Shown: positions 1 to 64,000 of the stretch, one piece after another | How the letters are laid out: every line of letters begins with the position of its first letter | Numbering within the stretch: the stretch's first letter is position 1 | Assembly (NCBI RefSeq): GCF_007859635.1 | Contig: NZ_CP042306.1 | Location: 1,736,001 to 1,800,000, forward strand | Source: Sphingomonas panacisoli | GTDB lineage: Bacteria; Pseudomonadota; Alphaproteobacteria; Sphingomonadales; Sphingomonadaceae | Reading direction: 5' to 3' | Length of the DNA: 64,000 bases | Notes under the pieces: model-generated | The model's database searches: none | Told to the model about the DNA's origin: nothing | The model's input: the letters and a program-made list of their open reading frames with translations, nothing else | Position numbers and translations under genes: made by a program

Positions 1-794
1 GATTCAAGATACCACCAATCGGGGTGCATAGCGGCGATGGCGGCATGCGCGGCCCACCGCGCGGCGGCGTTGTCGAACAGCGCAAAACAGGTCGCGCCAG
101 AACCTGACATGCGCGCCAAAGTGACGCCAGATTGCTCGGCCAGCTTGGACAACACCGCACCGATCGCCGGCGCAAGTTGGCGGGCGGGAGGCTCGAGATC
201 GTTGCGGCTGTCCGCAATCTCCCCGAGCGCACCGCGATCGACTCCATCCCACCCGGCAAAAACCTTCGCAGTCGACACGGCAACGCGCGGATTGACCAGT
301 AGGACCGGCGTATCCGCCAGCCCGTCGATCGGCGTCAGCTTCTCGCCCCGCCCTCCGCCGATCGCGCTCCTGCTGAGCAGGCAGGCGGGCACGTCGGATC
401 CGAGCGACAGCGCAACGTCGAACATATCGTCGATCGCGACGCCTTGAAGTCGTCCAAGAGCGCGCAGCGTCGCCGCAGCATCGGCCGAGCCCCCGCCGAT
501 CCCCGACGCGACGGGAAGGTGCTTATCGAGCGTGATCGCGAGCGATGGCAATGGGCCGAACGTCGCGGCGAACGCGTCGCGTGCCGCGATGACGAGGTTG
601 TTTCCTTCTCCGGACAGCGCCGACGCGAAGGGGCCGCTGACAGCGAAACTGTCCTGCTCCGCCTCGGTAATCGTCACCGCATCACCATCGCGGCAGAACG
701 CGAACAACGTCTCGATCTCGTGATAGCCGTCGGGCCGCCGCGCGCGGACGTGGAGCGCGAGGTTGATCTTGGCGGGAGCGGGTTCGGTGATCAT
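1..794 (-). CDS. ispE: 4-diphosphocytidyl-2-C-methyl-D-erythritol kinase, partial
   Basis: GHMP-family kinase that phosphorylates CDP-methylerythritol in the MEP isoprenoid pathway (cytosol). The N-terminus MITEPAPAKINLALHV is the typical IspE opening, and the glycine-rich ATP loop ASGIGGGSADAAA is visible about 100 residues in (around 470-505). The ATG at 794 is the only good start. 264 codons lie in the window, and the C-terminus runs off the left edge; the family is about 280-300 residues, so little is missing. The gene lies downstream of the ETF-QO gene on the same strand, separated by a palindromic repeat. Confidence 0.95.
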   Translation of the reverse strand, partial: MITEPAPAKINLALHVRARRPDGYHEIETLFAFCRDGDAVTITEAEQDSFAVSGPFASALSGEGNNLVIAARDAFAATFGPLPSLAITLDKHLPVASGIGGGSADAAATLRALGRLQGVAIDDMFDVALSLGSDVPACLLSRSAIGGGRGEKLTPIDGLADTPVLLVNPRVAVSTAKVFAGWDGVDRGALGEIADSRNDLEPPARQLAPAIGAVLSKLAEQSGVTLARMSGSGATCFALFDNAAARWAAHAAIAAMHPDWWYLE

Positions 795-800
795 TGCTGT

Positions 801-865
801 GCCCCGGCGAAGGCCGGGGTCCAGTTGCGACCGGCCCGAAGCTGGACTCCGGCCTCCGCCGGGGA
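801..865. repeat. intergenic palindromic repeat, copy 1
   Basis: Two arms, each a short palindrome (ccccggcgaaggccgggg and ccggcctccgccgggg), flank a centre that is itself paired (gtccag with ctggac). It sits between ispE and the ETF-QO gene and could fold as a long hairpin. Related elements occur at about 5073, 5708, 29241, 30069 and inside mutL at 42526. No coding role is seen. Confidence 0.75.
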
Positions 866-869
866 ACGG

Positions 870-2528
870 TTACATGTTGGGATAGTTGGGCCCCCCGCCT
901 CCCTCCGGCACCACCCACACGATATTCTGCGTCGGGTCCTTGATGTCGCACGTCTTGCAGTGGACGCAGTTCTGGGCGTTGATCACGAACTTCGGATCGC
1001 CCTCTTCCTGACCGACGATCTCGTAGACCCCGGCCGGGCAATAACGCTGTGCCGGCTCGTCGTACATCGGCAGGTCGTAATCGACCGGGATGTTCGGGTC
1101 CTTGAGTGTCAGGTGGACCGGCTGATCCTCCTCGTGATTGGTATTCGACAGGAACACCGAGGATAGGCGGTCGAAGGTCAGTACGCCGTCCGGCTTGGGA
1201 TAAACGATCGGTGCGACCATGTCCTTGCGCCACAGGCTCTTGTGGTCGGGATGATGCTTCATCGTGAAAGGCATTTTGATGCCGAACGATTCGAGCCACA
1301 TGTTGATGCCGGCCAGCACCGTGCCGAATCCTTCGCCGAACTTCTCGACCAGCGGCAGGACGTTTCGGACGACCGACAGCTCCTTCTTCACCCAGCTGTT
1401 GTCGTAAGCATCTGTATAGGCGGTCAGTTCGTCGCCCTGGCGCTGCGAATGGACCGCGTCATAGCCGGCCTCGGCCGCCATCATGCCCGATTTCATCGCG
1501 GTGTGCGTGCCCTTGATCCGCGGCACGTTGAGGAAGCCCGCGGTATCGCCGATCAGCGCGGCGCCCGGCATCACCAGCTTCGGCACCGACTGATACCCGC
1601 CGTCGCTGATCGCGCGCGCGCCATAGGAAACGCGCTTGCCGCCCTCCAGGATCGCGGCGATCGACGGGTGCGTCTTCCAGCGCTGCATTTCCTGGAACGG
1701 AGAAAGATACGGGTTAGAATAATTGAGCCACGTCACGAAGCCCAAGGCGACCTGCCCATTGGCCTGGTGATACAGGAACCCGCCGCCGTTCGACCCGCTC
1801 TCGCTGAGCGGCCAGCCCTGCGAGTGGATCACGCGGCCGGCGGCGTGGTTCTCCGGCTTGATGTCCCACAATTCCTTGATGCCGAGGCCATAGACCTGCG
1901 GCTCGCAGTTCGCACGTAGGTCGAAGCGATCGACCAACTGACGCGTCAGATGCCCGCGCGCGCCTTCCGAGAAGAAGGTATATTTGGCGTGGAGCTCGAG
2001 CCCAGGCTGGTAATCGCCCTTGTGACTGCCGTCGCGCGCGACGCCCATGTCGCCGGTGGCGACGCCCTTCACGCTGCCGTCGTCATTGTAGAGGATTTCC
2101 GCCGCCGCGAAGCCCGGGAAGATCTCGACGCCCAACTCCTCGGCCTGCCCCGCCAGCCAACGGCACAGATTACCCAGGCTGCCGGTGTACGTGCCCTTGT
2201 TGTGCATGAAGCCGGGGGTGAAGATATGCGGCATCGAAAACCGCTTCTTCTTCGTCAGGATCCAGTGCTGGTTATCGTTGACCGGCACTTCCGCCAGCGG
2301 ACAGCCCTTGTCGCGCCAGTCGGGGATCAGCTCGTCGAGCGACTTGGGATCGATCACCGCGCCGGACAGGATGTGCGCGCCGACTTCGGAACCCTTTTCG
2401 AGCACGCAGACCGCGATGTCGCCGCCCTTTTCGGCCGCAAGTTGCTTCAGCCGGATCGCCGCCGCCAGTCCCGCCGGCCCAGCGCCGACGATCACCACGT
2501 CGTACGGCATCGATTCGCGTTCGCTCAT
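870..2528 (-). CDS. electron transfer flavoprotein-ubiquinone oxidoreductase
   Basis: Membrane-associated FAD and iron-sulfur enzyme that passes electrons from ETF (acyl-CoA and amino-acid dehydrogenases) to ubiquinone. The protein is 552 residues, the usual family length. It opens with an FAD dinucleotide fold (VVIVGAGPAGLAAA, about residues 9-22) and ends with the 4Fe-4S ligands CVHCKTCDIKDP about 30 residues from the C-terminus. The reading frame is open further upstream, but the ATG at 2528 is preceded by GGAG at a good distance and gives MSERESMPYDVV, so that start is chosen. A perfect 19-bp palindrome lies just upstream (2548-2566). The gene is divergent from the uracil-DNA glycosylase-like gene. 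Confidence 0.96.
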   Translation of the reverse strand: MSERESMPYDVVIVGAGPAGLAAAIRLKQLAAEKGGDIAVCVLEKGSEVGAHILSGAVIDPKSLDELIPDWRDKGCPLAEVPVNDNQHWILTKKKRFSMPHIFTPGFMHNKGTYTGSLGNLCRWLAGQAEELGVEIFPGFAAAEILYNDDGSVKGVATGDMGVARDGSHKGDYQPGLELHAKYTFFSEGARGHLTRQLVDRFDLRANCEPQVYGLGIKELWDIKPENHAAGRVIHSQGWPLSESGSNGGGFLYHQANGQVALGFVTWLNYSNPYLSPFQEMQRWKTHPSIAAILEGGKRVSYGARAISDGGYQSVPKLVMPGAALIGDTAGFLNVPRIKGTHTAMKSGMMAAEAGYDAVHSQRQGDELTAYTDAYDNSWVKKELSVVRNVLPLVEKFGEGFGTVLAGINMWLESFGIKMPFTMKHHPDHKSLWRKDMVAPIVYPKPDGVLTFDRLSSVFLSNTNHEEDQPVHLTLKDPNIPVDYDLPMYDEPAQRYCPAGVYEIVGQEEGDPKFVINAQNCVHCKTCDIKDPTQNIVWVVPEGGGGPNYPNM

Positions 2529-2547
2529 CCCCAGTCTCCAAACGCCG

Positions 2548-2566
2548 GTTGTCGTGTCACGACAAC
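2548..2566. promoter_or_regulatory. perfect inverted repeat, candidate operator
   Basis: GTTGTCGTG-T-CACGACAAC is a perfect 9+1+9 palindrome, 20 bp upstream of the ETF-QO start codon in the 105-bp divergent region. Size and symmetry suit a dimeric repressor such as a TetR-type regulator. The regulator is not in this window. That it controls the ETF-QO gene or the gene at 2634 is inferred from position only. Confidence 0.45.
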
Positions 2567-2633
2567 GGAATAACCCCGAAAGCGGTGCCAACGAATTGAC
2601 CCCGCCGTCAACTATCGTCTCTATGGGCAACAT

Positions 2634-3359
2634 ATGGGGGCCGACCAGCATAACGATTGGCGCGCGAGCGTCGCCAGCGCGCTCGAATGGTGGCGCGACG
2701 CCGGGGTTGATTGCGAGATCGACGACAACCCGCGCGACTGGCTGGCGAAGATGCCGGCGCCCGACAAGCTGCCCGCCGCGGTGCGCGAAGCGCCGGTCGA
2801 GGCGTTCAAGCTGCCCGAAACGCTGGCCGAATTCGTCGAATGGCGGGTCGGTCCGGGGACGCCCGAGGCGGGCTGGCCGGGTCAGGCGCTAGGTACCCAG
2901 GGCGACGCCGCGACCGGCCTAATGATCGTCGTCGACATGCCCGATCGAGAGGACGACACGGCCGGCGCGTTGCTGTCGGGCAGCGCCGGACGGTTGTTCG
3001 ACCGTATGCTCGCCGCGATCGGCCGCGACCGGCAATCGATCTACCTGACCGCGCTCGCCGTAAAGCGTCCGCCGGCGGGTCGGGTCACCGACGAAGCCGG
3101 GCAGCAGATGGAAGCCTTGATCCGCCATCACCTATCGCTCGCGGCGCCGAAACGCGTCCTCGCGCTCGGGAATGCGGCGAGTCGTGCGATCACAGGGTTG
3201 GACGTCGCCAATGCCCGTGGAAGTTTACGCGCTGTTCATCATGATAAGGGGACAAGTGAGGTCGTTGCGAGCTTTCACCCGCGCTTCCTGTTGGAGCGCC
3301 CTGCGGCGAAAGCGGATGCGTGGAGGGACCTCAGGGTGTTGATCGGGGGGCTGGAGTGA
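2634..3359 (+). CDS. uracil-DNA glycosylase superfamily protein
   Basis: Predicted base-excision repair enzyme or relative, 241 residues. The C-terminal part has the superfamily's SFHPRFLLERP segment (about residues 213-223), and the middle has the degenerate EDDxxGALLSGSAGRLFDRML region, which corresponds to the family-4/5 helix after the active-site loop. Family-4 enzymes normally carry four cysteines for an iron-sulfur cluster. Here only one cysteine (about residue 27) exists, so a cluster is unlikely. The stop overlaps the GTG start of the next gene (GTGA), which suggests translational coupling. Enzymatic activity is an inference. Confidence 0.8.
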   Translation: MGADQHNDWRASVASALEWWRDAGVDCEIDDNPRDWLAKMPAPDKLPAAVREAPVEAFKLPETLAEFVEWRVGPGTPEAGWPGQALGTQGDAATGLMIVVDMPDREDDTAGALLSGSAGRLFDRMLAAIGRDRQSIYLTALAVKRPPAGRVTDEAGQQMEALIRHHLSLAAPKRVLALGNAASRAITGLDVANARGSLRAVHHDKGTSEVVASFHPRFLLERPAAKADAWRDLRVLIGGLE

Positions 3360-5065
3360 AAATCGCGTATCTGTTCGCCGCCACCGCGCTGGCGCTGACG
3401 CCCGTCGTGGCGAGCCCGGCGTTCGCCGCCGGCGATCCGCCGACGGGTGCGGTGATGACGCGCGGGATCCCCTCCCAACTCGATTCCGGTCAGCGCGACG
3501 GTTACCGCGCCGTATTCAAGGCGATCCGCGAACAACGCTGGGTCGATGCGCAGATTCAGCTGACCACGATGAAGCCCGGCCCGCTCCATTCGATCGCGGC
3601 GGCGCAACTCTATCTCGCCAAGGGATCGCCCAAGGTCGAGAACGACCCGTTGCTCGCGATCCTGGCCAACGCGCCCGAACTCCCGCAGGCGCCCGCGATC
3701 GCGAAGATCCTGATGTCGCGCGGCGTCGTCACGCCGGGCCTTCCCGTCCCGCAGAAGCTGATCTGGGCCAACGGCGCCTCTACCCGCGGCCGGGCCGCGA
3801 CGACTAAATACGATCTCGCCAGCGCCGAACTCGCGCTCAAGATGCAGCCCTTCATCAAGGGCGACATGGGTCCCGAGGCGCAGGCACTGCTCGAAGCGAC
3901 CCCGAACCTGACCCCCGACGCGCAGACCGAATGGCAACAGCGCGTCGCGTGGATCTATTTCCTGCAGGGCGACGACATGAACGCCCGCGCGATGGCCGCC
4001 AAGGCGAGCATCGGCAACGGCGACTGGGCGGTCCAGGGCCAGTGGGTCGGCGGGCTTGCCGCGTGGCGCCAGGGTGACTGCACCGCCGCCGGCCAGGCCT
4101 TCGTGTCGGTTGCGGCGCGCGCCAGCGACGTCGAACTGCGCGCGGCCGGGCTTTACTGGGCGGCGCGCGCCGACATGAAATGCGCGAAGCCGCAGCTCGT
4201 CGAAGCGCGGCTGAAGAATGCGGCACAGCTCGACGAGACGTTCTACGGCATGCTCGCGCGGCAGCAGCTCGGCATCAAGGAACAGCCCCGCGTTTCCGAC
4301 GAGCTGATGCTCGCGGATTGGGACAAGCTGCAGAACCGCCCGAACGTCCGCGTCGCGGCGGCGTTGGTCGAGATTGGCGAGACCGATCTGGCCGATGACG
4401 TGCTCAAGCAGCAGGCGAAGATCGGCCCGTCGATCGAATATGCCTCGCTGGTCCGCCTGACCGAAACGCTCGACCTGCCCGAGACGCTGATGTGGCTCGG
4501 CAACAATTGCCCGCAAGGGGTCAAGGCGCCGACGATTGCGCGCTTCCCGGCGCCGAAATGGACGCCGGATGGCGGTTGGACGATCGACAAAGCGCTAGTC
4601 TACGCCCACGCACTCCAGGAATCGCGGTTCAAGCGCAACGTCATCAGCCCGGCCGGTGCCTATGGTTTGATGCAGATCATGCCCGCCGCCGCCGTCGATT
4701 ACGCCCGCGAGCGCGGCATCACCGTCGATCGCGGCGCGCTGACGATGCCGTCGGTCAACATGGCGGTCGGCCAGCGCACGCTCGAACGGCTCAGCACGCA
4801 GAGCTTCGCTAACGGATCGCTGATCAAGGTGATGGCCGCCTACAATGCCGGGCCGGTGCCGGTCACCGAATGGAACGCCATCGTCAAGGATGGCGGCGAC
4901 CCGTTGCTCTACATCGAATCGATTCCGTACTGGGAAACGCGCGGTTACGTAACGACCGTCATGCGCAATTACTGGATGTACGAGGCCAAGGACGGCCGCC
5001 TGAAATCGCCGAGCCGCGAAGCGCTGGCGCAGGGCAAGTGGCCGAAGTTTCCCGGGGCGAAATAA
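3356..5065 (+). CDS. soluble lytic transglycosylase, Slt70-like
   Basis: Periplasmic peptidoglycan lytic transglycosylase, 569 residues. The GTG at 3356 overlaps the previous stop and gives a clean signal peptide (VKIAYLFAATALALTPVV...AFAA). A long helical repeat region follows. The C-terminal SLT domain carries the catalytic glutamate at about residue 422 in HALQESRFKRN, followed by SPAGAYGLMQIMP and the AAYNAGP motif near residue 500. An in-frame ATG exists upstream at 3320, but it would bury the signal peptide, so the GTG is preferred. Confidence 0.93.
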   Translation: MKIAYLFAATALALTPVVASPAFAAGDPPTGAVMTRGIPSQLDSGQRDGYRAVFKAIREQRWVDAQIQLTTMKPGPLHSIAAAQLYLAKGSPKVENDPLLAILANAPELPQAPAIAKILMSRGVVTPGLPVPQKLIWANGASTRGRAATTKYDLASAELALKMQPFIKGDMGPEAQALLEATPNLTPDAQTEWQQRVAWIYFLQGDDMNARAMAAKASIGNGDWAVQGQWVGGLAAWRQGDCTAAGQAFVSVAARASDVELRAAGLYWAARADMKCAKPQLVEARLKNAAQLDETFYGMLARQQLGIKEQPRVSDELMLADWDKLQNRPNVRVAAALVEIGETDLADDVLKQQAKIGPSIEYASLVRLTETLDLPETLMWLGNNCPQGVKAPTIARFPAPKWTPDGGWTIDKALVYAHALQESRFKRNVISPAGAYGLMQIMPAAAVDYARERGITVDRGALTMPSVNMAVGQRTLERLSTQSFANGSLIKVMAAYNAGPVPVTEWNAIVKDGGDPLLYIESIPYWETRGYVTTVMRNYWMYEAKDGRLKSPSREALAQGKWPKFPGAK

Positions 5066-5072
5066 GCCTTTC

Positions 5073-5152
5073 CCGTGTTCCTGCGAAAGCAGGAACCCAG
5101 AGCCAAAAGCGAGCCGCCCGTAACCCTGGGCTCCTGCTTTCGCAGGAGCACG
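5073..5152. repeat. intergenic palindromic repeat, copy 2
   Basis: The arms ccgtgttcctgcgaaagcag and ctgctttcgcaggagcacgg are near-perfect inverted copies about 50 bp apart, each containing its own small palindrome. The element fills the gap between the transglycosylase gene and moaB. Confidence 0.8.
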
Positions 5153-5172
5153 GTTTGGCCTAGGCCGGCTCC

Positions 5173-5700
5173 ATGCCCATCGACCAAACCCGCGCGTTCC
5201 TTCCCGTCCGCATCGCCGTCCTGACGATTTCCGACACGCGCAGCTCGGCTGACGATAAATCGGGCGACACGCTCGTCGAGCGCCTGACCACCGCCGGCCA
5301 CATCCTCGCCGACCGCGCGATCGAGCGTGACGATCTCGAAGCGATCGTGGAGCGCCTCGCGCACTTGATCGCCGACCCCGACATCGACGTCGTCATCACC
5401 ACCGGCGGCACCGGCGTGACCGGCCGCGACGTCACGCCCGAGGCGGTCGAGGCGGTTGCCGAGAAGATGATTCCCGGCTTCGGTGAGGCGTTCCGCTGGC
5501 TGAGCTACGCCAAGATCGGAACCTCGACGATCCAGTCGCGCGCTTGCGCCTGCGTCGCCGGCGGCACCTACATCTTCGCCCTCCCCGGCTCGACCGGCGC
5601 GGTGAAGGACGGCTGGGACATGATCCTCCAGGATCAGCTCGACAGCCGCTTTCGCCCCTGCAACTTCGTCGATCTGATGCCGCGCCTGGCGGAGCGTTGA
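5173..5700 (+). CDS. moaB: molybdenum cofactor biosynthesis protein MoaB
   Basis: Molybdopterin-binding protein of the MoaB/Mog family, 175 residues, predicted to adenylylate molybdopterin for molybdenum insertion. The family signatures are the N-terminal IAVLTISDTRS strand and VVITTGGTGVTGRDVTPEA (about residues 74-92), followed by FGEAFRWLSYAKIGTS. The start ATG at 5173 is the first in frame. It stands alone between two palindromic repeats, with no other Mo-cofactor genes nearby. Confidence 0.93.
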   Translation: MPIDQTRAFLPVRIAVLTISDTRSSADDKSGDTLVERLTTAGHILADRAIERDDLEAIVERLAHLIADPDIDVVITTGGTGVTGRDVTPEAVEAVAEKMIPGFGEAFRWLSYAKIGTSTIQSRACACVAGGTYIFALPGSTGAVKDGWDMILQDQLDSRFRPCNFVDLMPRLAER

Positions 5701-5707
5701 GCAGATT

Positions 5708-5784
5708 CGTCATCCCTGCGAAGGCCGGGATCGCTGGCCGCGCTGCGAATCACGCAACGGCCCCGGCCTTCGCCGGGGCGACGA
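5708..5784. repeat. intergenic palindromic repeat, copy 3
   Basis: The left arm cgtcatccctgcgaaggccg and the right arm ccggccttcgccggggcgac form a long imperfect hairpin between the convergent moaB and VOC genes. The right arm ends at the VOC stop codon, so the element may also serve as a terminator. Confidence 0.75.
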
Positions 5785-6120
5785 TCATGCCGGCTGCATC
5801 GCCGCCAGTTCATTCCCGTTCGGATCGCGGAAATGGAATCGCCGCCCGCCCGGAAACGCGAAGATCGGCTGGGTGATCGTACCCCCTGCCCCGGTCACCG
5901 CGGCTTCGGTCGCTTCGAGATCGTCCACCTGGATCACCGCCAGCGGCGCCGCGGTCCATTGCGACCGGTCGCCGTTCAGGCCGAGATCGGTCTGCCCCGT
6001 CATCGTTGCCGCATAGTCGTCGCCGAAATCGGTGAAGTCCCATCCGAACGCCGCGGCGAAAAACGCCTTGGTCGTCGCGGTACTTTGCACGGGCAGTTCG
6101 ACATAGTTGAGCTTGGCCAT
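5785..6120 (-). CDS. VOC family (glyoxalase-like) protein
   Basis: Small single-domain vicinal-oxygen-chelate fold protein, 111 residues. It opens MAKLNYVELPVQSTATTKAFF, has a central LAVIQVDDLEATEAAV strand-helix unit and ends GRRFHFRDPNGNELAAMQ, the usual VOC closing motif. Substrate unknown. GGAG lies 6-9 bases before the ATG at 6120, which is preferred over the in-frame ATG at 6132. It is divergent from the radical SAM gene, and an SOS-box sequence lies between the two. Confidence 0.88.
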   Translation of the reverse strand: MAKLNYVELPVQSTATTKAFFAAAFGWDFTDFGDDYAATMTGQTDLGLNGDRSQWTAAPLAVIQVDDLEATEAAVTGAGGTITQPIFAFPGGRRFHFRDPNGNELAAMQPA

Positions 6121-6133
6121 CACCGTCTCCAAT

Positions 6134-6148
6134 GTTCTTGCTATGTTC
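6134..6148 (+). promoter_or_regulatory. LexA (SOS) box, GTTC-N7-GTTC
   Basis: An exact direct repeat GTTCTTGCTATGTTC lies 25-39 bases upstream of the radical SAM gene start and 14-28 bases upstream of the VOC gene start. GTTC-N7-GTTC is the established LexA operator of alphaproteobacteria. The match and position are seen; LexA binding is inferred. Confidence 0.6.
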
Positions 6149-6172
6149 TATCGCACGCGATACATCGTGGCA

Positions 6173-7243
6173 ATGGCAAAAGCCCGTCCCGTCCGCGGCG
6201 CCACGATCAACCGCGAGAGCAGCCGCTTCAACCTGCCCGAGCGGCTGGCCGATGGCGATTGGCTCGATGCGCTGGGGGATATCGACGGCGCGCCGCCCAA
6301 GCTCAAGACGAGCGTGACGGTCGAAACGCCGCGTACGATTATCACGCGTAACCAGTCCCCCGATATCGGCTTCGACCGCTCGATCAATCCGTATCGCGGG
6401 TGCGAGCATGGCTGCATCTATTGCTTCGCGCGGCCGACGCACGCCTATCACGATCTGTCGCCGGGGCTGGATTTCGAGAGCAAGCTGTTCGCGAAGCCTA
6501 ACGCGCCGGTGCTGTTGCGCGAGGAATTGTCGAAACGCGGTTATGTCTGCCGTCCGATCGCGTTCGGCACCAATACCGATCCGTATCAGCCGATCGAGGC
6601 GCATTGGCAGATCACGCGCGAGTGCATCAAAGTCCTGGCGGAAACCGACCACCCGCTGACCATCACCACCAAGTCCGACCGCGTCGTGCGAGACATCGAC
6701 CTGCTCGGCCCCATGGCGGCAAAGGGGCTGGCGGCGGTCGCAGTGTCGGTCACCTCGCTCGACCCCAAGATCGCGCGGACCGTCGAGCCCCGAGCCCCAC
6801 ACCCGGAACGCCGACTGACCGCGGTGCGCCGTCTGGCCGATGCCGGCGTGCCGGTATTCGTGTCGATCGCGCCGGTCATTCCCGCGATCACCGACCATGA
6901 GATCGAGCACATCGTCGAGCGCGCGGCCGAAAGCGGTGCACGGGGGATCAACTTCCTCCCCGTTCGCCTTCCTCACGAGGTCGCGCCGCTGTTCCGCGCC
7001 TGGCTCGACGAACATTTCCCCGACCGCGCCGGCAAGGTGATGGCGATCATCCAGTCGCTGCGGGGCGGCCGCGACAACGATCCGGATTTCTTCACGCGGA
7101 TGAAGGGACAAGGACCCTGGGCGGAGCTGATCCGTACGCGCTTCCAAATCGCGATCCGCAAGCACGGGCTGAACCGGGAGCGGCTGGCGGTGCGGACGGA
7201 TCTGTTCAGACCGCCGAGGGGGGCGCAGGGCGAGTTGTTCTAG
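6173..7243 (+). CDS. PA0069-family radical SAM protein
   Basis: Radical S-adenosylmethionine enzyme related to the spore photoproduct lyase (SplB)-like group, 356 residues. The 4Fe-4S ligands are in NPYRGCEHGCIYCFARPTH (CxxxCxxC, about residues 75-83). The text around it (SPDIGFDRSINPYRGC and FGTNTDPYQPIE) is characteristic of the PA0069 family. Start chosen at MAKARPVRGATIN; upstream in-frame codons lack family similarity. Substrate unknown. A GTTC-N7-GTTC box just upstream suggests induction by DNA damage. Its 3' end converges with the gene ending near 7244. Confidence 0.9.
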   Translation: MAKARPVRGATINRESSRFNLPERLADGDWLDALGDIDGAPPKLKTSVTVETPRTIITRNQSPDIGFDRSINPYRGCEHGCIYCFARPTHAYHDLSPGLDFESKLFAKPNAPVLLREELSKRGYVCRPIAFGTNTDPYQPIEAHWQITRECIKVLAETDHPLTITTKSDRVVRDIDLLGPMAAKGLAAVAVSVTSLDPKIARTVEPRAPHPERRLTAVRRLADAGVPVFVSIAPVIPAITDHEIEHIVERAAESGARGINFLPVRLPHEVAPLFRAWLDEHFPDRAGKVMAIIQSLRGGRDNDPDFFTRMKGQGPWAELIRTRFQIAIRKHGLNRERLAVRTDLFRPPRGAQGELF

Positions 7244-7582
7244 AGCAAGATAACGAATCAGAGCGATATTTCGCGTGTTCGCGATAATTCTGGCGCGTTC
7301 TTCAATTGTGCGAACAGCGTGATTGAGCTTCGCATTGACGGTTGAAACTTCGTCACTTGAAATCGGATCCCCGTTCTCGGGGCATATCCATCGATCTTTC
7401 AACGATCCCATGCCGCCAGTAGATTCGGATAGGGCAGCAACAATCGCTGTGTCGTCGCCATCGCGTAGGCGCGTCTCGATGTCGCCCAAACGATCGTCGG
7501 ACCAGCCGTTGGCGTATTGTGACAAGATAGATCGAGCGTCCGATATTGCATCGATTAGCGGCTGTAGTTCGCTACGCGCCAT
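7244..7582 (-). CDS. small DUF6966-like protein, no stop codon of its own
   Basis: Reading from the ATG at 7582, about 113 residues look like a real small protein: MARSELQPLIDAISDARSIL, then STGGMGSLKDRWICPENG, then SSDEVSTVNAKLN and a helical tail. The GGMGSLxD...ICPENG pattern recalls DUF6966, from memory. It begins 3 bp after the rutA stop on the same strand. No stop occurs at the expected end. The frame stays open to 5810, antisense to the whole radical SAM gene and into the VOC gene. The 3' end given here is therefore a guess, at the border of the convergent gene. Function unknown. Confidence 0.55.
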
Positions 7583-7585
7583 CGC

Positions 7586-8650
7586 CTATCGCCCAGCCCG
7601 GCTCTTCATCAACGGCTGAATCTTCGTCCCGAAATCCTCGACGCCCTGGACGAAATCATCGAACGTCAGCAGCACGCCACCGGTATTCGGCACTTCGGCC
7701 ATCTCGTCGAGCATCCGCGCGATGCTCGCGTAGCTGCCGACCAGAGTCCCCATGTTGATGTTGACCGCTCCTTCGGGTGCGGCGAGCTGGCGGACGTTGG
7801 TGGTGGCGTTGACCTTATCGGCGGCGCCCTGATCCTTGAGCCAGGCGATCGCGTCGAGATCGACCCCGGCGTTGATGTGCTTCCACCGCGCCATCGCTTC
7901 CTCGTCGGTGTCGGCGGCGATGATCATGACGAGAACGAACACCGACACGTCGCGCCCGGTTTTCGCCGTCGCCTCGGCCAGCCGCTCGTTGTTGAATGCG
8001 AACGCGGTCGGCGTGTTGACGCCCTTGCCGAGGCAGAAGGCATAGTCCGCCCACTTGGCCGAGAAGGCGAGCCCCTCGTCCGACGACCCGGCACAGATGA
8101 TCTTCATGTCGCCGTCGGGCTTGGGCCGGACGAGGCAGTCGTCCATCTGGTAATACTCGCCCTTGAAGTCGCTCCGCCCGGTCTCCCATAGCTCGCGCAG
8201 GATGCGAGCATATTCGTCCAACATCTGGTAACGATTGCGAAAATGCTCGTCGCCGGGCCACAATCCCATCTGGCTGTATTCGGGCCGCTGCCAGCCGGTG
8301 ATCAGGTTTAGGCCGAAGCGCCCGTGGCTGATCGAATCGATCGTGTTGCACATGCGCGCGGCGAAGGCAGGCGGGATGACGAGCGTCGGACAGGTCGCGT
8401 AGATCTTGATCTTCTCGGTCACCGCGGCGAGCCCCGCCATCAGCGTGAAGCTTTCCAGGCCGTACTCCCAGAATTCGGTCCTCCCGCCGAACCCGCGCAG
8501 CTTGATCATCGACAGCAGGAAATCGAGCCCGTGCTTCTCCGCCGACTGCGCGATCTGTTTGTTGAGGTCGAACGACGGCATGTATTGTGGCGCGTTCTCG
8601 CTGATCAGCCAGCCGTTGTTGTTGATGGGCACGAAAACGCCGACTTGCAT
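7586..8650 (-). CDS. rutA: pyrimidine monooxygenase RutA
   Basis: Flavin-dependent luciferase-like monooxygenase that opens the uracil ring to ureidoacrylate (peracid) in the Rut pathway. It has 354 residues, close to the family length. The N-terminus [23 protein letters not shown] is diagnostic, and [23 protein letters not shown] lies in the middle. The frame is open upstream, but the ATG at 8650 matches family starts. It is the last core gene of a rutB-C-D-A operon, 4 bp after rutD. The reduced flavin partner RutF is not adjacent and was not seen in the window. Confidence 0.95.
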
Positions 8651-8654
8651 GGGC

Positions 8655-9449
8655 TTAGCTCCTGAGGAAATCGAGAACGATGCGATTGAAGGTGTCGGGA
8701 TCGGTGACGTTGCACGCATGGCCGCCCCACTGGCCCATATAATTGTCGGGAAAACCGTTGTCCGGCAGACGATCGAGCAATCGATCCGATGCGATCGACG
8801 GCACCAGCACATCGTCACCGACGGAATAGATGAAGACGCGGTGTGCGATCTCACCCAGCCGATCCTGAACATCGAAGGCTCGAACCGCGGCGATGCGCTG
8901 CTCCGCCACCGCAACGCCTGGAAAATGGCTGATCGACGCCGCTTCCTCGTCTTCGAGATGCGGGGCGTCGAGTGTGAGCCAATTGGCGGGATAGAGAAAA
9001 ATGGGCTGCGCGCGCACGAACGCTTCGACGCCGCTGTTGCGGAGTAGTGCCAGCCGCGCGTCGAAACAGCGGGCCGTATGTTTCTCCAACCGTCCCCAGC
9101 CGTTGATCACGACGAGCCTGCCCAATCGCTCCGACGCGGACAACGCCAGCGAAAGTCCGATCAATCCGCCCAGCGCGTGGCCGACCAGATCGGCCCGCGA
9201 AATGTCGAGCGCGTCGAGTAAAAGCACGACGTCGGCAGCCATATCCTCGACCGACAGCGACGCCAGCGGCGCGCGGTCGCTACGCCCTGTGCCGCGCTGG
9301 TCATAGGCAATGACGCGGAAATGCTCTGCCAATGCGGGGATATTCGGTGCCCAGTAATTCGCCGAGCCGCCGAGTCCCGAGGATAGGATCAGCGGCGGCG
9401 CATCGCGCCGCCCGTGCTCTTCGTAATAGAGGCCGCCGGCCTCAGCCAA
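8655..9449 (-). CDS. rutD: Rut pathway alpha/beta hydrolase RutD
   Basis: Alpha/beta-hydrolase-fold protein of uracil catabolism (aminoacrylate or carbamate hydrolase depending on the study), 264 residues. It opens [13 protein letters not shown], with the oxyanion region [11 protein letters not shown] and [14 protein letters not shown]. The nucleophile elbow reads LVGHALGGL, with alanine where serine is usual. RutD of E. coli also has GHALG, so this supports the assignment rather than loss of function. Its start overlaps the rutC stop by 8 bp. Confidence 0.93.
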
Positions 9450-9825
9450 TGTGCGCGACCGACGCGATCTCGACCAGACAATCTGGCTTCACCAATTCGC
9501 ACTTGATGCAGTAGCGCGCCGGCTTCGCGCCGGGAAAATATTCGGCATAGACCTGGTTGAAGGCGGCATAGTCGGCCAGGTCCTTGAGGAAGATATGGTT
9601 CATCGCGACATCGGCCATCGTCGCGCCCGCGGCTTCGAGCGTGGTCTTGATCACCTCGAGCACGTGCCGCGTCTGCGCCGCCGCGTCGCCGACATGGAGC
9701 ACCGCCCCGCCCTCGCCCAGCGCCAGCACGCCCGAGACGTAGACGGTGTTGCCCGCCTTCGCGCCGGCCGAATAGGGCGCGATGGGGGTCGGGAATTGCG
9801 GCGGGTTGATGGGCTCGAACGCCAT
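9442..9825 (-). CDS. rutC: RutC, RidA-family aminoacrylate deaminase
   Basis: RidA/YjgF-family enzyme, 127 residues, that hydrolyses aminoacrylate released in the Rut pathway. It opens [21 protein letters not shown] and carries the RidA anchor [22 protein letters not shown] at the C-terminus, with the substrate-binding arginine. The ATG at 9825 is chosen by family alignment; the frame is open to 9969. It lies between rutB (4-bp gap) and rutD (overlap). Confidence 0.94.
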
Positions 9826-9829
9826 GACG

Positions 9830-10561
<732 letters not shown>

Positions 10562-10747
10562 TTCGCCGAAGCTGCCGCCCGGCGCCGCAAAAGGCAAGCA
10601 AGCGCGTGCGACGGACTGTTCCGCACCTGGGCCACACCGCGCGGAGCGTCGCCAAAGCATCACGCGATCATCGCAAAAGCATCACATGACTTGCGCACCT
10701 TGATCGTCCAGCCGCCGATCGACGGCGGTCGATAATGGAGAAGCGCG

Positions 10748-10897
10748 ATGGCCGACCCGACCCTCACCCCCGACGAAGAGATCGAAAACGCCGAGCATGA
10801 CGAAAGCGGCCAGCCGGCCGCGACGCACCAGCACGAAACCGACGAAGAGTCGGACGACGACGATGCCGACGAAGACGAGGACGGCGGCGAAGGCTGA
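10748..10897 (+). CDS. 49-residue very acidic protein
   Basis: A complete short reading frame, MADPTLTPDEEIENAEHDE..., ends in an almost unbroken Asp/Glu run (DEESDDDDADEDEDGGEG). GGAG sits 9-12 bases before the ATG, and the frame fills the gap between divergent rutB and the convergent acyl-CoA synthetase. No cysteine, no membrane segment, likely disordered. Function unknown. Low complexity makes homology arguments weak, but the ribosome site and complete frame support a real gene. Confidence 0.55.
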   Translation: MADPTLTPDEEIENAEHDESGQPAATHQHETDEESDDDDADEDEDGGEG

Positions 10898-10949
10898 TCG
10901 ACCTCACTGACGGAAGGGTGGGTCTGCCCCGTCCCGCCCTTTCACGCCT

Positions 10950-12548
10950 TCAGGCCGCGCTGACCAACTTATAGTCCTTGTACCGCGTCCGAAGCTCGGT
11001 CTTCAGAATCTTGCCCGTCGCGGTGTGCGGTAGGTCGTCGACGAACAGGATTTCGTCGGGCAACCACCATTTGGCGACATGTTTGGCGAGATGGGCGGTA
11101 ATCTCCTGCGGCGTCACGTCGCTACCAGGCTTGCGGACGATCAGCAGGATCGGGCGCTCGTCCCATTTGGGATGATAAACGCCGATCGCCGCCGCCTCAT
11201 GGACGCCGGGACACCCGACCGCGGCGTTTTCCAGATCGACCGAGCTGATCCACTCGCCGCCCGACTTGATGACGTCCTTCGCGCGGTCGGTGATCTGCAT
11301 CGTCCCGTCCGGATGGAGCACCGCGACGTCGCCGGTGTCGAACCATTGGTCGGCATCGACCGCGTCCTTCTCCGCCTTGAAGTACCGCTTTACCACCCAT
11401 GGTCCGCGCACCTGGAGTCGACCGGAACTCGTCCCGTCGCGCGGTTGGACATTGTCGTCGTCGTCGAGCACGCGCAGTTCGATCCCGAACGGGATCTGGC
11501 CCTGCTTGCTGACGAGATCCAGCTGCGCGTCCTTGCTCAATTGCTCCCAATGCGGCGGCGGCGTACCCGCGGTGCCGATCGGCGATGTTTCGGTCATGCC
11601 CCACAGATGCTTGACGACCACGCCCATGCCCATGATCCGCTCGATCATGGCGCGCGGCGCGGCCGACCCGCCGATCGTGACTTGCTGGAGATGCTCAGGC
11701 ACCTCGCCGGTCGCGTCCATGTGCTGGAACATCGCGAGCCAAACCGTCGGCACGCCGGCCGAATGCGTGACACCTTCCTGGTTCATCAGGCGGCAGATGA
11801 CGCTCGCTTCGTTGGTCGCCGAATAGACGATCTTCGCCCCCGCCATCGCACACGCGAACGGCAAGCCCCAGGCCGCCGCGTGGAACAACGGCACGACCGG
11901 CAACACGACCGCGCGCGAGCTGAGGTTGAACACCCACGGCGCGACCTCCGCCATTGCATGGATCACGGTCGAACGGTGTTCGTACTGGACACCCTTGGGA
12001 TTGCCCGTCGTTCCGCTGGTGTAGCAGATCATGCACGGATCGCGCTCCGGACCTTCGTGCCACGCATAGTCGCCGTCCTCGGCATCGAGTAGCGCCTGAA
12101 ACCCGTCCGGCCCCAGATCGTCGAACGTGACATACTGCTCGATGCTGGTCCATTGCGACTTCAGGCGATCGACGATCGGCTGGAATTGCTTGTCGTAGAA
12201 CAGCACGCGGTCTTCCGCATGATTGGCGATGTAGACGAGCTGCTCGTCGAACAGCCGGGGATTGATCGTGTGGACCACGCCGCCCATCCCGATCGCGCCG
12301 TACCAGGCGGTCAAGTGATGGTGATGGTTCATCGCCAGCGTCGCGACGCGATCACCCGGCTTGACGCCCCATTTCACCAACCGCTGCGCGAGCTTACGCG
12401 CATCGCGATGCGTACCCGCCCAATCGGTGCGCGTTTCGCGGCCGTCCGCCCAATAGCTGACCAACTCCCGCGACCCATGCTCGCGCGCCGCGTGATCGAG
12501 CAACCGCATCACGCGCAACTCGAAGTCCTGCATCGCGCCCAAGGTCAT
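10950..12548 (-). CDS. acyl-CoA synthetase (AMP-forming), medium/long-chain fatty acid type
   Basis: Adenylate-forming ligase that activates fatty acids with CoA, 532 residues. It has the P-loop-like [16 protein letters not shown] (about residues 184-199), the [10 protein letters not shown] motif (about 330), [37 protein letters not shown] and the C-terminal catalytic lysine in [15 protein letters not shown] precedes the ATG at 12548; an upstream TTG at 12560 is less likely. Resembles AlkK-type ligases. It is followed upstream by dnaE on the same strand, with no functional link evident. Confidence 0.92.
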
Positions 12549-12590
12549 TACGCTCTCCAACTCATATCGTTGGAGTGCAGTATTCCGCGC

Positions 12591-15500
12591 CTAGCCTACG
12601 AGCGCAAGGCGTTGCGGCGCGGCGATCGCGATCTCGGCGCGCGTCACGCCGGGCAGCGACGCGATGCGGTCGGCCAGTTCGGCGTCGAGCAGGAAGTCGC
12701 GACCGAGCAGCAACGTCGCGGTGCGGCCATCGGACAAGGCCACCGTCAATCGCGCTTCGCCGCGCGCGCCGCGGGCCTCCGACAGGAGAGCGCCGATCGT
12801 CGGGATCGCGACGACATCGTCGATCGCGATCTCCAGCATCATGCGCGTCGTGTTGGCCAATGTCTCGAACGGTTGGATGCGCTTGATCGTGACGCGCGGG
12901 GTTTCCTCGCCGGCGCGGCGATCGAGTTCGACCGTCAGCAGTCCACAGCCGCCGTTGCGCGCCGCTTCCTCCAGGTCGCCGGCCACGATATCGTCGAAAC
13001 AGGTGGCGACGAACTGGCCCGACGGATCGGACATCGTCGCCATCATGTAGCGGCGCCCCTTGGCGGAAGTGCGCCAGCGCGCTTCCTCGACCATCGCCGC
13101 CATGACGGCGCCTGCGCGGCCGTTTTCCGGGATTTGGATGTCGCCCAGATCGGCGAAGCGTCGCGCGCCGTGCAGCTTGGCCAATTGGGCGAAGCGGTCG
13201 ACCGGGTGCGCGGAGAAATAGAAGCCGAACGCTTCCTTCTCCTGCTCCATCCGCTCGGCGAGGCTCCAGCGCGCCGACAGCGGCAGCTTGATGTGCGTAC
13301 CCGACGCCTCGCTCTCGCCGAACAGCCCGCCCTGCCCGCTGGTCTTCTGGTCATGGACGCGCGCGGCGGTGGCGAGAATCGTTTCTGCGCACGCGAAGAT
13401 GCCCGCACGATTGAGGTCGATCCCGTCGAACGCGCCCGCCGCTGCGAGCGTTTCGAGCTGGCGCTTGTTGAGCAGCCGCGGATCGACGCGGTGCGCGAAC
13501 GTGTCCAGACTGTCGAACGCGCCCTTGCCGTCGCGCTCCTCGACCAGCCGCTCCATCGCGCCCTCGCCGACCGACTTTAGCGCGGCGAGCGCATAGCGAA
13601 CGGCGAGGCCGCCCTCGACCGGCTGCACGTCGAACTCGGCCACGCTGTGGTTCACGTCCGGCGGCAGCACCGCGACATCGAGCCGGCGCATGTCGTCGAC
13701 GAAGATCGCGAGCTTGTCGGTCAGATGCAGGTCGTAGCACATCGACGCGGCGAAGAATTCGTGCGGGCGATGCGCCTTCAGCCAGGCCGTCTGATATGCC
13801 AGCAGCGCATAGGCGGCGGCGTGCGACTTGTTGAACCCGTAGCCGGCGAACTTGTCGATCAAGTCGAACAATTCGTTCGCCTTGGCCTTGTCGATGCCGT
13901 TCGCTTCGAGGCAGCCCGCGACGAAATGCTCGCGTTGGGCGTCCATCTCGGCCTTGATCTTCTTGCCCATCGCGCGACGCAGCAAGTCGGCGCCGCCGAG
14001 CGAATAGCCCGCCAGCACCTGCGCGGCCTGCATTACCTGTTCCTGATAGACGAAGATGCCATACGTTTCGGCCAGAATCGGTTCGAGCAGCGGGTGCGGA
14101 TAGGTGATCGGCTCCTGCCCGTTCTTGCGGCGGCCGAAGCTCGGGATGTTGTCCATCGGACCCGGTCGGTAGAGCGAGACGAGCGCGATGATATCGCCGA
14201 AATTGCTGGGACGGACGGCCGACAGCGTGCGCCGCATCCCTTCCGATTCCAGCTGGAACACGCCGACCGTGTCGCCCTTCTGGAGCAGCTTGTAGACGCC
14301 CTCGTCGTCCCAGGTCAGCGCGTCGAGATCGAGCGCGATGCCGCGTTTCGCCAGCAACTCGACCGCTTTTTTCAGAACCGAAAGCGTTTTCAATCCTAGA
14401 AAGTCGAACTTCACCAGCCCGGCGCCCTCGACATATTTCATGTCGAACTGCGTGACCGGCATGTCCGAGCGCGGATCGCGGTAGAGCGGGACGAGCTCGG
14501 CGAGCGGGCGGTCGCCGATGACAACGCCGGCAGCGTGGGTGGACGAGTGACGCGGCAGCCCCTCCAGCTTCATCGCGAGGTCGAGCAGGTGCCGCACATC
14601 CTTGTCGCCGCGATATTCGCTGGCGAGTTCACTGACGCCGTTGAGCGCGCGATCGAGCGTCCACGGATCGGTCGGGTGGTTCGGCACCAGCTTCGCCAGC
14701 CGATCGACCTGACCGTAGCTCATCTGCAACACGCGCCCGGTATCCTTGAGCACCGCGCGCGCCTTCATCGTCCCGAAGGTGATGATCTGCGCGACCTGCC
14801 CGCGGCCGTATTTCTCCTGGACGTAGCGGATCACTTCGCCACGCCGCGTTTCGCAGAAGTCGATGTCGAAGTCGGGCATCGACACGCGTTCCGGGTTGAG
14901 GAAGCGCTCGAACAGCAAACCGAGCTTGATCGGATCGAGGTCGGTGATCGTCAGCGACCAGGCGACGACGCTGCCCGCGCCCGATCCGCGACCAGGGCCG
15001 ACCGGAATGTCATTCGACTTCGCCCATTGGATGAAATCGGCGACGATCAGGAAATAGCCGGGGAAGCCCATGCTGATGATGACGTCGAGTTCGAACTCCA
15101 GCCGGTCGCGATATTCCTGCTCCCAGCCGCTCTCGCGCGTCTCGAGCTCAGCGATACGGTCGATGCGCTGTTGAAGCCCTTCCCGCGCCCACGTCCGCAG
15201 CGCTTCCGCCTCCGCTTCCCGGTCACCCGCGAGGCTCGGCAGGATCGGCTTGCGCTTGGGCGCCGCGACCGCGCAGCGTTGCGCGATGACGAGCGTGTTG
15301 GCGATCGCTTCGGGCAAGTCCGCGAATAGGGTCCGCATGTCCTTGACCGGCTTCATCCAGGCGTCGGGCGAACTGCGCGGCCGGTCTTCGCTGGCGATGT
15401 AGCTCGACGAAGCAATGCACAGCATAGCATCATGCGCTTCGCCGAAGTCCTGGTCGGCGAAGCAGCACGGGTTGGTCGCGACGATCGGCAGGTTGCGGGC

Positions 15501-16082
15501 ATAAGCGAGGTCGAGCAATTCGGCCTCGGCCTTGCCCTCCACGGGATCGAGCCGACGCGAAATCTCGACATAGAGCCGGTCGCCGAAGATCGCCTGCAGC
15601 CGATCGGCATAAGCCAGTGCGCGGTCCGGCTGATCCTCCGCGAACAACCGGGCGACCGCGCCCTCTCCACCCGCGGTCAACGCGATCAGCCCCTCGGCGC
15701 TGGCCGCCAGCGTATCGAGATCGACATGCGGCGCCTGTTCGACCGGGCGGCCGAGATGCGCTTCGCTGACCAACTTGCACAGGTTGAGGTAACCCGCCTG
15801 ATCCTGCGCATACAGCGCGAGCCAGTCGATCGCGACCGCGGACCCCTCCGGCATGTCGGGCCGCGCGACGCCCAGCATCGCGCCGATGATCGGCTGCACC
15901 CCGGCGTCGATCGCCGCGTCGGAGAATTGCATCGCCGCATACAGCCCGTTGCGGTCGGTCAGCGCCGCCGCCGGAAACCCGAGCGAGCGCGCGGCCTTGG
16001 CGATCGCCTTGGGCTCGATCGCGCCGTCGAGCATCGTGTAGCACGAGAAGATTCGTAAGGGCACGAAGCCGGAATGGGGCAT
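12591..16082 (-). CDS. dnaE: DNA polymerase III subunit alpha (DnaE1)
   Basis: Replicative polymerase catalytic subunit, 1163 residues, full length. In order: N-terminal PHP domain (FVPLRIFSCYTMLDGAI start), palm with GPGRGSGAGSVVAW and the metal-binding aspartates in MPDFDIDFCE (about residues 400-410), fingers with GVFQLESEGMR, a helix-hairpin-helix region and the C-terminal OB fold. The PHP N-terminus and overall length fit DnaE1 rather than the DnaE2 mutasome paralogue. Monocistronic in appearance. Confidence 0.97.
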   Translation of the reverse strand: MPHSGFVPLRIFSCYTMLDGAIEPKAIAKAARSLGFPAAALTDRNGLYAAMQFSDAAIDAGVQPIIGAMLGVARPDMPEGSAVAIDWLALYAQDQAGYLNLCKLVSEAHLGRPVEQAPHVDLDTLAASAEGLIALTAGGEGAVARLFAEDQPDRALAYADRLQAIFGDRLYVEISRRLDPVEGKAEAELLDLAYARNLPIVATNPCCFADQDFGEAHDAMLCIASSSYIASEDRPRSSPDAWMKPVKDMRTLFADLPEAIANTLVIAQRCAVAAPKRKPILPSLAGDREAEAEALRTWAREGLQQRIDRIAELETRESGWEQEYRDRLEFELDVIISMGFPGYFLIVADFIQWAKSNDIPVGPGRGSGAGSVVAWSLTITDLDPIKLGLLFERFLNPERVSMPDFDIDFCETRRGEVIRYVQEKYGRGQVAQIITFGTMKARAVLKDTGRVLQMSYGQVDRLAKLVPNHPTDPWTLDRALNGVSELASEYRGDKDVRHLLDLAMKLEGLPRHSSTHAAGVVIGDRPLAELVPLYRDPRSDMPVTQFDMKYVEGAGLVKFDFLGLKTLSVLKKAVELLAKRGIALDLDALTWDDEGVYKLLQKGDTVGVFQLESEGMRRTLSAVRPSNFGDIIALVSLYRPGPMDNIPSFGRRKNGQEPITYPHPLLEPILAETYGIFVYQEQVMQAAQVLAGYSLGGADLLRRAMGKKIKAEMDAQREHFVAGCLEANGIDKAKANELFDLIDKFAGYGFNKSHAAAYALLAYQTAWLKAHRPHEFFAASMCYDLHLTDKLAIFVDDMRRLDVAVLPPDVNHSVAEFDVQPVEGGLAVRYALAALKSVGEGAMERLVEERDGKGAFDSLDTFAHRVDPRLLNKRQLETLAAAGAFDGIDLNRAGIFACAETILATAARVHDQKTSGQGGLFGESEASGTHIKLPLSARWSLAERMEQEKEAFGFYFSAHPVDRFAQLAKLHGARRFADLGDIQIPENGRAGAVMAAMVEEARWRTSAKGRRYMMATMSDPSGQFVATCFDDIVAGDLEEAARNGGCGLLTVELDRRAGEETPRVTIKRIQPFETLANTTRMMLEIAIDDVVAIPTIGALLSEARGARGEARLTVALSDGRTATLLLGRDFLLDAELADRIASLPGVTRAEIAIAAPQRLALVG

Positions 16083-16155
16083 TCCCCGATGCTAGGCGGT
16101 CGGCCGCCGGTTTGAAAGGCGAGCCGCCGTTCTTTCCACAGCTTTTATCGCGTCG

Positions 16156-16632
16156 TCAGAGCAGCTTTTCGATGTCCGCCGCGATATCCTCGGGCTTGGT
16201 GGTCGGCGCGTAGCGTTCGACCACCTGGCCGTCCTTGCCGACCAGGAACTTGGTGAAGTTCCACTTGATCGCGTCGAACAGCAGCCCGCCCTTCTGCTTC
16301 TTCAGTTCGGTGTAGAGCGGATCAGCGTTGGAGCCGTTGACGTCGATCTTGCCGAACACCGGGAACGTCACGTCGTAGGTCAACGAGCAGAAGGTCGCGA
16401 TCTCCTCGGCATTGCCCGGCTCCTGCGCGCCGAACTGGTTGCAGGGGAATCCCAGCACCTCGAACCCGCGGTCGGCATATTGGCGATGCAGCGCCTCCAG
16501 CCCTTCATATTGCGGGGTGAAGCCGCATTTCGACGCGACGTTCACGACCAGCAACACCTTGCCCGCAAACTCGCCCAGATCGGCGTCGCTGCCGTTTGCC
16601 GCCTTGACGTGAAAATCGGTGATCGCGGTCAT
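16156..16632 (-). CDS. glutathione peroxidase (thioredoxin-type, cysteine form)
   Basis: Peroxide- and lipid-hydroperoxide-reducing thiol peroxidase, 158 residues. The peroxidatic cysteine is in VASKCGFTPQY (about residue 36). The partner residues are Gln in FPCNQFGAQEPG (with the resolving-type cysteine) and Trp in IKWNFTKFLV. No signal peptide, so cytosolic. It follows lolD on the same strand with a 12-bp gap and may be cotranscribed. Confidence 0.95.
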   Translation of the reverse strand: MTAITDFHVKAANGSDADLGEFAGKVLLVVNVASKCGFTPQYEGLEALHRQYADRGFEVLGFPCNQFGAQEPGNAEEIATFCSLTYDVTFPVFGKIDVNGSNADPLYTELKKQKGGLLFDAIKWNFTKFLVGKDGQVVERYAPTTKPEDIAADIEKLL

Positions 16633-16644
16633 GCGTCCCTCCCC

Positions 16645-17319
16645 TTATTGCAAATGCCCGTCGTGCAGCCGCACCACGCGGTCCATTTTCGCGGCGATGC
16701 GCTCGTTATGCGTCGCGATCAACGCCGCCGAACCTTCCTGGCGCACGAGCCGGAGCAATTCGGCGAGCACCACATCGGCGGTACCCTCATCCAGGTTGCC
16801 GGTCGGTTCGTCGGCCAGGATCAGCGCGGGGCGATTGGCGAGCGCCCGCGCTACCGCCACGCGTTGCTGCTCGCCGCCAGAGAGCTGGCTGGGTTTGTGC
16901 GTCAGCCGATGACCGAGCCCCAGCGTCGTCAGCAATTCGTTGGCTCGTGCATCAGCGTCCGCTCGCTCGGCCCCGTGGACGAGTTGCGGCAGCACGACGT
17001 TTTCGAGCGCGGTGAAATCGGGCAGCAGGTGGTGGAACTGATAGACGAATCCGAGCTGATCGCGGCGCGTCGTCGTCCGCGCGGCGGCGTCCTGTTGCGC
17101 GACTTCGACCCCGCCGATGCGGATCGACCCGCCGAACCCGCCCTCGAGCAATCCGACCGCCTGCAGCAACGTCGATTTGCCCGACCCCGACGGCCCGAGC
17201 AGCGCGACGATCTCGCCGGCGCCGATCGAGAAATCGACACCGCGCAGCACCTCTATCGTTTCGCCACCCTGGCTGAACGAGCGGGTCAGGCCGGCGGTGG
17301 AAAGAACGGCGTCACTCAT
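16645..17319 (-). CDS. lolD: lipoprotein-releasing ABC transporter ATP-binding protein LolD
   Basis: ATPase of the LolCDE complex that extracts outer-membrane lipoproteins from the inner membrane, 224 residues. It has Walker [10 protein letters not shown] (about 42-50), the signature [15 protein letters not shown] and Walker [13 protein letters not shown]. Its start overlaps the end of the LolC/E gene by 8 bp, fixing the operon lolC/E-lolD. Confidence 0.94.
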
Positions 17320-18568
17320 AACGCAGCACCTGGACCGGATCGGTGCTCGCCGCCTTGAACGCCGGGTAGAGCGTTGCGAGGAACGTCAGCAACAGCGCGA
17401 CGACGACGATCAGCGTGATCTCGACCGGGTTGGGCTGCGAAGGCAATTCGGTCAGGAACCGGATTTTCGGATCCCACAGATTCTGGCCGGTTATCCGCCC
17501 GACCAAGCCGAGGATTTGCGTGCGGATCGCCAGGGTGCCGAAGCCGAGCAAGGTACCGGAAATCGTGCCCAGCAGCCCGATCGTCACGCCCACGGTCATG
17601 AAGATACGCACCAGCGACCCGCGCGTCGCTCCCATCGTCCGCAGGATCGCGATATCGCGCGTCTTGGCGCGCACCAACATGATCAGCGACGACGCGATGT
17701 TGAAGGCCGCGACGAGGATGATGATGCAGCCGATCACGAACATCACGACCTTCTCGACACCGAGTGCCTCGAACAGTTCGGAATTCATGTCGCGCCAATC
17801 GCGGATCACCGCGCGCCCCTGCACCTTGGCGGCGAGCGGGCGCAGGATGTCGCCGACCTGGTCGGGATCGCTTGTCTTTACCTCGATCATACCGACCGTG
17901 TCGCTCGGCAGCAGCAGCAAGGTCTGCGCGTCCTCCATCGGCATCAGCACATAGGCCTTGTCGTAGTCGTAGACGCCTACCTCGAAGATTGCGCCAACGG
18001 TGTAGGATACCATCCGCGGGACGACGCCCATCGGAGTCGTCTGGCCAGCCGGGTTCCAGATCGTGATCTCGTCGCCGATCTGCACGCCGAGCGATTCGGC
18101 GAGCCGCGATCCGATCGCGACCCGGTTGCTGCCCGGCGTGACGTTGGAAAGCTTGCCGACCAGCACGTTGTCCGCAATCGACTTGTTCTTGCGCAGATCG
18201 TCGACTGCTAGGCCGCGCAACAGGATGAATTCCACCCGACCGTTGAAGGTCGCCATCAGCGGTTGCTCGATCAGCGGCGTCGCGCTGGTGACACCGGGGG
18301 TCGCCTTGGTCATGGCGAGCACCGTCTGCCAGTCGCGTAGCTGGCCGTTATAGCCCTGGACCACGGCGTGCCCGTTCAGTCCGACGATCTTGTCGAACAA
18401 TTCCGCGCGAAAGCCGTTCATCACGCTCATCACGATGACCAGCGCCCAGACGCCGATCATCACGGCCCCCAGGCTGAACGCGGCGACCAGGGCGATGAAC
18501 CGCTCGCCCTTGCCGGGGAGCAGATAGCGCCCGGCAATCATCCGTTCGTAGCGCGACAGGAGTATCAA
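17312..18568 (-). CDS. lipoprotein-releasing ABC transporter permease LolC/LolE family
   Basis: Inner-membrane permease of the Lol system, 418 residues. It begins [29 protein letters not shown], typical of LolC/E, with the first membrane helix at about 25-47, a large periplasmic MacB-like domain, and three membrane helices in the last third (about 275-395). Only one permease gene is present, as in other alphaproteobacteria where a single LolC/E-like protein forms the dimer. It overlaps lolD. Confidence 0.93.
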
Positions 18569-19067
18569 CAGGCCCTCACTCGTCCGCCCCCGGATAGCGA
18601 CGCTCTAGGAGGCGCGAGGGTGGCTGGCAACCAAGGCGACGCTGTGGCGGAATCATCACAGCTTTGCCGCAATCGGTTTGCGAGACGCGGTTTGGCGATG
18701 ACAAATTCGGACTCGCCGCCTAGCAAGCATCGTACGAAACGCAGGTCACAGGCCGTGGTTCGGGGATTGCTTTCAGCTCCGTCTGTAAAAGACGCGCGGG
18801 CGAAAGCTTCAAGGGGGCTGACGAGCAATCGTCACGCAGGCGACCGGGTCGGAAACGACCCGGTCGTTTGCATTTGGGCGAAGCGGATTAGGCAAGCCTA
18901 ATCCGCGCTGCGCGAAGCGCATCGCCCAAAACCGGCCGCCGGGCCGCGACGCGGCCCGAGCGACGGCGGCTTCGCCGACCGGCGCGACGACATGACGGCA
19001 ATGAGGGTCTTCTCCGAGCTTCCAGTAGAAGAAGACCCCCACCCCCTTTGTCCCGCGCGCGGGATGC
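18569..19067. other. 499-bp intergenic region without a convincing gene
   Basis: It lies between the LolC/E gene start and the TonB-receptor stop (both minus strand), so it should hold the lol promoter and the receptor terminator. Short open frames on either strand lack ribosome sites and family character. The half next to the receptor is rich in nested inverted repeats: a hairpin at 18841-18866 followed by a T-rich run on the plus strand, two branched structures at 18873-18982, and a 9-bp stem (gggtcttct with agaagaccc) at 19005-19038 that may end the receptor transcript. Confidence 0.6.
18873..18982. other. branched inverted-repeat element (possible structured RNA)
   Basis: At 18873-18930 a perfect 9-bp outer stem (tttgggcga / tcgcccaaa) encloses two perfect hairpins: 11 bp (gcggattaggc / gcctaatccgc, 2-nt gap) and 5 bp (tgcgc-gaa-gcgca). 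At 18932-18982 a second, weaker set has an 8-bp hairpin (cgggccgc-gac-gcggcccg) and a 4-bp hairpin inside a ccgg/ccgg closure. Transcription and function are unknown. Confidence 0.5.
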
Positions 19068-21452
19068 CTAGAAACCGATGCTCACCGTCCCGCCGAACGT
19101 TCGCGGATCGCCCGGCTGGCCCACGATCAACCCGGTGCTCCCCGACTGCACGCTCAGCAGTTCGAAATAATGCTGGTCGAACGCGTTGCGGACCCAGGCG
19201 AAGACGTTGAGCTTGTCCTTGCGGAACCCGAGCCGGAAGTTGGACAGCGAATAGCCGGAGATATCGGTGTAGAGCGATCGCGACGGGTTGGACGAGAATT
19301 TGGTCCGGTAGCTGCCGTCATACCCGATATAGGCTTCGCCGCCCCCGACCGGAATGTTGTACTCGCCGCCGTACGACAGCGACCATTTGGAGATGCCGGG
19401 CAGGATCTGACCCGATATGTCGCAGAAGGCGGGGCTCAGGCCGCCGGGTGTCCCCGGCGCGCTCGGTACCTGACTGCCGGTGACGGTCGTGCCCCCGGAC
19501 AATTCGGGCGGGCACGGCGCATCCTTGAAGTTGGTGTATTTGGCGTCGGTAAAGGCGCCGTTGAAGTAGACGCGGAAACGGTCCGAGGCGCGGAACGACG
19601 TGTCCCACTCGACGCCGCGCACCCGGACGGCGGCCGCGTTGGCGAGATAGCCGCGGATCACGCCGAGCTGCCCGTTGGTGACGGTCGCCTGATAGTCTTT
19701 GATCTCGGTCCAAAACCCGGCGAGGTTGACCGTCAGACGACGATCGAGGAACTGCGTCTTCAGCCCGACCTCGAAATGATCGACCTTTTCCGGCTTGACC
19801 GTCTGTGCGCTCAGGATCGGATTGTTCGCGGCGTCGAGCGGCAGGCCCGACAGGTTGATACCGCCCGATTTGAAGCTGCGCGCGTAGGTCGCATAGGCGT
19901 GGACGTCCGGCGTGAAATCGTAGGACAAGGTCACGTCGCCGGAGACATTCCAGTCGCTGAACCGCGGCGCGTAGCTTTGCGGCGCCAGCACCGCACGCTG
20001 ATCGGCGTTCAGCGTCGTACTGCCAGTGCCGGTGGTCACGACGGCGACGTACGACCCGCTTTTCTTGTCGTAGTTCACGCGCAGGCCCGGCTGGATATGC
20101 AGCTTGGGCAGCACTTCCCAATTGAGCTTCCCGAACACGGCGAAGCTGGTGTTGTCGAAGCTGATCGTGTTGGTCGACGTCAGCCCGTTCAGCACCGCGG
20201 GATTGTTCGAATTCGGGTTCGACGGCGCGATCAGGAAGCGGCTGGCGGCCGGCCCCTGCACCTGCGACCCGTTGGTGTTGATCGTCTGATTGAAGAAGAA
20301 CGCGCCGAACGTGTATTGCAGCCGCGACTTGCCGTTCGACGCGATGCGCAGTTCCTGCGACACCTGCTTCTGACGCGACGGGTTTTGCGAGATCGTCGTG
20401 ATCGGCAGGCCGATGAAGTCGCGGTCGTTGGCCGGTAGCCAGTTCCAGTATCGCCACGCGCTCACCGAGGTGATCGTGGCCGGCCCGACATCCCAATTGG
20501 CGACCAGCGACAGCCCGCCCATTTCCTGGCGCGAGTTGATGCTGGCATCGAGGTCGGTCACGCGGTCGAACGGGTTGGTGCTCGGCGGTGCATAACCCAG
20601 CGCGGCCGCGAGCGCCGCATATTGGCGGTTGAGCGGTCGCTGCGTCGATCCCGTCCGCGCATAATATTGCACGCAGCATAGCGGGTTCTGCAGGTTGAAA
20701 TCGGCGAACAGGCGGAAGTCGAGGTTCGGCGTGGCCTTCCACAGCAATTGCCCCCGCGCGCTGAAATTGTCCTGGCGATGGAGGTATTCGTCGCTGGCAA
20801 CGTTGTAGATCGTCCCCTTGCGGCTGGTCCGCGACACCGACACGCGGACCGCGAGCTTGTCGTCGATGATCGGCGCCGATGCGGTGCCCTTGATCTGCAG
20901 GAAGTCGTAATTGCCGCCGCTTACCTCGATCTTGGCCTCGGGCGTGAAGCTCGGTGCCTTGGTCGTGATGTTGACCGCGCCCGCGGTCGTGTTCTTGCCG
21001 TAGAGCGTTCCCTGCGGCCCGCGCAGCACTTCGACACGCTCGACATCGACGAAATCGAAGGTCGAGGCGCCGGCGCGCCCCACATAGACGCCGTCGAGAT
21101 AGAAGCCGACGCCCTGTTCGATCCCGTCGTTGGTCAGCCCGAACGGCGCGCCGAGGCCGCGGATGTTGATCGACGAATTGCGCGGATTACTCGAATAGAA
21201 TTGCAGCGCGGGCTGGAATTGCTGGAGGCGGTTGACGTTGAACGCGCCGGTATCGGTCAGCGTCTTCTCGTCGAGGACGGCGACCGCGATCGACACATCC
21301 TGCAGCCGCTCCTCGCGGCGGCGTGCGGTGACGACGATGTCTTGGCCGGCATCGGGTGCGGCTTGCGGCTCCTCGGCAGGCGCTGGCGGCACCGGCGGGG
21401 CCGCGGTCTGTGGATCGGCGGCGGCGAGCAGGAGCGGCAGAGCAACGAGCAT
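19068..21452 (-). CDS. TonB-dependent outer-membrane receptor
   Basis: Outer-membrane beta-barrel transporter of about 794 residues. A short hydrophobic leader and a Pro/Ala/Glu-rich linker lead to DIVVTARRREERLQDVSIAV (about residue 38), the usual start of the plug in sphingomonad receptors. VERVEVLRGPQGTLYGKNTTAGAVNI closes the plug near residue 145, and the barrel ends in GTVSIGF with a terminal Phe. It resembles the FecA/pesticin-like iron-complex receptor group. The substrate cannot be told, and no regulator or periplasmic partner is adjacent. Confidence 0.93.
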   Translation of the reverse strand: MLVALPLLLAAADPQTAAPPVPPAPAEEPQAAPDAGQDIVVTARRREERLQDVSIAVAVLDEKTLTDTGAFNVNRLQQFQPALQFYSSNPRNSSINIRGLGAPFGLTNDGIEQGVGFYLDGVYVGRAGASTFDFVDVERVEVLRGPQGTLYGKNTTAGAVNITTKAPSFTPEAKIEVSGGNYDFLQIKGTASAPIIDDKLAVRVSVSRTSRKGTIYNVASDEYLHRQDNFSARGQLLWKATPNLDFRLFADFNLQNPLCCVQYYARTGSTQRPLNRQYAALAAALGYAPPSTNPFDRVTDLDASINSRQEMGGLSLVANWDVGPATITSVSAWRYWNWLPANDRDFIGLPITTISQNPSRQKQVSQELRIASNGKSRLQYTFGAFFFNQTINTNGSQVQGPAASRFLIAPSNPNSNNPAVLNGLTSTNTISFDNTSFAVFGKLNWEVLPKLHIQPGLRVNYDKKSGSYVAVVTTGTGSTTLNADQRAVLAPQSYAPRFSDWNVSGDVTLSYDFTPDVHAYATYARSFKSGGINLSGLPLDAANNPILSAQTVKPEKVDHFEVGLKTQFLDRRLTVNLAGFWTEIKDYQATVTNGQLGVIRGYLANAAAVRVRGVEWDTSFRASDRFRVYFNGAFTDAKYTNFKDAPCPPELSGGTTVTGSQVPSAPGTPGGLSPAFCDISGQILPGISKWSLSYGGEYNIPVGGGEAYIGYDGSYRTKFSSNPSRSLYTDISGYSLSNFRLGFRKDKLNVFAWVRNAFDQHYFELLSVQSGSTGLIVGQPGDPRTFGGTVSIGF

Positions 21453-21592
21453 CGTCGAATCCCCTTTGATCTTTACGACAACCGTTAAATCCCCACTCGG
21501 TTGCTAGGAGAAAAGCCAAGATCGTTTGCAGGCGCGCGCAAGCGGAACTTTACAGTCATTGAAAAGATTGGGTTTTCTCGTCCCGCCGCCCT

Positions 21593-21620
21593 CTTGATCC
21601 GGCGACGGAACGCCCCAGAT
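21593..21620 (+). promoter_or_regulatory. heat-shock (sigma-32-type) promoter
   Basis: CTTGATC (21593-21599), a 13-bp spacer and CCCCAGAT (21613-21620) closely match the RpoH consensus CTTGAAA / CCCCATNT. It lies 67 bp upstream of an Hsp20 gene. The match is seen; RpoH use is inferred. Confidence 0.6.
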
Positions 21621-21626
21621 ATGCGG

Positions 21627-21686
21627 TGGCGCGATGCCCAGCATGGGGTCGCGCGAACGTGCAATCGCTCTTTTGGAGGATTACCA
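21627..21686 (+). promoter_or_regulatory. ROSE-like RNA thermometer in the hsp20 leader
   Basis: The leader has two hairpins. The first is gcgcga / tcgcgc with an inner ccc/ggg pairing (about 21632-21655). The second covers the ribosome site: atc pairs with gat, a guanine (21667) is bulged, and ctct pairs with ggag across a ttt loop (21664-21681). The tcgct sequence with its unpaired G opposite the Shine-Dalgarno is the hallmark of ROSE elements of alphaproteobacterial small heat-shock genes. Folding was done by eye. Confidence 0.6.
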
Positions 21687-22157
21687 ATGCGACAGTTCGA
21701 CCTCACCCCCTATCGCCGCTCGACGATCGGCTTCGACCGCCTGTTCGACATGCTCGAAGCATCGGCGCGCCAGTCCGGCGACAATTATCCCCCGTTCAAC
21801 CTCGAGCGCACCGCCGAGGATCACTATCGCATCACGCTCGCGGTCGCCGGCTTTCGCCGCGACGAGGTCGAGATCGTCGCGCAGCAGAACCTGCTGACCG
21901 TCAAGGGCAAGAAGGACAAGGACGGCGACCAGTCGGCGTTCCTGCACCTCGGCATTGCGACGCGCAGCTTCGAGCGCCGTTTCGAGTTGGCCGATTTCAT
22001 CCGTGTCGATGACGCGCGGCTCAACGACGGTCTGCTGACGATCGACCTGATCCGCGAAGTGCCCGAAGCGATGAAGCCCAAGAGCATCGCGATCAAGACC
22101 GGCGCCCCGCTGGCCGCGATCGAGACCGACACCGCCGACGAAACCAAGGCGGCGTAA
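21687..22157 (+). CDS. small heat-shock protein, Hsp20 family
   Basis: ATP-independent chaperone, 156 residues, with an alpha-crystallin domain. It opens MRQFDLTPYRRSTIGFDRLFDML, typical of IbpA-type proteins, and continues YPPFNLERTAEDHYRITLAVAGF, VKGKKD and the FERRFELADFIRVDDARLNDGLLTIDL block. GGAGGA at 21675-21680 fixes the ATG at 21687; the frame is open further upstream but that part is leader. Predicted to be controlled by a heat-shock promoter and an RNA thermometer, and followed by a strong terminator. Confidence 0.95.
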   Translation: MRQFDLTPYRRSTIGFDRLFDMLEASARQSGDNYPPFNLERTAEDHYRITLAVAGFRRDEVEIVAQQNLLTVKGKKDKDGDQSAFLHLGIATRSFERRFELADFIRVDDARLNDGLLTIDLIREVPEAMKPKSIAIKTGAPLAAIETDTADETKAA

Positions 22158-22197
22158 CGCTCAGGCGCTTCCCCGCTCCCTTGGAAAGCGCCGAGAG

Positions 22198-22230
22198 GGC
22201 GTCCGGGCCACGCGGTCCGGGCGCCTTTTT
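22198..22230 (+). terminator. Rho-independent terminator after hsp20
   Basis: A 12-bp stem (ggcgtccgggcc / ggtccgggcgcc, with G-T pairs) closed by an acgc loop is followed by five T residues. Confidence 0.85.
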
Positions 22231-22339
22231 CGTGGCTGGCGCGCATTTACACCGTCGGATTTACGCGTACCTTTCGCCCATAAGAAAAAGCCGGTCGCCA
22301 GTGCTGCGTGTCATCCACCCCGAACAAGGTGCGCTGGGC

Positions 22340-22792
22340 ATGGCCAACGTGATCCTCAAGTCGGCGCTGGTGTTGATCGGTTGCCTGATCGCGGGCGACA
22401 TTGCCGGCGTGCTGTTCCTGGTATTCGTCGAGGTGCTCCCGTTCGAGCTGTTCAGCACGCCCCTCACCTATGTCGTGTGGTTCGTGTTCGGCATCTTCGT
22501 CGGCTTGTCCGCTTACGGCGTTGCGGGCGAATGGAGTTCTCCCAAGCGGGACGGCGGTGACTGGTTCGCGCTGCCGCAAGCGAAGCAGACCGGCTGGGTG
22601 ATCGTCGCGACGCAAACCGTCGTGCTGGTTGCCCTGGGTTACGCGTTTCACCGCCTCTATTGGAGCCAAGGCGTCGCGGGCGAATATTACGTACCCGACA
22701 GCGCACCGCATAGCATCACTTATGCCGTCGCCGTACTAGGCGCGGTCATCGCCGCGCGATCCATGTTCACGCCGACACCGACTGAAATCTAA
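22340..22792 (+). CDS. hypothetical inner-membrane protein
   Basis: 150 residues with about four hydrophobic membrane segments (VILKSALVLIGCLIAGD, LTYVVWFVFGIFVGLSAYGV, GWVIVATQTVVLVALGYAF and SITYAVAVLGAVIAAR). No family recognised. The ATG at 22340 is chosen because upstream codons overlap the hsp20 terminator region and are not protein-like; a GTG at about 22301 is an alternative. It stands alone between the hsp20 terminator and a bidirectional hairpin. Confidence 0.65.
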   Translation: MANVILKSALVLIGCLIAGDIAGVLFLVFVEVLPFELFSTPLTYVVWFVFGIFVGLSAYGVAGEWSSPKRDGGDWFALPQAKQTGWVIVATQTVVLVALGYAFHRLYWSQGVAGEYYVPDSAPHSITYAVAVLGAVIAARSMFTPTPTEI

Positions 22793-22804
22793 GGTCAAAA
22801 CGAC

Positions 22805-22838
22805 ATCGGCGCCGGTTCCTTGTGAAACCGACGCCGAT
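22805..22838. terminator. bidirectional terminator hairpin
   Basis: atcggcgccggtt pairs with aaccgacgccgat (one mismatch) between two convergent genes. On the minus strand it is followed by gtcgtttt, so it best serves the PEP-CTERM gene. Confidence 0.65.
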
Positions 22839-22860
22839 CGATCGCGGTACGTTTGGTTGG

Positions 22861-23658
22861 TTAGGCGAGCGCTGCCGTCGTGGCAGCGGCACGACGGCGC
22901 AGGCTGGCGCCGATCGCGCCGAAGCCCATGATCAGCATCGCCCAGGTCGCCGGCTCCGGCACCTGCGGCGCGGCGTTGACGACGAGCTGGCCGAGCTTGA
23001 AGCCGTCGTCGCGGTCGTTGGCCGGCAGCTGCGCGGCCGAAATGAGCCAGACCTGCGAGAAGGACGACGTGTTGAGCATCGCCGTGCGACTGCCCTGGCC
23101 GTCCGCCGCGGTCCAGATGCTGGTGTCGTTCGTCGCGCCGTTCAGGTTGATCGCGCCGTTCCACGACGGCTGCGGGCCGATGAGCGCGCCGAGGTTGTAG
23201 ATGGCCGCGTCGCTGTCGCTGCTGTTGCCGATGCCGTAGACGTTCAGCGTCGCCGAGGTCAGCTGAACCGCGCGGCTGAATTGCAGCATGATGAAATCGG
23301 TGTAACCGCCGGCATTGTCGATCTGATGATAGTTGCTGCCGCCATTCAGGTCGCCGAGCCCAGTCACGCCAAACCCACCGCTATACGCGCCGAGGTTGGC
23401 CGCGGTGATCTTGTTGGCGTCCTGCCCGCCGGTCGCCTGGTTCGCCTGCCACGCGGTGATCATCACCTTGAGCGTCGCGTCGTTCGTGCCCTGGATGGTG
23501 ACCGCACCGGCAACGCCAGCGACGTCGGTGCACTTCGCCTGCGTCGCCGTCGCGCTGCCGTTGTTGCAAGCGCCGTTGAAGGTGACGGTGTTGGCGGCGT
23601 TGGCCGTAGCCGGAAGAGCGAACGCCAACAGGGCAGCGGCAAGGTACGAAAACTTCAT
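22861..23658 (-). CDS. PEP-CTERM sorting-domain protein
   Basis: Exported protein of 265 residues with a signal peptide (MKFSYLAAALLAFALPATANA). The C-terminus is a PEP-CTERM signal: VPEPATWAMLIMGFGAIGAS, then an Arg cluster. Such tails are cut by exosortase (EpsH), and the proteins go to the surface or the exopolysaccharide matrix. The body is Asn/Gly/Thr-rich and predicted to be beta-structured, with no recognised domain. The ATG at 23658 gives the clean signal peptide. No exosortase gene is adjacent; the hydrolase at 49664 resembles exosortase-associated hydrolases. Confidence 0.88.
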   Translation of the reverse strand: MKFSYLAAALLAFALPATANAANTVTFNGACNNGSATATQAKCTDVAGVAGAVTIQGTNDATLKVMITAWQANQATGGQDANKITAANLGAYSGGFGVTGLGDLNGGSNYHQIDNAGGYTDFIMLQFSRAVQLTSATLNVYGIGNSSDSDAAIYNLGALIGPQPSWNGAINLNGATNDTSIWTAADGQGSRTAMLNTSSFSQVWLISAAQLPANDRDDGFKLGQLVVNAAPQVPEPATWAMLIMGFGAIGASLRRRAAATTAALA

Positions 23659-23792
23659 TACAAACCCCCTCATCGCCAACGAGCCCCCCACGGGACGGCG
23701 ATTCGATACGTCGCTGTTTACGACCTATTCACCGCACCGAATAGGGTAGAGTCGCCAATGGTTTGTGCAACATCGGGACGCGGCCGGTACGG

Positions 23793-25427
23793 TCAGACCA
23801 ATCGGCTCTTCTTCACCGCGGCTGCGATGAAGCTGGCGAACAGCGGGTGCGGCTCGAACGGCTTGCTCTTCAGTTCCGGATGGAACTGGACGCCGACGAA
23901 CCAGGGGTGATCGGGCCGCTCGACGATTTCGGGAAGCATGCCGTCGGGCGACATGCCGCTGAACACCAGCCCGCCCTTCTCCAGCGCATCGCGATACCCG
24001 GTATTGACCTCGTAGCGGTGCCGGTGACGCTCCGAAATGTCGGTGCCGCCATAGATGGACGACACGACGCTGTTGCCGTCGAGCTTTGCCTCGTATGCGC
24101 CCAGCCGCATCGTACCGCCCAGATCGCCGCCCGCCTCGCGCTTCTGCACGCCTTCGGCGGTCATCCATTCGGTGATGATGCCGACAACCGGCTCTTCGGT
24201 CGGGCCGAACTCGGTCGACGATGCCTTGTCGATCCCGGCGAGATTCCGCGCGCCCTCGATGCACGCCATCTGCATGCCAAAGCAGATGCCGAAATAGGGT
24301 ACGCCGCGTTCGCGCGCGAACTTGACCGAGGCGATCTTGCCCTCCGCCCCGCGCTCGCCGAACGCCCCGGGGACCAGGATCGCATGCAGCGGCTCGAGAT
24401 GCTGGGCGACGTCGCTATCGGGATGCTCGAACACCTCCGCATCGATCCAGCGGACGTTGACCTTCACGCGATTGGCGATGCCGCCATGCACCAGCGCTTC
24501 GTTGAGCGACTTGTATGCGTCCTGCAGCCCGACATATTTGCCGACGACGCCGACCGTCACCTCACCCTCGGGATTGGTCAGGCGATCGGTGATGTCGGTC
24601 CAGCGCGACAGATCGGGCTTGGCGCCCGGCTCGATCCCGAACGCGTTGAGGACGGCCTCGTCGAGCCCTTCCTGGTGGTACTGCTCGGGTACGGCGTAGA
24701 TGCTCTTGGCATCGAGCGCCGGCACGACCGCGTCGGTCGGCACGTTGCAGAACAAGGCGATCTTGGCGCGCTCGCCGGCCGGCAAAGGCTGCTCGCAGCG
24801 GCAGACCAGCACGTCGGGCTGAACGCCGAGCGCCGCCAGTTCGCGCACCGAATGCTGGGTCGGCTTGGTCTTCAACTCACCCGCCGCCGCGATGTACGGC
24901 ACGAGTGTCACATGGATGCTGACCGAATTGCCGCGGCCGAGATCATTCCTGAGTTGGCGGATCGCCTCGATGAACGGCAGCGATTCGATGTCGCCGACCG
25001 TCCCGCCGATCTCGCACAGCACGAAGTCGAGATCGTCGGTCTCGGCCAGCGCGAACGCCTTGATGGCGTCGGTAACGTGCGGGATCACCTGCACGGTCGC
25101 GCCCAGATAGTCGCCACGGCGCTCGCGCTGGATGATCTGCTGATAGATGCGGCCCGACGTGACGTTGTCCGACTGCCGCGCCGCGACGCCGGTGAAACGC
25201 TCGTAATGGCCGAGGTCGAGGTCGGTCTCCGCGCCGTCGTCGGTGACGTAGACCTCGCCGTGCTGATACGGGCTCATCGTGCCCGGATCGACGTTGAGAT
25301 AGGGATCGAACTTCCGGATGCGGACGCGATAGCCGCGCGCTTGCAGAAGAGCGGCGAGCGATGCCGCCATCAGACCCTTGCCAAGCGAGGAGACCACGCC
25401 GCCGGTAATGAAAATAAACCGCGCCAT
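23793..25427 (-). CDS. pyrG: CTP synthase
   Basis: Converts UTP, ATP and glutamine to CTP, the last step of pyrimidine nucleotide synthesis. The protein is 544 residues, the standard length. The synthetase domain starts [17 protein letters not shown]. The glutaminase domain holds the nucleophile Cys in [10 protein letters not shown] (about residue 380) and the His/Glu pair in [11 protein letters not shown] (about 515). It lies downstream of secG, with about 100 bp between them, on the same strand. Confidence 0.98.
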
Positions 25428-25523
25428 GGGAGAAAACGCCTAGCTTGGAATGGGGACGCACGGCAAGCGCGCAGATCCACCGCGCCGACAAAAAATGCCG
25501 GCGCGGCGTACGAAAATCGAACG

Positions 25524-25952
25524 TTACTTCTTGGGGGCGGTCGTATTGCCCGCGGGAGCCGCGCTGTTGGTGACGCCCGGGAAGCTCAGGTTGGCGTTAC
25601 CGCCGACGCCCGCCGCCGCATTCGCCGCATCGCCACCGAACGCGCCGCCATTGGGCAGCGGCTGGTTCGGCGCGGCCGGCGCCGCCGGCGCCGCGCGGTT
25701 GATCGAGGTATCGACCGTCGTCGCGTGACGCGTCGCTGCCAAGAAGGCGAGCACGATCGACAGGATCACGAACGCCGTCGCCAGGATCGCGGTCGAGCGC
25801 GTCAGGAAGTCCGCCGCGCCGCGTGCCGACATCAGGCCCGCCGGGCTGCCGCCGCCGGTCAGTCCGCCGCCCTCCGATCGCTGCATCAGGATGACCGTGA
25901 CGAGCGCGAGCGCGACCAGGAAGTGAACGACGAGCAGAAAGCTGAACAGCAT
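25524..25952 (-). CDS. secG: protein translocase subunit SecG
   Basis: Inner-membrane SecYEG subunit, 142 residues. It has two membrane helices (LFSFLLVVHFLVALALVTVIL and ILATAFVILSIVLAFLA) around the conserved MQRSEGGGLTGGGSPAGLMSARGAADFLTRST block. The tail after residue 90 is a long Ala/Pro/Gly/Asn-rich stretch typical of sphingomonads and absent in E. coli. The ATG at 25952 places the first helix at the N-terminus. Confidence 0.93.
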   Translation of the reverse strand: MLFSFLLVVHFLVALALVTVILMQRSEGGGLTGGGSPAGLMSARGAADFLTRSTAILATAFVILSIVLAFLAATRHATTVDTSINRAAPAAPAAPNQPLPNGGAFGGDAANAAAGVGGNANLSFPGVTNSAAPAGNTTAPKK

Positions 25953-26137
25953 GGAAGAATGAGCGCCTGAAATTGCGAAAGCGGGCACATAGGCGAGCCG
26001 GCCCCCGCGATCAACCTGTCCACGAATAGTGGTTCAAACGGAAGGTTTACGCGACATTTCGTATCAAGACTGAAACCAACCAGCGTTGGCGCACGTTGTT
26101 ACGGCACCGATCCCGCCCCTTTTTCCCCGAGCAGTCG

Positions 26138-26515
26138 ATGAGTGAGGCCATGAATATCGCCGCTACTTTCACCGCCCCGCCGCTAACGCGGTGGATGAAC
26201 ACCTTGGTCGATTATGTCCGGTCGGGGGAGCCGGACCTGACTAACCGCCAGATGGCCCTGTTGATGGTCGTGTATCTGAGTCCCGGACCGCATACAGTCC
26301 GCGGATTGGCGCGCGCGCTCAATGTGTCTAAGCCCGTCGTGACGCGTGCCTTGAACAGGCTGGGCGGCCTCGGCTATCTGCGCCGCCAGCGCGACGATAC
26401 CGACAAGCGTAACATCTTCATCGCGCGGACGACCGAAGGGGCTGATTTTCTTGAAGAGTTCGGACAATTTGTGGGAGAAAGCGACGCACCCCGCGCCCGT
26501 CGCGCCACCGCGTAG
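26138..26515 (+). CDS. MarR-family transcriptional regulator
   Basis: Winged-helix DNA-binding protein, about 125 residues. The recognition region reads TVRGLARALNVSKPVVTRALNRLGGLGYLRRQRDDTDKR, then the wing. The start could be MSEAMNIA (26138) or MNIAATF (26150). It is followed by an overlapping SH3 gene and argC. Targets unknown. The short C-terminal dimer helix is compatible with a minimal MarR. Confidence 0.85.
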   Translation: MSEAMNIAATFTAPPLTRWMNTLVDYVRSGEPDLTNRQMALLMVVYLSPGPHTVRGLARALNVSKPVVTRALNRLGGLGYLRRQRDDTDKRNIFIARTTEGADFLEEFGQFVGESDAPRARRATA

Positions 26516-26825
26516 GAGCTTCGCACTAACCGGCCATTCGGTCGCGATCGATCCGCGCCACAATGCCGTTCGCCCCGATCTCGCCGATATCCGACTGGCC
26601 GAATACGTCTTCGCCCCGCATTATGCCGCACCGATGCCCTGCACGGTGACGCGAACCGCCATCCTGCACGCTGAGTCGTCGTCCGATTCCGAGACGCTGG
26701 CCGAATTGCAGCCCGGCGAGATATTCGAATGCCTCGAAGTGCTGCGCGAAGTGGCCTGGGGTGTTTCGCCCGACCGGCGGCTGGCCGGCTATGTCGACCG
26801 GGACGCGCTGGACCAGATCAAGTGA
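26451..26825 (+). CDS. stand-alone bacterial SH3-domain protein
   Basis: 124 residues. It contains DPRHNAVRPDLADIRLAEYVFAPHYA, the segment that in sphingomonads precedes NlpC/P60 peptidases, then an SH3b-like domain (TRTAILHAESSSDSETLAELQPGE and RRLAGYVDRDAL). No peptidase domain follows, so it is either a truncated or a stand-alone relative of these cell-wall proteins. The start is uncertain: the ATG at 26451 overlaps the marR end by 65 bp. Its stop overlaps the argC GTG start. Confidence 0.72.
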   Translation: MKSSDNLWEKATHPAPVAPPRRSFALTGHSVAIDPRHNAVRPDLADIRLAEYVFAPHYAAPMPCTVTRTAILHAESSSDSETLAELQPGEIFECLEVLREVAWGVSPDRRLAGYVDRDALDQIK

Positions 26826-27751
26826 CCATCGGCGTTTTCATCGATGGCGGCCATGGCACGACCGGGCTGGAGATCGCCGACCGGCTCGACGGACGCGATG
26901 ATATCGCGCTGATTGTGCTCGACGATGCTCACCGCAAGGATGACGCGGCGCGGCGCGCGGCGCTGAACGACGCCGATTTCGTCATCCTGTGCTTGCCCGA
27001 CGATGCGTCGCGGGACGCGGTGGGCATGATCTCGTCTGCGAAGACGCGCGTGATCGATGCGTCGAGCGCGCACCGCGTTGCCGACGGCTGGACCTATGGC
27101 TTTGCCGAACTCGAAGCGGACCAACAGGCGGTAATCGCCGCAGCACCGCGCGTTACCAACCCCGGCTGCTATCCGACCGGTTTCCTCGCGCTGGTCCGGC
27201 CGCTGGTACGCGCTGGGCTCATCCCGACGAGCTGGCCGCTCAGCGTGAACGCGCTGTCGGGCTATTCGGGCGGCGGCAAGGCGATGATCGCCGAGTTCGA
27301 GGGCGGCGAGTCCCCCACTCGCGCTCGCGCGTACGGCCTCGATCTCGCGCACAAGCATATCGCCGAGATGCGCCGGCATGCCGGGATCGATCATCTACCG
27401 ATCTTCCAGCCGGGCGTCGCCGACACCTATCGCGGGATGATCGTGGAGGTACCGTTGCCGCTCCACGCGCTGCCCGGAAAGCCGACGCTCGCGCAGGTCG
27501 AAGCTGTTCTTACGGACGCCTATAAAGGCTCGCCGCTCGTCCGCATCGCGTCCGGCGATGTGAAATTCGTCCGGATCGAGGACGATGCGGGAACCGATCG
27601 CCTTACCTTGCGCGTTTGCGGCAACGATGCGACCGGCCAGGCCCGGCTGATCGCGACGCTCGACAATCTCGGCAAGGGTGCGGCGGGCGCGGCGGTACAG
27701 AATCTCAACATCATGGCCGGGTTCGATGCGACCGTCGGCCTGACGCTCTAA
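26822..27751 (+). CDS. argC: N-acetyl-gamma-glutamyl-phosphate reductase
   Basis: NADPH-dependent reductase of arginine biosynthesis, 310 residues, the short type-2 form. The catalytic cysteine is in TNPGCYPTGFLAL (about residue 116). It opens VTIGVFIDGGHGTTGLEIADRL, and SGYSGGGKAMI follows the active site. The GTG at 26822 overlaps the SH3 stop (GTGA) and matches family starts; the longer frame from 26729 is a shadow of the previous gene. No other arg genes are nearby. Confidence 0.94.
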   Translation: MTIGVFIDGGHGTTGLEIADRLDGRDDIALIVLDDAHRKDDAARRAALNDADFVILCLPDDASRDAVGMISSAKTRVIDASSAHRVADGWTYGFAELEADQQAVIAAAPRVTNPGCYPTGFLALVRPLVRAGLIPTSWPLSVNALSGYSGGGKAMIAEFEGGESPTRARAYGLDLAHKHIAEMRRHAGIDHLPIFQPGVADTYRGMIVEVPLPLHALPGKPTLAQVEAVLTDAYKGSPLVRIASGDVKFVRIEDDAGTDRLTLRVCGNDATGQARLIATLDNLGKGAAGAAVQNLNIMAGFDATVGLTL

Positions 27752-27764
27752 GGAAAGGTCCAGA

Positions 27765-29234
27765 ATGCCCGGAACGCGCCAGCCGCTCGACAAATTGCTG
27801 CTGTTCGGCGCGACCGGCGATCTGGCGCAGCGCATGCTGCTGCCGTCGCTCTACGGGCTCGACGAGGACGGGCTGCTTCCCGCCGACATGACGATCACCG
27901 GCGCGGCGCGCAGCGAGATGAGCGACGACGCCTTCCGCAAGTTCGCGAAGGAGGCGCTCGACAAGTTCCTGCCCGCGGATCGCAAGGAAAAGGATAAGAT
28001 CGCGTCCTTCCTGAAGCGGCTGAACTACCAGACGCTCGACGTCACGAAGATGGACCACTTCACGCGGATTTCCGACGAGCTCGGCGATACGTCGAAGGGT
28101 ATGGCGATCTTCCTCTCGACCGCGCCAAGCCTGTTCGAACCGACCATCAAGGGCCTCGACAAGGCCGGGTTCACGCACGGCAATGTTCGGATCGGGCTCG
28201 AGAAACCGCTGGGCTACGATCTGGCCTCCAGCCGCGAGATCAACGACGCCGTCGCCTCGGTCTTTCCCGAAGACCGGATCTATCGGTTCGACCATTATCT
28301 GGGCAAGGAGACGGTCCAGAACATCCTGGCGCTGCGCTTCGGCAATTCGTTCTTCGAGCCGGTGTGGAACGCGCAAGGGATCGACAACGTCCAGATCACG
28401 ATCGCCGAAACGGTCGGTTTGGAGGAGCGCGCCGGTTACTATGACGGTGCGGGCGCTTTGCGCGACATGGTCACCAACCATATGCTGCAATTGCTCGCGC
28501 TGATCGCGATGGAGCCGCCCGCGCGCTACGACAAGGACGCGATCCGCGACGAAAAGGCCAAGGTTTTCCGTTGCCTGCGCCAGATCGCGCCCGAGGACGT
28601 GCCGCACAACACCGTCACCGGCCAATACGGACCCGGCGCCGTTGATGGGCAGATCGTCAAGGGCTATCTCGACGAACTCGGCAAGCCGTCGGTTACCGAG
28701 ACGTTCGTCGCAATCAAGGCGAATATCGACAATTGGCGCTGGCAGGGCGTGCCCTTCTATCTGCGCACCGGCAAGCGCATGGCCGTCCGCCGCAGCGAAA
28801 TTGCTATCCAGTTCAAACCGGTCCCGCATTCGATGTTCGCGGGCCGCGGCGGACTGCTTCAGCCGAACGTGCTGACCATCCGACTGCAGCCCGAAGAATA
28901 TATCCAGATGCTGATCATGGCGAAGGAGCCAGGCCTGGACCGCGACGGCGTGCACCTGCGCGAAGTACCGCTCAACCTCAGCCTCGACGCCGAATTCGCC
29001 GGTACGCGCCGCCGCATTGCTTACGAGCGCTTGCTGCTCGACTTGATCGAGGGCGACCAGACGCTGTTCGTGCGCCGCGATGAGGTCGAGGCACAATGGG
29101 CCTGGACCGACGCGATCCGCGCCGGCTGGGCCGCGAACGATATGAAGCCCAAGTCCTATGCGTCGGGCAGCTGGGGTCCCTCCACCTCGATCGCGCTGAC
29201 CGAGCGCGACGGCGTGACCTGGCAAGACGACTAG
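27765..29234 (+). CDS. zwf: glucose-6-phosphate 1-dehydrogenase
   Basis: Oxidises glucose 6-phosphate to 6-phosphogluconolactone with NAD(P)+. 489 residues. It has the nucleotide loop LFGATGDLAQRMLLPSLYGL, the active-site peptide YRFDHYLGKETVQN (about 173-186) and the lysine-containing VPFYLRTGKRM motif. First gene of the zwf-pgl-edd-glk-eda Entner-Doudoroff operon, 13 bp after argC. Confidence 0.97.
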   Translation: MPGTRQPLDKLLLFGATGDLAQRMLLPSLYGLDEDGLLPADMTITGAARSEMSDDAFRKFAKEALDKFLPADRKEKDKIASFLKRLNYQTLDVTKMDHFTRISDELGDTSKGMAIFLSTAPSLFEPTIKGLDKAGFTHGNVRIGLEKPLGYDLASSREINDAVASVFPEDRIYRFDHYLGKETVQNILALRFGNSFFEPVWNAQGIDNVQITIAETVGLEERAGYYDGAGALRDMVTNHMLQLLALIAMEPPARYDKDAIRDEKAKVFRCLRQIAPEDVPHNTVTGQYGPGAVDGQIVKGYLDELGKPSVTETFVAIKANIDNWRWQGVPFYLRTGKRMAVRRSEIAIQFKPVPHSMFAGRGGLLQPNVLTIRLQPEEYIQMLIMAKEPGLDRDGVHLREVPLNLSLDAEFAGTRRRIAYERLLLDLIEGDQTLFVRRDEVEAQWAWTDAIRAGWAANDMKPKSYASGSWGPSTSIALTERDGVTWQDD

Positions 29235-29240
29235 CCAAAT

Positions 29241-29320
29241 CCCGTCATCCCCGCGAAAGCGGGGATCTCGAGCGATGGCGCGGTAGAGGCGTGAGATCCC
29301 AGCGTTCGCTGGGATGACGA
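29241..29320. repeat. intergenic palindromic repeat, copy 4
   Basis: cccgtcatccccgcgaaagc at the left and gcgttcgctgggatgacgat at the right form an inverted pair, with gagatc/gatctc type pairing inside. It occupies the whole zwf-pgl gap inside an operon, so it may affect transcript processing. Confidence 0.8.
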
Positions 29321-29332
29321 TAGGAAGTTAGC

Positions 29333-30046
29333 ATGGCCGTGAACGAAGAAATCGAATGGTGGGACTATGAGGATGCCGAGGAGATGGCCGAGGCCGTCGC
29401 CGGCGACATCCAGTTCATCATCGAAAGCGCGATCGACGCGCGCGGGGCCGCGGTCGTCGCGCTCGCCGGGGGCAAGACCCCCCTGCCCATCTACGCGATC
29501 CTGAGCGAGGCCAAGCTCGACTGGAAGCGCGTGACGATCATCCCGGGCGACGAGCGCATCGTGCCGCTGGGCGACCCGCTTTCGAATGTGACGGCGCTGG
29601 CCAAGACGTTCCTGCCCAAGGGCGCGCGCGTGATGCCGATCGTCCCGACCGCGACCGCGGATTACAAGGCGGCCGGGCGTTCGGCGGATGCGCTGATGCA
29701 GGATCTGCACTGGCCGCTCGACCTGTGCCTGCTCGGCGTCGGTGGCGACGGACATACCGCCTCGATCTTTCCCGGCCCCGATTTCGATGAGGCGCTGAAC
29801 GGCCCCAAGGAGCGCCGCGCGCTGGGTGTCATGCCCGATCCGCTGCCCCCCGAAGCGCCGGTGGCGCGCGTCACGCTCAGTCGCGCCGCAATCGTTTCGT
29901 CGGCGTCGGTGATGATCGCGGTGACCGGCGCTGCGAAGAAGAAGGTCATCGAGGACGCGATCAGCCAGGGGGCGGGATCGACTTACCCGATCGGGCGCGT
30001 GCTGGCCGATACCGAGCTGCCGGTCGATATCCACTGGGCGCCCTGA
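29333..30046 (+). CDS. pgl: 6-phosphogluconolactonase
   Basis: Hydrolyses 6-phosphogluconolactone, 237 residues, glucosamine-6-phosphate-isomerase fold. Signature segments are VVALAGGKTPLPIYAIL, IIPGDERIVPLGDPLSN and CLLGVGGDGHTASIFPGP. Second gene of the Entner-Doudoroff operon, following a repeat element. Confidence 0.95.
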   Translation: MAVNEEIEWWDYEDAEEMAEAVAGDIQFIIESAIDARGAAVVALAGGKTPLPIYAILSEAKLDWKRVTIIPGDERIVPLGDPLSNVTALAKTFLPKGARVMPIVPTATADYKAAGRSADALMQDLHWPLDLCLLGVGGDGHTASIFPGPDFDEALNGPKERRALGVMPDPLPPEAPVARVTLSRAAIVSSASVMIAVTGAAKKKVIEDAISQGAGSTYPIGRVLADTELPVDIHWAP

Positions 30047-30068
30047 TCGCGTCGCATACGTATTAAGT

Positions 30069-30094
30069 CGTCACCCCGGCCTTGTGCCGGGGTC
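30069..30094. repeat. half-size palindromic repeat, copy 5
   Basis: A single arm, accccggccttgtgccggggt, lies in the pgl-edd gap. It is a perfect hairpin apart from its loop and resembles one arm of the larger repeats. Confidence 0.6.
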
Positions 30095-30132
30095 CGCCGT
30101 GCCGCAAAGCGGCCGGAAATGAGGGAAAGACG

Positions 30133-31941
30133 ATGAACCCCGCCGTTTCCGCCGTCACCGACCGCATCATCGAACGCTCGCGCGAGCGCCGCTCCGCGTA
30201 CCTCGACCTGATCGCACGCGAACGCGATGCCGGGCTCAAGCGCCCGATGCTTGGCTGCGCCAACTTGGCGCACGGCTATGCCGGGACCGAGGAGGACCGC
30301 GACGCCATGAAGGCCGATCGCGGCATGAATATCGGCATCGTCACCTCGTACAACGACATGCTGTCGGCGCACGCGGTCTATTACCGCTACCCCGAACAGA
30401 TGAAGGTCTGGGCCCGCGAGGCCGGCGCGACGGCACAAGTCGCGGGCGGCGTGCCCGCGATGTGCGACGGCGTGACGCAGGGCTATCCGGGCATGGAACT
30501 GTCGCTGTTCAGCCGCGACACGATCGCGCTGAGCACGGCGATCGCGCTGAGCCACGGCATGTTCGAGGGCGCGGCGTTGCTTGGCATTTGCGACAAGATC
30601 GTACCCGGATTGCTCATGGGAGCGCTCCGTTTCGGTCATTTACCGATGATTCTCGTTCCGGGCGGCCCGATGCGCACCGGCCTTGCCAACAAGGCCAAGG
30701 CCGCGGTGCGCGAAGCGTTCGCCGAAGGAAAAGTCGGCCGAGATGAACTACTTGATGCCGAAATCGGTGCCTATCACTCCAAGGGCACGTGCACCTTCTA
30801 CGGCACCGCCAACACCAACCAAATGATGATGGAAGTGATGGGTCTCCACATCCCCGGCGCGGCGTTCGCAAATCCTGGGACGAAGCTGCGCCAGGAACTG
30901 ACGCGCGCCGCGACGCATCGGCTGGCAGCGATTGGGTGGGAAGGCGACGATTACCGACCGCTCGGGCGGTGCGTGGACGAGAAGGCGATCGTCAACGCCG
31001 CGGTCGGCCTGCTCGCGACGGGCGGATCGACCAACCACCTGATCCACCTCCCGGCCATCGCCCGCGCGGCGGGGATCACGATCGACTGGGAGGATTTCGA
31101 CGCACTCAGCCGCGCGGTGCCGCTTGTCGCGCGCGTCTATCCCAACGGATCGGCCGATGTGAACGGCTTCGAGGATGCCGGCGGCATGCCATTCGTGATC
31201 CGCGAACTGCTCGGCGCGGGGTTGCTGCACGGCGATATTATGACCGTCGCTGGCGAATTCGCGGACTATGGCAAGCGGCCGGTGGTCGAGGGAGATGGCC
31301 TGCGCTGGGAGGACCCCGGCGCGAGCGGCGACGAGACCATCCTGCGCCCCGCATCCGACCCCTTCTCGCCCGAAGGCGGTTTCCGCATCCTCGCCGGCAA
31401 TCTCGGCCGCGCGTGCATCAAGGTGTCGGCGGTCGATCCCGAACGCTGGGTGATCGAAGCGCCCGCGCGGGTGTTCGACGACCAGGCCGACGTCCAGGCC
31501 GCGTTCAAGGCGGGCGACCTCGACCGCGACGTCGTGGTCGTGGTGCGCTTCCAGGGCCCCCGTGCCAACGGCATGCCCGAACTCCACAAGCTGACTCCCC
31601 CACTCGGCGTGCTGCAGAACAAGGGGTTCAAGGTCGCCTTAGTGACCGACGGCCGGATGTCCGGTGCGTCGGGAAAGGTGCCGGCGGCTATCCATTGCTC
31701 GCCCGAAGTGTTGGGCGGTGGACCGCTAGGCAAGGTCCGCGACGGCGATGTTGTCCGGCTAGATGCGGTTGCCGGCACGCTCGAAGCGCTGGTCGATGCC
31801 GCCGAATGGGAAGCTCGGGAACTGGCCCAAGCTCCGCCGCCGGCAGAAGGCATGGGCCGCGAACTGTTCGGCCTGTTCCGCGGCGCGGCGGACGAAGCGG
31901 AACTGGGCGCATCGGCAATCTTTGCGGGAGCAAGTATGTAA
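30133..31941 (+). CDS. edd: phosphogluconate dehydratase
   Basis: Iron-sulfur dehydratase that makes KDPG from 6-phosphogluconate, 602 residues. Cluster and active-site regions are visible: [52 protein letters not shown] and [15 protein letters not shown] [17 protein letters not shown] near the end. The ATG at 30133 ([12 protein letters not shown]) is chosen over an upstream frame extension that lies in the repeat. Its TAA overlaps the glk ATG. Confidence 0.97.
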
Positions 31942-32909
31942 TGGAAGTCGTCGCGGTCGATATCGGGGGTACGCATGCCCGCTTCGCCATCGCCGACGTA
32001 GCGAACGGCAAGGTCGTGTCGCTGGGCGAGGAAATCACCCAGAAGACCGCAGAGCACGCGTCGCTTCAGACCGCATGGCAGGATTTCGGCGAGCGGATCG
32101 GGCGGCCTTTGCCCAAGGCAGCGGCCATCGCGGTCGCCTCCCCGGTTGGTGGCGACGTCATCAAGCTGACCAACAATCCGTGGATCATCCGCCCCGCCCT
32201 TATCCCCGAACGGCTCGGCGCCGACACCTACGTCATCGTCAATGATTTCGGCGCAATCGCGCATGCCGTGGCACAATTGCCCGACGAGGATTTCCTCCAC
32301 ATTTGCGGCCCCGACAAACCGCTGACCCGCGCCGGCGTCACGTCGATCTGCGGTCCCGGAACCGGGCTCGGCGTTGCGGGCGTGCTTCACGCGAGCGACG
32401 GCTATCACGTGCTGCCGACCGAGGGCGGCCATGTCGATTTCGCCCCGCTCGACGCGTTCGAGGATGCGATGCTCACGCGCTTGCGCAAGACCTTTACCCG
32501 CGTGTCCGCCGAACGTGTTTGCGCGGGGCCGGCGATCGTCGCGATTTACGAGACGCTGGCGGAGATCGAGAACAAGCCCGTCCGCCATCTCGACGACAAG
32601 GCGATCTGGGGAATGGCATTCGAAGGGTCGGACAGCCTCGCGATCGCTGCGCTCGACCGCTTCGTGCTTGCGCTTGGCGCTTTCGCCGGCGACCTAGCGC
32701 TGAGCCAAGGCGCGAAGGACGTCGTGATCGCCGGTGGGCTCGGTCTCAAGCTGAAAGATCATTTCGCCCGTTCGGGCTTCGCCGAACGCTTCACCGCCAA
32801 GGGGCGCTTCCAGCAGATGATGGCCGGCATCCCGGTCAAGCTCATCACCCATCCCCAGCCCGGCCTCTACGGTGCCGCGGCCGCCTTCGCGCAGGAACAC
32901 GCTCAATGA
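31941..32909 (+). CDS. glk: glucokinase
   Basis: ATP-dependent hexokinase of the Glk family, 322 residues. It begins [20 protein letters not shown] (phosphate loop), with [15 protein letters not shown] and [11 protein letters not shown] in the middle and a C-terminal [10 protein letters not shown]. It overlaps edd by 1 bp (TAATG) and eda by 4 bp (ATGA), so the three are translationally coupled. It supplies glucose 6-phosphate to the pathway encoded around it. Confidence 0.96.
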
Positions 32910-33511
32910 ACGATATCGCTTCCATCATGCGCGCCGCGCCGGTCATCCCGGTAATCGTGATCGAGGATCTGGCGACCGCAAGGCCGCTCGCCGAGGCGCT
33001 GGTCGCCGGCGGCCTGCCCGCGCTCGAAGTGACGATGCGCACGCCGGTCGCGCTGGACGCGATCCGCGCGATGAAGCAAGTCCCCGGCGCGATCGTCGGC
33101 GCGGGTACGGTGGTGAACACCGAGCAGTTCGAGCAAGTGATGGATGCCGGGGTCGAGTTCATCGTCTCGCCCGGTCTGACCGAGCGCCTCGCCGAACCGA
33201 TCATCGCGAGCGGCGTGCCGTATTTGCCCGGCATCGCCAATTCGGCCGACATCATGCGCGGGCTCGATCTCGGCCTGACCCATTTCAAGTTCTTTCCCGC
33301 CGAAGCGAATGGCGGATTGAAGGCACTCAAAAGCCTCGCCGCCCCGTTCTATCAGTGCAAGTTCTGCCCGACCGGCGGCGTTAGCGAAGCGAACGCGCCC
33401 GAATGGCTCGCCTTCGATCCGGTGCTGTGCGTCGGGGGAAGCTGGGTCTGCAGCGGCACGCCCGCCGAGGTGGAGGCGAAAGCGCGCGCCGCTGCCGCGC
33501 TGGGCCGCTAA
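32906..33511 (+). CDS. eda: 2-dehydro-3-deoxy-phosphogluconate aldolase
   Basis: Class-I aldolase splitting KDPG to pyruvate and glyceraldehyde 3-phosphate, 201 residues. The Schiff-base lysine is in LTHFKFFPAEANGG (about residue 130). ALEVTMRTP carries the catalytic glutamate and VGAGTVVNTEQF follows. Last gene of the operon; its stop directly abuts the stop of mltG on the other strand, with no space for a separate terminator. Confidence 0.96.
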   Translation: MNDIASIMRAAPVIPVIVIEDLATARPLAEALVAGGLPALEVTMRTPVALDAIRAMKQVPGAIVGAGTVVNTEQFEQVMDAGVEFIVSPGLTERLAEPIIASGVPYLPGIANSADIMRGLDLGLTHFKFFPAEANGGLKALKSLAAPFYQCKFCPTGGVSEANAPEWLAFDPVLCVGGSWVCSGTPAEVEAKARAAAALGR

Positions 33512-34471
33512 CTACATCTCGCCGCGCGCGCGGCGGATGGCATACCATTTCTGCACGTTTGCGTTGTGCTGTTCCAGCGTGTCGGCGAACACGCTGGCGC
33601 CGGTGCCGTCCGCCACGAAATAGAGTGCATTGGAGTCCGCCGGATCGAGCACAGCGTCGATCGACGCCCGACCCGGATTGGCGATCGCGGTCTTGGGCAA
33701 CCCGGTCATCGTGTAGGTGTTGTAATCGTTCTTCGCGTTCTTTTCGGACAACAGGATGCGACGACCGAGCGCCTTCCCGTAGGTGATGGGATAGATGATC
33801 GTCGGATCGGCCTGGAGCATCATCCCGCGCTTCAGGCGGTTCGAATAGACCGCCGCGACCATCCGCCGCTCGCTCGCCACAGCGGTTTCCTTTTCGACGA
33901 TAGAGGCGAGGACGATCGCTTCCTGCGGCGTATGGACGATCAGTCCCGGCTTGCGCTTGGCCCAGGCCTTGGCGAGATAATCGGTCATCGCCTTCTGCAT
34001 GTGCGCCACGACCGACGCCCGCGTATCACCACGCTGATAGCTGTAGCTGTCGGGAAGCAGCGACCCTTCCGCCGGCCGCGGGATCTCGCCGCTCAGCTCG
34101 GGCGCCGCCATGATGCGTTCCTGCGCCATGATCGACGGCATGCCTTCGGGGATCGTCACGAAGCGCTGAAGGGTCTTGCCGCCTTGCAGAACCTTGAGGA
34201 TATCGGCTTGGCTGAGGTGCGCCGGAATGCCGAACTCGCCCGCCTTGATCCCTTCACCGCCGCCCAGAACCTTGGCGAACAGCACGAAACGGTTCGCCGA
34301 ACGGATCGCGCCCGCGGCCTCGAGCTGCTTGGCCGCCTCGCTCAGGCCGGTGCCGGGCTTGATCGTCACGCTCAGGTTCTTGGGCGCGGGACCTGCTCCG
34401 CCCCAATCGTGGATCGCCCATGCAGCGAAGGCGATCAGGACGAGGATCGTCAGACAACCAAGCCGGCGCAT
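33512..34471 (-). CDS. mltG: endolytic transglycosylase MltG
   Basis: Inner-membrane YceG-like lytic transglycosylase that cuts nascent glycan strands, 319 residues. An N-terminal membrane helix (LGCLTILVLIAFAAWAI) is followed by a LysM-like part and the catalytic domain with the glutamate in AIVLASIVEKET (about residue 190) and DPTIIYPITYG. It follows fabF by 10 bp on the same strand, the usual acpP-fabF-mltG arrangement. Confidence 0.95.
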   Translation of the reverse strand: MRRLGCLTILVLIAFAAWAIHDWGGAGPAPKNLSVTIKPGTGLSEAAKQLEAAGAIRSANRFVLFAKVLGGGEGIKAGEFGIPAHLSQADILKVLQGGKTLQRFVTIPEGMPSIMAQERIMAAPELSGEIPRPAEGSLLPDSYSYQRGDTRASVVAHMQKAMTDYLAKAWAKRKPGLIVHTPQEAIVLASIVEKETAVASERRMVAAVYSNRLKRGMMLQADPTIIYPITYGKALGRRILLSEKNAKNDYNTYTMTGLPKTAIANPGRASIDAVLDPADSNALYFVADGTGASVFADTLEQHNANVQKWYAIRRARGEM

Positions 34472-34481
34472 CGTCGAACCC

Positions 34482-35738
34482 TCAGATCGCCTTCATGACC
34501 AGGCTGGCGTTGGTGCCGCCGAAGCCGAAGCTGTTGTTGAGCACCGCCTTCACCTCGCGCTTCTTCGCGACGAGAGGGACGAGATCGACGCCTTCGGCGC
34601 CTTCCGACGGATTTTCCAAGTTAAGCGTGGGCGGCACGATCTGGTCGCGGATCGCGAGGATGCAGAAGATCGCCTCGACCGCGCCGGCGCCGCCGAGCAG
34701 ATGCCCGATCGCCGATTTGGTCGAGCTCATCGATACGCCCGAAATCGCATCGCCGAACAGCCGCTTCACCGCGCCGAGTTCGATCAGGTCGGCCATCGTC
34801 GAGGTGCCGTGCGCGTTGATGTAATCAATGTCCGACGGCTGCATCCCAGCCCGCTTTAGCGCCATTTCCATCGACCGATACGCGCCCGACCCTTCCGGCT
34901 CCGGTGCGGTCACGTGATAGGCGTCGCCCGACAGACCGTAACCGACGACTTCGCAATAGATCTTCGCGCCGCGTGCCTTGGCATGCTCGTACTCCTCGAG
35001 CACCACCACGCCCGCGCCCTCTCCCATCACGAAGCCTTCGCGATCCCTGTCGTAGGGGCGGCTCGCTTGTTCGGGACGATCGTTGAAGCTGGTGTTGAGC
35101 GCGCGCGCCGCGGCGAAGCCGGCGATGCCGATCGGGCAGACCGTCGCTTCGGCGCCGCCCGCCAGCATGACGTCGGCATCGTCCATCGCGATCATCCGCG
35201 CGGCGTCGCCGATCGAGTGCGCGCCGGTCGAACAGGCGGTGACGACCGCGTGATTGGGACCCATCAGCCCATATTTGATCTGCACCTGGCCCGTGATCAG
35301 GTTGATCAGGCGACCATGAACGAAGTGCGGGCTGACGCGACGCGGACCCTTTTCGGCAAGCACCAGCGACTCGCTCTCGATGCCCGGCAAGCCACCGATC
35401 CCCGATCCGATCGAACACCCGGCACGATAGCGTTCGGCTTCCGACATCTCGGTCAGGCCGGCATCTTCGAGCGCCTGTCCCGCGGCATCGATGCCGTAGA
35501 TGATGAAGTCGTCGACCTGGCGCTGGACCTTATGGTCGACGCGCTTGCCTGGATCGAAGCCATATTCGTGATCGGCCGGCTTCACCTCGCACGCGATCGT
35601 GCAGGGATAGTCGCTCGCGTCGAAATGCGTGATCTGCCCGGCGCCCGATTTGCCGGCGAGGATGTTCTTCCACGTCGTTTCGACGTCGGCGCCCAGGGGG
35701 GTCACCAGGCCCAGCCCGGTTACGACTACGCGGCGCAT
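34482..35738 (-). CDS. fabF: 3-oxoacyl-[acyl-carrier-protein] synthase II
   Basis: Condensing enzyme of fatty-acid elongation, 418 residues. Active-site Cys in VVTACSTGAHSIGDA (about residue 168), with the histidines in INAHGTSTMADLIE and SAIGHLLGGAGAVEA. The start MRRVVVTGLGLVTPLG is typical. It lies 110 bp downstream of acpP. Confidence 0.97.
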   Translation of the reverse strand: MRRVVVTGLGLVTPLGADVETTWKNILAGKSGAGQITHFDASDYPCTIACEVKPADHEYGFDPGKRVDHKVQRQVDDFIIYGIDAAGQALEDAGLTEMSEAERYRAGCSIGSGIGGLPGIESESLVLAEKGPRRVSPHFVHGRLINLITGQVQIKYGLMGPNHAVVTACSTGAHSIGDAARMIAMDDADVMLAGGAEATVCPIGIAGFAAARALNTSFNDRPEQASRPYDRDREGFVMGEGAGVVVLEEYEHAKARGAKIYCEVVGYGLSGDAYHVTAPEPEGSGAYRSMEMALKRAGMQPSDIDYINAHGTSTMADLIELGAVKRLFGDAISGVSMSSTKSAIGHLLGGAGAVEAIFCILAIRDQIVPPTLNLENPSEGAEGVDLVPLVAKKREVKAVLNNSFGFGGTNASLVMKAI

Positions 35739-35850
35739 GCCAATCTCCAGATCGTTGTCTTCAAAAGCGAAACGGCCCCCCCGCCCTGGGTTACCCGGGA
35801 CGGGGAGCCGCTCGTTACTCTATTCCGCGGCGGTCAGCCACGGAGCGGGC

Positions 35851-36087
35851 TCAGCCCTGGTTCGCGTCGATATAGGTGATCGCGTCGTTGACGGTCGTGA
35901 TCTTCTCCGCGGCGTCGTCCGGAATTTCGACCCCGAACTCTTCCTCGAACGCCATCACCAGCTCGACGATGTCGAGGCTGTCGGCACCGAGATCGTCGAT
36001 GAAGCTCGCTTCGGGCGTGACCGATGCGGCTTCGACGCCCAGATGCTCGACCACGATCTTCTTCACCCGGTCGGCAGTATCGCTCAT
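35851..36087 (-). CDS. acpP: acyl carrier protein
   Basis: Fatty-acid synthesis carrier, 78 residues. The phosphopantetheine serine is in [16 protein letters not shown] (about residue 38). The ATG at 36087 gives [12 protein letters not shown], the family start; the frame is open to 36141 but that is leader. Distinct from the second carrier protein at 53972, which lacks the DSL motif. Confidence 0.98.
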
Positions 36088-36177
36088 TCGTCGCTTCCCT
36101 CTATTGGTCGGGGTCACAGCCCCGGGGTTTCCTGAACGCACGTAGAACGCGGTTAGTGCCCGCGCAAGGGGGTGACG

Positions 36178-36693
36178 TCAGGCGGCTGCGAAGTCCGCCG
36201 GATAGAATTCGATGGCGGCCAACGCGGCGAAATAGAGCAGGACGTGGCGGCGCTGCTTCGCGTTCGCGCCCGCAGCGGTAACGGCACCGACCGCGCCGGG
36301 CGACGCCTTGGCGACCAAGCTCTTGCGATCGCCGGCCGGCAAGGCGGCGTAGCTGGCCGCGAGTTTGGCCGCGTCGAGCCCGTCGCTCTTGATCGCCGAC
36401 TCGGCGCCGAGCTTGGTTGCGCGGCCCTGTGTGTACGACACGGCAGCCTGCACGGCGTCGGGCGACCAGTTGTTCGCGGTGCGGCAATTGTCGCGTGCGG
36501 CGATCAACGCTTCGCGATCGGCGTCGAGTGCAGTCGCTGCGTCGCCGCCCTTATCGGCAGCAGCGACCACATTGTTGCCGATCCGCTGCATGGCGTCCGG
36601 ACCGAGCTTGGCCTCGATGCAGCCGATATCCCCGCTCGCCGCCCAGGCGGAGCCGGGGGCGAACAGCGCGGCGGCGAGCAACAGCGCCCTCAC
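36178..36693 (-). CDS. hypothetical secreted protein
   Basis: 171 residues with a signal peptide (MRALLLAAALFAPGSAWA). The mature part is helical and alanine-rich, with two cysteines (IGCIEAKLG and ARDNCRTANNW) that could form a disulfide. No family recognised. Its ATG overlaps the fabG stop by 4 bp, so it is translationally coupled to fabG and sits between fabG and acpP. Confidence 0.7.
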   Translation of the reverse strand: MRALLLAAALFAPGSAWAASGDIGCIEAKLGPDAMQRIGNNVVAAADKGGDAATALDADREALIAARDNCRTANNWSPDAVQAAVSYTQGRATKLGAESAIKSDGLDAAKLAASYAALPAGDRKSLVAKASPGAVGAVTAAGANAKQRRHVLLYFAALAAIEFYPADFAAA

Positions 36694-37430
36694 AGCATCG
36701 CCATCCCGCCGTTGACGTGGAGCGTCTGTCCGGTGACGTAGCCGGCTTCCTTCGACGCGAGATACACGACCGCCGCGCCGATATCCTCGCCCGTGCCGAG
36801 GTCGCCCGCGGGAATGCGGGTCAGCAGCGCCGTCTTCTGCGCTTCCGGCAACACATCGGTCATCGCCGACCGAATGAAACCCGGCGCGACGCAGTTCACC
36901 GTGATGTTACGGCTCGCGAGTTCCTGCGCCAACGCCTTCGACATGCCGACCAAGCCCGCCTTCGACGCGGCGTAATTGGCCTGGCCGGGATTGCCGGTCG
37001 CGCCGACCACGCTGGTGATCGAGATGACGCGGCCGTAACGCGCCTTCATCATCGGCTTGGCGGCGGCACGGATCAGGCGGAACGCGGCTTCCAGGTTGAC
37101 GCGGATGACCGTGTCCCATTCCTCGTCCTTCATCCGCATGGCGAGATTGTCGCGCGTGACGCCGGCATTGTTGACCAGGATGTCGAGCTTGCCGCCCAGC
37201 GCTTCGACCGCCGACGGCACCAGCGCATCGACCGCAGCGCCATCCGACAGATTGCACGCCAGCGCGACGTGATCGCCGCCGAGCGATGCGCGAAAACCTT
37301 CCAGCTTCTCGGCATTGGATCCAGATACCGCAAGCCGCGCGCCCTGCTCCGCCAGCGCCTGCGCGATCGCCGATCCGATCCCTCCGGAAGCGCCGGTTAC
37401 CAGCGCGGTCATACCTGTCAGATCGAACAT
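36690..37430 (-). CDS. fabG: 3-oxoacyl-[acyl-carrier-protein] reductase
   Basis: NADPH-dependent short-chain dehydrogenase of fatty-acid synthesis, 246 residues. It has TALVTGASGGIGSAIAQAL, NNAGVTRDNLAMRMKDEEW, and the catalytic Ser/Tyr/Lys in ITSVVGATGNPGQANYAASKAG; it ends TLHVNGGMAML. GGAG precedes the ATG at 37430. Confidence 0.96.
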   Translation of the reverse strand: MFDLTGMTALVTGASGGIGSAIAQALAEQGARLAVSGSNAEKLEGFRASLGGDHVALACNLSDGAAVDALVPSAVEALGGKLDILVNNAGVTRDNLAMRMKDEEWDTVIRVNLEAAFRLIRAAAKPMMKARYGRVISITSVVGATGNPGQANYAASKAGLVGMSKALAQELASRNITVNCVAPGFIRSAMTDVLPEAQKTALLTRIPAGDLGTGEDIGAAVVYLASKEAGYVTGQTLHVNGGMAML

Positions 37431-37513
37431 TATTGGCTCCAACTTGGTGGCAACTCGTGTTGCGCGATTTCTGCCCGTTTATGATCAACGCCCATATTCG
37501 ACGGGAATGGACA

Positions 37514-37912
37514 ATGGCAATCGCGCCTGACGCACGGGAGAACGACGCAGAGGCCCTGACGGAGCCACCGGCGCCCGCGGTCGAGCCGGCTCCACCCGCC
37601 GCGGAACAGCCCGTTGCCGAGCCGCCGGCGGCGGTCGATCCTGCAACAAGCGAACAGACCAACCGCGCCGCGGCGGCCGCGGCGGTGGCGGCAGTCGTGA
37701 GCGCCGATCCCAATCTGGTTTCGACCACCGTCGCGCTACCGACCGACGCGCTGGAGTTCCTGCGGTCGCAATCGACCAAGAACGGCACCAGCACCGGCGA
37801 CGAACTCCGCCGGTCGATCGGCACGCAGAAGTTCCTGCAAGACAAGCTCGCTGAGGGCGCCACGCTCCAATTGCGCGACGCGAAGGGCAATCTGTTTGAC
37901 GTGAAAATCTAA
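37514..37912 (+). CDS. hypothetical protein with ribbon-helix-helix-like C-terminal region
   Basis: About 132 residues. The N-terminal half is Pro/Ala/Glu-rich and probably disordered. The C-terminal half (TVALPTDALEFLRSQSTKNG, TSTGDELRRSIGTQKFLQDKL, then GATLQLRDAKGNLFDVKI) reads like a strand-helix-helix unit followed by a beta hairpin, as in some CopG-like proteins. This is a pattern judgement, not a database match. The start is uncertain (37514 chosen; an ATG at 37480 is also in frame). It lies 25 bp before a two-helix membrane protein, with which it may work. Both interrupt the fabD-fabG cluster on the opposite strand. Confidence 0.65.
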   Translation: MAIAPDARENDAEALTEPPAPAVEPAPPAAEQPVAEPPAAVDPATSEQTNRAAAAAAVAAVVSADPNLVSTTVALPTDALEFLRSQSTKNGTSTGDELRRSIGTQKFLQDKLAEGATLQLRDAKGNLFDVKI

Positions 37913-37937
37913 CGGGACCGATTTGGGGGCAACGGAG

Positions 37938-38327
37938 ATGGCGACGAATCTCGATCTGGAAAGCAAGGCTGGTGCTCCCTCGTTGCCGGCGAATCAGTTG
38001 CCGGCGCCCTTCACGGTGGAATCGGGCGACGCGGCGACGCGCAAATGGGTGAGCTATATTCTCATCGCGATCCTGGCCGCGCTGATCCTCGCGGCGTTCG
38101 TCGATCTCTTCATCGTCAACGGCCCGAACCCGGCCAAGCCGAATGCCATCACGGACGGTACGGTGCTGTCGACCTACAACAACGCCATCGCGACCGATTC
38201 GACCGCCGATGCCGATCGGCTGCTCCGATTGCTCAACATCATCTTCGGGCCCGTCGTGACGCTGGTCAGCTCGGTCGTCGGCTTCTATTTCGGGGCGCGC
38301 ACCGCGAAGGAAGGCAGCAACGGCTGA
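37938..38327 (+). CDS. hypothetical protein with two membrane helices
   Basis: 129 residues. The cytoplasmic N-terminus is about 40 residues, helix one is WVSYILIAILAALILAAFVD, a 50-residue external loop follows, and helix two (IIFGPVVTLVSSVVGFYFGA) leads to a short polar tail. No family recognised. The ATG at 37938 is chosen over a TTG at 37923. It is probably cotranscribed with the preceding gene. It ends 4 bp from the fabD stop, convergent. Confidence 0.68.
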   Translation: MATNLDLESKAGAPSLPANQLPAPFTVESGDAATRKWVSYILIAILAALILAAFVDLFIVNGPNPAKPNAITDGTVLSTYNNAIATDSTADADRLLRLLNIIFGPVVTLVSSVVGFYFGARTAKEGSNG

Positions 38328-38331
38328 TCGC

Positions 38332-39267
38332 CTAGAGCGACTTCGCCAATGCCTCGATATCGCCCATCGACACCACGCTGATCGCCTCGACATCGGGCGC
38401 GATGCGCTTGACCATCGGCCCCAACACCTTGCCGCCGAACTCGACGAACCGCTCAACGCCGGTATCCGCCATGTTGAGCACCGATTCGCGCCAGCGCACC
38501 ATGCCGGTCACTTGCTGAACCAGCAGCTTGCGGATCGTATCGACGTCGCTGACCGGCTGGGCGGTCACGTTGGCGAAGACCGGCACCAGCGGCGTGTCGA
38601 TCCGCGCGTCGCTCAACGCCTCGTCCATCGCGTCGGCGGCGGGCTGCATCATCGGGCAGTGAAACGGCGCCGACACCGGGAGCGCGATCGCTCGCTTTGC
38701 TCCGTATTCCTTGGCGATCTCGATCGCGCGATCGATCGCCGCCCTCGCACCGGAGATCACCACCTGCGACGGATCGTTATCGTTGGCGACGGTGCAGACG
38801 TCGCCCTGCGCGGCCGCGTCGGCGATCTTCTGCGCAGTCGCCAGATCGGCGCCGAGCAACGCCGCCATGCCGCCCTGCCCAACCGGCACCGCCGCCTGCA
38901 TCGCCTCGCCGCGATGACGTAGCAACAAAGCGGTGGTTGGGAGGTCGAGCGCTCCAGCGGCGCATAAAGCGCTGTACTCGCCGAGCGAGTGTCCTGCGAC
39001 GTAATCGGCCTTGTCGGCCAGCAGCACGCCACCTTCCTTCTCGAGCACCCGCAGCGTCGCGATCGCGTTGGCCATAATGGCCGGCTGCGCATTGGCCGTC
39101 AGCGTGAGCTCGTCCGTCGGCCCTTCGAACATCAGCCGCGACAGATGCTGGCCGAGCGCCTCGTCGACCTCCTCGAACACCGCGCGTGCGATCGGACTGG
39201 CATCGGCCAATGCCTTGCCCATGCCGACCGCCTGGCTGCCCTGCCCTGGGAAAATGAACGCGCGCAT
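38332..39267 (-). CDS. fabD: malonyl-CoA:[acyl-carrier-protein] transacylase
   Basis: Loads malonyl onto ACP, 312 residues. It opens MRAFIFPGQGSQAVGMGKAL. The active-site serine is in VAGHSLGEYSALCA (about residue 90) and the histidine in PVSAPFHCPMMQPA. The frame extends upstream to 39417, but the family start is the ATG at 39267. Separated from fabG by two genes on the other strand. Confidence 0.97.
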   Translation of the reverse strand: MRAFIFPGQGSQAVGMGKALADASPIARAVFEEVDEALGQHLSRLMFEGPTDELTLTANAQPAIMANAIATLRVLEKEGGVLLADKADYVAGHSLGEYSALCAAGALDLPTTALLLRHRGEAMQAAVPVGQGGMAALLGADLATAQKIADAAAQGDVCTVANDNDPSQVVISGARAAIDRAIEIAKEYGAKRAIALPVSAPFHCPMMQPAADAMDEALSDARIDTPLVPVFANVTAQPVSDVDTIRKLLVQQVTGMVRWRESVLNMADTGVERFVEFGGKVLGPMVKRIAPDVEAISVVSMGDIEALAKSL

Positions 39268-39349
39268 CGACCTCTCCTTTTGACGAGAAGGCACTAGAAA
39301 CGTGCGCCGATCCGCGCAAGGTAGGCGCGGATTTGGGAGAAGGATCAGC

Positions 39350-40132
39350 GTGGCGAGACCGGTTTTCATCGCAGCGAGCGTGTTGGCAGCGGCTATCGCG
39401 ATCCCGACGTTGGTCATGGGGCAACAGACGCGCGGCTATCTGCCGGATGGCAGCCTGGACATGACGCGAATCCTGCCGCCTGCCCCGCTCAAGGGCGATG
39501 CGCGGTACGAAAACGACCGCCGCGTCTTCAAGGATACGCGCCACTGGCTCGGCACGCCGCGGGGCGACCTCGCGACGCGCGACGTCGCGCTCGGCGTCAA
39601 CGCCATGGCCGAGGCGTTCAGTTGCTCGCTCGGCATCAAGCTCGATCCGAACAAGGCGCCCAAGCTGGTCAAGCTCATTACGATGGCGGGATCCACCGCC
39701 AACGCCCAATCGCGCGCCGCCAAGGAATATTTCAAGCGGTTGCGTCCGTTCCAGATCGACGAGGGCAAGACGTGCCAGCCGCCCGAGGACTTGAAGGGCA
39801 GCTACGATTATCCATCGGGCCACACGACCTGGGGCTGGACCTGGGCGCTGATCCTCGCGAACCTCGCGCCCGACCGCGCCACCGCGATCCTTTCGCGCGG
39901 CCGTGCGTATGGCGAAAGCCGTGTGGTTTGCGGCGTGCACAATTATAGCGCGATCGAAGCGGGGCGGATCACCGCGTCGGGGACATACGCGGCCGAACTC
40001 GGCCAGCCGGAGTTCCAGGCCGATCTTGCCGCCGCCCGCGCCGAACTGGCCGCTCTTCGCGCCGATCCGTCAGCGCCCAAGCCCGAGAAATGCGATGCGG
40101 AGGCCAGTCTGGTAGCGATTCCCATCCTCTAG
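39350..40132 (+). CDS. PAP2-family (class A-like) acid phosphatase
   Basis: Exported vanadium-chloroperoxidase-fold phosphatase, 260 residues. The GTG at 39350 follows GGGAGAAGGA and opens a signal peptide (VARPVFIAASVLAAAIAIPTLVMG). The phosphatase motifs are KEYFKRLRPF, YDYPSGHTTWGW and GESRVVCGVHNYSAIEAGR. In the third motif the position four after the histidine, usually Asp (HWQSD), is Ala. Activity is therefore likely but not certain. Confidence 0.85.
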   Translation: MARPVFIAASVLAAAIAIPTLVMGQQTRGYLPDGSLDMTRILPPAPLKGDARYENDRRVFKDTRHWLGTPRGDLATRDVALGVNAMAEAFSCSLGIKLDPNKAPKLVKLITMAGSTANAQSRAAKEYFKRLRPFQIDEGKTCQPPEDLKGSYDYPSGHTTWGWTWALILANLAPDRATAILSRGRAYGESRVVCGVHNYSAIEAGRITASGTYAAELGQPEFQADLAAARAELAALRADPSAPKPEKCDAEASLVAIPIL

Positions 40133-40253
40133 GGGTTGCCTTTGCGGGCGAAATCCGCCAATGGCCCGCGCTTCCGAACATACGGAAAGACGAAAGCCGG
40201 AGGGGCGTCCGCATGGTGCGGCGTCAACGATCGGCCAACAGTGAGACGAAAGC

Positions 40254-40652
40254 ATGGCTCTTTACGAGCATGTGTTCCTTGCGCGCCAGGACCTGGCACA
40301 GGCGCAAGTGGACGCGCTGGCGGAAACCGCCACCAAGATCATCGAGGACAACAAGGGCAAGGTCGTCAAGACCGAGACCTGGGGTCTTCGCAGCCTCGCC
40401 TATCGCATCGCGAAGAACCGCAAGGCGCATTACGTGATGCTCGAAATCGACGCGCCCGGCGCCGTCGTCGCCGAGCTGGAGCGCCAGACGCAGATCAACG
40501 AAGACGTCATCCGCTACATGACCGTCAAGGTCGACGAGCACGAGAACGGCCCGACCGTGATGATGCGCAAGGGTGAGCGCGACCGCGAGCGCGGTCGTGA
40601 CCGGGGCGACCGCCCCGACCGCGGTCCCCGCGGCGGTTTCGACGGCGAATAA
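40254..40652 (+). CDS. rpsF: 30S ribosomal protein S6
   Basis: Small-subunit protein, 132 residues. It opens [20 protein letters not shown], with [22 protein letters not shown] and [11 protein letters not shown]; the tail is the usual charged Arg/Asp/Gly extension. First gene of rpsF-rpsR-rplI. The 120-bp leader has a small hairpin (cgtccgcatggtgcggcg) but no clear S6:S18-binding motif was identified. Confidence 0.97.
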
Positions 40653-40664
40653 GGATAGATAGAC

Positions 40665-40889
40665 ATGGCACGACCCTTTTTCCGCCGCCGCAAGAGCTGC
40701 CCCTTCTCCGCGAAGGATGCGCCCCGGATCGACTATAAGGACGTCCGGCTGCTCCAGGGCTTCGTCTCCGAGCGTGGCAAGATCGTTCCCTCGCGCATCA
40801 CCTCGGTGAGCGCAAAGAAGCAGCGCGAACTCGCCCAGGCGATCAAGCGCGCCCGTCATCTGGGCCTGCTGCCCTACCTCGTTAAGTAA
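40665..40889 (+). CDS. rpsR: 30S ribosomal protein S18
   Basis: 74 residues. Starts [15 protein letters not shown] and contains [19 protein letters not shown] and a C-terminal [15 protein letters not shown]6 partner in the 30S platform. 12 bp after rpsF. Confidence 0.98.
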
Positions 40890-40901
40890 GGAGCGCCCGC
40901 A

Positions 40902-41522
40902 ATGGACGTTATTCTGCTGGAACGCGTCGAGAAGCTCGGCGCCATCGGCGATGTCGTGAAGGTCAAGGACGGGTTCGCCCGCAACTTCCTTCTGCCGAAC
41001 AAGAAGGCGCTGCGCGCCAACGAAGCGAACCGCAAGGTCTTCGAAGCCAACCGCGCGAAGATCGAGGCCGACAATGCGTCGCGCCGTTCGGACGCCGAGA
41101 AGGACGCGAAGACCTATGAAGGCGCGTCGGTCACGCTGATCCGCCAGTCGTCGAACACCGGCCAGCTCTACGGCTCGGTCGCGGTCCGCGATCTGGTCGA
41201 AGCGCTCGAGGCTGCCGGCCACAAGGTCGGCAAGAGCCAGGTCGTCCTTGCCAAGCCGATCAAGGCGATCGGCGTGTACGAGGTCAAGGTTCAGCTTCAC
41301 CCCGAAGTCGCGGTGCCGGTGAAGGTCAACGTCGCGCGCTCGCCCGAGGAGGCCGAGATGCAGGCGTCGGGCGTCGACGTCATGGCGGCGATGTTCGAAA
41401 AGGATGAAGCCGGCTTCATCGAGGACTTCGATCCGAACGCCGAGCCAGGCGCGACCGCCGAGGTCAAGGTTGTCGCCGACGCCCCCGAGGGCGAGGCTGA
41501 CGAGGAAAACTCGGAAGCCTGA
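40902..41522 (+). CDS. rplI: 50S ribosomal protein L9
   Basis: 206 residues. MDVILLERVEKLGAIGDVVKVKDGFARNFLLP is the family start, a central connecting helix follows, then the RNA-binding C-terminal domain. About 50 acidic extra residues (EKDEAGFIEDFDP...EGEADEENSEA) extend the C-terminus, a common alphaproteobacterial feature. Followed by a strong terminator. Confidence 0.98.
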   Translation: MDVILLERVEKLGAIGDVVKVKDGFARNFLLPNKKALRANEANRKVFEANRAKIEADNASRRSDAEKDAKTYEGASVTLIRQSSNTGQLYGSVAVRDLVEALEAAGHKVGKSQVVLAKPIKAIGVYEVKVQLHPEVAVPVKVNVARSPEEAEMQASGVDVMAAMFEKDEAGFIEDFDPNAEPGATAEVKVVADAPEGEADEENSEA

Positions 41523-41545
41523 TCGGCTGCTTCATAGTCAAAAAG

Positions 41546-41583
41546 AAAGGGCCGCCCGGATCATGTCCGGGCGGCCCTTTCTG
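41546..41583 (+). terminator. Rho-independent terminator after rplI
   Basis: A perfect 15-bp stem (aaagggccgcccgga / tccgggcggcccttt) with a tcatg loop is followed by ctgttt. Because the stem carries A-runs and T-runs at its ends it could act in both directions. Confidence 0.9.
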
Positions 41584-41641
41584 TTTGCGACCCTCTTCGG
41601 GGGGAGAAAAGAGGGTGGCGCGACGCCCTGAGCGGGGGAGA

Positions 41642-41749
41642 TCAGAACGTCGAAACGCAGGCCCCGAGTACGGCGGCGAGCGGGATAAGCGCGAAGACGA
41701 CCGGCATGACGCTTTTCACATCGAATTCCATCAGGTCTTGATGACCCAT
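41642..41749 (-). CDS. possible 35-residue membrane peptide
   Basis: MGHQDLMEFDVKSVMPVVFALIPLAAVLGACVSTF is presented here in two parts: a polar MGHQDLMEFDVKS head and a hydrophobic MPVVFALIPLAAVLGACVSTF helix. It lies in the 331-bp gap between rplI and mutL. An internal ATG at 41731 would shorten it by six residues. No convincing ribosome site was found. Its main support is the protein-like composition in an otherwise empty gap. Confidence 0.3.
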   Translation of the reverse strand: MGHQDLMEFDVKSVMPVVFALIPLAAVLGACVSTF

Positions 41750-41853
41750 GCCGCTTAAAATGCGCAGTGCGGCCAAAGTTTCCAGGGGATGAACGAAATA
41801 GATTTTGTTCGGACCGGGGAACTTTTCGTAACGACGACTTCGGCGTGCCTGAG

Positions 41854-43644
41854 TTACTTTCGCCCGAACAGCTTCTCGATATCGCCATGCGCCAGTTTCA
41901 CCCAGGTCGGGCGACCGTGATTGCACTGGCGCGAATGTGGGGTCACTTCCATTTCGCGAAGCAATGCGTTCATTTCGGTGACCGACAGCACGCGACCGGC
42001 GCGGACCGACCCGTGACAGGCCATCGTCGCGGCGACGTGGTCGAGCCGCTCCCTGAGGCTAAGCGCTTCGTCGAACGCGGCGAGTTCGTCGGCGAGGTCG
42101 GTGACGAGGCCGGTCACGTCGCCCTGCCCCAGCATCGCCGGGACGCTGCGCACCAGCATCGCGCGCGGGCCGAAACGTTCGAGGTCGAGGCCGAACTCGG
42201 CAAGTTCGGACAGGCGCGCTTCGAGCCGGTCGCAGGCGGGTTCGTCGAGTTCGATCACCTCGGCGATCAGCAGCGCCTGGCTCGCTACCCTGCCCCCGGC
42301 CAACGCCGCGCGCATGCGTTCGAGAACGAGCCGCTCGTGCGCGGCGTGCTGATCGACCAGCACCAGTCCATCCTCGGCCTCGGCGACGATGTAGGTCTTG
42401 GCGACTTGGCCGCGCGCGACGCCCAACGGGTGCTGCACAGTATCCGGCGGCGGGGCATAAGCCGGTTCGGCGCGGGCGAGCGGTGGCGGAGAAGAAAAGG
42501 TCGGGCGTCGGTCGAGTACTCTGTCCGTCGTCCCGGCGAAGGCCGGGACCGCCGGCGACTCTGCATACCGCCAGAGATCCCGGTCTTCGCTGGGATGACG
42601 AGTTTGGGGCTCCGACTGCCACGCCGCGAGCGCCGCCTCGTTCGGCCGCTGGAAGCTGCGATGTCCCGCTTCATCGAGCGCGCGTCGTAGCCCGCTCACG
42701 ATCAGCCCCCGGATCATCTGCGGTTCGCGGAAGCGCACCTCGGTCTTGGCGGGGTGAACGTTGACATCGACTAGGTCGGCAGGAAGGTCGAGGAACAGCG
42801 CCACCACCGGATGCCGGTCGCGCGCGATCATCTCCGCATAGGCGCCGCGGATGGCGCCCATCAGCAGGCGGTCCTTCACCGGTCGTCCGTTGACGAACAG
42901 ATATTGGTGATCGGCGACGCCACGATTGAAGGTCGGCAGCCCAGCTACGCCTCCCAGTCGAAGGCCCTCCCGTTCCAGATCGACGCCGACGCTGTTTTCC
43001 GCCAGCGCACGATCGGTCAGCGCGGCGACGCGTGCCGGGCGATCCTCCGGAGCATTGGTAGACAGTGTGCGACGGCCGTCATGCTCGACCGAAAAGGCGA
43101 TGTCGGGCCGCGCCATCGCTAGGCGCCGGACGATGTCGAGGCTTGCGCCATATTCGGCGCGCGGGGTGCGCAGGAATTTACGCCGCGCCGGCACCTTGCC
43201 GAACAGCCCCTCGACCAGAACGCGCGTCCCGGGCGGCAAGGCGGCGGGTCCTTCCTCCACCAGCGCACCGTTGTCGACCACCCGCCGCCAGCCGTCGCTG
43301 CCGCGCACCCGGCTTTCCAGCGTCAACCGCGCGACGCTGGCGATCGAGGGCAACGCTTCGCCGCGAAACCCCAATGTCGTAACCTGGTCGATCTCCTCGT
43401 CGGGCAGTTTCGACGTCGCGTGCCGTTCGAGCGCCAGCGCCATGTCCGCCGGCGTCATGCCGCAGCCGTCGTCGATCACCTCGATCAGATCGATCCCGCC
43501 GCTCGCCAGCCGAACGGCTACGCGCGTCGCCCCTGCGTCGATCGCGTTTTCGACCAGTTCCTTCAACGCGCTGGCGGGTCTTTCGACCACTTCACCGGCG
43601 GCGATACGATTGACCAGATGTTCGGGGAGACGCCGTATTGACAT
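41854..43644 (-). CDS. mutL: DNA mismatch repair protein MutL
   Basis: 596 residues. The N-terminal GHKL ATPase domain starts MSIRRLPEHLVNRIAAGEVVERPASALKELVENA, then DDGCGM and TLGFRGEAL. The C-terminal dimerisation domain carries the endonuclease motif DQHAAHERLVLE (DQHA-x2-E-x4-E) and ends HGRPTWVKLAHGDIEKLFGRK, so this is the nicking type of MutL expected where MutH is absent. The linker (about residues 349-373) is encoded by a palindromic repeat element inserted in frame. Confidence 0.97.
   Translation of the reverse strand: MSIRRLPEHLVNRIAAGEVVERPASALKELVENAIDAGATRVAVRLASGGIDLIEVIDDGCGMTPADMALALERHATSKLPDEEIDQVTTLGFRGEALPSIASVARLTLESRVRGSDGWRRVVDNGALVEEGPAALPPGTRVLVEGLFGKVPARRKFLRTPRAEYGASLDIVRRLAMARPDIAFSVEHDGRRTLSTNAPEDRPARVAALTDRALAENSVGVDLEREGLRLGGVAGLPTFNRGVADHQYLFVNGRPVKDRLLMGAIRGAYAEMIARDRHPVVALFLDLPADLVDVNVHPAKTEVRFREPQMIRGLIVSGLRRALDEAGHRSFQRPNEAALAAWQSEPQTRHPSEDRDLWRYAESPAVPAFAGTTDRVLDRRPTFSSPPPLARAEPAYAPPPDTVQHPLGVARGQVAKTYIVAEAEDGLVLVDQHAAHERLVLERMRAALAGGRVASQALLIAEVIELDEPACDRLEARLSELAEFGLDLERFGPRAMLVRSVPAMLGQGDVTGLVTDLADELAAFDEALSLRERLDHVAATMACHGSVRAGRVLSVTEMNALLREMEVTPHSRQCNHGRPTWVKLAHGDIEKLFGRK
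42526..42600. repeat. palindromic repeat inside mutL, copy 6
   Basis: cgtcgtcccggcgaaggccg and gagatcccggtcttcgctgg followed by gatgacg are the two arms of the same repeat family found between genes elsewhere in the window. The copy is 75 bp, a multiple of three, and is translated in frame as TRHPSEDRDLWRYAE and SPAVPAFAGTTD in the disordered linker of MutL. Confidence 0.85.
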
Positions 43645-43744
43645 GATTATGACTCTAGCCCAAGCGACCCGCTCTCGCGACCGTTAATGCCGACCCACCG
43701 GAGCCCGGAAATCGGCTTTGGCGGCGGGGGAATAGAATAACTGA

Positions 43745-44830
<1,086 letters not shown>

Positions 44831-44878
44831 TTTTCCTGCTAAGGCTGGCCTTTGCGGCCTTTGAAGTGAGGGGAGTGA

Positions 44879-45754
44879 ATGGCGCCGCCACGCAACCGGC
44901 GCCCGGGTTTCTCACGGCGGGCGCAATATAGTCTGTTCATCGGCTACGTGATCGCGATCGCGGGGGCGCTGGTAGGGGCTGTCCTGCTGGCATTATCGAC
45001 GCTCAATCCGCCGGCTTTCTCGGCATTGCGCGCCGGCACGGCCGAAATCACCGCGCCGATCAGCTGGGCGGCGGGATCGGCATGGAATGGGATCGCGTCC
45101 ATTCCATCGTGGATCGGCAGCTTCTTCGGCGTGCATGCCGAGAATGCCCGGCTGCAAAAGCAAGTCGCCGTCGATAAACAGCAACTCCTCCGCGCGCGCG
45201 CTATCGCTTACGAAAACGTTCGCTTGAAAAAGCTGCTCGGCGTCCGCGAGCCTGGCGAAGAGACGATCGCCACCGCACGCGTCGTCAGCTCGTCGGCAAC
45301 CAGCACGCGACGCTATGCTCTACTCTATGCCGGCCTGATCCAGGGTGTGCATGCCGGCATGCCCGTGCGCGCGCCCGACGGCCTGGTCGGTCGCATTCTG
45401 GAAGCGGGACCCGATACCGCGCGCATCCTGCTGCTGATCGACCCCGAGAGCATCGTTCCCGTCCGCCGCACCAAGGACGGCGCGCCGGGCTTTGCGACCG
45501 GTCGCGGCGACGGTCTGCTCGACGTGAAGCCGATCGCGCTGGGCAATGCCGAATATGCCCCGGGCGATGTCTTGGTCACGTCGGGATCGGGCGGGATATT
45601 CCCCCCCAATCTCCCCGTCGCCACGGTCGTCAGTCGCAGCCGCGACGGTGCGCTCGCCAAGCCTTTCGCCGTGCCCGACGCGCTCGACTACGCGCTGGTG
45701 CTTCGTGCCTTTGTGAACATGCCCGCGCCCGCTCCTGCCGAGACGAAACCGTGA
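44879..45754 (+). CDS. mreC: rod shape-determining protein MreC
   Basis: Bitopic inner-membrane scaffold of the elongasome, 291 residues. The cytoplasmic Arg-rich start is followed by a helix (FIGYVIAIAGALVGAVLLALS), a coiled coil (about 80-110) and the periplasmic beta domain with VHAGMPVRAPDGLVGRI and GDVLVTSGSGGIFPPNLPVA. Its stop overlaps the mreD GTG (GTGA). Confidence 0.95.
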   Translation: MAPPRNRRPGFSRRAQYSLFIGYVIAIAGALVGAVLLALSTLNPPAFSALRAGTAEITAPISWAAGSAWNGIASIPSWIGSFFGVHAENARLQKQVAVDKQQLLRARAIAYENVRLKKLLGVREPGEETIATARVVSSSATSTRRYALLYAGLIQGVHAGMPVRAPDGLVGRILEAGPDTARILLLIDPESIVPVRRTKDGAPGFATGRGDGLLDVKPIALGNAEYAPGDVLVTSGSGGIFPPNLPVATVVSRSRDGALAKPFAVPDALDYALVLRAFVNMPAPAPAETKP

Positions 45755-46263
45755 GGCAACAAGGCGGCGCCTTCGCGCCGGAGCCGTCCCCGGTCGCGAT
45801 GTGGGCGATTCCGGTCGCCTCCGTGATGATCGGCTCGCTGATCACGATCCTACCACTGGTCGCCACGTTTCCGGTCCTGCCGCCGCTCGGCCTCATGACG
45901 CTGCTGGCGTGGCGGATGCTACGGCCGGAAACGATACGGATCTGGAGTCCGCTGCCCTTCGGGTTCTTCGATGACCTGGTCAGCGGCCAGCCGTTGGGCA
46001 GCGCCATGCTGCTTTGGACGCTCGCCTTCCTGATCGTCGATCTTCTCGACCGGCGGCTGGTGTCGCGCGATTTCTGGCAGGATTGGGTGCTGGCGGCCGG
46101 CGCGATCGCGTTCTGCCTGATCGCTGGGCGCTTGCTTGCGACGCCTCTTGCGGCGCATGTCGATACGGTGTTGCTGTTTCAGGTGATTGCCGCGGTGTTG
46201 CTTTACCCACTCGTCGCTCGGCTGGTCGCGAGCCTGGACACCAGGCGCGGGCAATCGGCATGA
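45751..46263 (+). CDS. mreD: rod shape-determining protein MreD
   Basis: Polytopic inner-membrane protein, 170 residues, with about five hydrophobic segments and the family's PLPFGFFDDLVSGQPLGSAMLLW motif, which is broken here at F-D-D-L. GTG start overlapping mreC; its end overlaps mrdA by 4 bp (ATGA). Confidence 0.9.
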   Translation: MRQQGGAFAPEPSPVAMWAIPVASVMIGSLITILPLVATFPVLPPLGLMTLLAWRMLRPETIRIWSPLPFGFFDDLVSGQPLGSAMLLWTLAFLIVDLLDRRLVSRDFWQDWVLAAGAIAFCLIAGRLLATPLAAHVDTVLLFQVIAAVLLYPLVARLVASLDTRRGQSA

Positions 46264-48332
46264 GCCGCCCGCCGCGCCCGACCACCGCAGCGGCACAAAG
46301 CTACAGTTTCTCTCGCCGGGCGATGATGGTCGGCGGAATACAGGGCGCGGTCGCACTCGCTCTCGCCGGGCGGATGGGCTGGCTCGCGGTCGCGGAGAAC
46401 GAGCATTATAAGCTCTTGTCGGAGAGCAACCGCGTCAACCTGACGATGATCCCGCCGCGGCGCGGGTGGATCGTCGATCGCTACGGCCATGCGATCGCCA
46501 ACAACCGCACCGATTTCCGCGTCGACATCATCCGCGATCGGCTGCCCGAGAGCGAGCAGCCGCGTGTGCTCAAGCTGCTCCAGCAATTGCTCGGCCTGCC
46601 GCCCGAGCAGATCAGCCGGATCGAGAACGACATCAAGCGGGCGGCGGGGTTCCAGCCCGTGCAGGTTGCCGAAAAGCTGACTCCGGACCTGTTCGCGGCG
46701 GTGCAGGTGCGGCTGCCCGAATTGCCCGGTGTGGCCCCCACGGCGGGCTATTCGCGAAACTACCCTGCGGCGCAGGCGGTGGCGCATCTGACCGGCTATG
46801 TCGGTGCGGCATCGGCCGAGCAGTATCAAAAGACCAAGGACGCCTTGCTGATCACCCCCGGGTTCAAGATCGGCAAGGACGGCCTGGAACGCGCGCTCGA
46901 ACCGAAACTGCGCGGCGAACCCGGCGCCAAGCGAGTCGAGGTGACGGCGCGCGGCAAGCTGGTCCGCGAACTCGAAACGCGCCCCGACGTCGCCGGCAAG
47001 GTCCAGCGCCTGACGATCGACGCGGGCCTGCAGGAATATGCTGCGCGCCGACTCGGCACCAATTCGGGCTCCGCGGTGGTCATCGATGTGACGAGCGGCG
47101 ACGTCCTCGCCTTCGTGTCGATGCCGGCCTACGACCCCAACAGCTTTTCCGACGGCATCAGTCATCTCGAATGGAAGATGCTGTCGGACAACGACCACGT
47201 GCCGTTGATGAACAAGGTGCTGCAGGGGCTCTATCCGCCTGGGTCGACGGTCAAGCCGATGAACGGCCTCGCGCTGCTGAGCAACGGCGTCAGCGCGGAG
47301 GAAACAGTCGTCTGCACCGGCGCGTTGCGCGTCGGCAGCGGCATCTTCCACTGCCATTCCCGTCGCGGGCACGGTGCGCTCAACCTCAAGCGCGCGATCA
47401 TGGCGAGCTGCGACATCTACTTCTATGAGATGGTTCGGCGGCTGGGATACGATCACGTCGCGCCGACCGCACGCATGCTCGGGCTCGGGCAGAAATTCGA
47501 CCTGCCCTATTCGACGCAACGCTACGGCACCGTCCCCGACAGTGCGTGGAAGCTAAAGAAGTATAAGCAGGAATGGACCGTCCCCGATTCGCTCAATGCG
47601 TCGATCGGGCAAGGTTACGTGCTGGCCAATCCGCTCCAGCTCGCCGTGATGGCGTCGCGGATCGCATCGGGGCGTTCGCTCGTGCCGCGCCTGCTGATGA
47701 ACGGCCCCGCGCCGATCGCCAATCCCCTGGCGATCGATCCCAACCACCTCGCGACCATTCGCAACGCGATGTACGCCGTGGTCAACGAAGGCGGCACCGG
47801 CGGTCGCGCGCGGCTCAACATCCCCGGTGCTTCGCTCGCGGCCAAGACCGGCACCGCGCAGGTCCGCCGCATCACGATGGCTGAACGCGGCAGCGGCGTG
47901 CTGAGCAACGCGTCGTTACCGTTCAAGCTGCGCGACCACGCGCTGTTCGTCTGCTTCGCACCGGTCGAAAATCCGAAATACGCGGCCGGCATCGTGCTGG
48001 AACATGGCGGCCACACGGTGACCAACCTGGATACGCCGGGGATCGGGCGCGACATCATTACCTATCTGCTCGACCGCGATAAGGCGCTGGCCTCGCTCGC
48101 CGAGCTCGAGCCGACCTGGGGTGGCGACATCGCGACCCGCGCCGCGGCCGAGACAGCGGCGTACAAGAGCCAGATTTCCGCGCTCCAGGCCGTGCAGACC
48201 GAAACCGACGCGACCGCGCCGACCGATGCCCCCGCAGTCGAGGCCGCGACCGATGCCGCCAATTCCTCCGCCGCCGCGATCGCCAACACCGCCCTCCCTG
48301 CCGAACAGGGCTCTCACGAGGCCGATCAGTGA
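46260..48332 (+). CDS. mrdA: penicillin-binding protein 2 (elongation transpeptidase)
   Basis: Peptidoglycan transpeptidase of the rod complex, 690 residues. It has an N-terminal membrane helix, a dimerisation domain with IPPRRGWIVDRYG, and the penicillin-binding motifs STVK (in YPPGSTVKPMNG, active serine) and KTG (AAKTGTAQV). The last 60 residues are an Ala/Thr/Asp-rich tail not present in E. coli PBP2. The ATG at 46260 overlaps mreD; a longer frame from 46014 is a shadow. Confidence 0.96.
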   Translation: MSRPPRPTTAAAQSYSFSRRAMMVGGIQGAVALALAGRMGWLAVAENEHYKLLSESNRVNLTMIPPRRGWIVDRYGHAIANNRTDFRVDIIRDRLPESEQPRVLKLLQQLLGLPPEQISRIENDIKRAAGFQPVQVAEKLTPDLFAAVQVRLPELPGVAPTAGYSRNYPAAQAVAHLTGYVGAASAEQYQKTKDALLITPGFKIGKDGLERALEPKLRGEPGAKRVEVTARGKLVRELETRPDVAGKVQRLTIDAGLQEYAARRLGTNSGSAVVIDVTSGDVLAFVSMPAYDPNSFSDGISHLEWKMLSDNDHVPLMNKVLQGLYPPGSTVKPMNGLALLSNGVSAEETVVCTGALRVGSGIFHCHSRRGHGALNLKRAIMASCDIYFYEMVRRLGYDHVAPTARMLGLGQKFDLPYSTQRYGTVPDSAWKLKKYKQEWTVPDSLNASIGQGYVLANPLQLAVMASRIASGRSLVPRLLMNGPAPIANPLAIDPNHLATIRNAMYAVVNEGGTGGRARLNIPGASLAAKTGTAQVRRITMAERGSGVLSNASLPFKLRDHALFVCFAPVENPKYAAGIVLEHGGHTVTNLDTPGIGRDIITYLLDRDKALASLAELEPTWGGDIATRAAAETAAYKSQISALQAVQTETDATAPTDAPAVEAATDAANSSAAAIANTALPAEQGSHEADQ

Positions 48333-49456
48333 AGCAGAGCTCATCGGCGACGCGCGGCTTCATTCCCGAACCGCTCGCGCAATTTCCGTGGAAAGTCATT
48401 CTGCTGCTGATCGCGATCGGCGTGTTCGACGCGCTGGTCCTGTATTCGGCCGCCAATGGGCACGTGCAGCCCTGGGCGCTCAAGCAGGGCGTGCTGTTCT
48501 CGGTCTTCCTGGCCGCAGCGATGGTTATGTCGCGCGTGGGCGAGGATTTCTGGGGAATGATCAGCCTGCCCAGCTACGCACTCCTGTGCGTCGCCCTGAT
48601 CGGTGTCGAATTGCTGGGCAAGGTCGCGGGCGGCAGCCAGCGATGGCTCGATTTGGGCTTTATCCGGCTCCAGCCGTCCGAGCTGATGAAGCCGTTCATC
48701 GTGCTCGCCCTGGCGCGCTTCTACGACCTGCTTCCCGCCAGCGAAACGCGCAAGTTCGTCGCAATCTGGCCCGCCTTGGTGCTGATCGGCCTGCCCGCGG
48801 CACTCGTGATGCTTCAGCCCGACCTCGGCACGGCGATGATGATCACGCTGGGCGGGATCGTCGTGGTGTTCCTCGCCGGGATCCCGTTACGGCTTTTTCT
48901 GGGCGGCGGTCTGGCGGCGGCGATTGCTGCCCCTCTCGCGTTCAATTTCGTGCTTCACGATTACCAGCGCAACCGCATCCTCATCTTCCTCAACCCGGAA
49001 AGCGATCCGCTCGGCACCGGCTATCATATCACCCAGTCGAAGATCGCGATCGGCTCCGGCGGCATCTGGGGCAAGGGATTCCTCAACGGATCGCAGAGTC
49101 ACCTGGATTACCTTCCCGAAGGTCAGACCGACTTCGCGCTGGCGACGATGATGGAAGAATGGGGGTTGGTCGGCGGCGTTTTGCTGATCATGGCGTGGTT
49201 CGCGATCATCTGGTGGGCGATGGGGGTCGCGTTGCGCGCACAGGGCCGGTTCGCGCGACTGGCGGCGGCAGGGCTCGCGACCACCCTGTTCTTTTACGTG
49301 TCGATCAACATGGCCATGGTCATGGGCCTGGCGCCTGTGGTCGGCGTCCCGCTGCCGTTGATCAGCTATGGCGGATCGTCGCAGATGACGGTCATGTTGT
49401 GCATCGGCATCCTGATGTCGATCGACCGCAGCAGCCGCAAGCAATCGCGCTGGTAG
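48329..49456 (+). CDS. rodA: rod shape-determining protein RodA (SEDS glycosyltransferase)
   Basis: Polytopic inner-membrane peptidoglycan polymerase, partner of PBP2, 375 residues. SEDS signatures are LGFIRLQPSELMKPFIVLALARF, LQPDLGTAMM, EGQTDFALATMMEEWG and LPLISYGGSSQMTVML near the end. GTG start overlaps the mrdA stop (GTGA). Last gene of the rod operon, upstream of tRNA-Lys. Confidence 0.96.
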   Translation: MKQSSSATRGFIPEPLAQFPWKVILLLIAIGVFDALVLYSAANGHVQPWALKQGVLFSVFLAAAMVMSRVGEDFWGMISLPSYALLCVALIGVELLGKVAGGSQRWLDLGFIRLQPSELMKPFIVLALARFYDLLPASETRKFVAIWPALVLIGLPAALVMLQPDLGTAMMITLGGIVVVFLAGIPLRLFLGGGLAAAIAAPLAFNFVLHDYQRNRILIFLNPESDPLGTGYHITQSKIAIGSGGIWGKGFLNGSQSHLDYLPEGQTDFALATMMEEWGLVGGVLLIMAWFAIIWWAMGVALRAQGRFARLAAAGLATTLFFYVSINMAMVMGLAPVVGVPLPLISYGGSSQMTVMLCIGILMSIDRSSRKQSRW

Positions 49457-49538
49457 AATTCGGCGCAAAAAGTGTTTGCAAAGCGCGGCGGCGATGCTAA
49501 CCGCCCCACTCCCCGAACGGGGACCGCCTTTCCGGCAT

Positions 49539-49614
<76 letters not shown>

Positions 49615-49663
49615 CCTTTTTTGGTGACTGAACTTAGCGTTCACCCTTTCAGACGCGATATAA

Positions 49664-51418
49664 TCACGATCGAACACTACGCCCCCCGGCGGTCTTCGTG
49701 CGGGGAGGTGCGGCGATGCGAGACCTTGCCGCCAAAGAAGCTTTCGCACGCGGCGCGTGGTTGCTCGTCGCCTCGCGATCCAAGTCGGCGAAAAAGTCGG
49801 TGATGTCGCCGAATAAACGCGCTCGCGCCGTTGGTCCTTCGGCGAGATGGCCGAGGCCGGCATAGGTTTGCAGCGTAAACGGCCTGCCCAATTGTTCGCG
49901 AACGCCCTTGTCCATTTGCCGGTTCAAATATTCCAAGCCAAGGTCGAGGTCCGCATACGCCAACAGCATGCGTACGTTGGTGTTGCACATACGGACCAGC
50001 CAATCGACAGGCTCGTGACGTTTGCCGCGCAGTCGCACCAACCGCGGTGCGACGCGCCGCACCAGTCGATTGCGCGCGAGTGCGGGCGTAATCTGCCCTA
50101 GAAGGTGACGTTTTCGCTCTACTGAATCTGGCGTTTTCGGATCGGGCTGACGGTAGAGCGCGACGTTTATCGCCACCATCGCGCGCAGCTCAGGCACGAC
50201 ATCCGCCTGCATCATCGACCAGGCCCCGGCGCAAAAGCCGAGTGAATAGATCTGCTTGTATCCCGCCCCACGCAAATGCTCGATGGCGGCCAACACGTCG
50301 TGACCGCCGCTATCGGTGTAGAGTTCGCCGCCCTGCGCCGCATCGCCGCGACCGCTGGTGCCGAAACCGGCGAAGTCGAAGCGCAGGCTCGTCTTGCCGC
50401 GGCTCGCTTCGTCGCGGGCAAAATCGGCGAAGGTGCGGCCGGGACCGACGGTCGATACGAGTAGGCGCACGGGATGATCGCCGGCCGCGTTCACCGGTTC
50501 GCTCAGAACACCGGTCAGCCCGCTCGGGGCGATCTCCACGAACGTTTCGCGCACCAGGACGTCTTGATGGACGAACTCGATGACGGGGCGCGGCATTGGC
50601 CGTCGCAAGACCGGCTCGCCACTCACAGCCTGTTCGTCGTGCAGCACACGGCACCAGCGGGTAAGCGCTTGAATGTCTTCATACGGCATGGTCGGCTGGT
50701 CGGTGGCGCTGAACAGCCAGGGGTGGATCTGGGTCGATATCTGTTCCTGCACGATGATGCCGCGCTGGCTCAGGCGCGCCAACCAGGGCGCGTTGAGACC
50801 TTCGAGTGTCTCGCGCGACATTACGAAAGATGTTGCCGGCGTCTCGACCTCGCCCAGGTCAAGATGGGAGATGTGATCCAGCACCGAAGCAGGGATGCTG
50901 AAGCCGCCGATCGCGATCGTTCCCGCCGCCGCGGCATCGGCGTCCGTCGTCCGCTGCAGCATCTTGAGTTCGCGGACGTAGCGCCGCCCGTTGACGATCG
51001 GTGCCCAAGCGATCAGCGCGGCGAGCGGCTCGTCGACGAGCGCCTCCACCGCGAGCGGAACGCCGAGGCGAACGCCCACGACGATGACACGCGCGGCGCC
51101 ACTGCACCGGGCGTGATGGACAGCCGCCTTGATACCGGCGCTCCAGCAGGCACCGATATCGGCGTCCTCGAGACGGCCGGCGCTCTGCGAACAGCCGTGC
51201 AGGTCCATCAATAAGGCAGGCAGTCCGGCATCGGCCAGCGACTCGGCGAGCGCGACAAGGCCACCGTTCATCGTCCGCTCTTCATGAACGATGCCAGGGA
51301 CGATCACGACGACGGTAGAGGCGGCCGGGACCTGCAACGGCCAATACCAGGCTGCGCCGATGAAGCCGCTGTCCGTGTCGATCCAAATGTTTTGGCCGCG
51401 GCGCCGAGGGTCGGTCAT
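49664..51418 (-). CDS. protein of two fused alpha/beta-hydrolase domains
   Basis: 584 residues, apparently cytosolic, with two hydrolase domains in tandem. Domain one (about 1-250): VVVIVPGIVHEERTMN, LLMDLHGCSQSAG and an elbow GVRLGVPLA without serine. Domain two (about 280-560): LRFDFAGFGTSGRG and elbow LGFCAGAWS with cysteine. From memory, these resemble exosortase-A-associated hydrolases 2 (GLRLG elbow) and 1 (GLC elbow), here joined. The C-terminal 35 residues are basic and low-complexity. Its ATG overlaps the glycosidase stop by 4 bp. Substrate unknown; likely an acyl or aminoacyl ester or thioester. Confidence 0.75.
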   Translation of the reverse strand: MTDPRRRGQNIWIDTDSGFIGAAWYWPLQVPAASTVVVIVPGIVHEERTMNGGLVALAESLADAGLPALLMDLHGCSQSAGRLEDADIGACWSAGIKAAVHHARCSGAARVIVVGVRLGVPLAVEALVDEPLAALIAWAPIVNGRRYVRELKMLQRTTDADAAAAGTIAIGGFSIPASVLDHISHLDLGEVETPATSFVMSRETLEGLNAPWLARLSQRGIIVQEQISTQIHPWLFSATDQPTMPYEDIQALTRWCRVLHDEQAVSGEPVLRRPMPRPVIEFVHQDVLVRETFVEIAPSGLTGVLSEPVNAAGDHPVRLLVSTVGPGRTFADFARDEASRGKTSLRFDFAGFGTSGRGDAAQGGELYTDSGGHDVLAAIEHLRGAGYKQIYSLGFCAGAWSMMQADVVPELRAMVAINVALYRQPDPKTPDSVERKRHLLGQITPALARNRLVRRVAPRLVRLRGKRHEPVDWLVRMCNTNVRMLLAYADLDLGLEYLNRQMDKGVREQLGRPFTLQTYAGLGHLAEGPTARARLFGDITDFFADLDREATSNHAPRAKASLAARSRIAAPPRTKTAGGRSVRS

Positions 51419-53967
51419 CGCGGCACCTCGATCGTCGCGCCGGTCCAGGCGTTCAACGCCGATACGCTGACGCGTGCGGTCGGCCTGACATCGTCGGGTG
51501 ACCGATTCAGAAGGATTGCTCGCGTTTCGCCGGGCGCCAAGTGGAAATATTCATCCTCGGCCACATAGCCGTCGGCGTCGAAATACACCGATTGTGCAAC
51601 CGTACGGGCAGAGACCGAGAGAGCGATGCTCCCATCCGGCCGCTTTTCGATTCCTGCGATTTCAAGACCGACATCGCGGCGGCGGTGGGCTGACAAGCCG
51701 TCCGGAAAATAGAAAGCGCGGTCCAGCGTGCGGCCCGACGCGTCGCGCAGGGTCGCGGATACCAAGGCGTGTTCGGCGGGACCGAAACGGTAAGCCCGCG
51801 ATACGTCGATGAAGCTATCGAACCATTCACCGATCGCCCAGCTGTCGCCGCCATGCGCCGGAACCGCGATGTCGCGGCCGCTGGATTGCAGGCGCAGGCC
51901 GTCGTCGCGGTACAGCGCGACCTCGACATTGGCCGCGAGTGGTTTGACCGGGTCGTTGACGACGTGCAGCGCGAGCCCGTTCGTGCCTTCGCCGGTAAGG
52001 AAGAGATGGATCGGCGCGGATGCGCGGCGCAAGCCGTGGAACGCGGCCTTGGGCATGCCCCGCTCGTCGAGCAGCCCCCAGCCCGCTCCCGCCCACAGAT
52101 CGCGCAGGAACCAGACCAGTGCGCCGCGGCAGCCGGACGCCGGGCGTCGCCACTCGGACATGGTCGCTTGGATCACTTCGGCACCGACCGCGCGGCTGAG
52201 GTGCAGATAGCGATCGTAGTCGGTGCCGCGCAGTTCGACCGGATCGACGCCGTAGAGCTGCTGCAAATAATGGTCCCGGACGTCCTCGAAATCCCAGCCA
52301 GCGCCGAGGTCGCGCGGAGTCCGGGCCTTCCAGCCGGGGTGATGGCTGCGCAGTGAGGTACCGCCCGGCATTCGGGCGATCGTCGCCGGCTGCGGCACGT
52401 TCGCGATCGCGAGGCACTCGCTTGCGAAGCGCAAACCGGAACGGCGCGCGTCTTCCATCGGCCGCAGATACGCGCCGACGCCGTAATAGGAGGTCGTGCC
52501 GGCGTCGTTTTGATGTGGAAACGCGCCACCATGCGCGCTGGAGGGCCAGTATTTGGCTCCCGGACAATAGCGCTGGGCAAGTTCGGCGAGCTCCTCGTCG
52601 AACAACGGCTGCGACCATGCCTCACGCGGGGCGCCCCACATCGCGGCCTGCTGCCCGGCTTCGCTGTTGCCGCAGATCACCGCGAGCGAAGGATGCGCTT
52701 GCCAGCGGGCGAGTTGCTGCTGCGCCTCTTCCCGCACCGAAGCCACGAAGTGCTCGTCGTCGGCGGGGTAATCCATGTTCGCGAACATGAAATCCTGCCA
52801 GACCAGCAGGCCGAGTTCGTCGCAAGCCGCGAAGAAGGCGTCGTCTTCATAGACTATGCAGCCATTGACGCGGAGCATGTTGAGGCCAGCCGCCTGCACT
52901 TGGGCAAGCGCCGCGCGGGTCGCTTCGGGAAGCGCCGCCGGGCTGACGACGTCGAGCGGTGTCCAGTTCGCACCGCGGCAGAAGATCGGAACGCCATTGA
53001 CGCTAAGCGCGAAATCGCCGTCGGCGGTGTCCACGGTCAACGTTCGGAAGCCGACGTTGCCGAGGTCCACGATCACGGCATCCGCACCTCCGGCGGACTC
53101 GACGACGAGTTCGGCAGTGTACAGCGCCGGCTCCCCATGGGTATGCGGCCACCACAGAGCGACTTCGGGGATCGTTAGCGAGACGGCGTAAGTGGCGTCG
53201 TTGTCGGCTTGCGCGGCCGTTGCTTCGTAAGAAACGCCATTCCGGCTGACCCGCAACGTGACCGTTTCGATACGGCCGGCTTCACCGAGCGGCGCAAGTT
53301 CCACGCTCAAACTAACCCGCCCGACGCTGCCGTCGAGTTCACTGTGCAATCGCACCGCCGATACATCGACGCTGGTGCGGTCGATCCATTCGATGGCACG
53401 CCAGGGTCCGATCGCCGGCGCCGGCGGCGACCAGCCCGGCGTGTGCCCGAGCAGGCTGACGCGTGCCCAGCGAAGTTGTTGATGCTCGACCATCGGCGCG
53501 CGCCAGCGTGGCCGCGGGCGGCGATGCGCAAGGAATGCATCGAGCGACGCGAACCGCATCAGCAATTCGTTCTCGCCGTCGATCAGCGACGGTACCGCGC
53601 ATTCATGGGCGACGTGCATGTTGTCGCTGATCAACAGGAGCACACCGTTCAGCCAGATACTGCACTCGCCGGCCAATCCACCGAACGCCAAATAAGGCAT
53701 CGACGATGCTGAATCGAAGTGAGCGCGGAACCACCAATCGCCGGCGTCGAACCACTTGGGCGGCCCGTCGAGCGACCACCGCCCGGCACGCCGCAGCGCC
53801 CCGGCAACGGTATCGGGCGCATCGATCGGCAGCCAGTCCGTTGCGGGAACATCGGCGAGTTGGGCAGGCGTTTCAATCGCGCCCGCCGGCGTCTCGCAGA
53901 GCGTCCAGCGCGCATCCAGGGGTGCGCGACGGTGAGAAGAGACGCCTAGAATACGGCCCCCCATCAT
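51415..53967 (-). CDS. glycoside hydrolase family 2 protein, beta-mannosidase-like
   Basis: 850 residues without a signal peptide. It has an N-terminal jelly roll with WFDAGDWWFRAHFD and GGLAGECSIWLNG, an immunoglobulin-like domain, and a TIM barrel starting NGVPIFCRGANWTPLD. The acid/base Glu is in AVICGNSEAGQQ and the nucleophile Glu in LRFASECLAI, both where GH2 mannosidases carry theirs. C-terminal beta domains follow. It lies 4 bp after the carrier-protein gene and overlaps the double hydrolase. True substrate unknown. Confidence 0.88.
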   Translation of the reverse strand: MMGGRILGVSSHRRAPLDARWTLCETPAGAIETPAQLADVPATDWLPIDAPDTVAGALRRAGRWSLDGPPKWFDAGDWWFRAHFDSASSMPYLAFGGLAGECSIWLNGVLLLISDNMHVAHECAVPSLIDGENELLMRFASLDAFLAHRRPRPRWRAPMVEHQQLRWARVSLLGHTPGWSPPAPAIGPWRAIEWIDRTSVDVSAVRLHSELDGSVGRVSLSVELAPLGEAGRIETVTLRVSRNGVSYEATAAQADNDATYAVSLTIPEVALWWPHTHGEPALYTAELVVESAGGADAVIVDLGNVGFRTLTVDTADGDFALSVNGVPIFCRGANWTPLDVVSPAALPEATRAALAQVQAAGLNMLRVNGCIVYEDDAFFAACDELGLLVWQDFMFANMDYPADDEHFVASVREEAQQQLARWQAHPSLAVICGNSEAGQQAAMWGAPREAWSQPLFDEELAELAQRYCPGAKYWPSSAHGGAFPHQNDAGTTSYYGVGAYLRPMEDARRSGLRFASECLAIANVPQPATIARMPGGTSLRSHHPGWKARTPRDLGAGWDFEDVRDHYLQQLYGVDPVELRGTDYDRYLHLSRAVGAEVIQATMSEWRRPASGCRGALVWFLRDLWAGAGWGLLDERGMPKAAFHGLRRASAPIHLFLTGEGTNGLALHVVNDPVKPLAANVEVALYRDDGLRLQSSGRDIAVPAHGGDSWAIGEWFDSFIDVSRAYRFGPAEHALVSATLRDASGRTLDRAFYFPDGLSAHRRRDVGLEIAGIEKRPDGSIALSVSARTVAQSVYFDADGYVAEDEYFHLAPGETRAILLNRSPDDVRPTARVSVSALNAWTGATIEVPR

Positions 53968-53971
53968 GCGC

Positions 53972-54232
53972 TCAGGTCCCGCCGATGGTGACCAGGGCGT
54001 CGCGGATCGAAGCGATGCTGACGAAAACGCTGCGATTGAGCATCTCGTCCGGGAATTCGACGTCGAACTCGCCTTCCAGCGCCAGCATCACGTTGACCGT
54101 GGCGTGCGATGTCATGCCGGCCTCGTACAGATCGTCATTGCCGCTCGGCGACAGCGCATCGACCGGGAAGCGGCCGTGCTTGACGAGCACCTCGCGAATG
54201 CGAGCGTCGAAATTGTCGTGAGGGATGGGCAT
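53972..54232 (-). CDS. stand-alone carrier protein of the amino acid:carrier-protein ligase type
   Basis: 86 residues, acyl-carrier fold. The phosphopantetheine serine is at about residue 42 in DLYEAGMTSHATVNVMLAL, not the DSL of fatty-acid ACP. This GMTSH form is the one associated with carrier proteins charged by SerRS-like ligases (from memory of Bradyrhizobium proteins). The ATG at 54232 is chosen; a TTG at 54241 is in frame. First gene of the minus-strand operon, divergent from the operon with the predicted ligase. Confidence 0.85.
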   Translation of the reverse strand: MPIPHDNFDARIREVLVKHGRFPVDALSPSGNDDLYEAGMTSHATVNVMLALEGEFDVEFPDEMLNRSVFVSIASIRDALVTIGGT

Positions 54233-54553
54233 GGCGAGCAACGTCGTTTAGTCCGCGAAATGAAAACTGAAAAGTTAGGTAACGCGCAGAGGTTGAAATT
54301 CCATTTACTCTAAACCCGGCGGAGAGATTGGCGCCAAAGCGGACCATTTACCGTTGCGTCCGCGCTGGGCTCAATCGAGCCTTCAGTTCCGTACAATGCT
54401 GCTCCGCCAAATGGTGGCGGATACTCACCGGGAACGAAATCGCGCTATCATCGGAAGCCGGCCACGCTCCAAGTAAACTTTTCGAGCTGTCCTTTAGGAA
54501 TAATTGAACTGCGCGGACTATAACTTCTGATCGAGAAAGACGGGGCTCTCGTG
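54233..54553. other. 321-bp divergent regulatory region
   Basis: Control region between the carrier-protein operon and the dehydrogenase-ligase operon. No gene seen. Two perfect hairpins: ggctc-aatc-gagcc at 54368-54381 and tccgcca-aatgg-tggcgga at 54403-54421. A ttgaac and a tataac (54504, 54519) lie too close together for a standard promoter. It is locally richer in A+T than its surroundings. Confidence 0.6.
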
Positions 54554-55714
54554 ATGCAAGGCCAGGAATTCGATGAACTGCTCGCCGCGGTGCGCAAGAT
54601 CGCGACCGACGTCGCGGCCCGTCATGCGAACGACGTCGATGCCCAAGCACGGTTCCCGCACGAATCCGTCGCGGCACTGCGCGAGTTGAAGGTTCTTTCC
54701 GCGGCCGTCCCGGCCTCGTTCGGCGGCTACGGTTGCTCGATGGTGCAGCAGGCTCAGCTATGCGCCGCGATGGCGCACGGCTGTTCGGCCAGCGGCATGG
54801 TGCTGGCGATGCATTTGATCGAAGTCGCCTGCATCGCTCGTCACGGCATGGAATCGCCATACTTCGTCGACGTTTTGAAGCGGATCGTCGCCGACCAGAC
54901 GCTGATCGCGTCGGTCACGTCTGAAGTCGGCACGTCGGGCGACACGCGCTCCAGCATTTGCGCGGTGCAGCGCGACGGCGATCGTTTCACGCTGGAAAAG
55001 GCCGCGACGACCGTCTCCTACGGACAGCATGCCGACGCCTTGCTCGTCACGGCGCGGCGCGCGCCTGATGCGGCCGCGAGCGATCAAGTCCTCGTATACC
55101 TTGAGAAGGGCGACTACACACTCACCCCGACCTCGGCATGGGATACGCTGGGCATGCGGGGCACCTGCAGCCCGGGCGGCCAGTTGACCGCGCAAGGGCC
55201 GATCGAGCGCATCGTGCCCGGAAGCTTCGCCGATTCATCCGCGCAGACAATGGTGCCTTACTCGCACATCCTGTGGTCCGCTTTGTGGTGGGGGATCGCC
55301 GCCGACGCGGTCTCGCGCGCGGCTGCCTTCATTCGCGCCGCCGCGCGTCGCAATCCCGGCGTGACGCCGCCTGCCGCCGGCACCCTCGCGCTCGCGACCG
55401 CCGAGCTGCAGGCGATGCATCATCACTGGCTGCAGAGCGCGGCCGCGTTCGACGCGATCGCGGACGATCGGGACGCCCTGATGGCGATGGGCTGGGCGCT
55501 CAAGATGAACAATCAGAAGATCCAGGCGTCGGAGGCCGCCCCACGTATCGTGCACCAGGCGCTACAGGTGATCGGCGTGATGGGATACAAGAACGATTCC
55601 CCCTTCAGTGTCGGCCGCCATTATCGCGACAGCCTCTCCGCCGCGCTGATGATCTCCAACGAGCGTCTGGCCGAAAAAAGCGCATCCATGCTCCTCGTCC
55701 TGAAGGACGCCTGA
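54554..55714 (+). CDS. acyl-CoA dehydrogenase-like flavoprotein
   Basis: About 386 residues, full-length acyl-CoA dehydrogenase fold. Segments include VAALRELKVLSAAVPASFGGYG (N-terminal helices), GTSGDTRSSICAV and FTLEKAATTVSYG (FAD/beta domain), WDTLGMRGTCSPGG, then the C-terminal helical bundle ending RDSLSAALMISNERLAEKSA. Paired with a carrier protein and ligase, it may oxidise a carrier-bound aminoacyl or acyl group rather than a CoA ester. Start ATG 54554 (a GTG at 54551 is adjacent). Ligase gene 1 bp downstream. Confidence 0.88.
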   Translation: MQGQEFDELLAAVRKIATDVAARHANDVDAQARFPHESVAALRELKVLSAAVPASFGGYGCSMVQQAQLCAAMAHGCSASGMVLAMHLIEVACIARHGMESPYFVDVLKRIVADQTLIASVTSEVGTSGDTRSSICAVQRDGDRFTLEKAATTVSYGQHADALLVTARRAPDAAASDQVLVYLEKGDYTLTPTSAWDTLGMRGTCSPGGQLTAQGPIERIVPGSFADSSAQTMVPYSHILWSALWWGIAADAVSRAAAFIRAAARRNPGVTPPAAGTLALATAELQAMHHHWLQSAAAFDAIADDRDALMAMGWALKMNNQKIQASEAAPRIVHQALQVIGVMGYKNDSPFSVGRHYRDSLSAALMISNERLAEKSASMLLVLKDA

Positions 55715-55715
55715 G

Positions 55716-56639
55716 ATGACCGACGCGACCGGACCGACCTACGACATCGACAGCTTCTATCAGGGGCTGGTCGAGCATGGCCTGATCATCCCGTCGGAAA
55801 TACAGGGGGGCTACGGCCGGGGCGCGGTGTTCGAAGATATATTAGAGCGTTTCAACGATCTCGTTTCGCGCACCGCGAAGGACGACGGCGCCGAACCGAT
55901 GATGTTTCCGCCGATCGTCCCGCGCACGCTGATCGAGAAGGTCGGCTATATGGACAACTTTCCGCATCTGTGCGGTTCGATCAGCAGTTTCTTCGGTGGC
56001 GAAAAGGATGCGCGCGCGCTCAGCGAGTGCGTTCATGCGGGCGAGCGCTGGGAGGACAGGCTCGACCCGACCGAGGCCATGCTGACCCCGGCGGCCTGCT
56101 ACCCGGTATATCCGACATTTGCCGGTACGCTGCCTGCGGGCGGGCGCCTCGCGACGCTGACGGGCTGGGTCTATCGCCACGAGCCCTCGCCGGAGCCGAC
56201 CCGGTTGCAGGCGTTCCGCATGCGCGAGTTCATCCGCGTGGGGACGGTCGATCAGGTCGTGGCATGGCGCAACGCCTGGCTCGAGCGCGGCCTGTCGCTG
56301 CTGAAGTCCCTCCAGCTACCGGTCGCGAGCGACGTCGCGAATGACCCCTTCTTCGGCCGCGCCGGCAAAATGATGGCCGCCAGTCAGCGGGACCAGCGGC
56401 TGAAGTTCGAAATCCTGTGCCCGGTGATTTCCGCGGATAACCCGACCGCGATCTGCTCGTTCAACTGGCACCAGGATCATTTCAGCGCCACCTTCGACAT
56501 CAAGACGTCGGATGGCGAGGTGGCGAGCACCGCCTGCCTCGGCTTCGGTCTGGAACGCGTGACGCTCGCGCTGATCAAGACCCACGGCTTCGATCCGGCA
56601 ACATGGCCGGCCGAGGTCCGCGCGCTGCTGTGGCCGTGA
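55716..56639 (+). CDS. amino acid:[carrier protein] ligase (SerRS-like)
   Basis: Class-II aminoacyl-tRNA-synthetase-like enzyme without a tRNA-binding domain, 307 residues. Known relatives from Bradyrhizobium activate glycine or alanine and load it on the phosphopantetheine of a small carrier protein. Visible: motif-2-like YRHEPSPEPTRLQAFRMREF, motif 3 GFGLER, and zinc ligands Cys128 (TPAACYPV), Glu171 (MREFIRVG) and Cys274 (STACLGFG), with spacings close to the known C131/E176/C279 set. Amino-acid choice cannot be read here. Its stop overlaps the DUF1839 start (GTGA). Confidence 0.92.
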   Translation: MTDATGPTYDIDSFYQGLVEHGLIIPSEIQGGYGRGAVFEDILERFNDLVSRTAKDDGAEPMMFPPIVPRTLIEKVGYMDNFPHLCGSISSFFGGEKDARALSECVHAGERWEDRLDPTEAMLTPAACYPVYPTFAGTLPAGGRLATLTGWVYRHEPSPEPTRLQAFRMREFIRVGTVDQVVAWRNAWLERGLSLLKSLQLPVASDVANDPFFGRAGKMMAASQRDQRLKFEILCPVISADNPTAICSFNWHQDHFSATFDIKTSDGEVASTACLGFGLERVTLALIKTHGFDPATWPAEVRALLWP

Positions 56640-57628
56640 CACGCGTCGTCGCGCTGCACGGCCTCGACGCCGGCGCGCACGACGCGCATCGACTGCACGC
56701 GCCCGACCGCATCTGGCCCGAGACGAATTGCTACGCCGATCTGTGGATCGAGCTGTTGCACGCGCAAGGCATGGATCCGCACGCGATGCTGCCATGCGTC
56801 TTCGGGCTCGATTTCGAAGGCGATCAATGGACATTCTTCAAGCCGTCGCTGGCCGATCTGCGAACGCTTTACGGCATCGACGTTCAGGAACTGACGCTCT
56901 GGCGCCCGTTGTTGGACCATGCGCTCGAACATGTCGGCGCGGGCAAGCTGGTTAGCGTGGAGGTCGATTCGTGGTGGCTGCCGGACACGGCCGGCACCGA
57001 CTATCGCGAGGAGCATGGCAAGACGACGATCGTGATCAACGACGTCGATATCGCGGCGCGGCGCCTTCGCTATTTCCACAACGCCGGCTATTTCACGTTG
57101 GACGGCGAGGACTTTGCCAGGACGTTCTGGTTGGACGGTGAAGCGCCGATATTGCCGACATACGCCGAACTGATCCGCATCGATCGCGCGGTCGTTCGCG
57201 ACACCGCCACACTTCGCGCGCTGTCGCGTGGGCTCCTCGGCGAGCAACTGAATTGGCGCCCGGCGGACAACCCGGTCGAACGCTTCCGATCGCGATTCGA
57301 CGCCGACCTGCCCGCGTTGCAGGAGGCAGGATTGGCCCAGTATCACAAATGGGCTTTCGCCGGACTGCGCCAGCTCGGCGCCGCGTCAGCGCTCGCGGCG
57401 GAATTCCTGCGCTGGCAATGGGCAGACGAAGCTCCGGAGAACGCCATACAGGCTTTCGAACGTATCGCGACCCTGGCGAAGACGCTGACGCTGAAATCCG
57501 CCCGCGCCGTCAATTCCGGCCGGCCGCTCGACGCGACGGAGAGCTTCGACGAAATGGCCGAGGCGTGGCAGATCGCAATGGACGGGACCATCGCGGCACT
57601 TGCCAGGTCCGGCGCCGACGAAGCGTGA
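56636..57628 (+). CDS. DUF1839 family protein
   Basis: 330 residues. It carries the DUF1839 core: FGLDFEGDQWTFFKPSLADL, LVSVEVDSWWLPDTAGTDYR, KTTIVINDVDI and RLRYFHNAGYFTLDGEDF. A cysteine-protease- or transferase-like fold is conceivable (papain-like Cys-His order is seen at LPCVFGLD and further on) but unproven. The family habitually sits next to aminoacyl-carrier ligases, so it is a candidate for the transferase that removes the aminoacyl group. GTG start overlapping the ligase; its end overlaps the acyltransferase ATG. Confidence 0.88.
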   Translation: MTRVVALHGLDAGAHDAHRLHAPDRIWPETNCYADLWIELLHAQGMDPHAMLPCVFGLDFEGDQWTFFKPSLADLRTLYGIDVQELTLWRPLLDHALEHVGAGKLVSVEVDSWWLPDTAGTDYREEHGKTTIVINDVDIAARRLRYFHNAGYFTLDGEDFARTFWLDGEAPILPTYAELIRIDRAVVRDTATLRALSRGLLGEQLNWRPADNPVERFRSRFDADLPALQEAGLAQYHKWAFAGLRQLGAASALAAEFLRWQWADEAPENAIQAFERIATLAKTLTLKSARAVNSGRPLDATESFDEMAEAWQIAMDGTIAALARSGADEA

Positions 57629-58749
57629 TGCCGGTACTATCGGCGTCGGTGGCGAGCGATGGAGCGGCCTCGGCACCGCCGATATTGGCTGCCGATTCCG
57701 ATGACCGCGGGACCCTCCTGTCTGTTCAGATATTACGGTTCCTCGCGGCGTTCGGCGTGGCGGTCTATCACGCGCATCTGCATCTAGCCGCCGTGCAGCC
57801 GGGCTATCGATCGGGCATTGAGGATCGCATCTTCCAGGTGGGCGCCAGCGGCGTCCATGTCTTCTTCGTCATCAGCGGCTTCGTCATGGTCTTCACGTCG
57901 TTCAGAGGCGGCCGGTCGCTGAGCCCGCGACAGTTCCTGGAACGACGCTTTTTTCGCATCTATCCGATATATTGGCTGTTCGCGGCGGTGTATGTCGTGA
58001 CGCACTGGGCCCTCGGCTCCCCCTATGCACTGTCGTCGTCAGACTATGTCGGTGCGATCCTGCTCCTGCCGACATTCGCCGCCATGATCATCGGCTCCGG
58101 CTGGACGCTCACGTACGAAGTCTATTTCTATCTGGCCTTCGGCGTTGCTTTAGCGCTCGGGCGCCGGACCGGGCTCGCACTCCTTACCGCATTCTTCGCG
58201 AGTAGCGCGGTGGCGGGTGCCGTGTTCCATCTCCAGGGTCCGGTCCTATCCATCTTGACCAATGCGCTACTGCTCGAATTCCTGGCCGGATGCGCACTTG
58301 GCCTGATCTACCGACGCGTCGCGGTACCCATACTCTTGGGGTATATCATGCTGATCGTCGGCGGAGGTGGGCTCGTGGCGAGCGAAATGTTCGCTCCAGA
58401 GTGGTTCCCTCTGACGCTAGCCCTCGCCCCGTTTTCAGCACTTCTCGTCGCGGGCGCGCTTACCCTTGAACGACAGATCAGCGCACCCGTGACGCACCTG
58501 CTCGCACGGCTCGGCGACAGTTCTTATACTTTGTATTTGCTGCATATTCTGGTGATCGACCTGCTACTCGAGATCTCGCCGGTTGCAGCGTTCGGCCGGC
58601 ATTCGAACGCCTCAGCCTTGTTGGCGGTTCCCTTCGCGGTTGCAGCAACGGCCCTAGCGGTGGTCGGGCATCGCGTAGTAGAGCTGCCCCTGCTCCGATG
58701 GTTTCGACGGGCCGTACTGAAGACAGCGCCGATCACCACACTTAACTAA
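57628..58749 (+). CDS. acyltransferase family 3 membrane protein
   Basis: 373 residues with about ten membrane helices, OafA/YrhL/ExoZ type. It has the catalytic histidine in AFGVAVYHAHLH, then GASGVHVFFVISGFVM (family signature) and FLERRFFRIYPIYWLFA. It acylates an envelope or secreted glycan in homologues. TGATG overlap with DUF1839 places it in the same operon. An internal frame shadow extends upstream to 57253 but the ATG at 57628 matches the family. Confidence 0.9.
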   Translation: MPVLSASVASDGAASAPPILAADSDDRGTLLSVQILRFLAAFGVAVYHAHLHLAAVQPGYRSGIEDRIFQVGASGVHVFFVISGFVMVFTSFRGGRSLSPRQFLERRFFRIYPIYWLFAAVYVVTHWALGSPYALSSSDYVGAILLLPTFAAMIIGSGWTLTYEVYFYLAFGVALALGRRTGLALLTAFFASSAVAGAVFHLQGPVLSILTNALLLEFLAGCALGLIYRRVAVPILLGYIMLIVGGGGLVASEMFAPEWFPLTLALAPFSALLVAGALTLERQISAPVTHLLARLGDSSYTLYLLHILVIDLLLEISPVAAFGRHSNASALLAVPFAVAATALAVVGHRVVELPLLRWFRRAVLKTAPITTLN

Positions 58750-58780
58750 ATGTTAACCATTTCCTTCAACACTTTTTAAC

Positions 58781-59986
58781 ATGCTGGGACGCGCTATTCG
58801 ATCAGGCCGCCATGCCTGCCTCCTCGTCGCCTTCGCCTTGTCGGCATGTGGCGGCTTTGGCGCATCGACCGACGTAACCGCGGCGGCGATCGATCCGGCT
58901 CCCAGTCCGACGTCCGATCCGGGAACGGCTCCAACCCCGGCGCCGACGACCGCGGGTATCGCGTCGCCGTCGTTGCAAGGACTGGCAAAGGTATCGTCCG
59001 GCCTAAGCCTTCAGGATTACCTGCAGCCGTCATGGGGCACCGGCGACGTGCCGGGATCGATGGCACCCGACGATGTGGGAGCATTCCGCTTTTTGTGCGC
59101 GCCGTCGCACAACGCCTATGACGATCCGATCGTGTATCCGGGGCAACCGGGCAAATCGCACCTCCATACGTTCTTCGGCAACACCAAGACCGATGCCGGT
59201 TCTACCTATGAATCGCTGCGGACGACCGGCGACAGCAGTTGCAACGACATGCTCAACCGTTCGGCCTATTGGGTCCCGGCGATGATGAACGGCGCGGGCA
59301 AGGTCGTGATGCCCGATGGCCTGGCGGTCTATTACAAGCGCTATCCGGTGACCGACGCGCGCTGCACGACGTTCGCGACGGCTTGCCTGCCGCTGCCACG
59401 TGGCCTGCGCTATGTCTTCGGGTACAACATGCTCGACCCGTCGAGCACGCCGACCGACACTACCAAGCGTTGGTGGAATTGCGACGGGCCCGGCGCCACG
59501 ACCGGTCACTTCGCGACGATCGCGGAGGCGTTGCGCGGCTGCCCGACCGGCGATCGCATCGGTGCCGTTCTGGTGGCGCCCGATTGCTGGAACGGTACGC
59601 AACTCGACAGCCCGGACCATCGCAGCCACATGGCGTACCGCGTACAGGACGGCCAGGGACACGCCGTCTGCCCGAAAACGCACCCCTATATCATTCCCGA
59701 ATTCCAGCTCGGCGTTTGGTATTCTACCGACGCGACCACGAAGAACTGGTACCTCGCCTCGGATCGCATGGCCGGCATGGCCGATATGGAACCGGGTTCG
59801 ACCATCCATGCCGATTGGTTCGGCGCGTGGGACGACAGTGTGATCGATCTCTGGACCGCGAATTGCATCAACAAGATGCTGAGCTGTTCGGGCGGTGACC
59901 TCGGCAACGGTCAGCAGCTGAAATTATTGACGGGCTATAGCCCGACGACGACGACAACGCTCGCCGACATCCCGGCAAGACCATAG
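58781..59986 (+). CDS. DUF1996 lipoprotein
   Basis: 401 residues. Signal and lipobox LLVAFALSACGG point to a membrane-anchored lipoprotein, then a Pro/Thr/Ala linker. The DUF1996 domain has FRFLCAPSHNAYDDPIVYPG, SHLHTFFGNT, YWVPAMMNG, SHMAYR and PEFQLGVWY-type blocks, with several paired cysteines. The fold occurs in fungal and bacterial secreted proteins of unclear function. 31 bp after the acyltransferase gene, possibly the same transcript. Confidence 0.87.
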   Translation: MLGRAIRSGRHACLLVAFALSACGGFGASTDVTAAAIDPAPSPTSDPGTAPTPAPTTAGIASPSLQGLAKVSSGLSLQDYLQPSWGTGDVPGSMAPDDVGAFRFLCAPSHNAYDDPIVYPGQPGKSHLHTFFGNTKTDAGSTYESLRTTGDSSCNDMLNRSAYWVPAMMNGAGKVVMPDGLAVYYKRYPVTDARCTTFATACLPLPRGLRYVFGYNMLDPSSTPTDTTKRWWNCDGPGATTGHFATIAEALRGCPTGDRIGAVLVAPDCWNGTQLDSPDHRSHMAYRVQDGQGHAVCPKTHPYIIPEFQLGVWYSTDATTKNWYLASDRMAGMADMEPGSTIHADWFGAWDDSVIDLWTANCINKMLSCSGGDLGNGQQLKLLTGYSPTTTTTLADIPARP

Positions 59987-60123
59987 CGGCCTGGTATTCC
60001 GGGATTGCAGGCGCCCAGACCGTCCTGCCCAAACGAGCACGATCACAATCGATTAGCCTTGATTGCCCCTATCGCTCACGGCGAAATCGGTTAGCTTCCC
60101 TGTGCGACAAGAGGGAGGCAGCG

Positions 60124-61617
60124 ATGCGCGTTGGTACGATCCTGGTGCTTTTGATGACGCCGGCGGCCGCCGCCGCCCAGACCGCGCCGCAGCCGTCGGC
60201 ACAGGGCGACGTGTCTGTCACGATTTACAACAACAACCAGGCGCTGGTGCAGGACACGCGCAACCTGGCGCTGATCAAGGGACCGAACCGCATCGAGTTT
60301 CCCGACGTCGCCAACAACATCCGTCCGGAAACCGTCCGGCTGTCGCTCGCCGATTCGACGATCATCGAACAGAATTTCGACTTCGATCTGCTCAGTCCGG
60401 CGGCGCTGCTGCAGAAGGCGGTGGGCCAGACTATCACGATCATCCGCACCAACCCCGCGACCGGCGTGGAGACGCGCGAACGTGCCAAGGTGCTCGCCAA
60501 CAATGGCGGCGTGGTGCTCCAGATCGGCACCAATATCGAAGTGTTGCGCGACGACGGCCTGCCGGTCCGCGTGGTGTACGATTCGATCCCGCCCAACCTG
60601 CGCGCGCGCCCTACCCTCTCGGTATCGGTCGATAGCGGCGCGGCCGGCAAGCGCGCGGGTACGCTCAGCTATCTGACCACCGGTCTCGGCTGGAATGCCG
60701 ACTATGTCGCGCTGTTCGACGAGACGAAGGGCGTGATCGATGTCCAGGGTTGGGTGACGCTGCGCAACACGAACAACGTTGCCTTCGACAATGCCGAGAC
60801 CGTCCTGGTGGCAGGTGCGCCCGGCGAAGGGCGCAACGGCAGCGCTGGGCTCGCGCCCGGCTCGCTCGCCGGCACCGAAACCTCCAAACGCCAGCGGCTC
60901 GGCGACTTCTACCTCTACCCGATCGATCGCCGGCTGACGATCGCCCCCAACCAGCAGAAGCAGGTCAGCTTCCTGTCGGTGGGTAATGTGCCGGCGAAGA
61001 AGATCTACCGGTACCGGAACGACTGGCTGCAGGAATCAAAAGATTCGATCAGCGCGACGTCGGTCCTGAGCTTTTCGAGCTCGAAGGCGGGCGGTCTCGG
61101 GGACGCGCTGCCGGCGGGCGCGGTTCGCGTCTATATCCGCGACTCCAAGGGCCAGCCGCAATTCATCGGCGAGAACCAGATCGACCATACACCGATGGGG
61201 TCGATGCTCGACATTCCAACCGGCAGCGCCTTCGACATCAAGGTCAAACCCGAGCTCGTGAAGCGCGAACCGATCAGCGGCGAGCTGTGGCGGCGTAGCA
61301 TCGAGTATCGCGTCTCGTTCACCAGCGACAAGCCGGGGGAGGTCGCCGTCTCGAAATCGGTTACCTACGAAAGCCGGACGTTCTGGCGGACCAGCATGAA
61401 GTACACGCTGACGAACGCGCGTCCCAACCCGGTGACCGTCGAGCTGATCCAGGGCGGGCTCGCACAGGATTGGTGGTGGTGGGGCGATTGGGACGTCCGC
61501 GTGCCGAACGAAAGCATCAAGGGCGAACAACGCTCGCGCGACGAACGCGTTTGGAAAGTGGACGTGCCGGCGAACGGCACCGTCGTTGTGACCGCCGACT
61601 TCGACACGCGCTGGTAA
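60124..61617 (+). CDS. DUF4139 domain-containing secreted protein
   Basis: 497 residues with a signal peptide (MRVGTILVLLMTPAAAAAQ). The DUF4139 body includes SVTIYNNNQALVQDTR, NFDFDLLSPAALLQKAVG, SYLTTGLGWNADYVALFD, NNVAFDNAETVLVAG and YLYPIDRRLTIAPNQQKQV. Extracellular beta-rich protein of unknown function. First of two tandem paralogues; next gene starts 9 bp downstream. Confidence 0.9.
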   Translation: MRVGTILVLLMTPAAAAAQTAPQPSAQGDVSVTIYNNNQALVQDTRNLALIKGPNRIEFPDVANNIRPETVRLSLADSTIIEQNFDFDLLSPAALLQKAVGQTITIIRTNPATGVETRERAKVLANNGGVVLQIGTNIEVLRDDGLPVRVVYDSIPPNLRARPTLSVSVDSGAAGKRAGTLSYLTTGLGWNADYVALFDETKGVIDVQGWVTLRNTNNVAFDNAETVLVAGAPGEGRNGSAGLAPGSLAGTETSKRQRLGDFYLYPIDRRLTIAPNQQKQVSFLSVGNVPAKKIYRYRNDWLQESKDSISATSVLSFSSSKAGGLGDALPAGAVRVYIRDSKGQPQFIGENQIDHTPMGSMLDIPTGSAFDIKVKPELVKREPISGELWRRSIEYRVSFTSDKPGEVAVSKSVTYESRTFWRTSMKYTLTNARPNPVTVELIQGGLAQDWWWWGDWDVRVPNESIKGEQRSRDERVWKVDVPANGTVVVTADFDTRW

Positions 61618-61626
61618 CCAAGTCGC

Positions 61627-63189
61627 GTGCGCAAGCTCGTCGTCTGGTTCCTCGCGACGCTATTCGCGGCTGCGCCCCCGGCGGCGGCGCAGACGATCGT
61701 CACGTCGGCCGGGCCCGACCACGTCTCGGTGACGCTCTATCGCGCACCGAACCGCGGACCCGAGGACGCGGTCGATCGCGACGATCCTGAAGGTTATGCT
61801 TTGGTCACGGAAACGCGCGCCGTCACCATCCCTGCCGGCGACGCGGTCATCCGGTTCGAGGGCGTCGCGGGCAACATCCTGCCGGAGAGCGCGCTGATCG
61901 CCGGCCTGCCCAACGGGGTCGAGGAGAAGAACCTTGATGCCAACCTGCTCAGTCCGCGCTCGCTGTTCGACCGCGCGCTGGGCCGGCGCGTCATGGTGCG
62001 GCGGACCGATCCGGGCACCGGCAAGGTCCAGTATCTGCAGGCGACGTTACGATCGTCGTCCGAAGGCGCCGCCGTGCTGCAGTTTTCGGGCGATTATGGC
62101 GACCTCAGATGCTCTGGCATGCCCGAAACGCTGATCTATGCCGGCATCCCGCCGGGACTGTCGGCACGGCCTACCCTATCGGTCCGCACGCATAGCGCGA
62201 GCGAGCAAAAGCTGACGCTCACCTTGTCCTATCTCGCCGGCGGCTTCGACTGGCAGGCGGACTATGTCGTGACCATGCGCCCTGATGGCCGGAGCGCCGA
62301 CCTTTTCGCCTGGATCACGTTGGCGTCCAGCGACGTCACGAACTTTCCCGACGCCGATCTGCAGGTCGTCGCCGGCAAACCCAACCGCAACGAAGATCAG
62401 CCGAGCTTCGGGCCCGACGCAGGGGACCTCAGCCTCAAATGCTGGCCGATGCCGGACTATGACTATCGCTCGCCCGAACCGCCGCCACCGCCGGCGCTGC
62501 CATCCGCGATGATCGAGTCGGAAAGCATGGACATCGTCATAACCGGCAGCCTGATCCAGCGCCGCGGCGCAATGTCGTCGCCCATCGCGATAACAGCGAG
62601 CGCCGAGCAACTCGGCGACCTCAAGCTCTACCGCTTCCCGCGACGCGTCACGGTCGCATCGAACGGACAGAAGCAGGTGGGCATGCTGAACAAGCCCAAG
62701 ATTAAACTGCTTCCGATCTATCGCAGCACCATCCGCGGCGACGGTGATTATGCACAAACCGAATTCCTGCTCCGGAGTAAAAACGTCACCGCGAATGGGT
62801 TGGGCGTGCCGCTGCCCGCGGGCAAGGCCGCGATCTTCGCCAACGCCCAGGGACGTACCTTGATGGTCGGCGAAGCATCGATCGACGACAAGACGATCGG
62901 GGAGGATATCGAATTCTCGATGGGCGAGCCCGGCGCGGTCGATGCAGACATCGATACCGTTCGTGAAAAGGACAAAACGATCCGCTACGACCTGACCGTC
63001 ACCAACGCCAATGCGTGGCCGATCGATTACGAAGCGAGCTTCGACATTTCCGCCGATTACAAGTTGCGCTCACCCAGCGCTAAGCTTGGTCGCAAGGATA
63101 GCCGCCCATTATGGACCACCCGCATTCCCGCGAACGGCAAGGTGAAGCTGAGCTATACGATCGTCGAACAAGACGAGGAAGATAACTGA
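61627..63189 (+). CDS. DUF4139 paralogue, secreted
   Basis: 520 residues, GTG start at 61627 with a signal peptide (VRKLVVWFLATLFAAAPPAAA). The DUF4139 blocks match the upstream gene (NLDANLLSPRSLFDRALG, SYLAGGFDWQADYVVTM, LKLYRFPRRVTVASNGQKQV). Between the two halves lies a Pro-rich spacer and SMDIVITGSLIQRRGAM (about residues 300-316), which resembles the start of a TonB-receptor plug. Probably a tandem duplication. Function unknown. Confidence 0.87.
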   Translation: MRKLVVWFLATLFAAAPPAAAQTIVTSAGPDHVSVTLYRAPNRGPEDAVDRDDPEGYALVTETRAVTIPAGDAVIRFEGVAGNILPESALIAGLPNGVEEKNLDANLLSPRSLFDRALGRRVMVRRTDPGTGKVQYLQATLRSSSEGAAVLQFSGDYGDLRCSGMPETLIYAGIPPGLSARPTLSVRTHSASEQKLTLTLSYLAGGFDWQADYVVTMRPDGRSADLFAWITLASSDVTNFPDADLQVVAGKPNRNEDQPSFGPDAGDLSLKCWPMPDYDYRSPEPPPPPALPSAMIESESMDIVITGSLIQRRGAMSSPIAITASAEQLGDLKLYRFPRRVTVASNGQKQVGMLNKPKIKLLPIYRSTIRGDGDYAQTEFLLRSKNVTANGLGVPLPAGKAAIFANAQGRTLMVGEASIDDKTIGEDIEFSMGEPGAVDADIDTVREKDKTIRYDLTVTNANAWPIDYEASFDISADYKLRSPSAKLGRKDSRPLWTTRIPANGKVKLSYTIVEQDEEDN

Positions 63190-63322
63190 CCGCTCGCCTA
63201 TCCCGCCTTTCGCGCGCTAAAGAAACGCTGGGCTGCACGCCCGACACCTGTCCCTATGTAGGCCCCGAAAACCGCGTGTAATTTCCGCGAGGGCGGCTAG
63301 GTTCGCGCTCGCAAAGGGCAAG

Positions 63323-64000
63323 ATGATGGCGACCAGGGCCGTGGCTCAGACTTTCGATACGGCCGTCCACGCGCCGCTCACGCATCTGCAGCGGCTCGAG
63401 GCGGAGAGTATCCAGATCCTGCGCGAGGTCGTGGCCGAGGCGGAGCGTCCGGTGATGCTCTATTCGGTGGGCAAGGACAGCGCGGTGATGCTGCATCTGG
63501 CGAAGAAGGCGTTCTACCCGGCGCCCCCGCCCTTCCCGTTGCTCCACGTCGATACGACCTGGAAATTCCGCGCGATGTATGCGCTCCGCGACAAGGCGGC
63601 GCGCGATGCCGGGATGGAATTGCTCGTCCATCAGAACCCGGAAGCCGCCGCGCGCGGGATCAATCCGTTCGATCATGGCGGGCTGCATACCGACATGTGG
63701 AAGACCGAAGGTTTGAAGCAGGCGCTCGACCAATACGGGTTCGACGCGGCGTTTGGCGGGGCGCGGCGCGACGAGGAGAAGAGCCGCGCCAAGGAGCGCG
63801 TGTTCAGCTTCCGCTCGGCCAGCCATCGCTGGGACCCGAAGGCGCAACGGCCCGAACTGTGGAACCTCTACAACGCGAAGAAGGCCAAAGGCGAAAGCAT
63901 CCGCGTCTTCCCGCTGTCGAATTGGACCGAGCTCGACATCTGGCAATATATCGATCTTGAAGGGATTGAGATCGTCCCGCTCTATTTCGCCGCGCCGCGC
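63323..64000 (+). CDS. cysD: sulfate adenylyltransferase subunit 2, partial
   Basis: Small subunit of ATP sulfurylase in assimilatory sulfate reduction. 226 codons lie in the window; the right edge cuts the gene (family about 300 residues). The pyrophosphatase loop is in [20 protein letters not shown], followed by [40 protein letters not shown] and [13 protein letters not shown]. The start could also be the ATG at 63326. Confidence 0.96.

What the first reader, a model, noticed from the sequence alone, without database searches (positions are those of the whole stretch)
49664..58749. Two divergent operons around an amino acid:carrier-protein ligase, with a glycosidase and a double hydrolase
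A stand-alone carrier protein, a SerRS-like ligase without tRNA-binding domain, an acyl-CoA-dehydrogenase homologue, DUF1839, a membrane acyltransferase, a GH2 enzyme and a two-domain alpha/beta hydrolase lie in two back-to-back operons with overlapping genes. Ligase, carrier and dehydrogenase neighbours are known in Bradyrhizobium, but the end product is unknown. The extra glycosidase, acyltransferase and hydrolase suggest a pathway that builds an amino-acid-modified glycan or envelope polymer.
Basis: partly seen in the sequence, partly recalled or inferred. Interest (0 to 1): 0.8.

Follow-up and report, generated by a model that had tools for sequence, protein, structure and literature searches.

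The report
Carrier-protein amino-acid-to-sugar coupling cassette
This is a compact set of genes, shared by many unrelated soil and symbiotic bacteria, that probably loads an amino acid onto a small carrier protein and joins it to a sugar; it offers a way to test what these long-unexplained amino-acid-loading enzymes are for.

Summary
In detail: seven genes in two divergent operons. Their linkage is far beyond chance. Of 53 related loci, 33 hold the five-gene core carrier, flavoprotein, ligase, DUF1839 and GH2. In 299 genomes around a burkholderial relative, close GH2 relatives occur in 18; 17 of these have the ligase beside it. In 151 genomes around an Ensifer relative, ligase (over cut-off) and DUF1839 occur in the same 28, side by side. 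The tandem hydrolase is a frequent accessory; an acyltransferase-3 abuts the cluster in 7 of 27 genomes (0.12 expected).

The parts
49664..51418 (-). Tandem alpha/beta hydrolase (584 aa). N domain has GxRxG where the nucleophile Ser should be; C domain has Cys396 (GxCxG) and His524. Accessory part.
51415..53967 (-). GH2 glycosidase, beta-mannosidase type (850 aa), presumed acid/base Glu436 and nucleophile Glu517, with Ser435 before the acid/base. Core part.
   Evidence: 5n6u 7.3e-68; residues conserved 37/37.
53972..54232 (-). Stand-alone carrier protein (86 aa), phosphopantetheine Ser42. Core part.
   Evidence: NF005480 94.4 bits, cut-off 72; Ser42 conserved in at least 95% of 45 rows.
54233..54550 (.). 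Interval between the divergent operons; the AcpS-type phosphopantetheinyl transferase gene found in 33 of 53 relatives, usually in this interval, is absent.
   Evidence: only short matches with E above 0.02 in 49001-60000.
54551..55714 (+). Acyl-CoA-dehydrogenase-fold flavoprotein (387 aa) without the catalytic Glu. Core part.
55716..56639 (+). Amino acid:carrier-protein ligase (307 aa); presumed Zn ligands Cys128, Glu171, Cys274. Core part.
56636..57628 (+). DUF1839, predicted carrier-protein-dependent amide synthase (numbering here from the longer ORF 56603-57628: Cys43, Thr141/142, His159). Core part.
57628..58749 (+). Acyltransferase-3 membrane protein (373 aa). Occasional partner.
   Evidence: PF01757 90.6 bits, cut-off 31; adjacency test.

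Best explanation
The locus is a probably horizontally acquired aminoacyl-carrier-protein cassette. The carrier is primed by a phosphopantetheinyl transferase encoded elsewhere (inferred). The SerRS-like ligase activates a small amino acid, probably glycine or alanine as in studied relatives (recalled), and loads it on the carrier. The flavoprotein oxidises the aminoacyl group on the carrier, more likely an N- or C-oxygenation or imine-forming step than ordinary desaturation, because the catalytic Glu is missing (inferred). DUF1839 takes the acyl group onto Cys43 and passes it to an amine, forming an amide, as CcbD does with an amino sugar. The acceptor is most likely an amino sugar of a surface polysaccharide or its precursor. 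GH2, a retaining beta-glycosidase, cleaves or rearranges the glycoside; where the tandem hydrolase and acyltransferase are present they edit or O-acylate the product. Shown here: gene content, linkage, conserved residues, predicted folds. Inferred: substrate, order of steps, product.
Against: I found no biochemistry for DUF1839 (only one paper holds the word). Its Cys/(Thr/Ser)/His arrangement (PMC10318531) differs from the Cys-His-Glu of CcbD, and I could not measure geometry. Fold similarity at about 14% identity does not prove amide synthesis; AziU3, which shares the fold nearly as well, acts in a different pathway (recalled). The envelope genes are near the cluster in only a minority of genomes, four genomes supply both enrichments, and some of them resemble each other. 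DUF1839 also occurs without the ligase in 3 of 21 DUF1839-bearing genomes of the 299 (G326, G371, G450). The R. binae plasmid has only four core genes, so GH2 may be dispensable. In L012, L033 and L035 the ligase, carrier, flavoprotein and hydrolase occur without DUF1839 and GH2; L033 has an NRPS and PKS beside them by Pfam. L028, L040, L046, L051, L055 and L066 also lack DUF1839 beside the ligase, and four weaker ligase homologues in the Ensifer family have none in their genomes.
Confidence: 0.5

Rival explanations
1. The cassette makes a diffusible small molecule, an amino-acid/amino-sugar conjugate in the manner of lincosamides, rather than a polymer decoration. GH2 would free or activate it by removing a sugar.
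For: DUF1839 resembles CcbD, CtaG and AziU3, all from natural-product pathways (CcbD read in PMC12945683 passages; the other two recalled). One module variant sits beside an NRPS/PKS line (L033). DUF1839 occurs on 59 plasmid records, 12 of them typed conjugative.
Against: In the 40 gene clusters printed, nothing beyond the core, hydrolase and AcpS recurs in more than 7 loci, so no exporter or resistance gene is a constant partner (not all clusters were annotated); polysaccharide genes recur in part.
Confidence: 0.25
2. DUF1839 is a thioesterase or protease-like hydrolase that releases the amino acid or edits wrongly charged carrier; the real acceptor step is by the tandem alpha/beta hydrolase acting as an acyltransferase.
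For: DUF1839 has a papain-like fold and a rearranged triad (PMC10318531, passages); the C domain of the hydrolase has an invariant Cys nucleophile and His in the 34 of 36 rows that cover it.
Against: The tandem hydrolase is missing in several cassettes with the full core while DUF1839 sits beside the ligase in all 28 Ensifer-family genomes with a ligase over cut-off. Near full-length match to CcbD, including the helical part.
Confidence: 0.15
3. The genes are independent and lie together by chance, or only ligase, carrier and flavoprotein belong together and GH2 serves sugar catabolism.
For: Some loci have ligase without GH2 (L012, L033, L035, L038, L040, L046); the genomes of L038, L040 and L046 have none at all.
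Against: 17 of 18 genomes with this GH2 type have the ligase on the same contig within about 6 kb; GH2 distances track the other core genes at r 0.78-0.90; same order in alpha-, some beta- and gammaproteobacteria, planctomycetes and an acidobacterium.
Confidence: 0.03

Closest known systems
Amino acid:carrier-protein ligase neighbourhoods of Agrobacterium/Bradyrhizobium (Mocibob 2010, not held; predicted role in Iyer 2010 note, PMC2922099)
   Same: Ligase, carrier, redox enzyme, conserved uncharacterised ORF and a glycosidase; predicted amide ligation of an amino acid to a sugar amine. In Ensifer-family genomes the ORF next to the ligase is DUF1839, which I take to be the Atu2574 type (not directly tested).
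   Different: Window cassette is split into two divergent operons as in Burkholderiales relatives, has a divergent tandem hydrolase and an acyltransferase, and lacks the AcpS gene found in 33 of 53 relatives.
Lincosamide synthetase, CcbD/LmbD with carrier (PMC12945683 passages; PMC4351081 abstract)
   Same: Fold of the amide-forming enzyme; carrier-bound amino acid.
   Different: Lincosamide pathways charge the carrier with an NRPS A domain (LmbC), not a SerRS-like ligase; CcbD uses Cys-His-Glu; 14% identity in the structural alignment.
CtaG (closthioamide) and AziU3 (azinomycin) enzymes
   Different: Different substrates and chemistry (recalled); 10-16% identity in the alignments.
BtrH (butirosin), acyl carrier protein:aminoglycoside acyltransferase
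   Same: Papain-like enzyme that moves a carrier-bound acyl group to an aminoglycoside (PMC10318531, passage).
   Different: Not compared here by sequence or structure.
Exosortase-A-associated hydrolases 1 and 2 (TIGR03100, TIGR03101)
   Same: The two halves of the tandem hydrolase match hydrolase 2 then hydrolase 1.
   Different: All five tandem hydrolases scanned score below the curated cut-offs (60.5/202.75 and 36.4/168.45 bits for the window protein; best relatives 111.7/202.75 and 141.8/168.45); here the halves are fused.
GH2 beta-mannosidases (5n6u, 2je8)
   Same: Similarity over most of the length and both catalytic Glu positions.
   Different: Ser instead of Asn before the acid/base Glu in 37 of 37 cassette enzymes; that Asn is the GH2 rule is recalled.

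Membership tests
Amino acid:carrier-protein ligase (NF005479) | Score over curated cut-off | tested here: met
   410.6 bits against 357.
Amino acid:carrier-protein ligase (NF005479) | SerRS catalytic core without tRNA-binding domain | tested here: met
   307 aa; aligns to 227-505 of a 527-aa SerRS only.
Amino acid:carrier-protein ligase (NF005479) | Zn ligands Cys/Glu/Cys | tested here: met
   C128, E171, C274 conserved in at least 95% of 54 rows; that these are the Zn ligands is recalled.
Amino acid:carrier-protein ligase (NF005479) | Charges the neighbouring carrier | not testable with these tools
   Needs in vitro charging.
CcbD-type carrier-dependent amide synthases | Papain-like fold with C-terminal helical part over full length | tested here: met
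CcbD-type carrier-dependent amide synthases | Cys-His-acid triad | tested here: inconclusive
   Cys43, His138 and His159 invariant, Thr/Ser at 141 and 142, in 43 of 43; PMC10318531 reads a swapped Cys/(Thr/Ser)/His triad; geometry not measured.
CcbD-type carrier-dependent amide synthases | Amide bond formation with an amine acceptor | not testable with these tools
   No assay.
Acyl-CoA dehydrogenases | N- and C-terminal ACAD domains | tested here: met
   PF02771 54.7 and PF00441 39.6 bits over cut-offs; middle domain PF02770 20.8, below 33.3.
Acyl-CoA dehydrogenases | Catalytic Glu (SCAD/MCAD or isovaleryl position) | tested here: not met
   Ile (32), Val (15), Pro (1) at position 368 and Ser (46), Ala, Trp at 238, of 48. 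I placed the two sites by eye on the alignments (the 7p98 chain aligned itself reads Thr there); which sites hold the Glu is recalled.
GH2 glycosidases | GH2 domains over cut-off and two catalytic Glu | tested here: met
   PF22666, PF00703 and PF17786 over cut-off; E436 and E517 in 37 of 37.
GH2 glycosidases | Asn before the acid/base Glu | tested here: not met
   Ser435 in 37 of 37; the rule itself is recalled.
Exosortase-A-associated hydrolases | Score over TIGR03100/TIGR03101 cut-offs | tested here: not met

The most novel reading that the evidence does not exclude
A widespread pathway outside actinobacteria works like lincosamide synthetase but is charged by an aminoacyl-tRNA-synthetase relative: the amino acid is oxidised while on the carrier by a flavoprotein lacking the usual base, DUF1839 couples the oxidised residue to an amino sugar by an amide bond, and a GH2 enzyme with an altered -1 subsite then releases or transfers that unusual aminoacyl sugar into a surface glycan. 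This would give a biological role to carrier-protein aminoacylation, unexplained since 2010.
Probability: 0.35. Interest if true: 0.8.

Novelty: new member of a known kind. Interest (0 to 1): 0.6.

Why it matters
[quoted passage not shown] The cassette, or DUF1839 of its type, occurs on plasmids of plant and fungal symbionts and soil bacteria (Rhizobium, Azospirillum, Mycetohabitans, Caballeronia) and the ligase in loci labelled as several phyla (partly metagenome-assembled genomes). Naming DUF1839 as the probable amide-forming step turns the question into a one-pot assay. If an amino acid is displayed on an exported polysaccharide, surface charge and host recognition could be affected.

Tried and rejected
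Rejected: the acyltransferase as a core member (only L045 gave a weak match to P0007 among the 53 loci; other acyltransferase-3 proteins do recur beside the cluster). Rejected: membership of the tandem hydrolase in the exosortase-A families (below cut-off). Rejected: ordinary acyl-CoA dehydrogenase chemistry as the default (missing Glu). Looked for and not found: an AcpS gene in the window cluster; a second copy of the 21-nt tRNA-Lys end in the 64 kb window, so no attachment-site pair there. Foldseek and VIA on the tandem hydrolase matched one domain at a time. Sequence search of DUF1839 in the PDB gave only chance-level rows.

Literature: DUF1839 gave one paper, which does not name CcbD, CtaG or AziU3 and suggests from gene context a glycan-processing role at the cell wall. 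Bll0957, Bll6282, Atu2573 and 'carrier protein ligases' gave two papers, Atu2571, Atu2572, Atu2574-2576 and bll0958 two, four longer phrases none. Of these, PMC10888616 (one passage) lists Bll0957 and Bll0958 among proteins changed in a phaR mutant; PMC11941606 was seen in the listing only. Searches were swamped by unrelated papers and prove nothing about absence. The library lacks most subscription papers, including the 2010 PNAS paper.

Limits of the counts: the GH2 cut of E < 1e-140 was set. Of the three ligase-bearing genomes without it, G415 lies on a 12.4 kb contig and G330 has only fragments of GH2 and DUF1839. Cluster spans for G300, G301, G303, G304, G305, G308, G311, G312, G326, G430, G504, G520, G578 and G592 were partly estimated; the observed 7 and 5 were read by me and rechecked by hand. 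Searches got 27 of the 34 cassette-bearing handles I had, those with a strong GH2 (left out: G309, G310, G313, G314, G330, G415, G486). L053, L054, L056, L057, L024, L048 and L041 were left out of the distance correlation. Of the 20 loci without the full core, about half end at a contig edge. DUF1839 was folded on an alignment of 31 of 43 sequences, the hydrolase on 25 of 36. One search scored 7,999 candidates and listed 120 of 7,034 matches. An earlier count said 14 of 20 for the hydrolase; the recount is 13.
Full report
What is there. The window (position 1,736,001-1,800,000 of a 3.40 Mb single-contig genome) carries two divergent operons right of rodA and tRNA-Lys. Leftward: carrier, GH2, tandem alpha/beta hydrolase. 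Rightward: acyl-CoA-dehydrogenase homologue, ligase, DUF1839, acyltransferase-3. Junctions are tight or overlapping (GH2/hydrolase ATGA; ligase/DUF1839 GTGA if the GTG at 56636 is the start; DUF1839/acyltransferase by one base).

It is one system. A scan of named genome records with a ligase alignment gave 53 loci. Ligase 53, flavoprotein 47, carrier 44, DUF1839 42, GH2 36, tandem hydrolase 35 and AcpS 33. 33 of 53 have all five core genes, 27 of those the hydrolase and 25 AcpS. Most beta-proteobacterial loci have the window's split layout, often with AcpS between carrier and flavoprotein; planctomycetes, an acidobacterium, a gammaproteobacterium, some beta-proteobacteria and the rhizobial stretches have carrier-flavoprotein-ligase-DUF1839-GH2 in one direction, the hydrolase following in either orientation or missing. 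In 299 genomes of the family of G298 (the genome of L006) the ligase is in 20, the close GH2 in 18 (17 shared), DUF1839 in 21 (18 shared). Exceptions: G326 has carrier, flavoprotein, DUF1839, GH2 and hydrolase but no ligase (L058); G371 has DUF1839 with none of the other cassette genes in an 18 kb stretch (L060), and G450 has DUF1839 near a hydrolase (L059), both with only a distant, unlinked GH2 homologue. In 151 genomes of the family of G314 (the Ensifer genome of L055), 28 have the ligase over cut-off and the same 28 have DUF1839, beside it each time; four more have a weaker ligase homologue and no DUF1839. Within the core, pairwise distances correlate at 0.78-0.90 and with the hydrolase at 0.42-0.58; 0 of 200 permutations reached the observed value in any pair.

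It probably came in sideways. Only the window's own genome has a convincing ligase among 298 family genomes (two other matches are a 32%-identical 405-aa protein below the family cut-off and a fragment with stops). The closest relatives are metagenomic proteins up to 91% identical, one of them from a MAG labelled Sphingomonadaceae (86%), so the cassette is not confined to this genome; then come Burkholderiales at 75-78%. In five genomes of the same genus rodA is present and, in four of the five, followed by tRNA-Lys, but none of the cluster genes, the acyltransferase or the DUF1996 gene was found in the 15 kb stretches. Three of these stretches carry a partial copy of the tRNA-Lys 3' half, which suggests an insertion hot spot; no such copy is in the window.

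The flavoprotein. It has the ACAD domains but Ile/Val at the SCAD Glu position and Ser at the isovaleryl position (sites placed by eye). A profile search of the PDB gives first an 'acyl-CoA dehydrogenase type 2 domain protein' (5gj7, 9e-25), then a short-chain ACAD (1.9e-24), a butyryl-CoA dehydrogenase (2.9e-24) and DnmZ (4.1e-24; nitrososynthase, recalled), with further nitrososynthase-type chains at 4e-22 to 5e-20. Oxygenation or N-oxidation is thus as likely as dehydrogenation; Iyer and colleagues also guessed monooxygenation (PMC2922099).

GH2 and the accessories. GH2 is closest to beta-mannosidases, keeps both catalytic Glu, and has Ser before the acid/base in 37 of 37, which may mark a changed sugar at the -1 site. 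It shows no obvious signal peptide (by eye). The tandem hydrolase has an Arg in the first nucleophile elbow and a Cys in the second. The window copy is only 20-28% identical to the others and departs at four positions conserved in at least 95% of rows. Acyltransferase-3 proteins lie within 2 kb in 7 of 27 genomes (0.12 expected; without the window 6 of 26, 0.11 expected) and polysaccharide deacetylases within 10 kb in 5 of 27 (0.43 expected); four genomes have both, so these are not independent. Pfam confirms a sugar transferase, UDP-sugar dehydrogenase, glycosyltransferase, carbamoyltransferase and deacetylase as neighbours in single loci.

Prior art. The present locus is a new member of that kind. 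New here, as far as the searches show, are the counts, the structural match of DUF1839 to CcbD, the missing base in the flavoprotein, the Ser in GH2, the accessory genes and the variants without DUF1839 and GH2.

Open points. Which amino acid, which oxidation, which acceptor, and whether the product stays in the envelope are not shown. Confidence: one system 0.97; DUF1839 transfers the residue to an amine 0.65; the acceptor is a sugar 0.55; a surface glycan 0.45.

Noticed in passing
L012, L033, L035: Ligase, carrier, AcpS, flavoprotein and tandem hydrolase without DUF1839 and GH2. In L033 an NRPS (formyltransferase, AMP-binding, luciferase-like domain, PCP) and a PKS follow the ligase; all three loci share a cluster of large ORFs with the PKS-type sequence.
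   Followed up: partly
L058:7506-14400: A cassette with carrier, flavoprotein, DUF1839, GH2 and tandem hydrolase but no ligase there, and no ligase match in that genome at E 1e-3: an unknown way of charging the carrier.
   Followed up: partly
L130:4015-4060, L132:1029-1075, L133:10428-10473: Partial copies of the 3' half of tRNA-Lys in same-genus genomes, as left by integrating elements.
   Followed up: no
window 49664-51418: The window's tandem hydrolase is far more divergent (best match 28%) than the other cluster proteins (best matches 54-77%), yet keeps Cys396 and His524.
   Followed up: partly
L074:8563-9780: A different, 405-aa relative of the ligase (160 bits, below cut-off 357) in another genome of the window's family, beside what look like polysaccharide chain-length and export genes (my reading of ORF starts).
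   Followed up: no
L007, L066: Cassettes in which no flavoprotein was found between AcpS and ligase.
   Followed up: no
L067:7061-9153: Ligase and hydrolase intact-looking with only short GH2 and DUF1839 fragments between them: a decayed or deleted cassette.
   Followed up: no
L135:9623-12951: Four-gene version (carrier, flavoprotein, ligase, DUF1839) on a Rhizobium binae plasmid typed as conjugative.
   Followed up: partly
window 58781-61617: Right flank encodes a DUF1996 protein and a protein with DUF4139/DUF4140 matches below cut-off.
   Followed up: no
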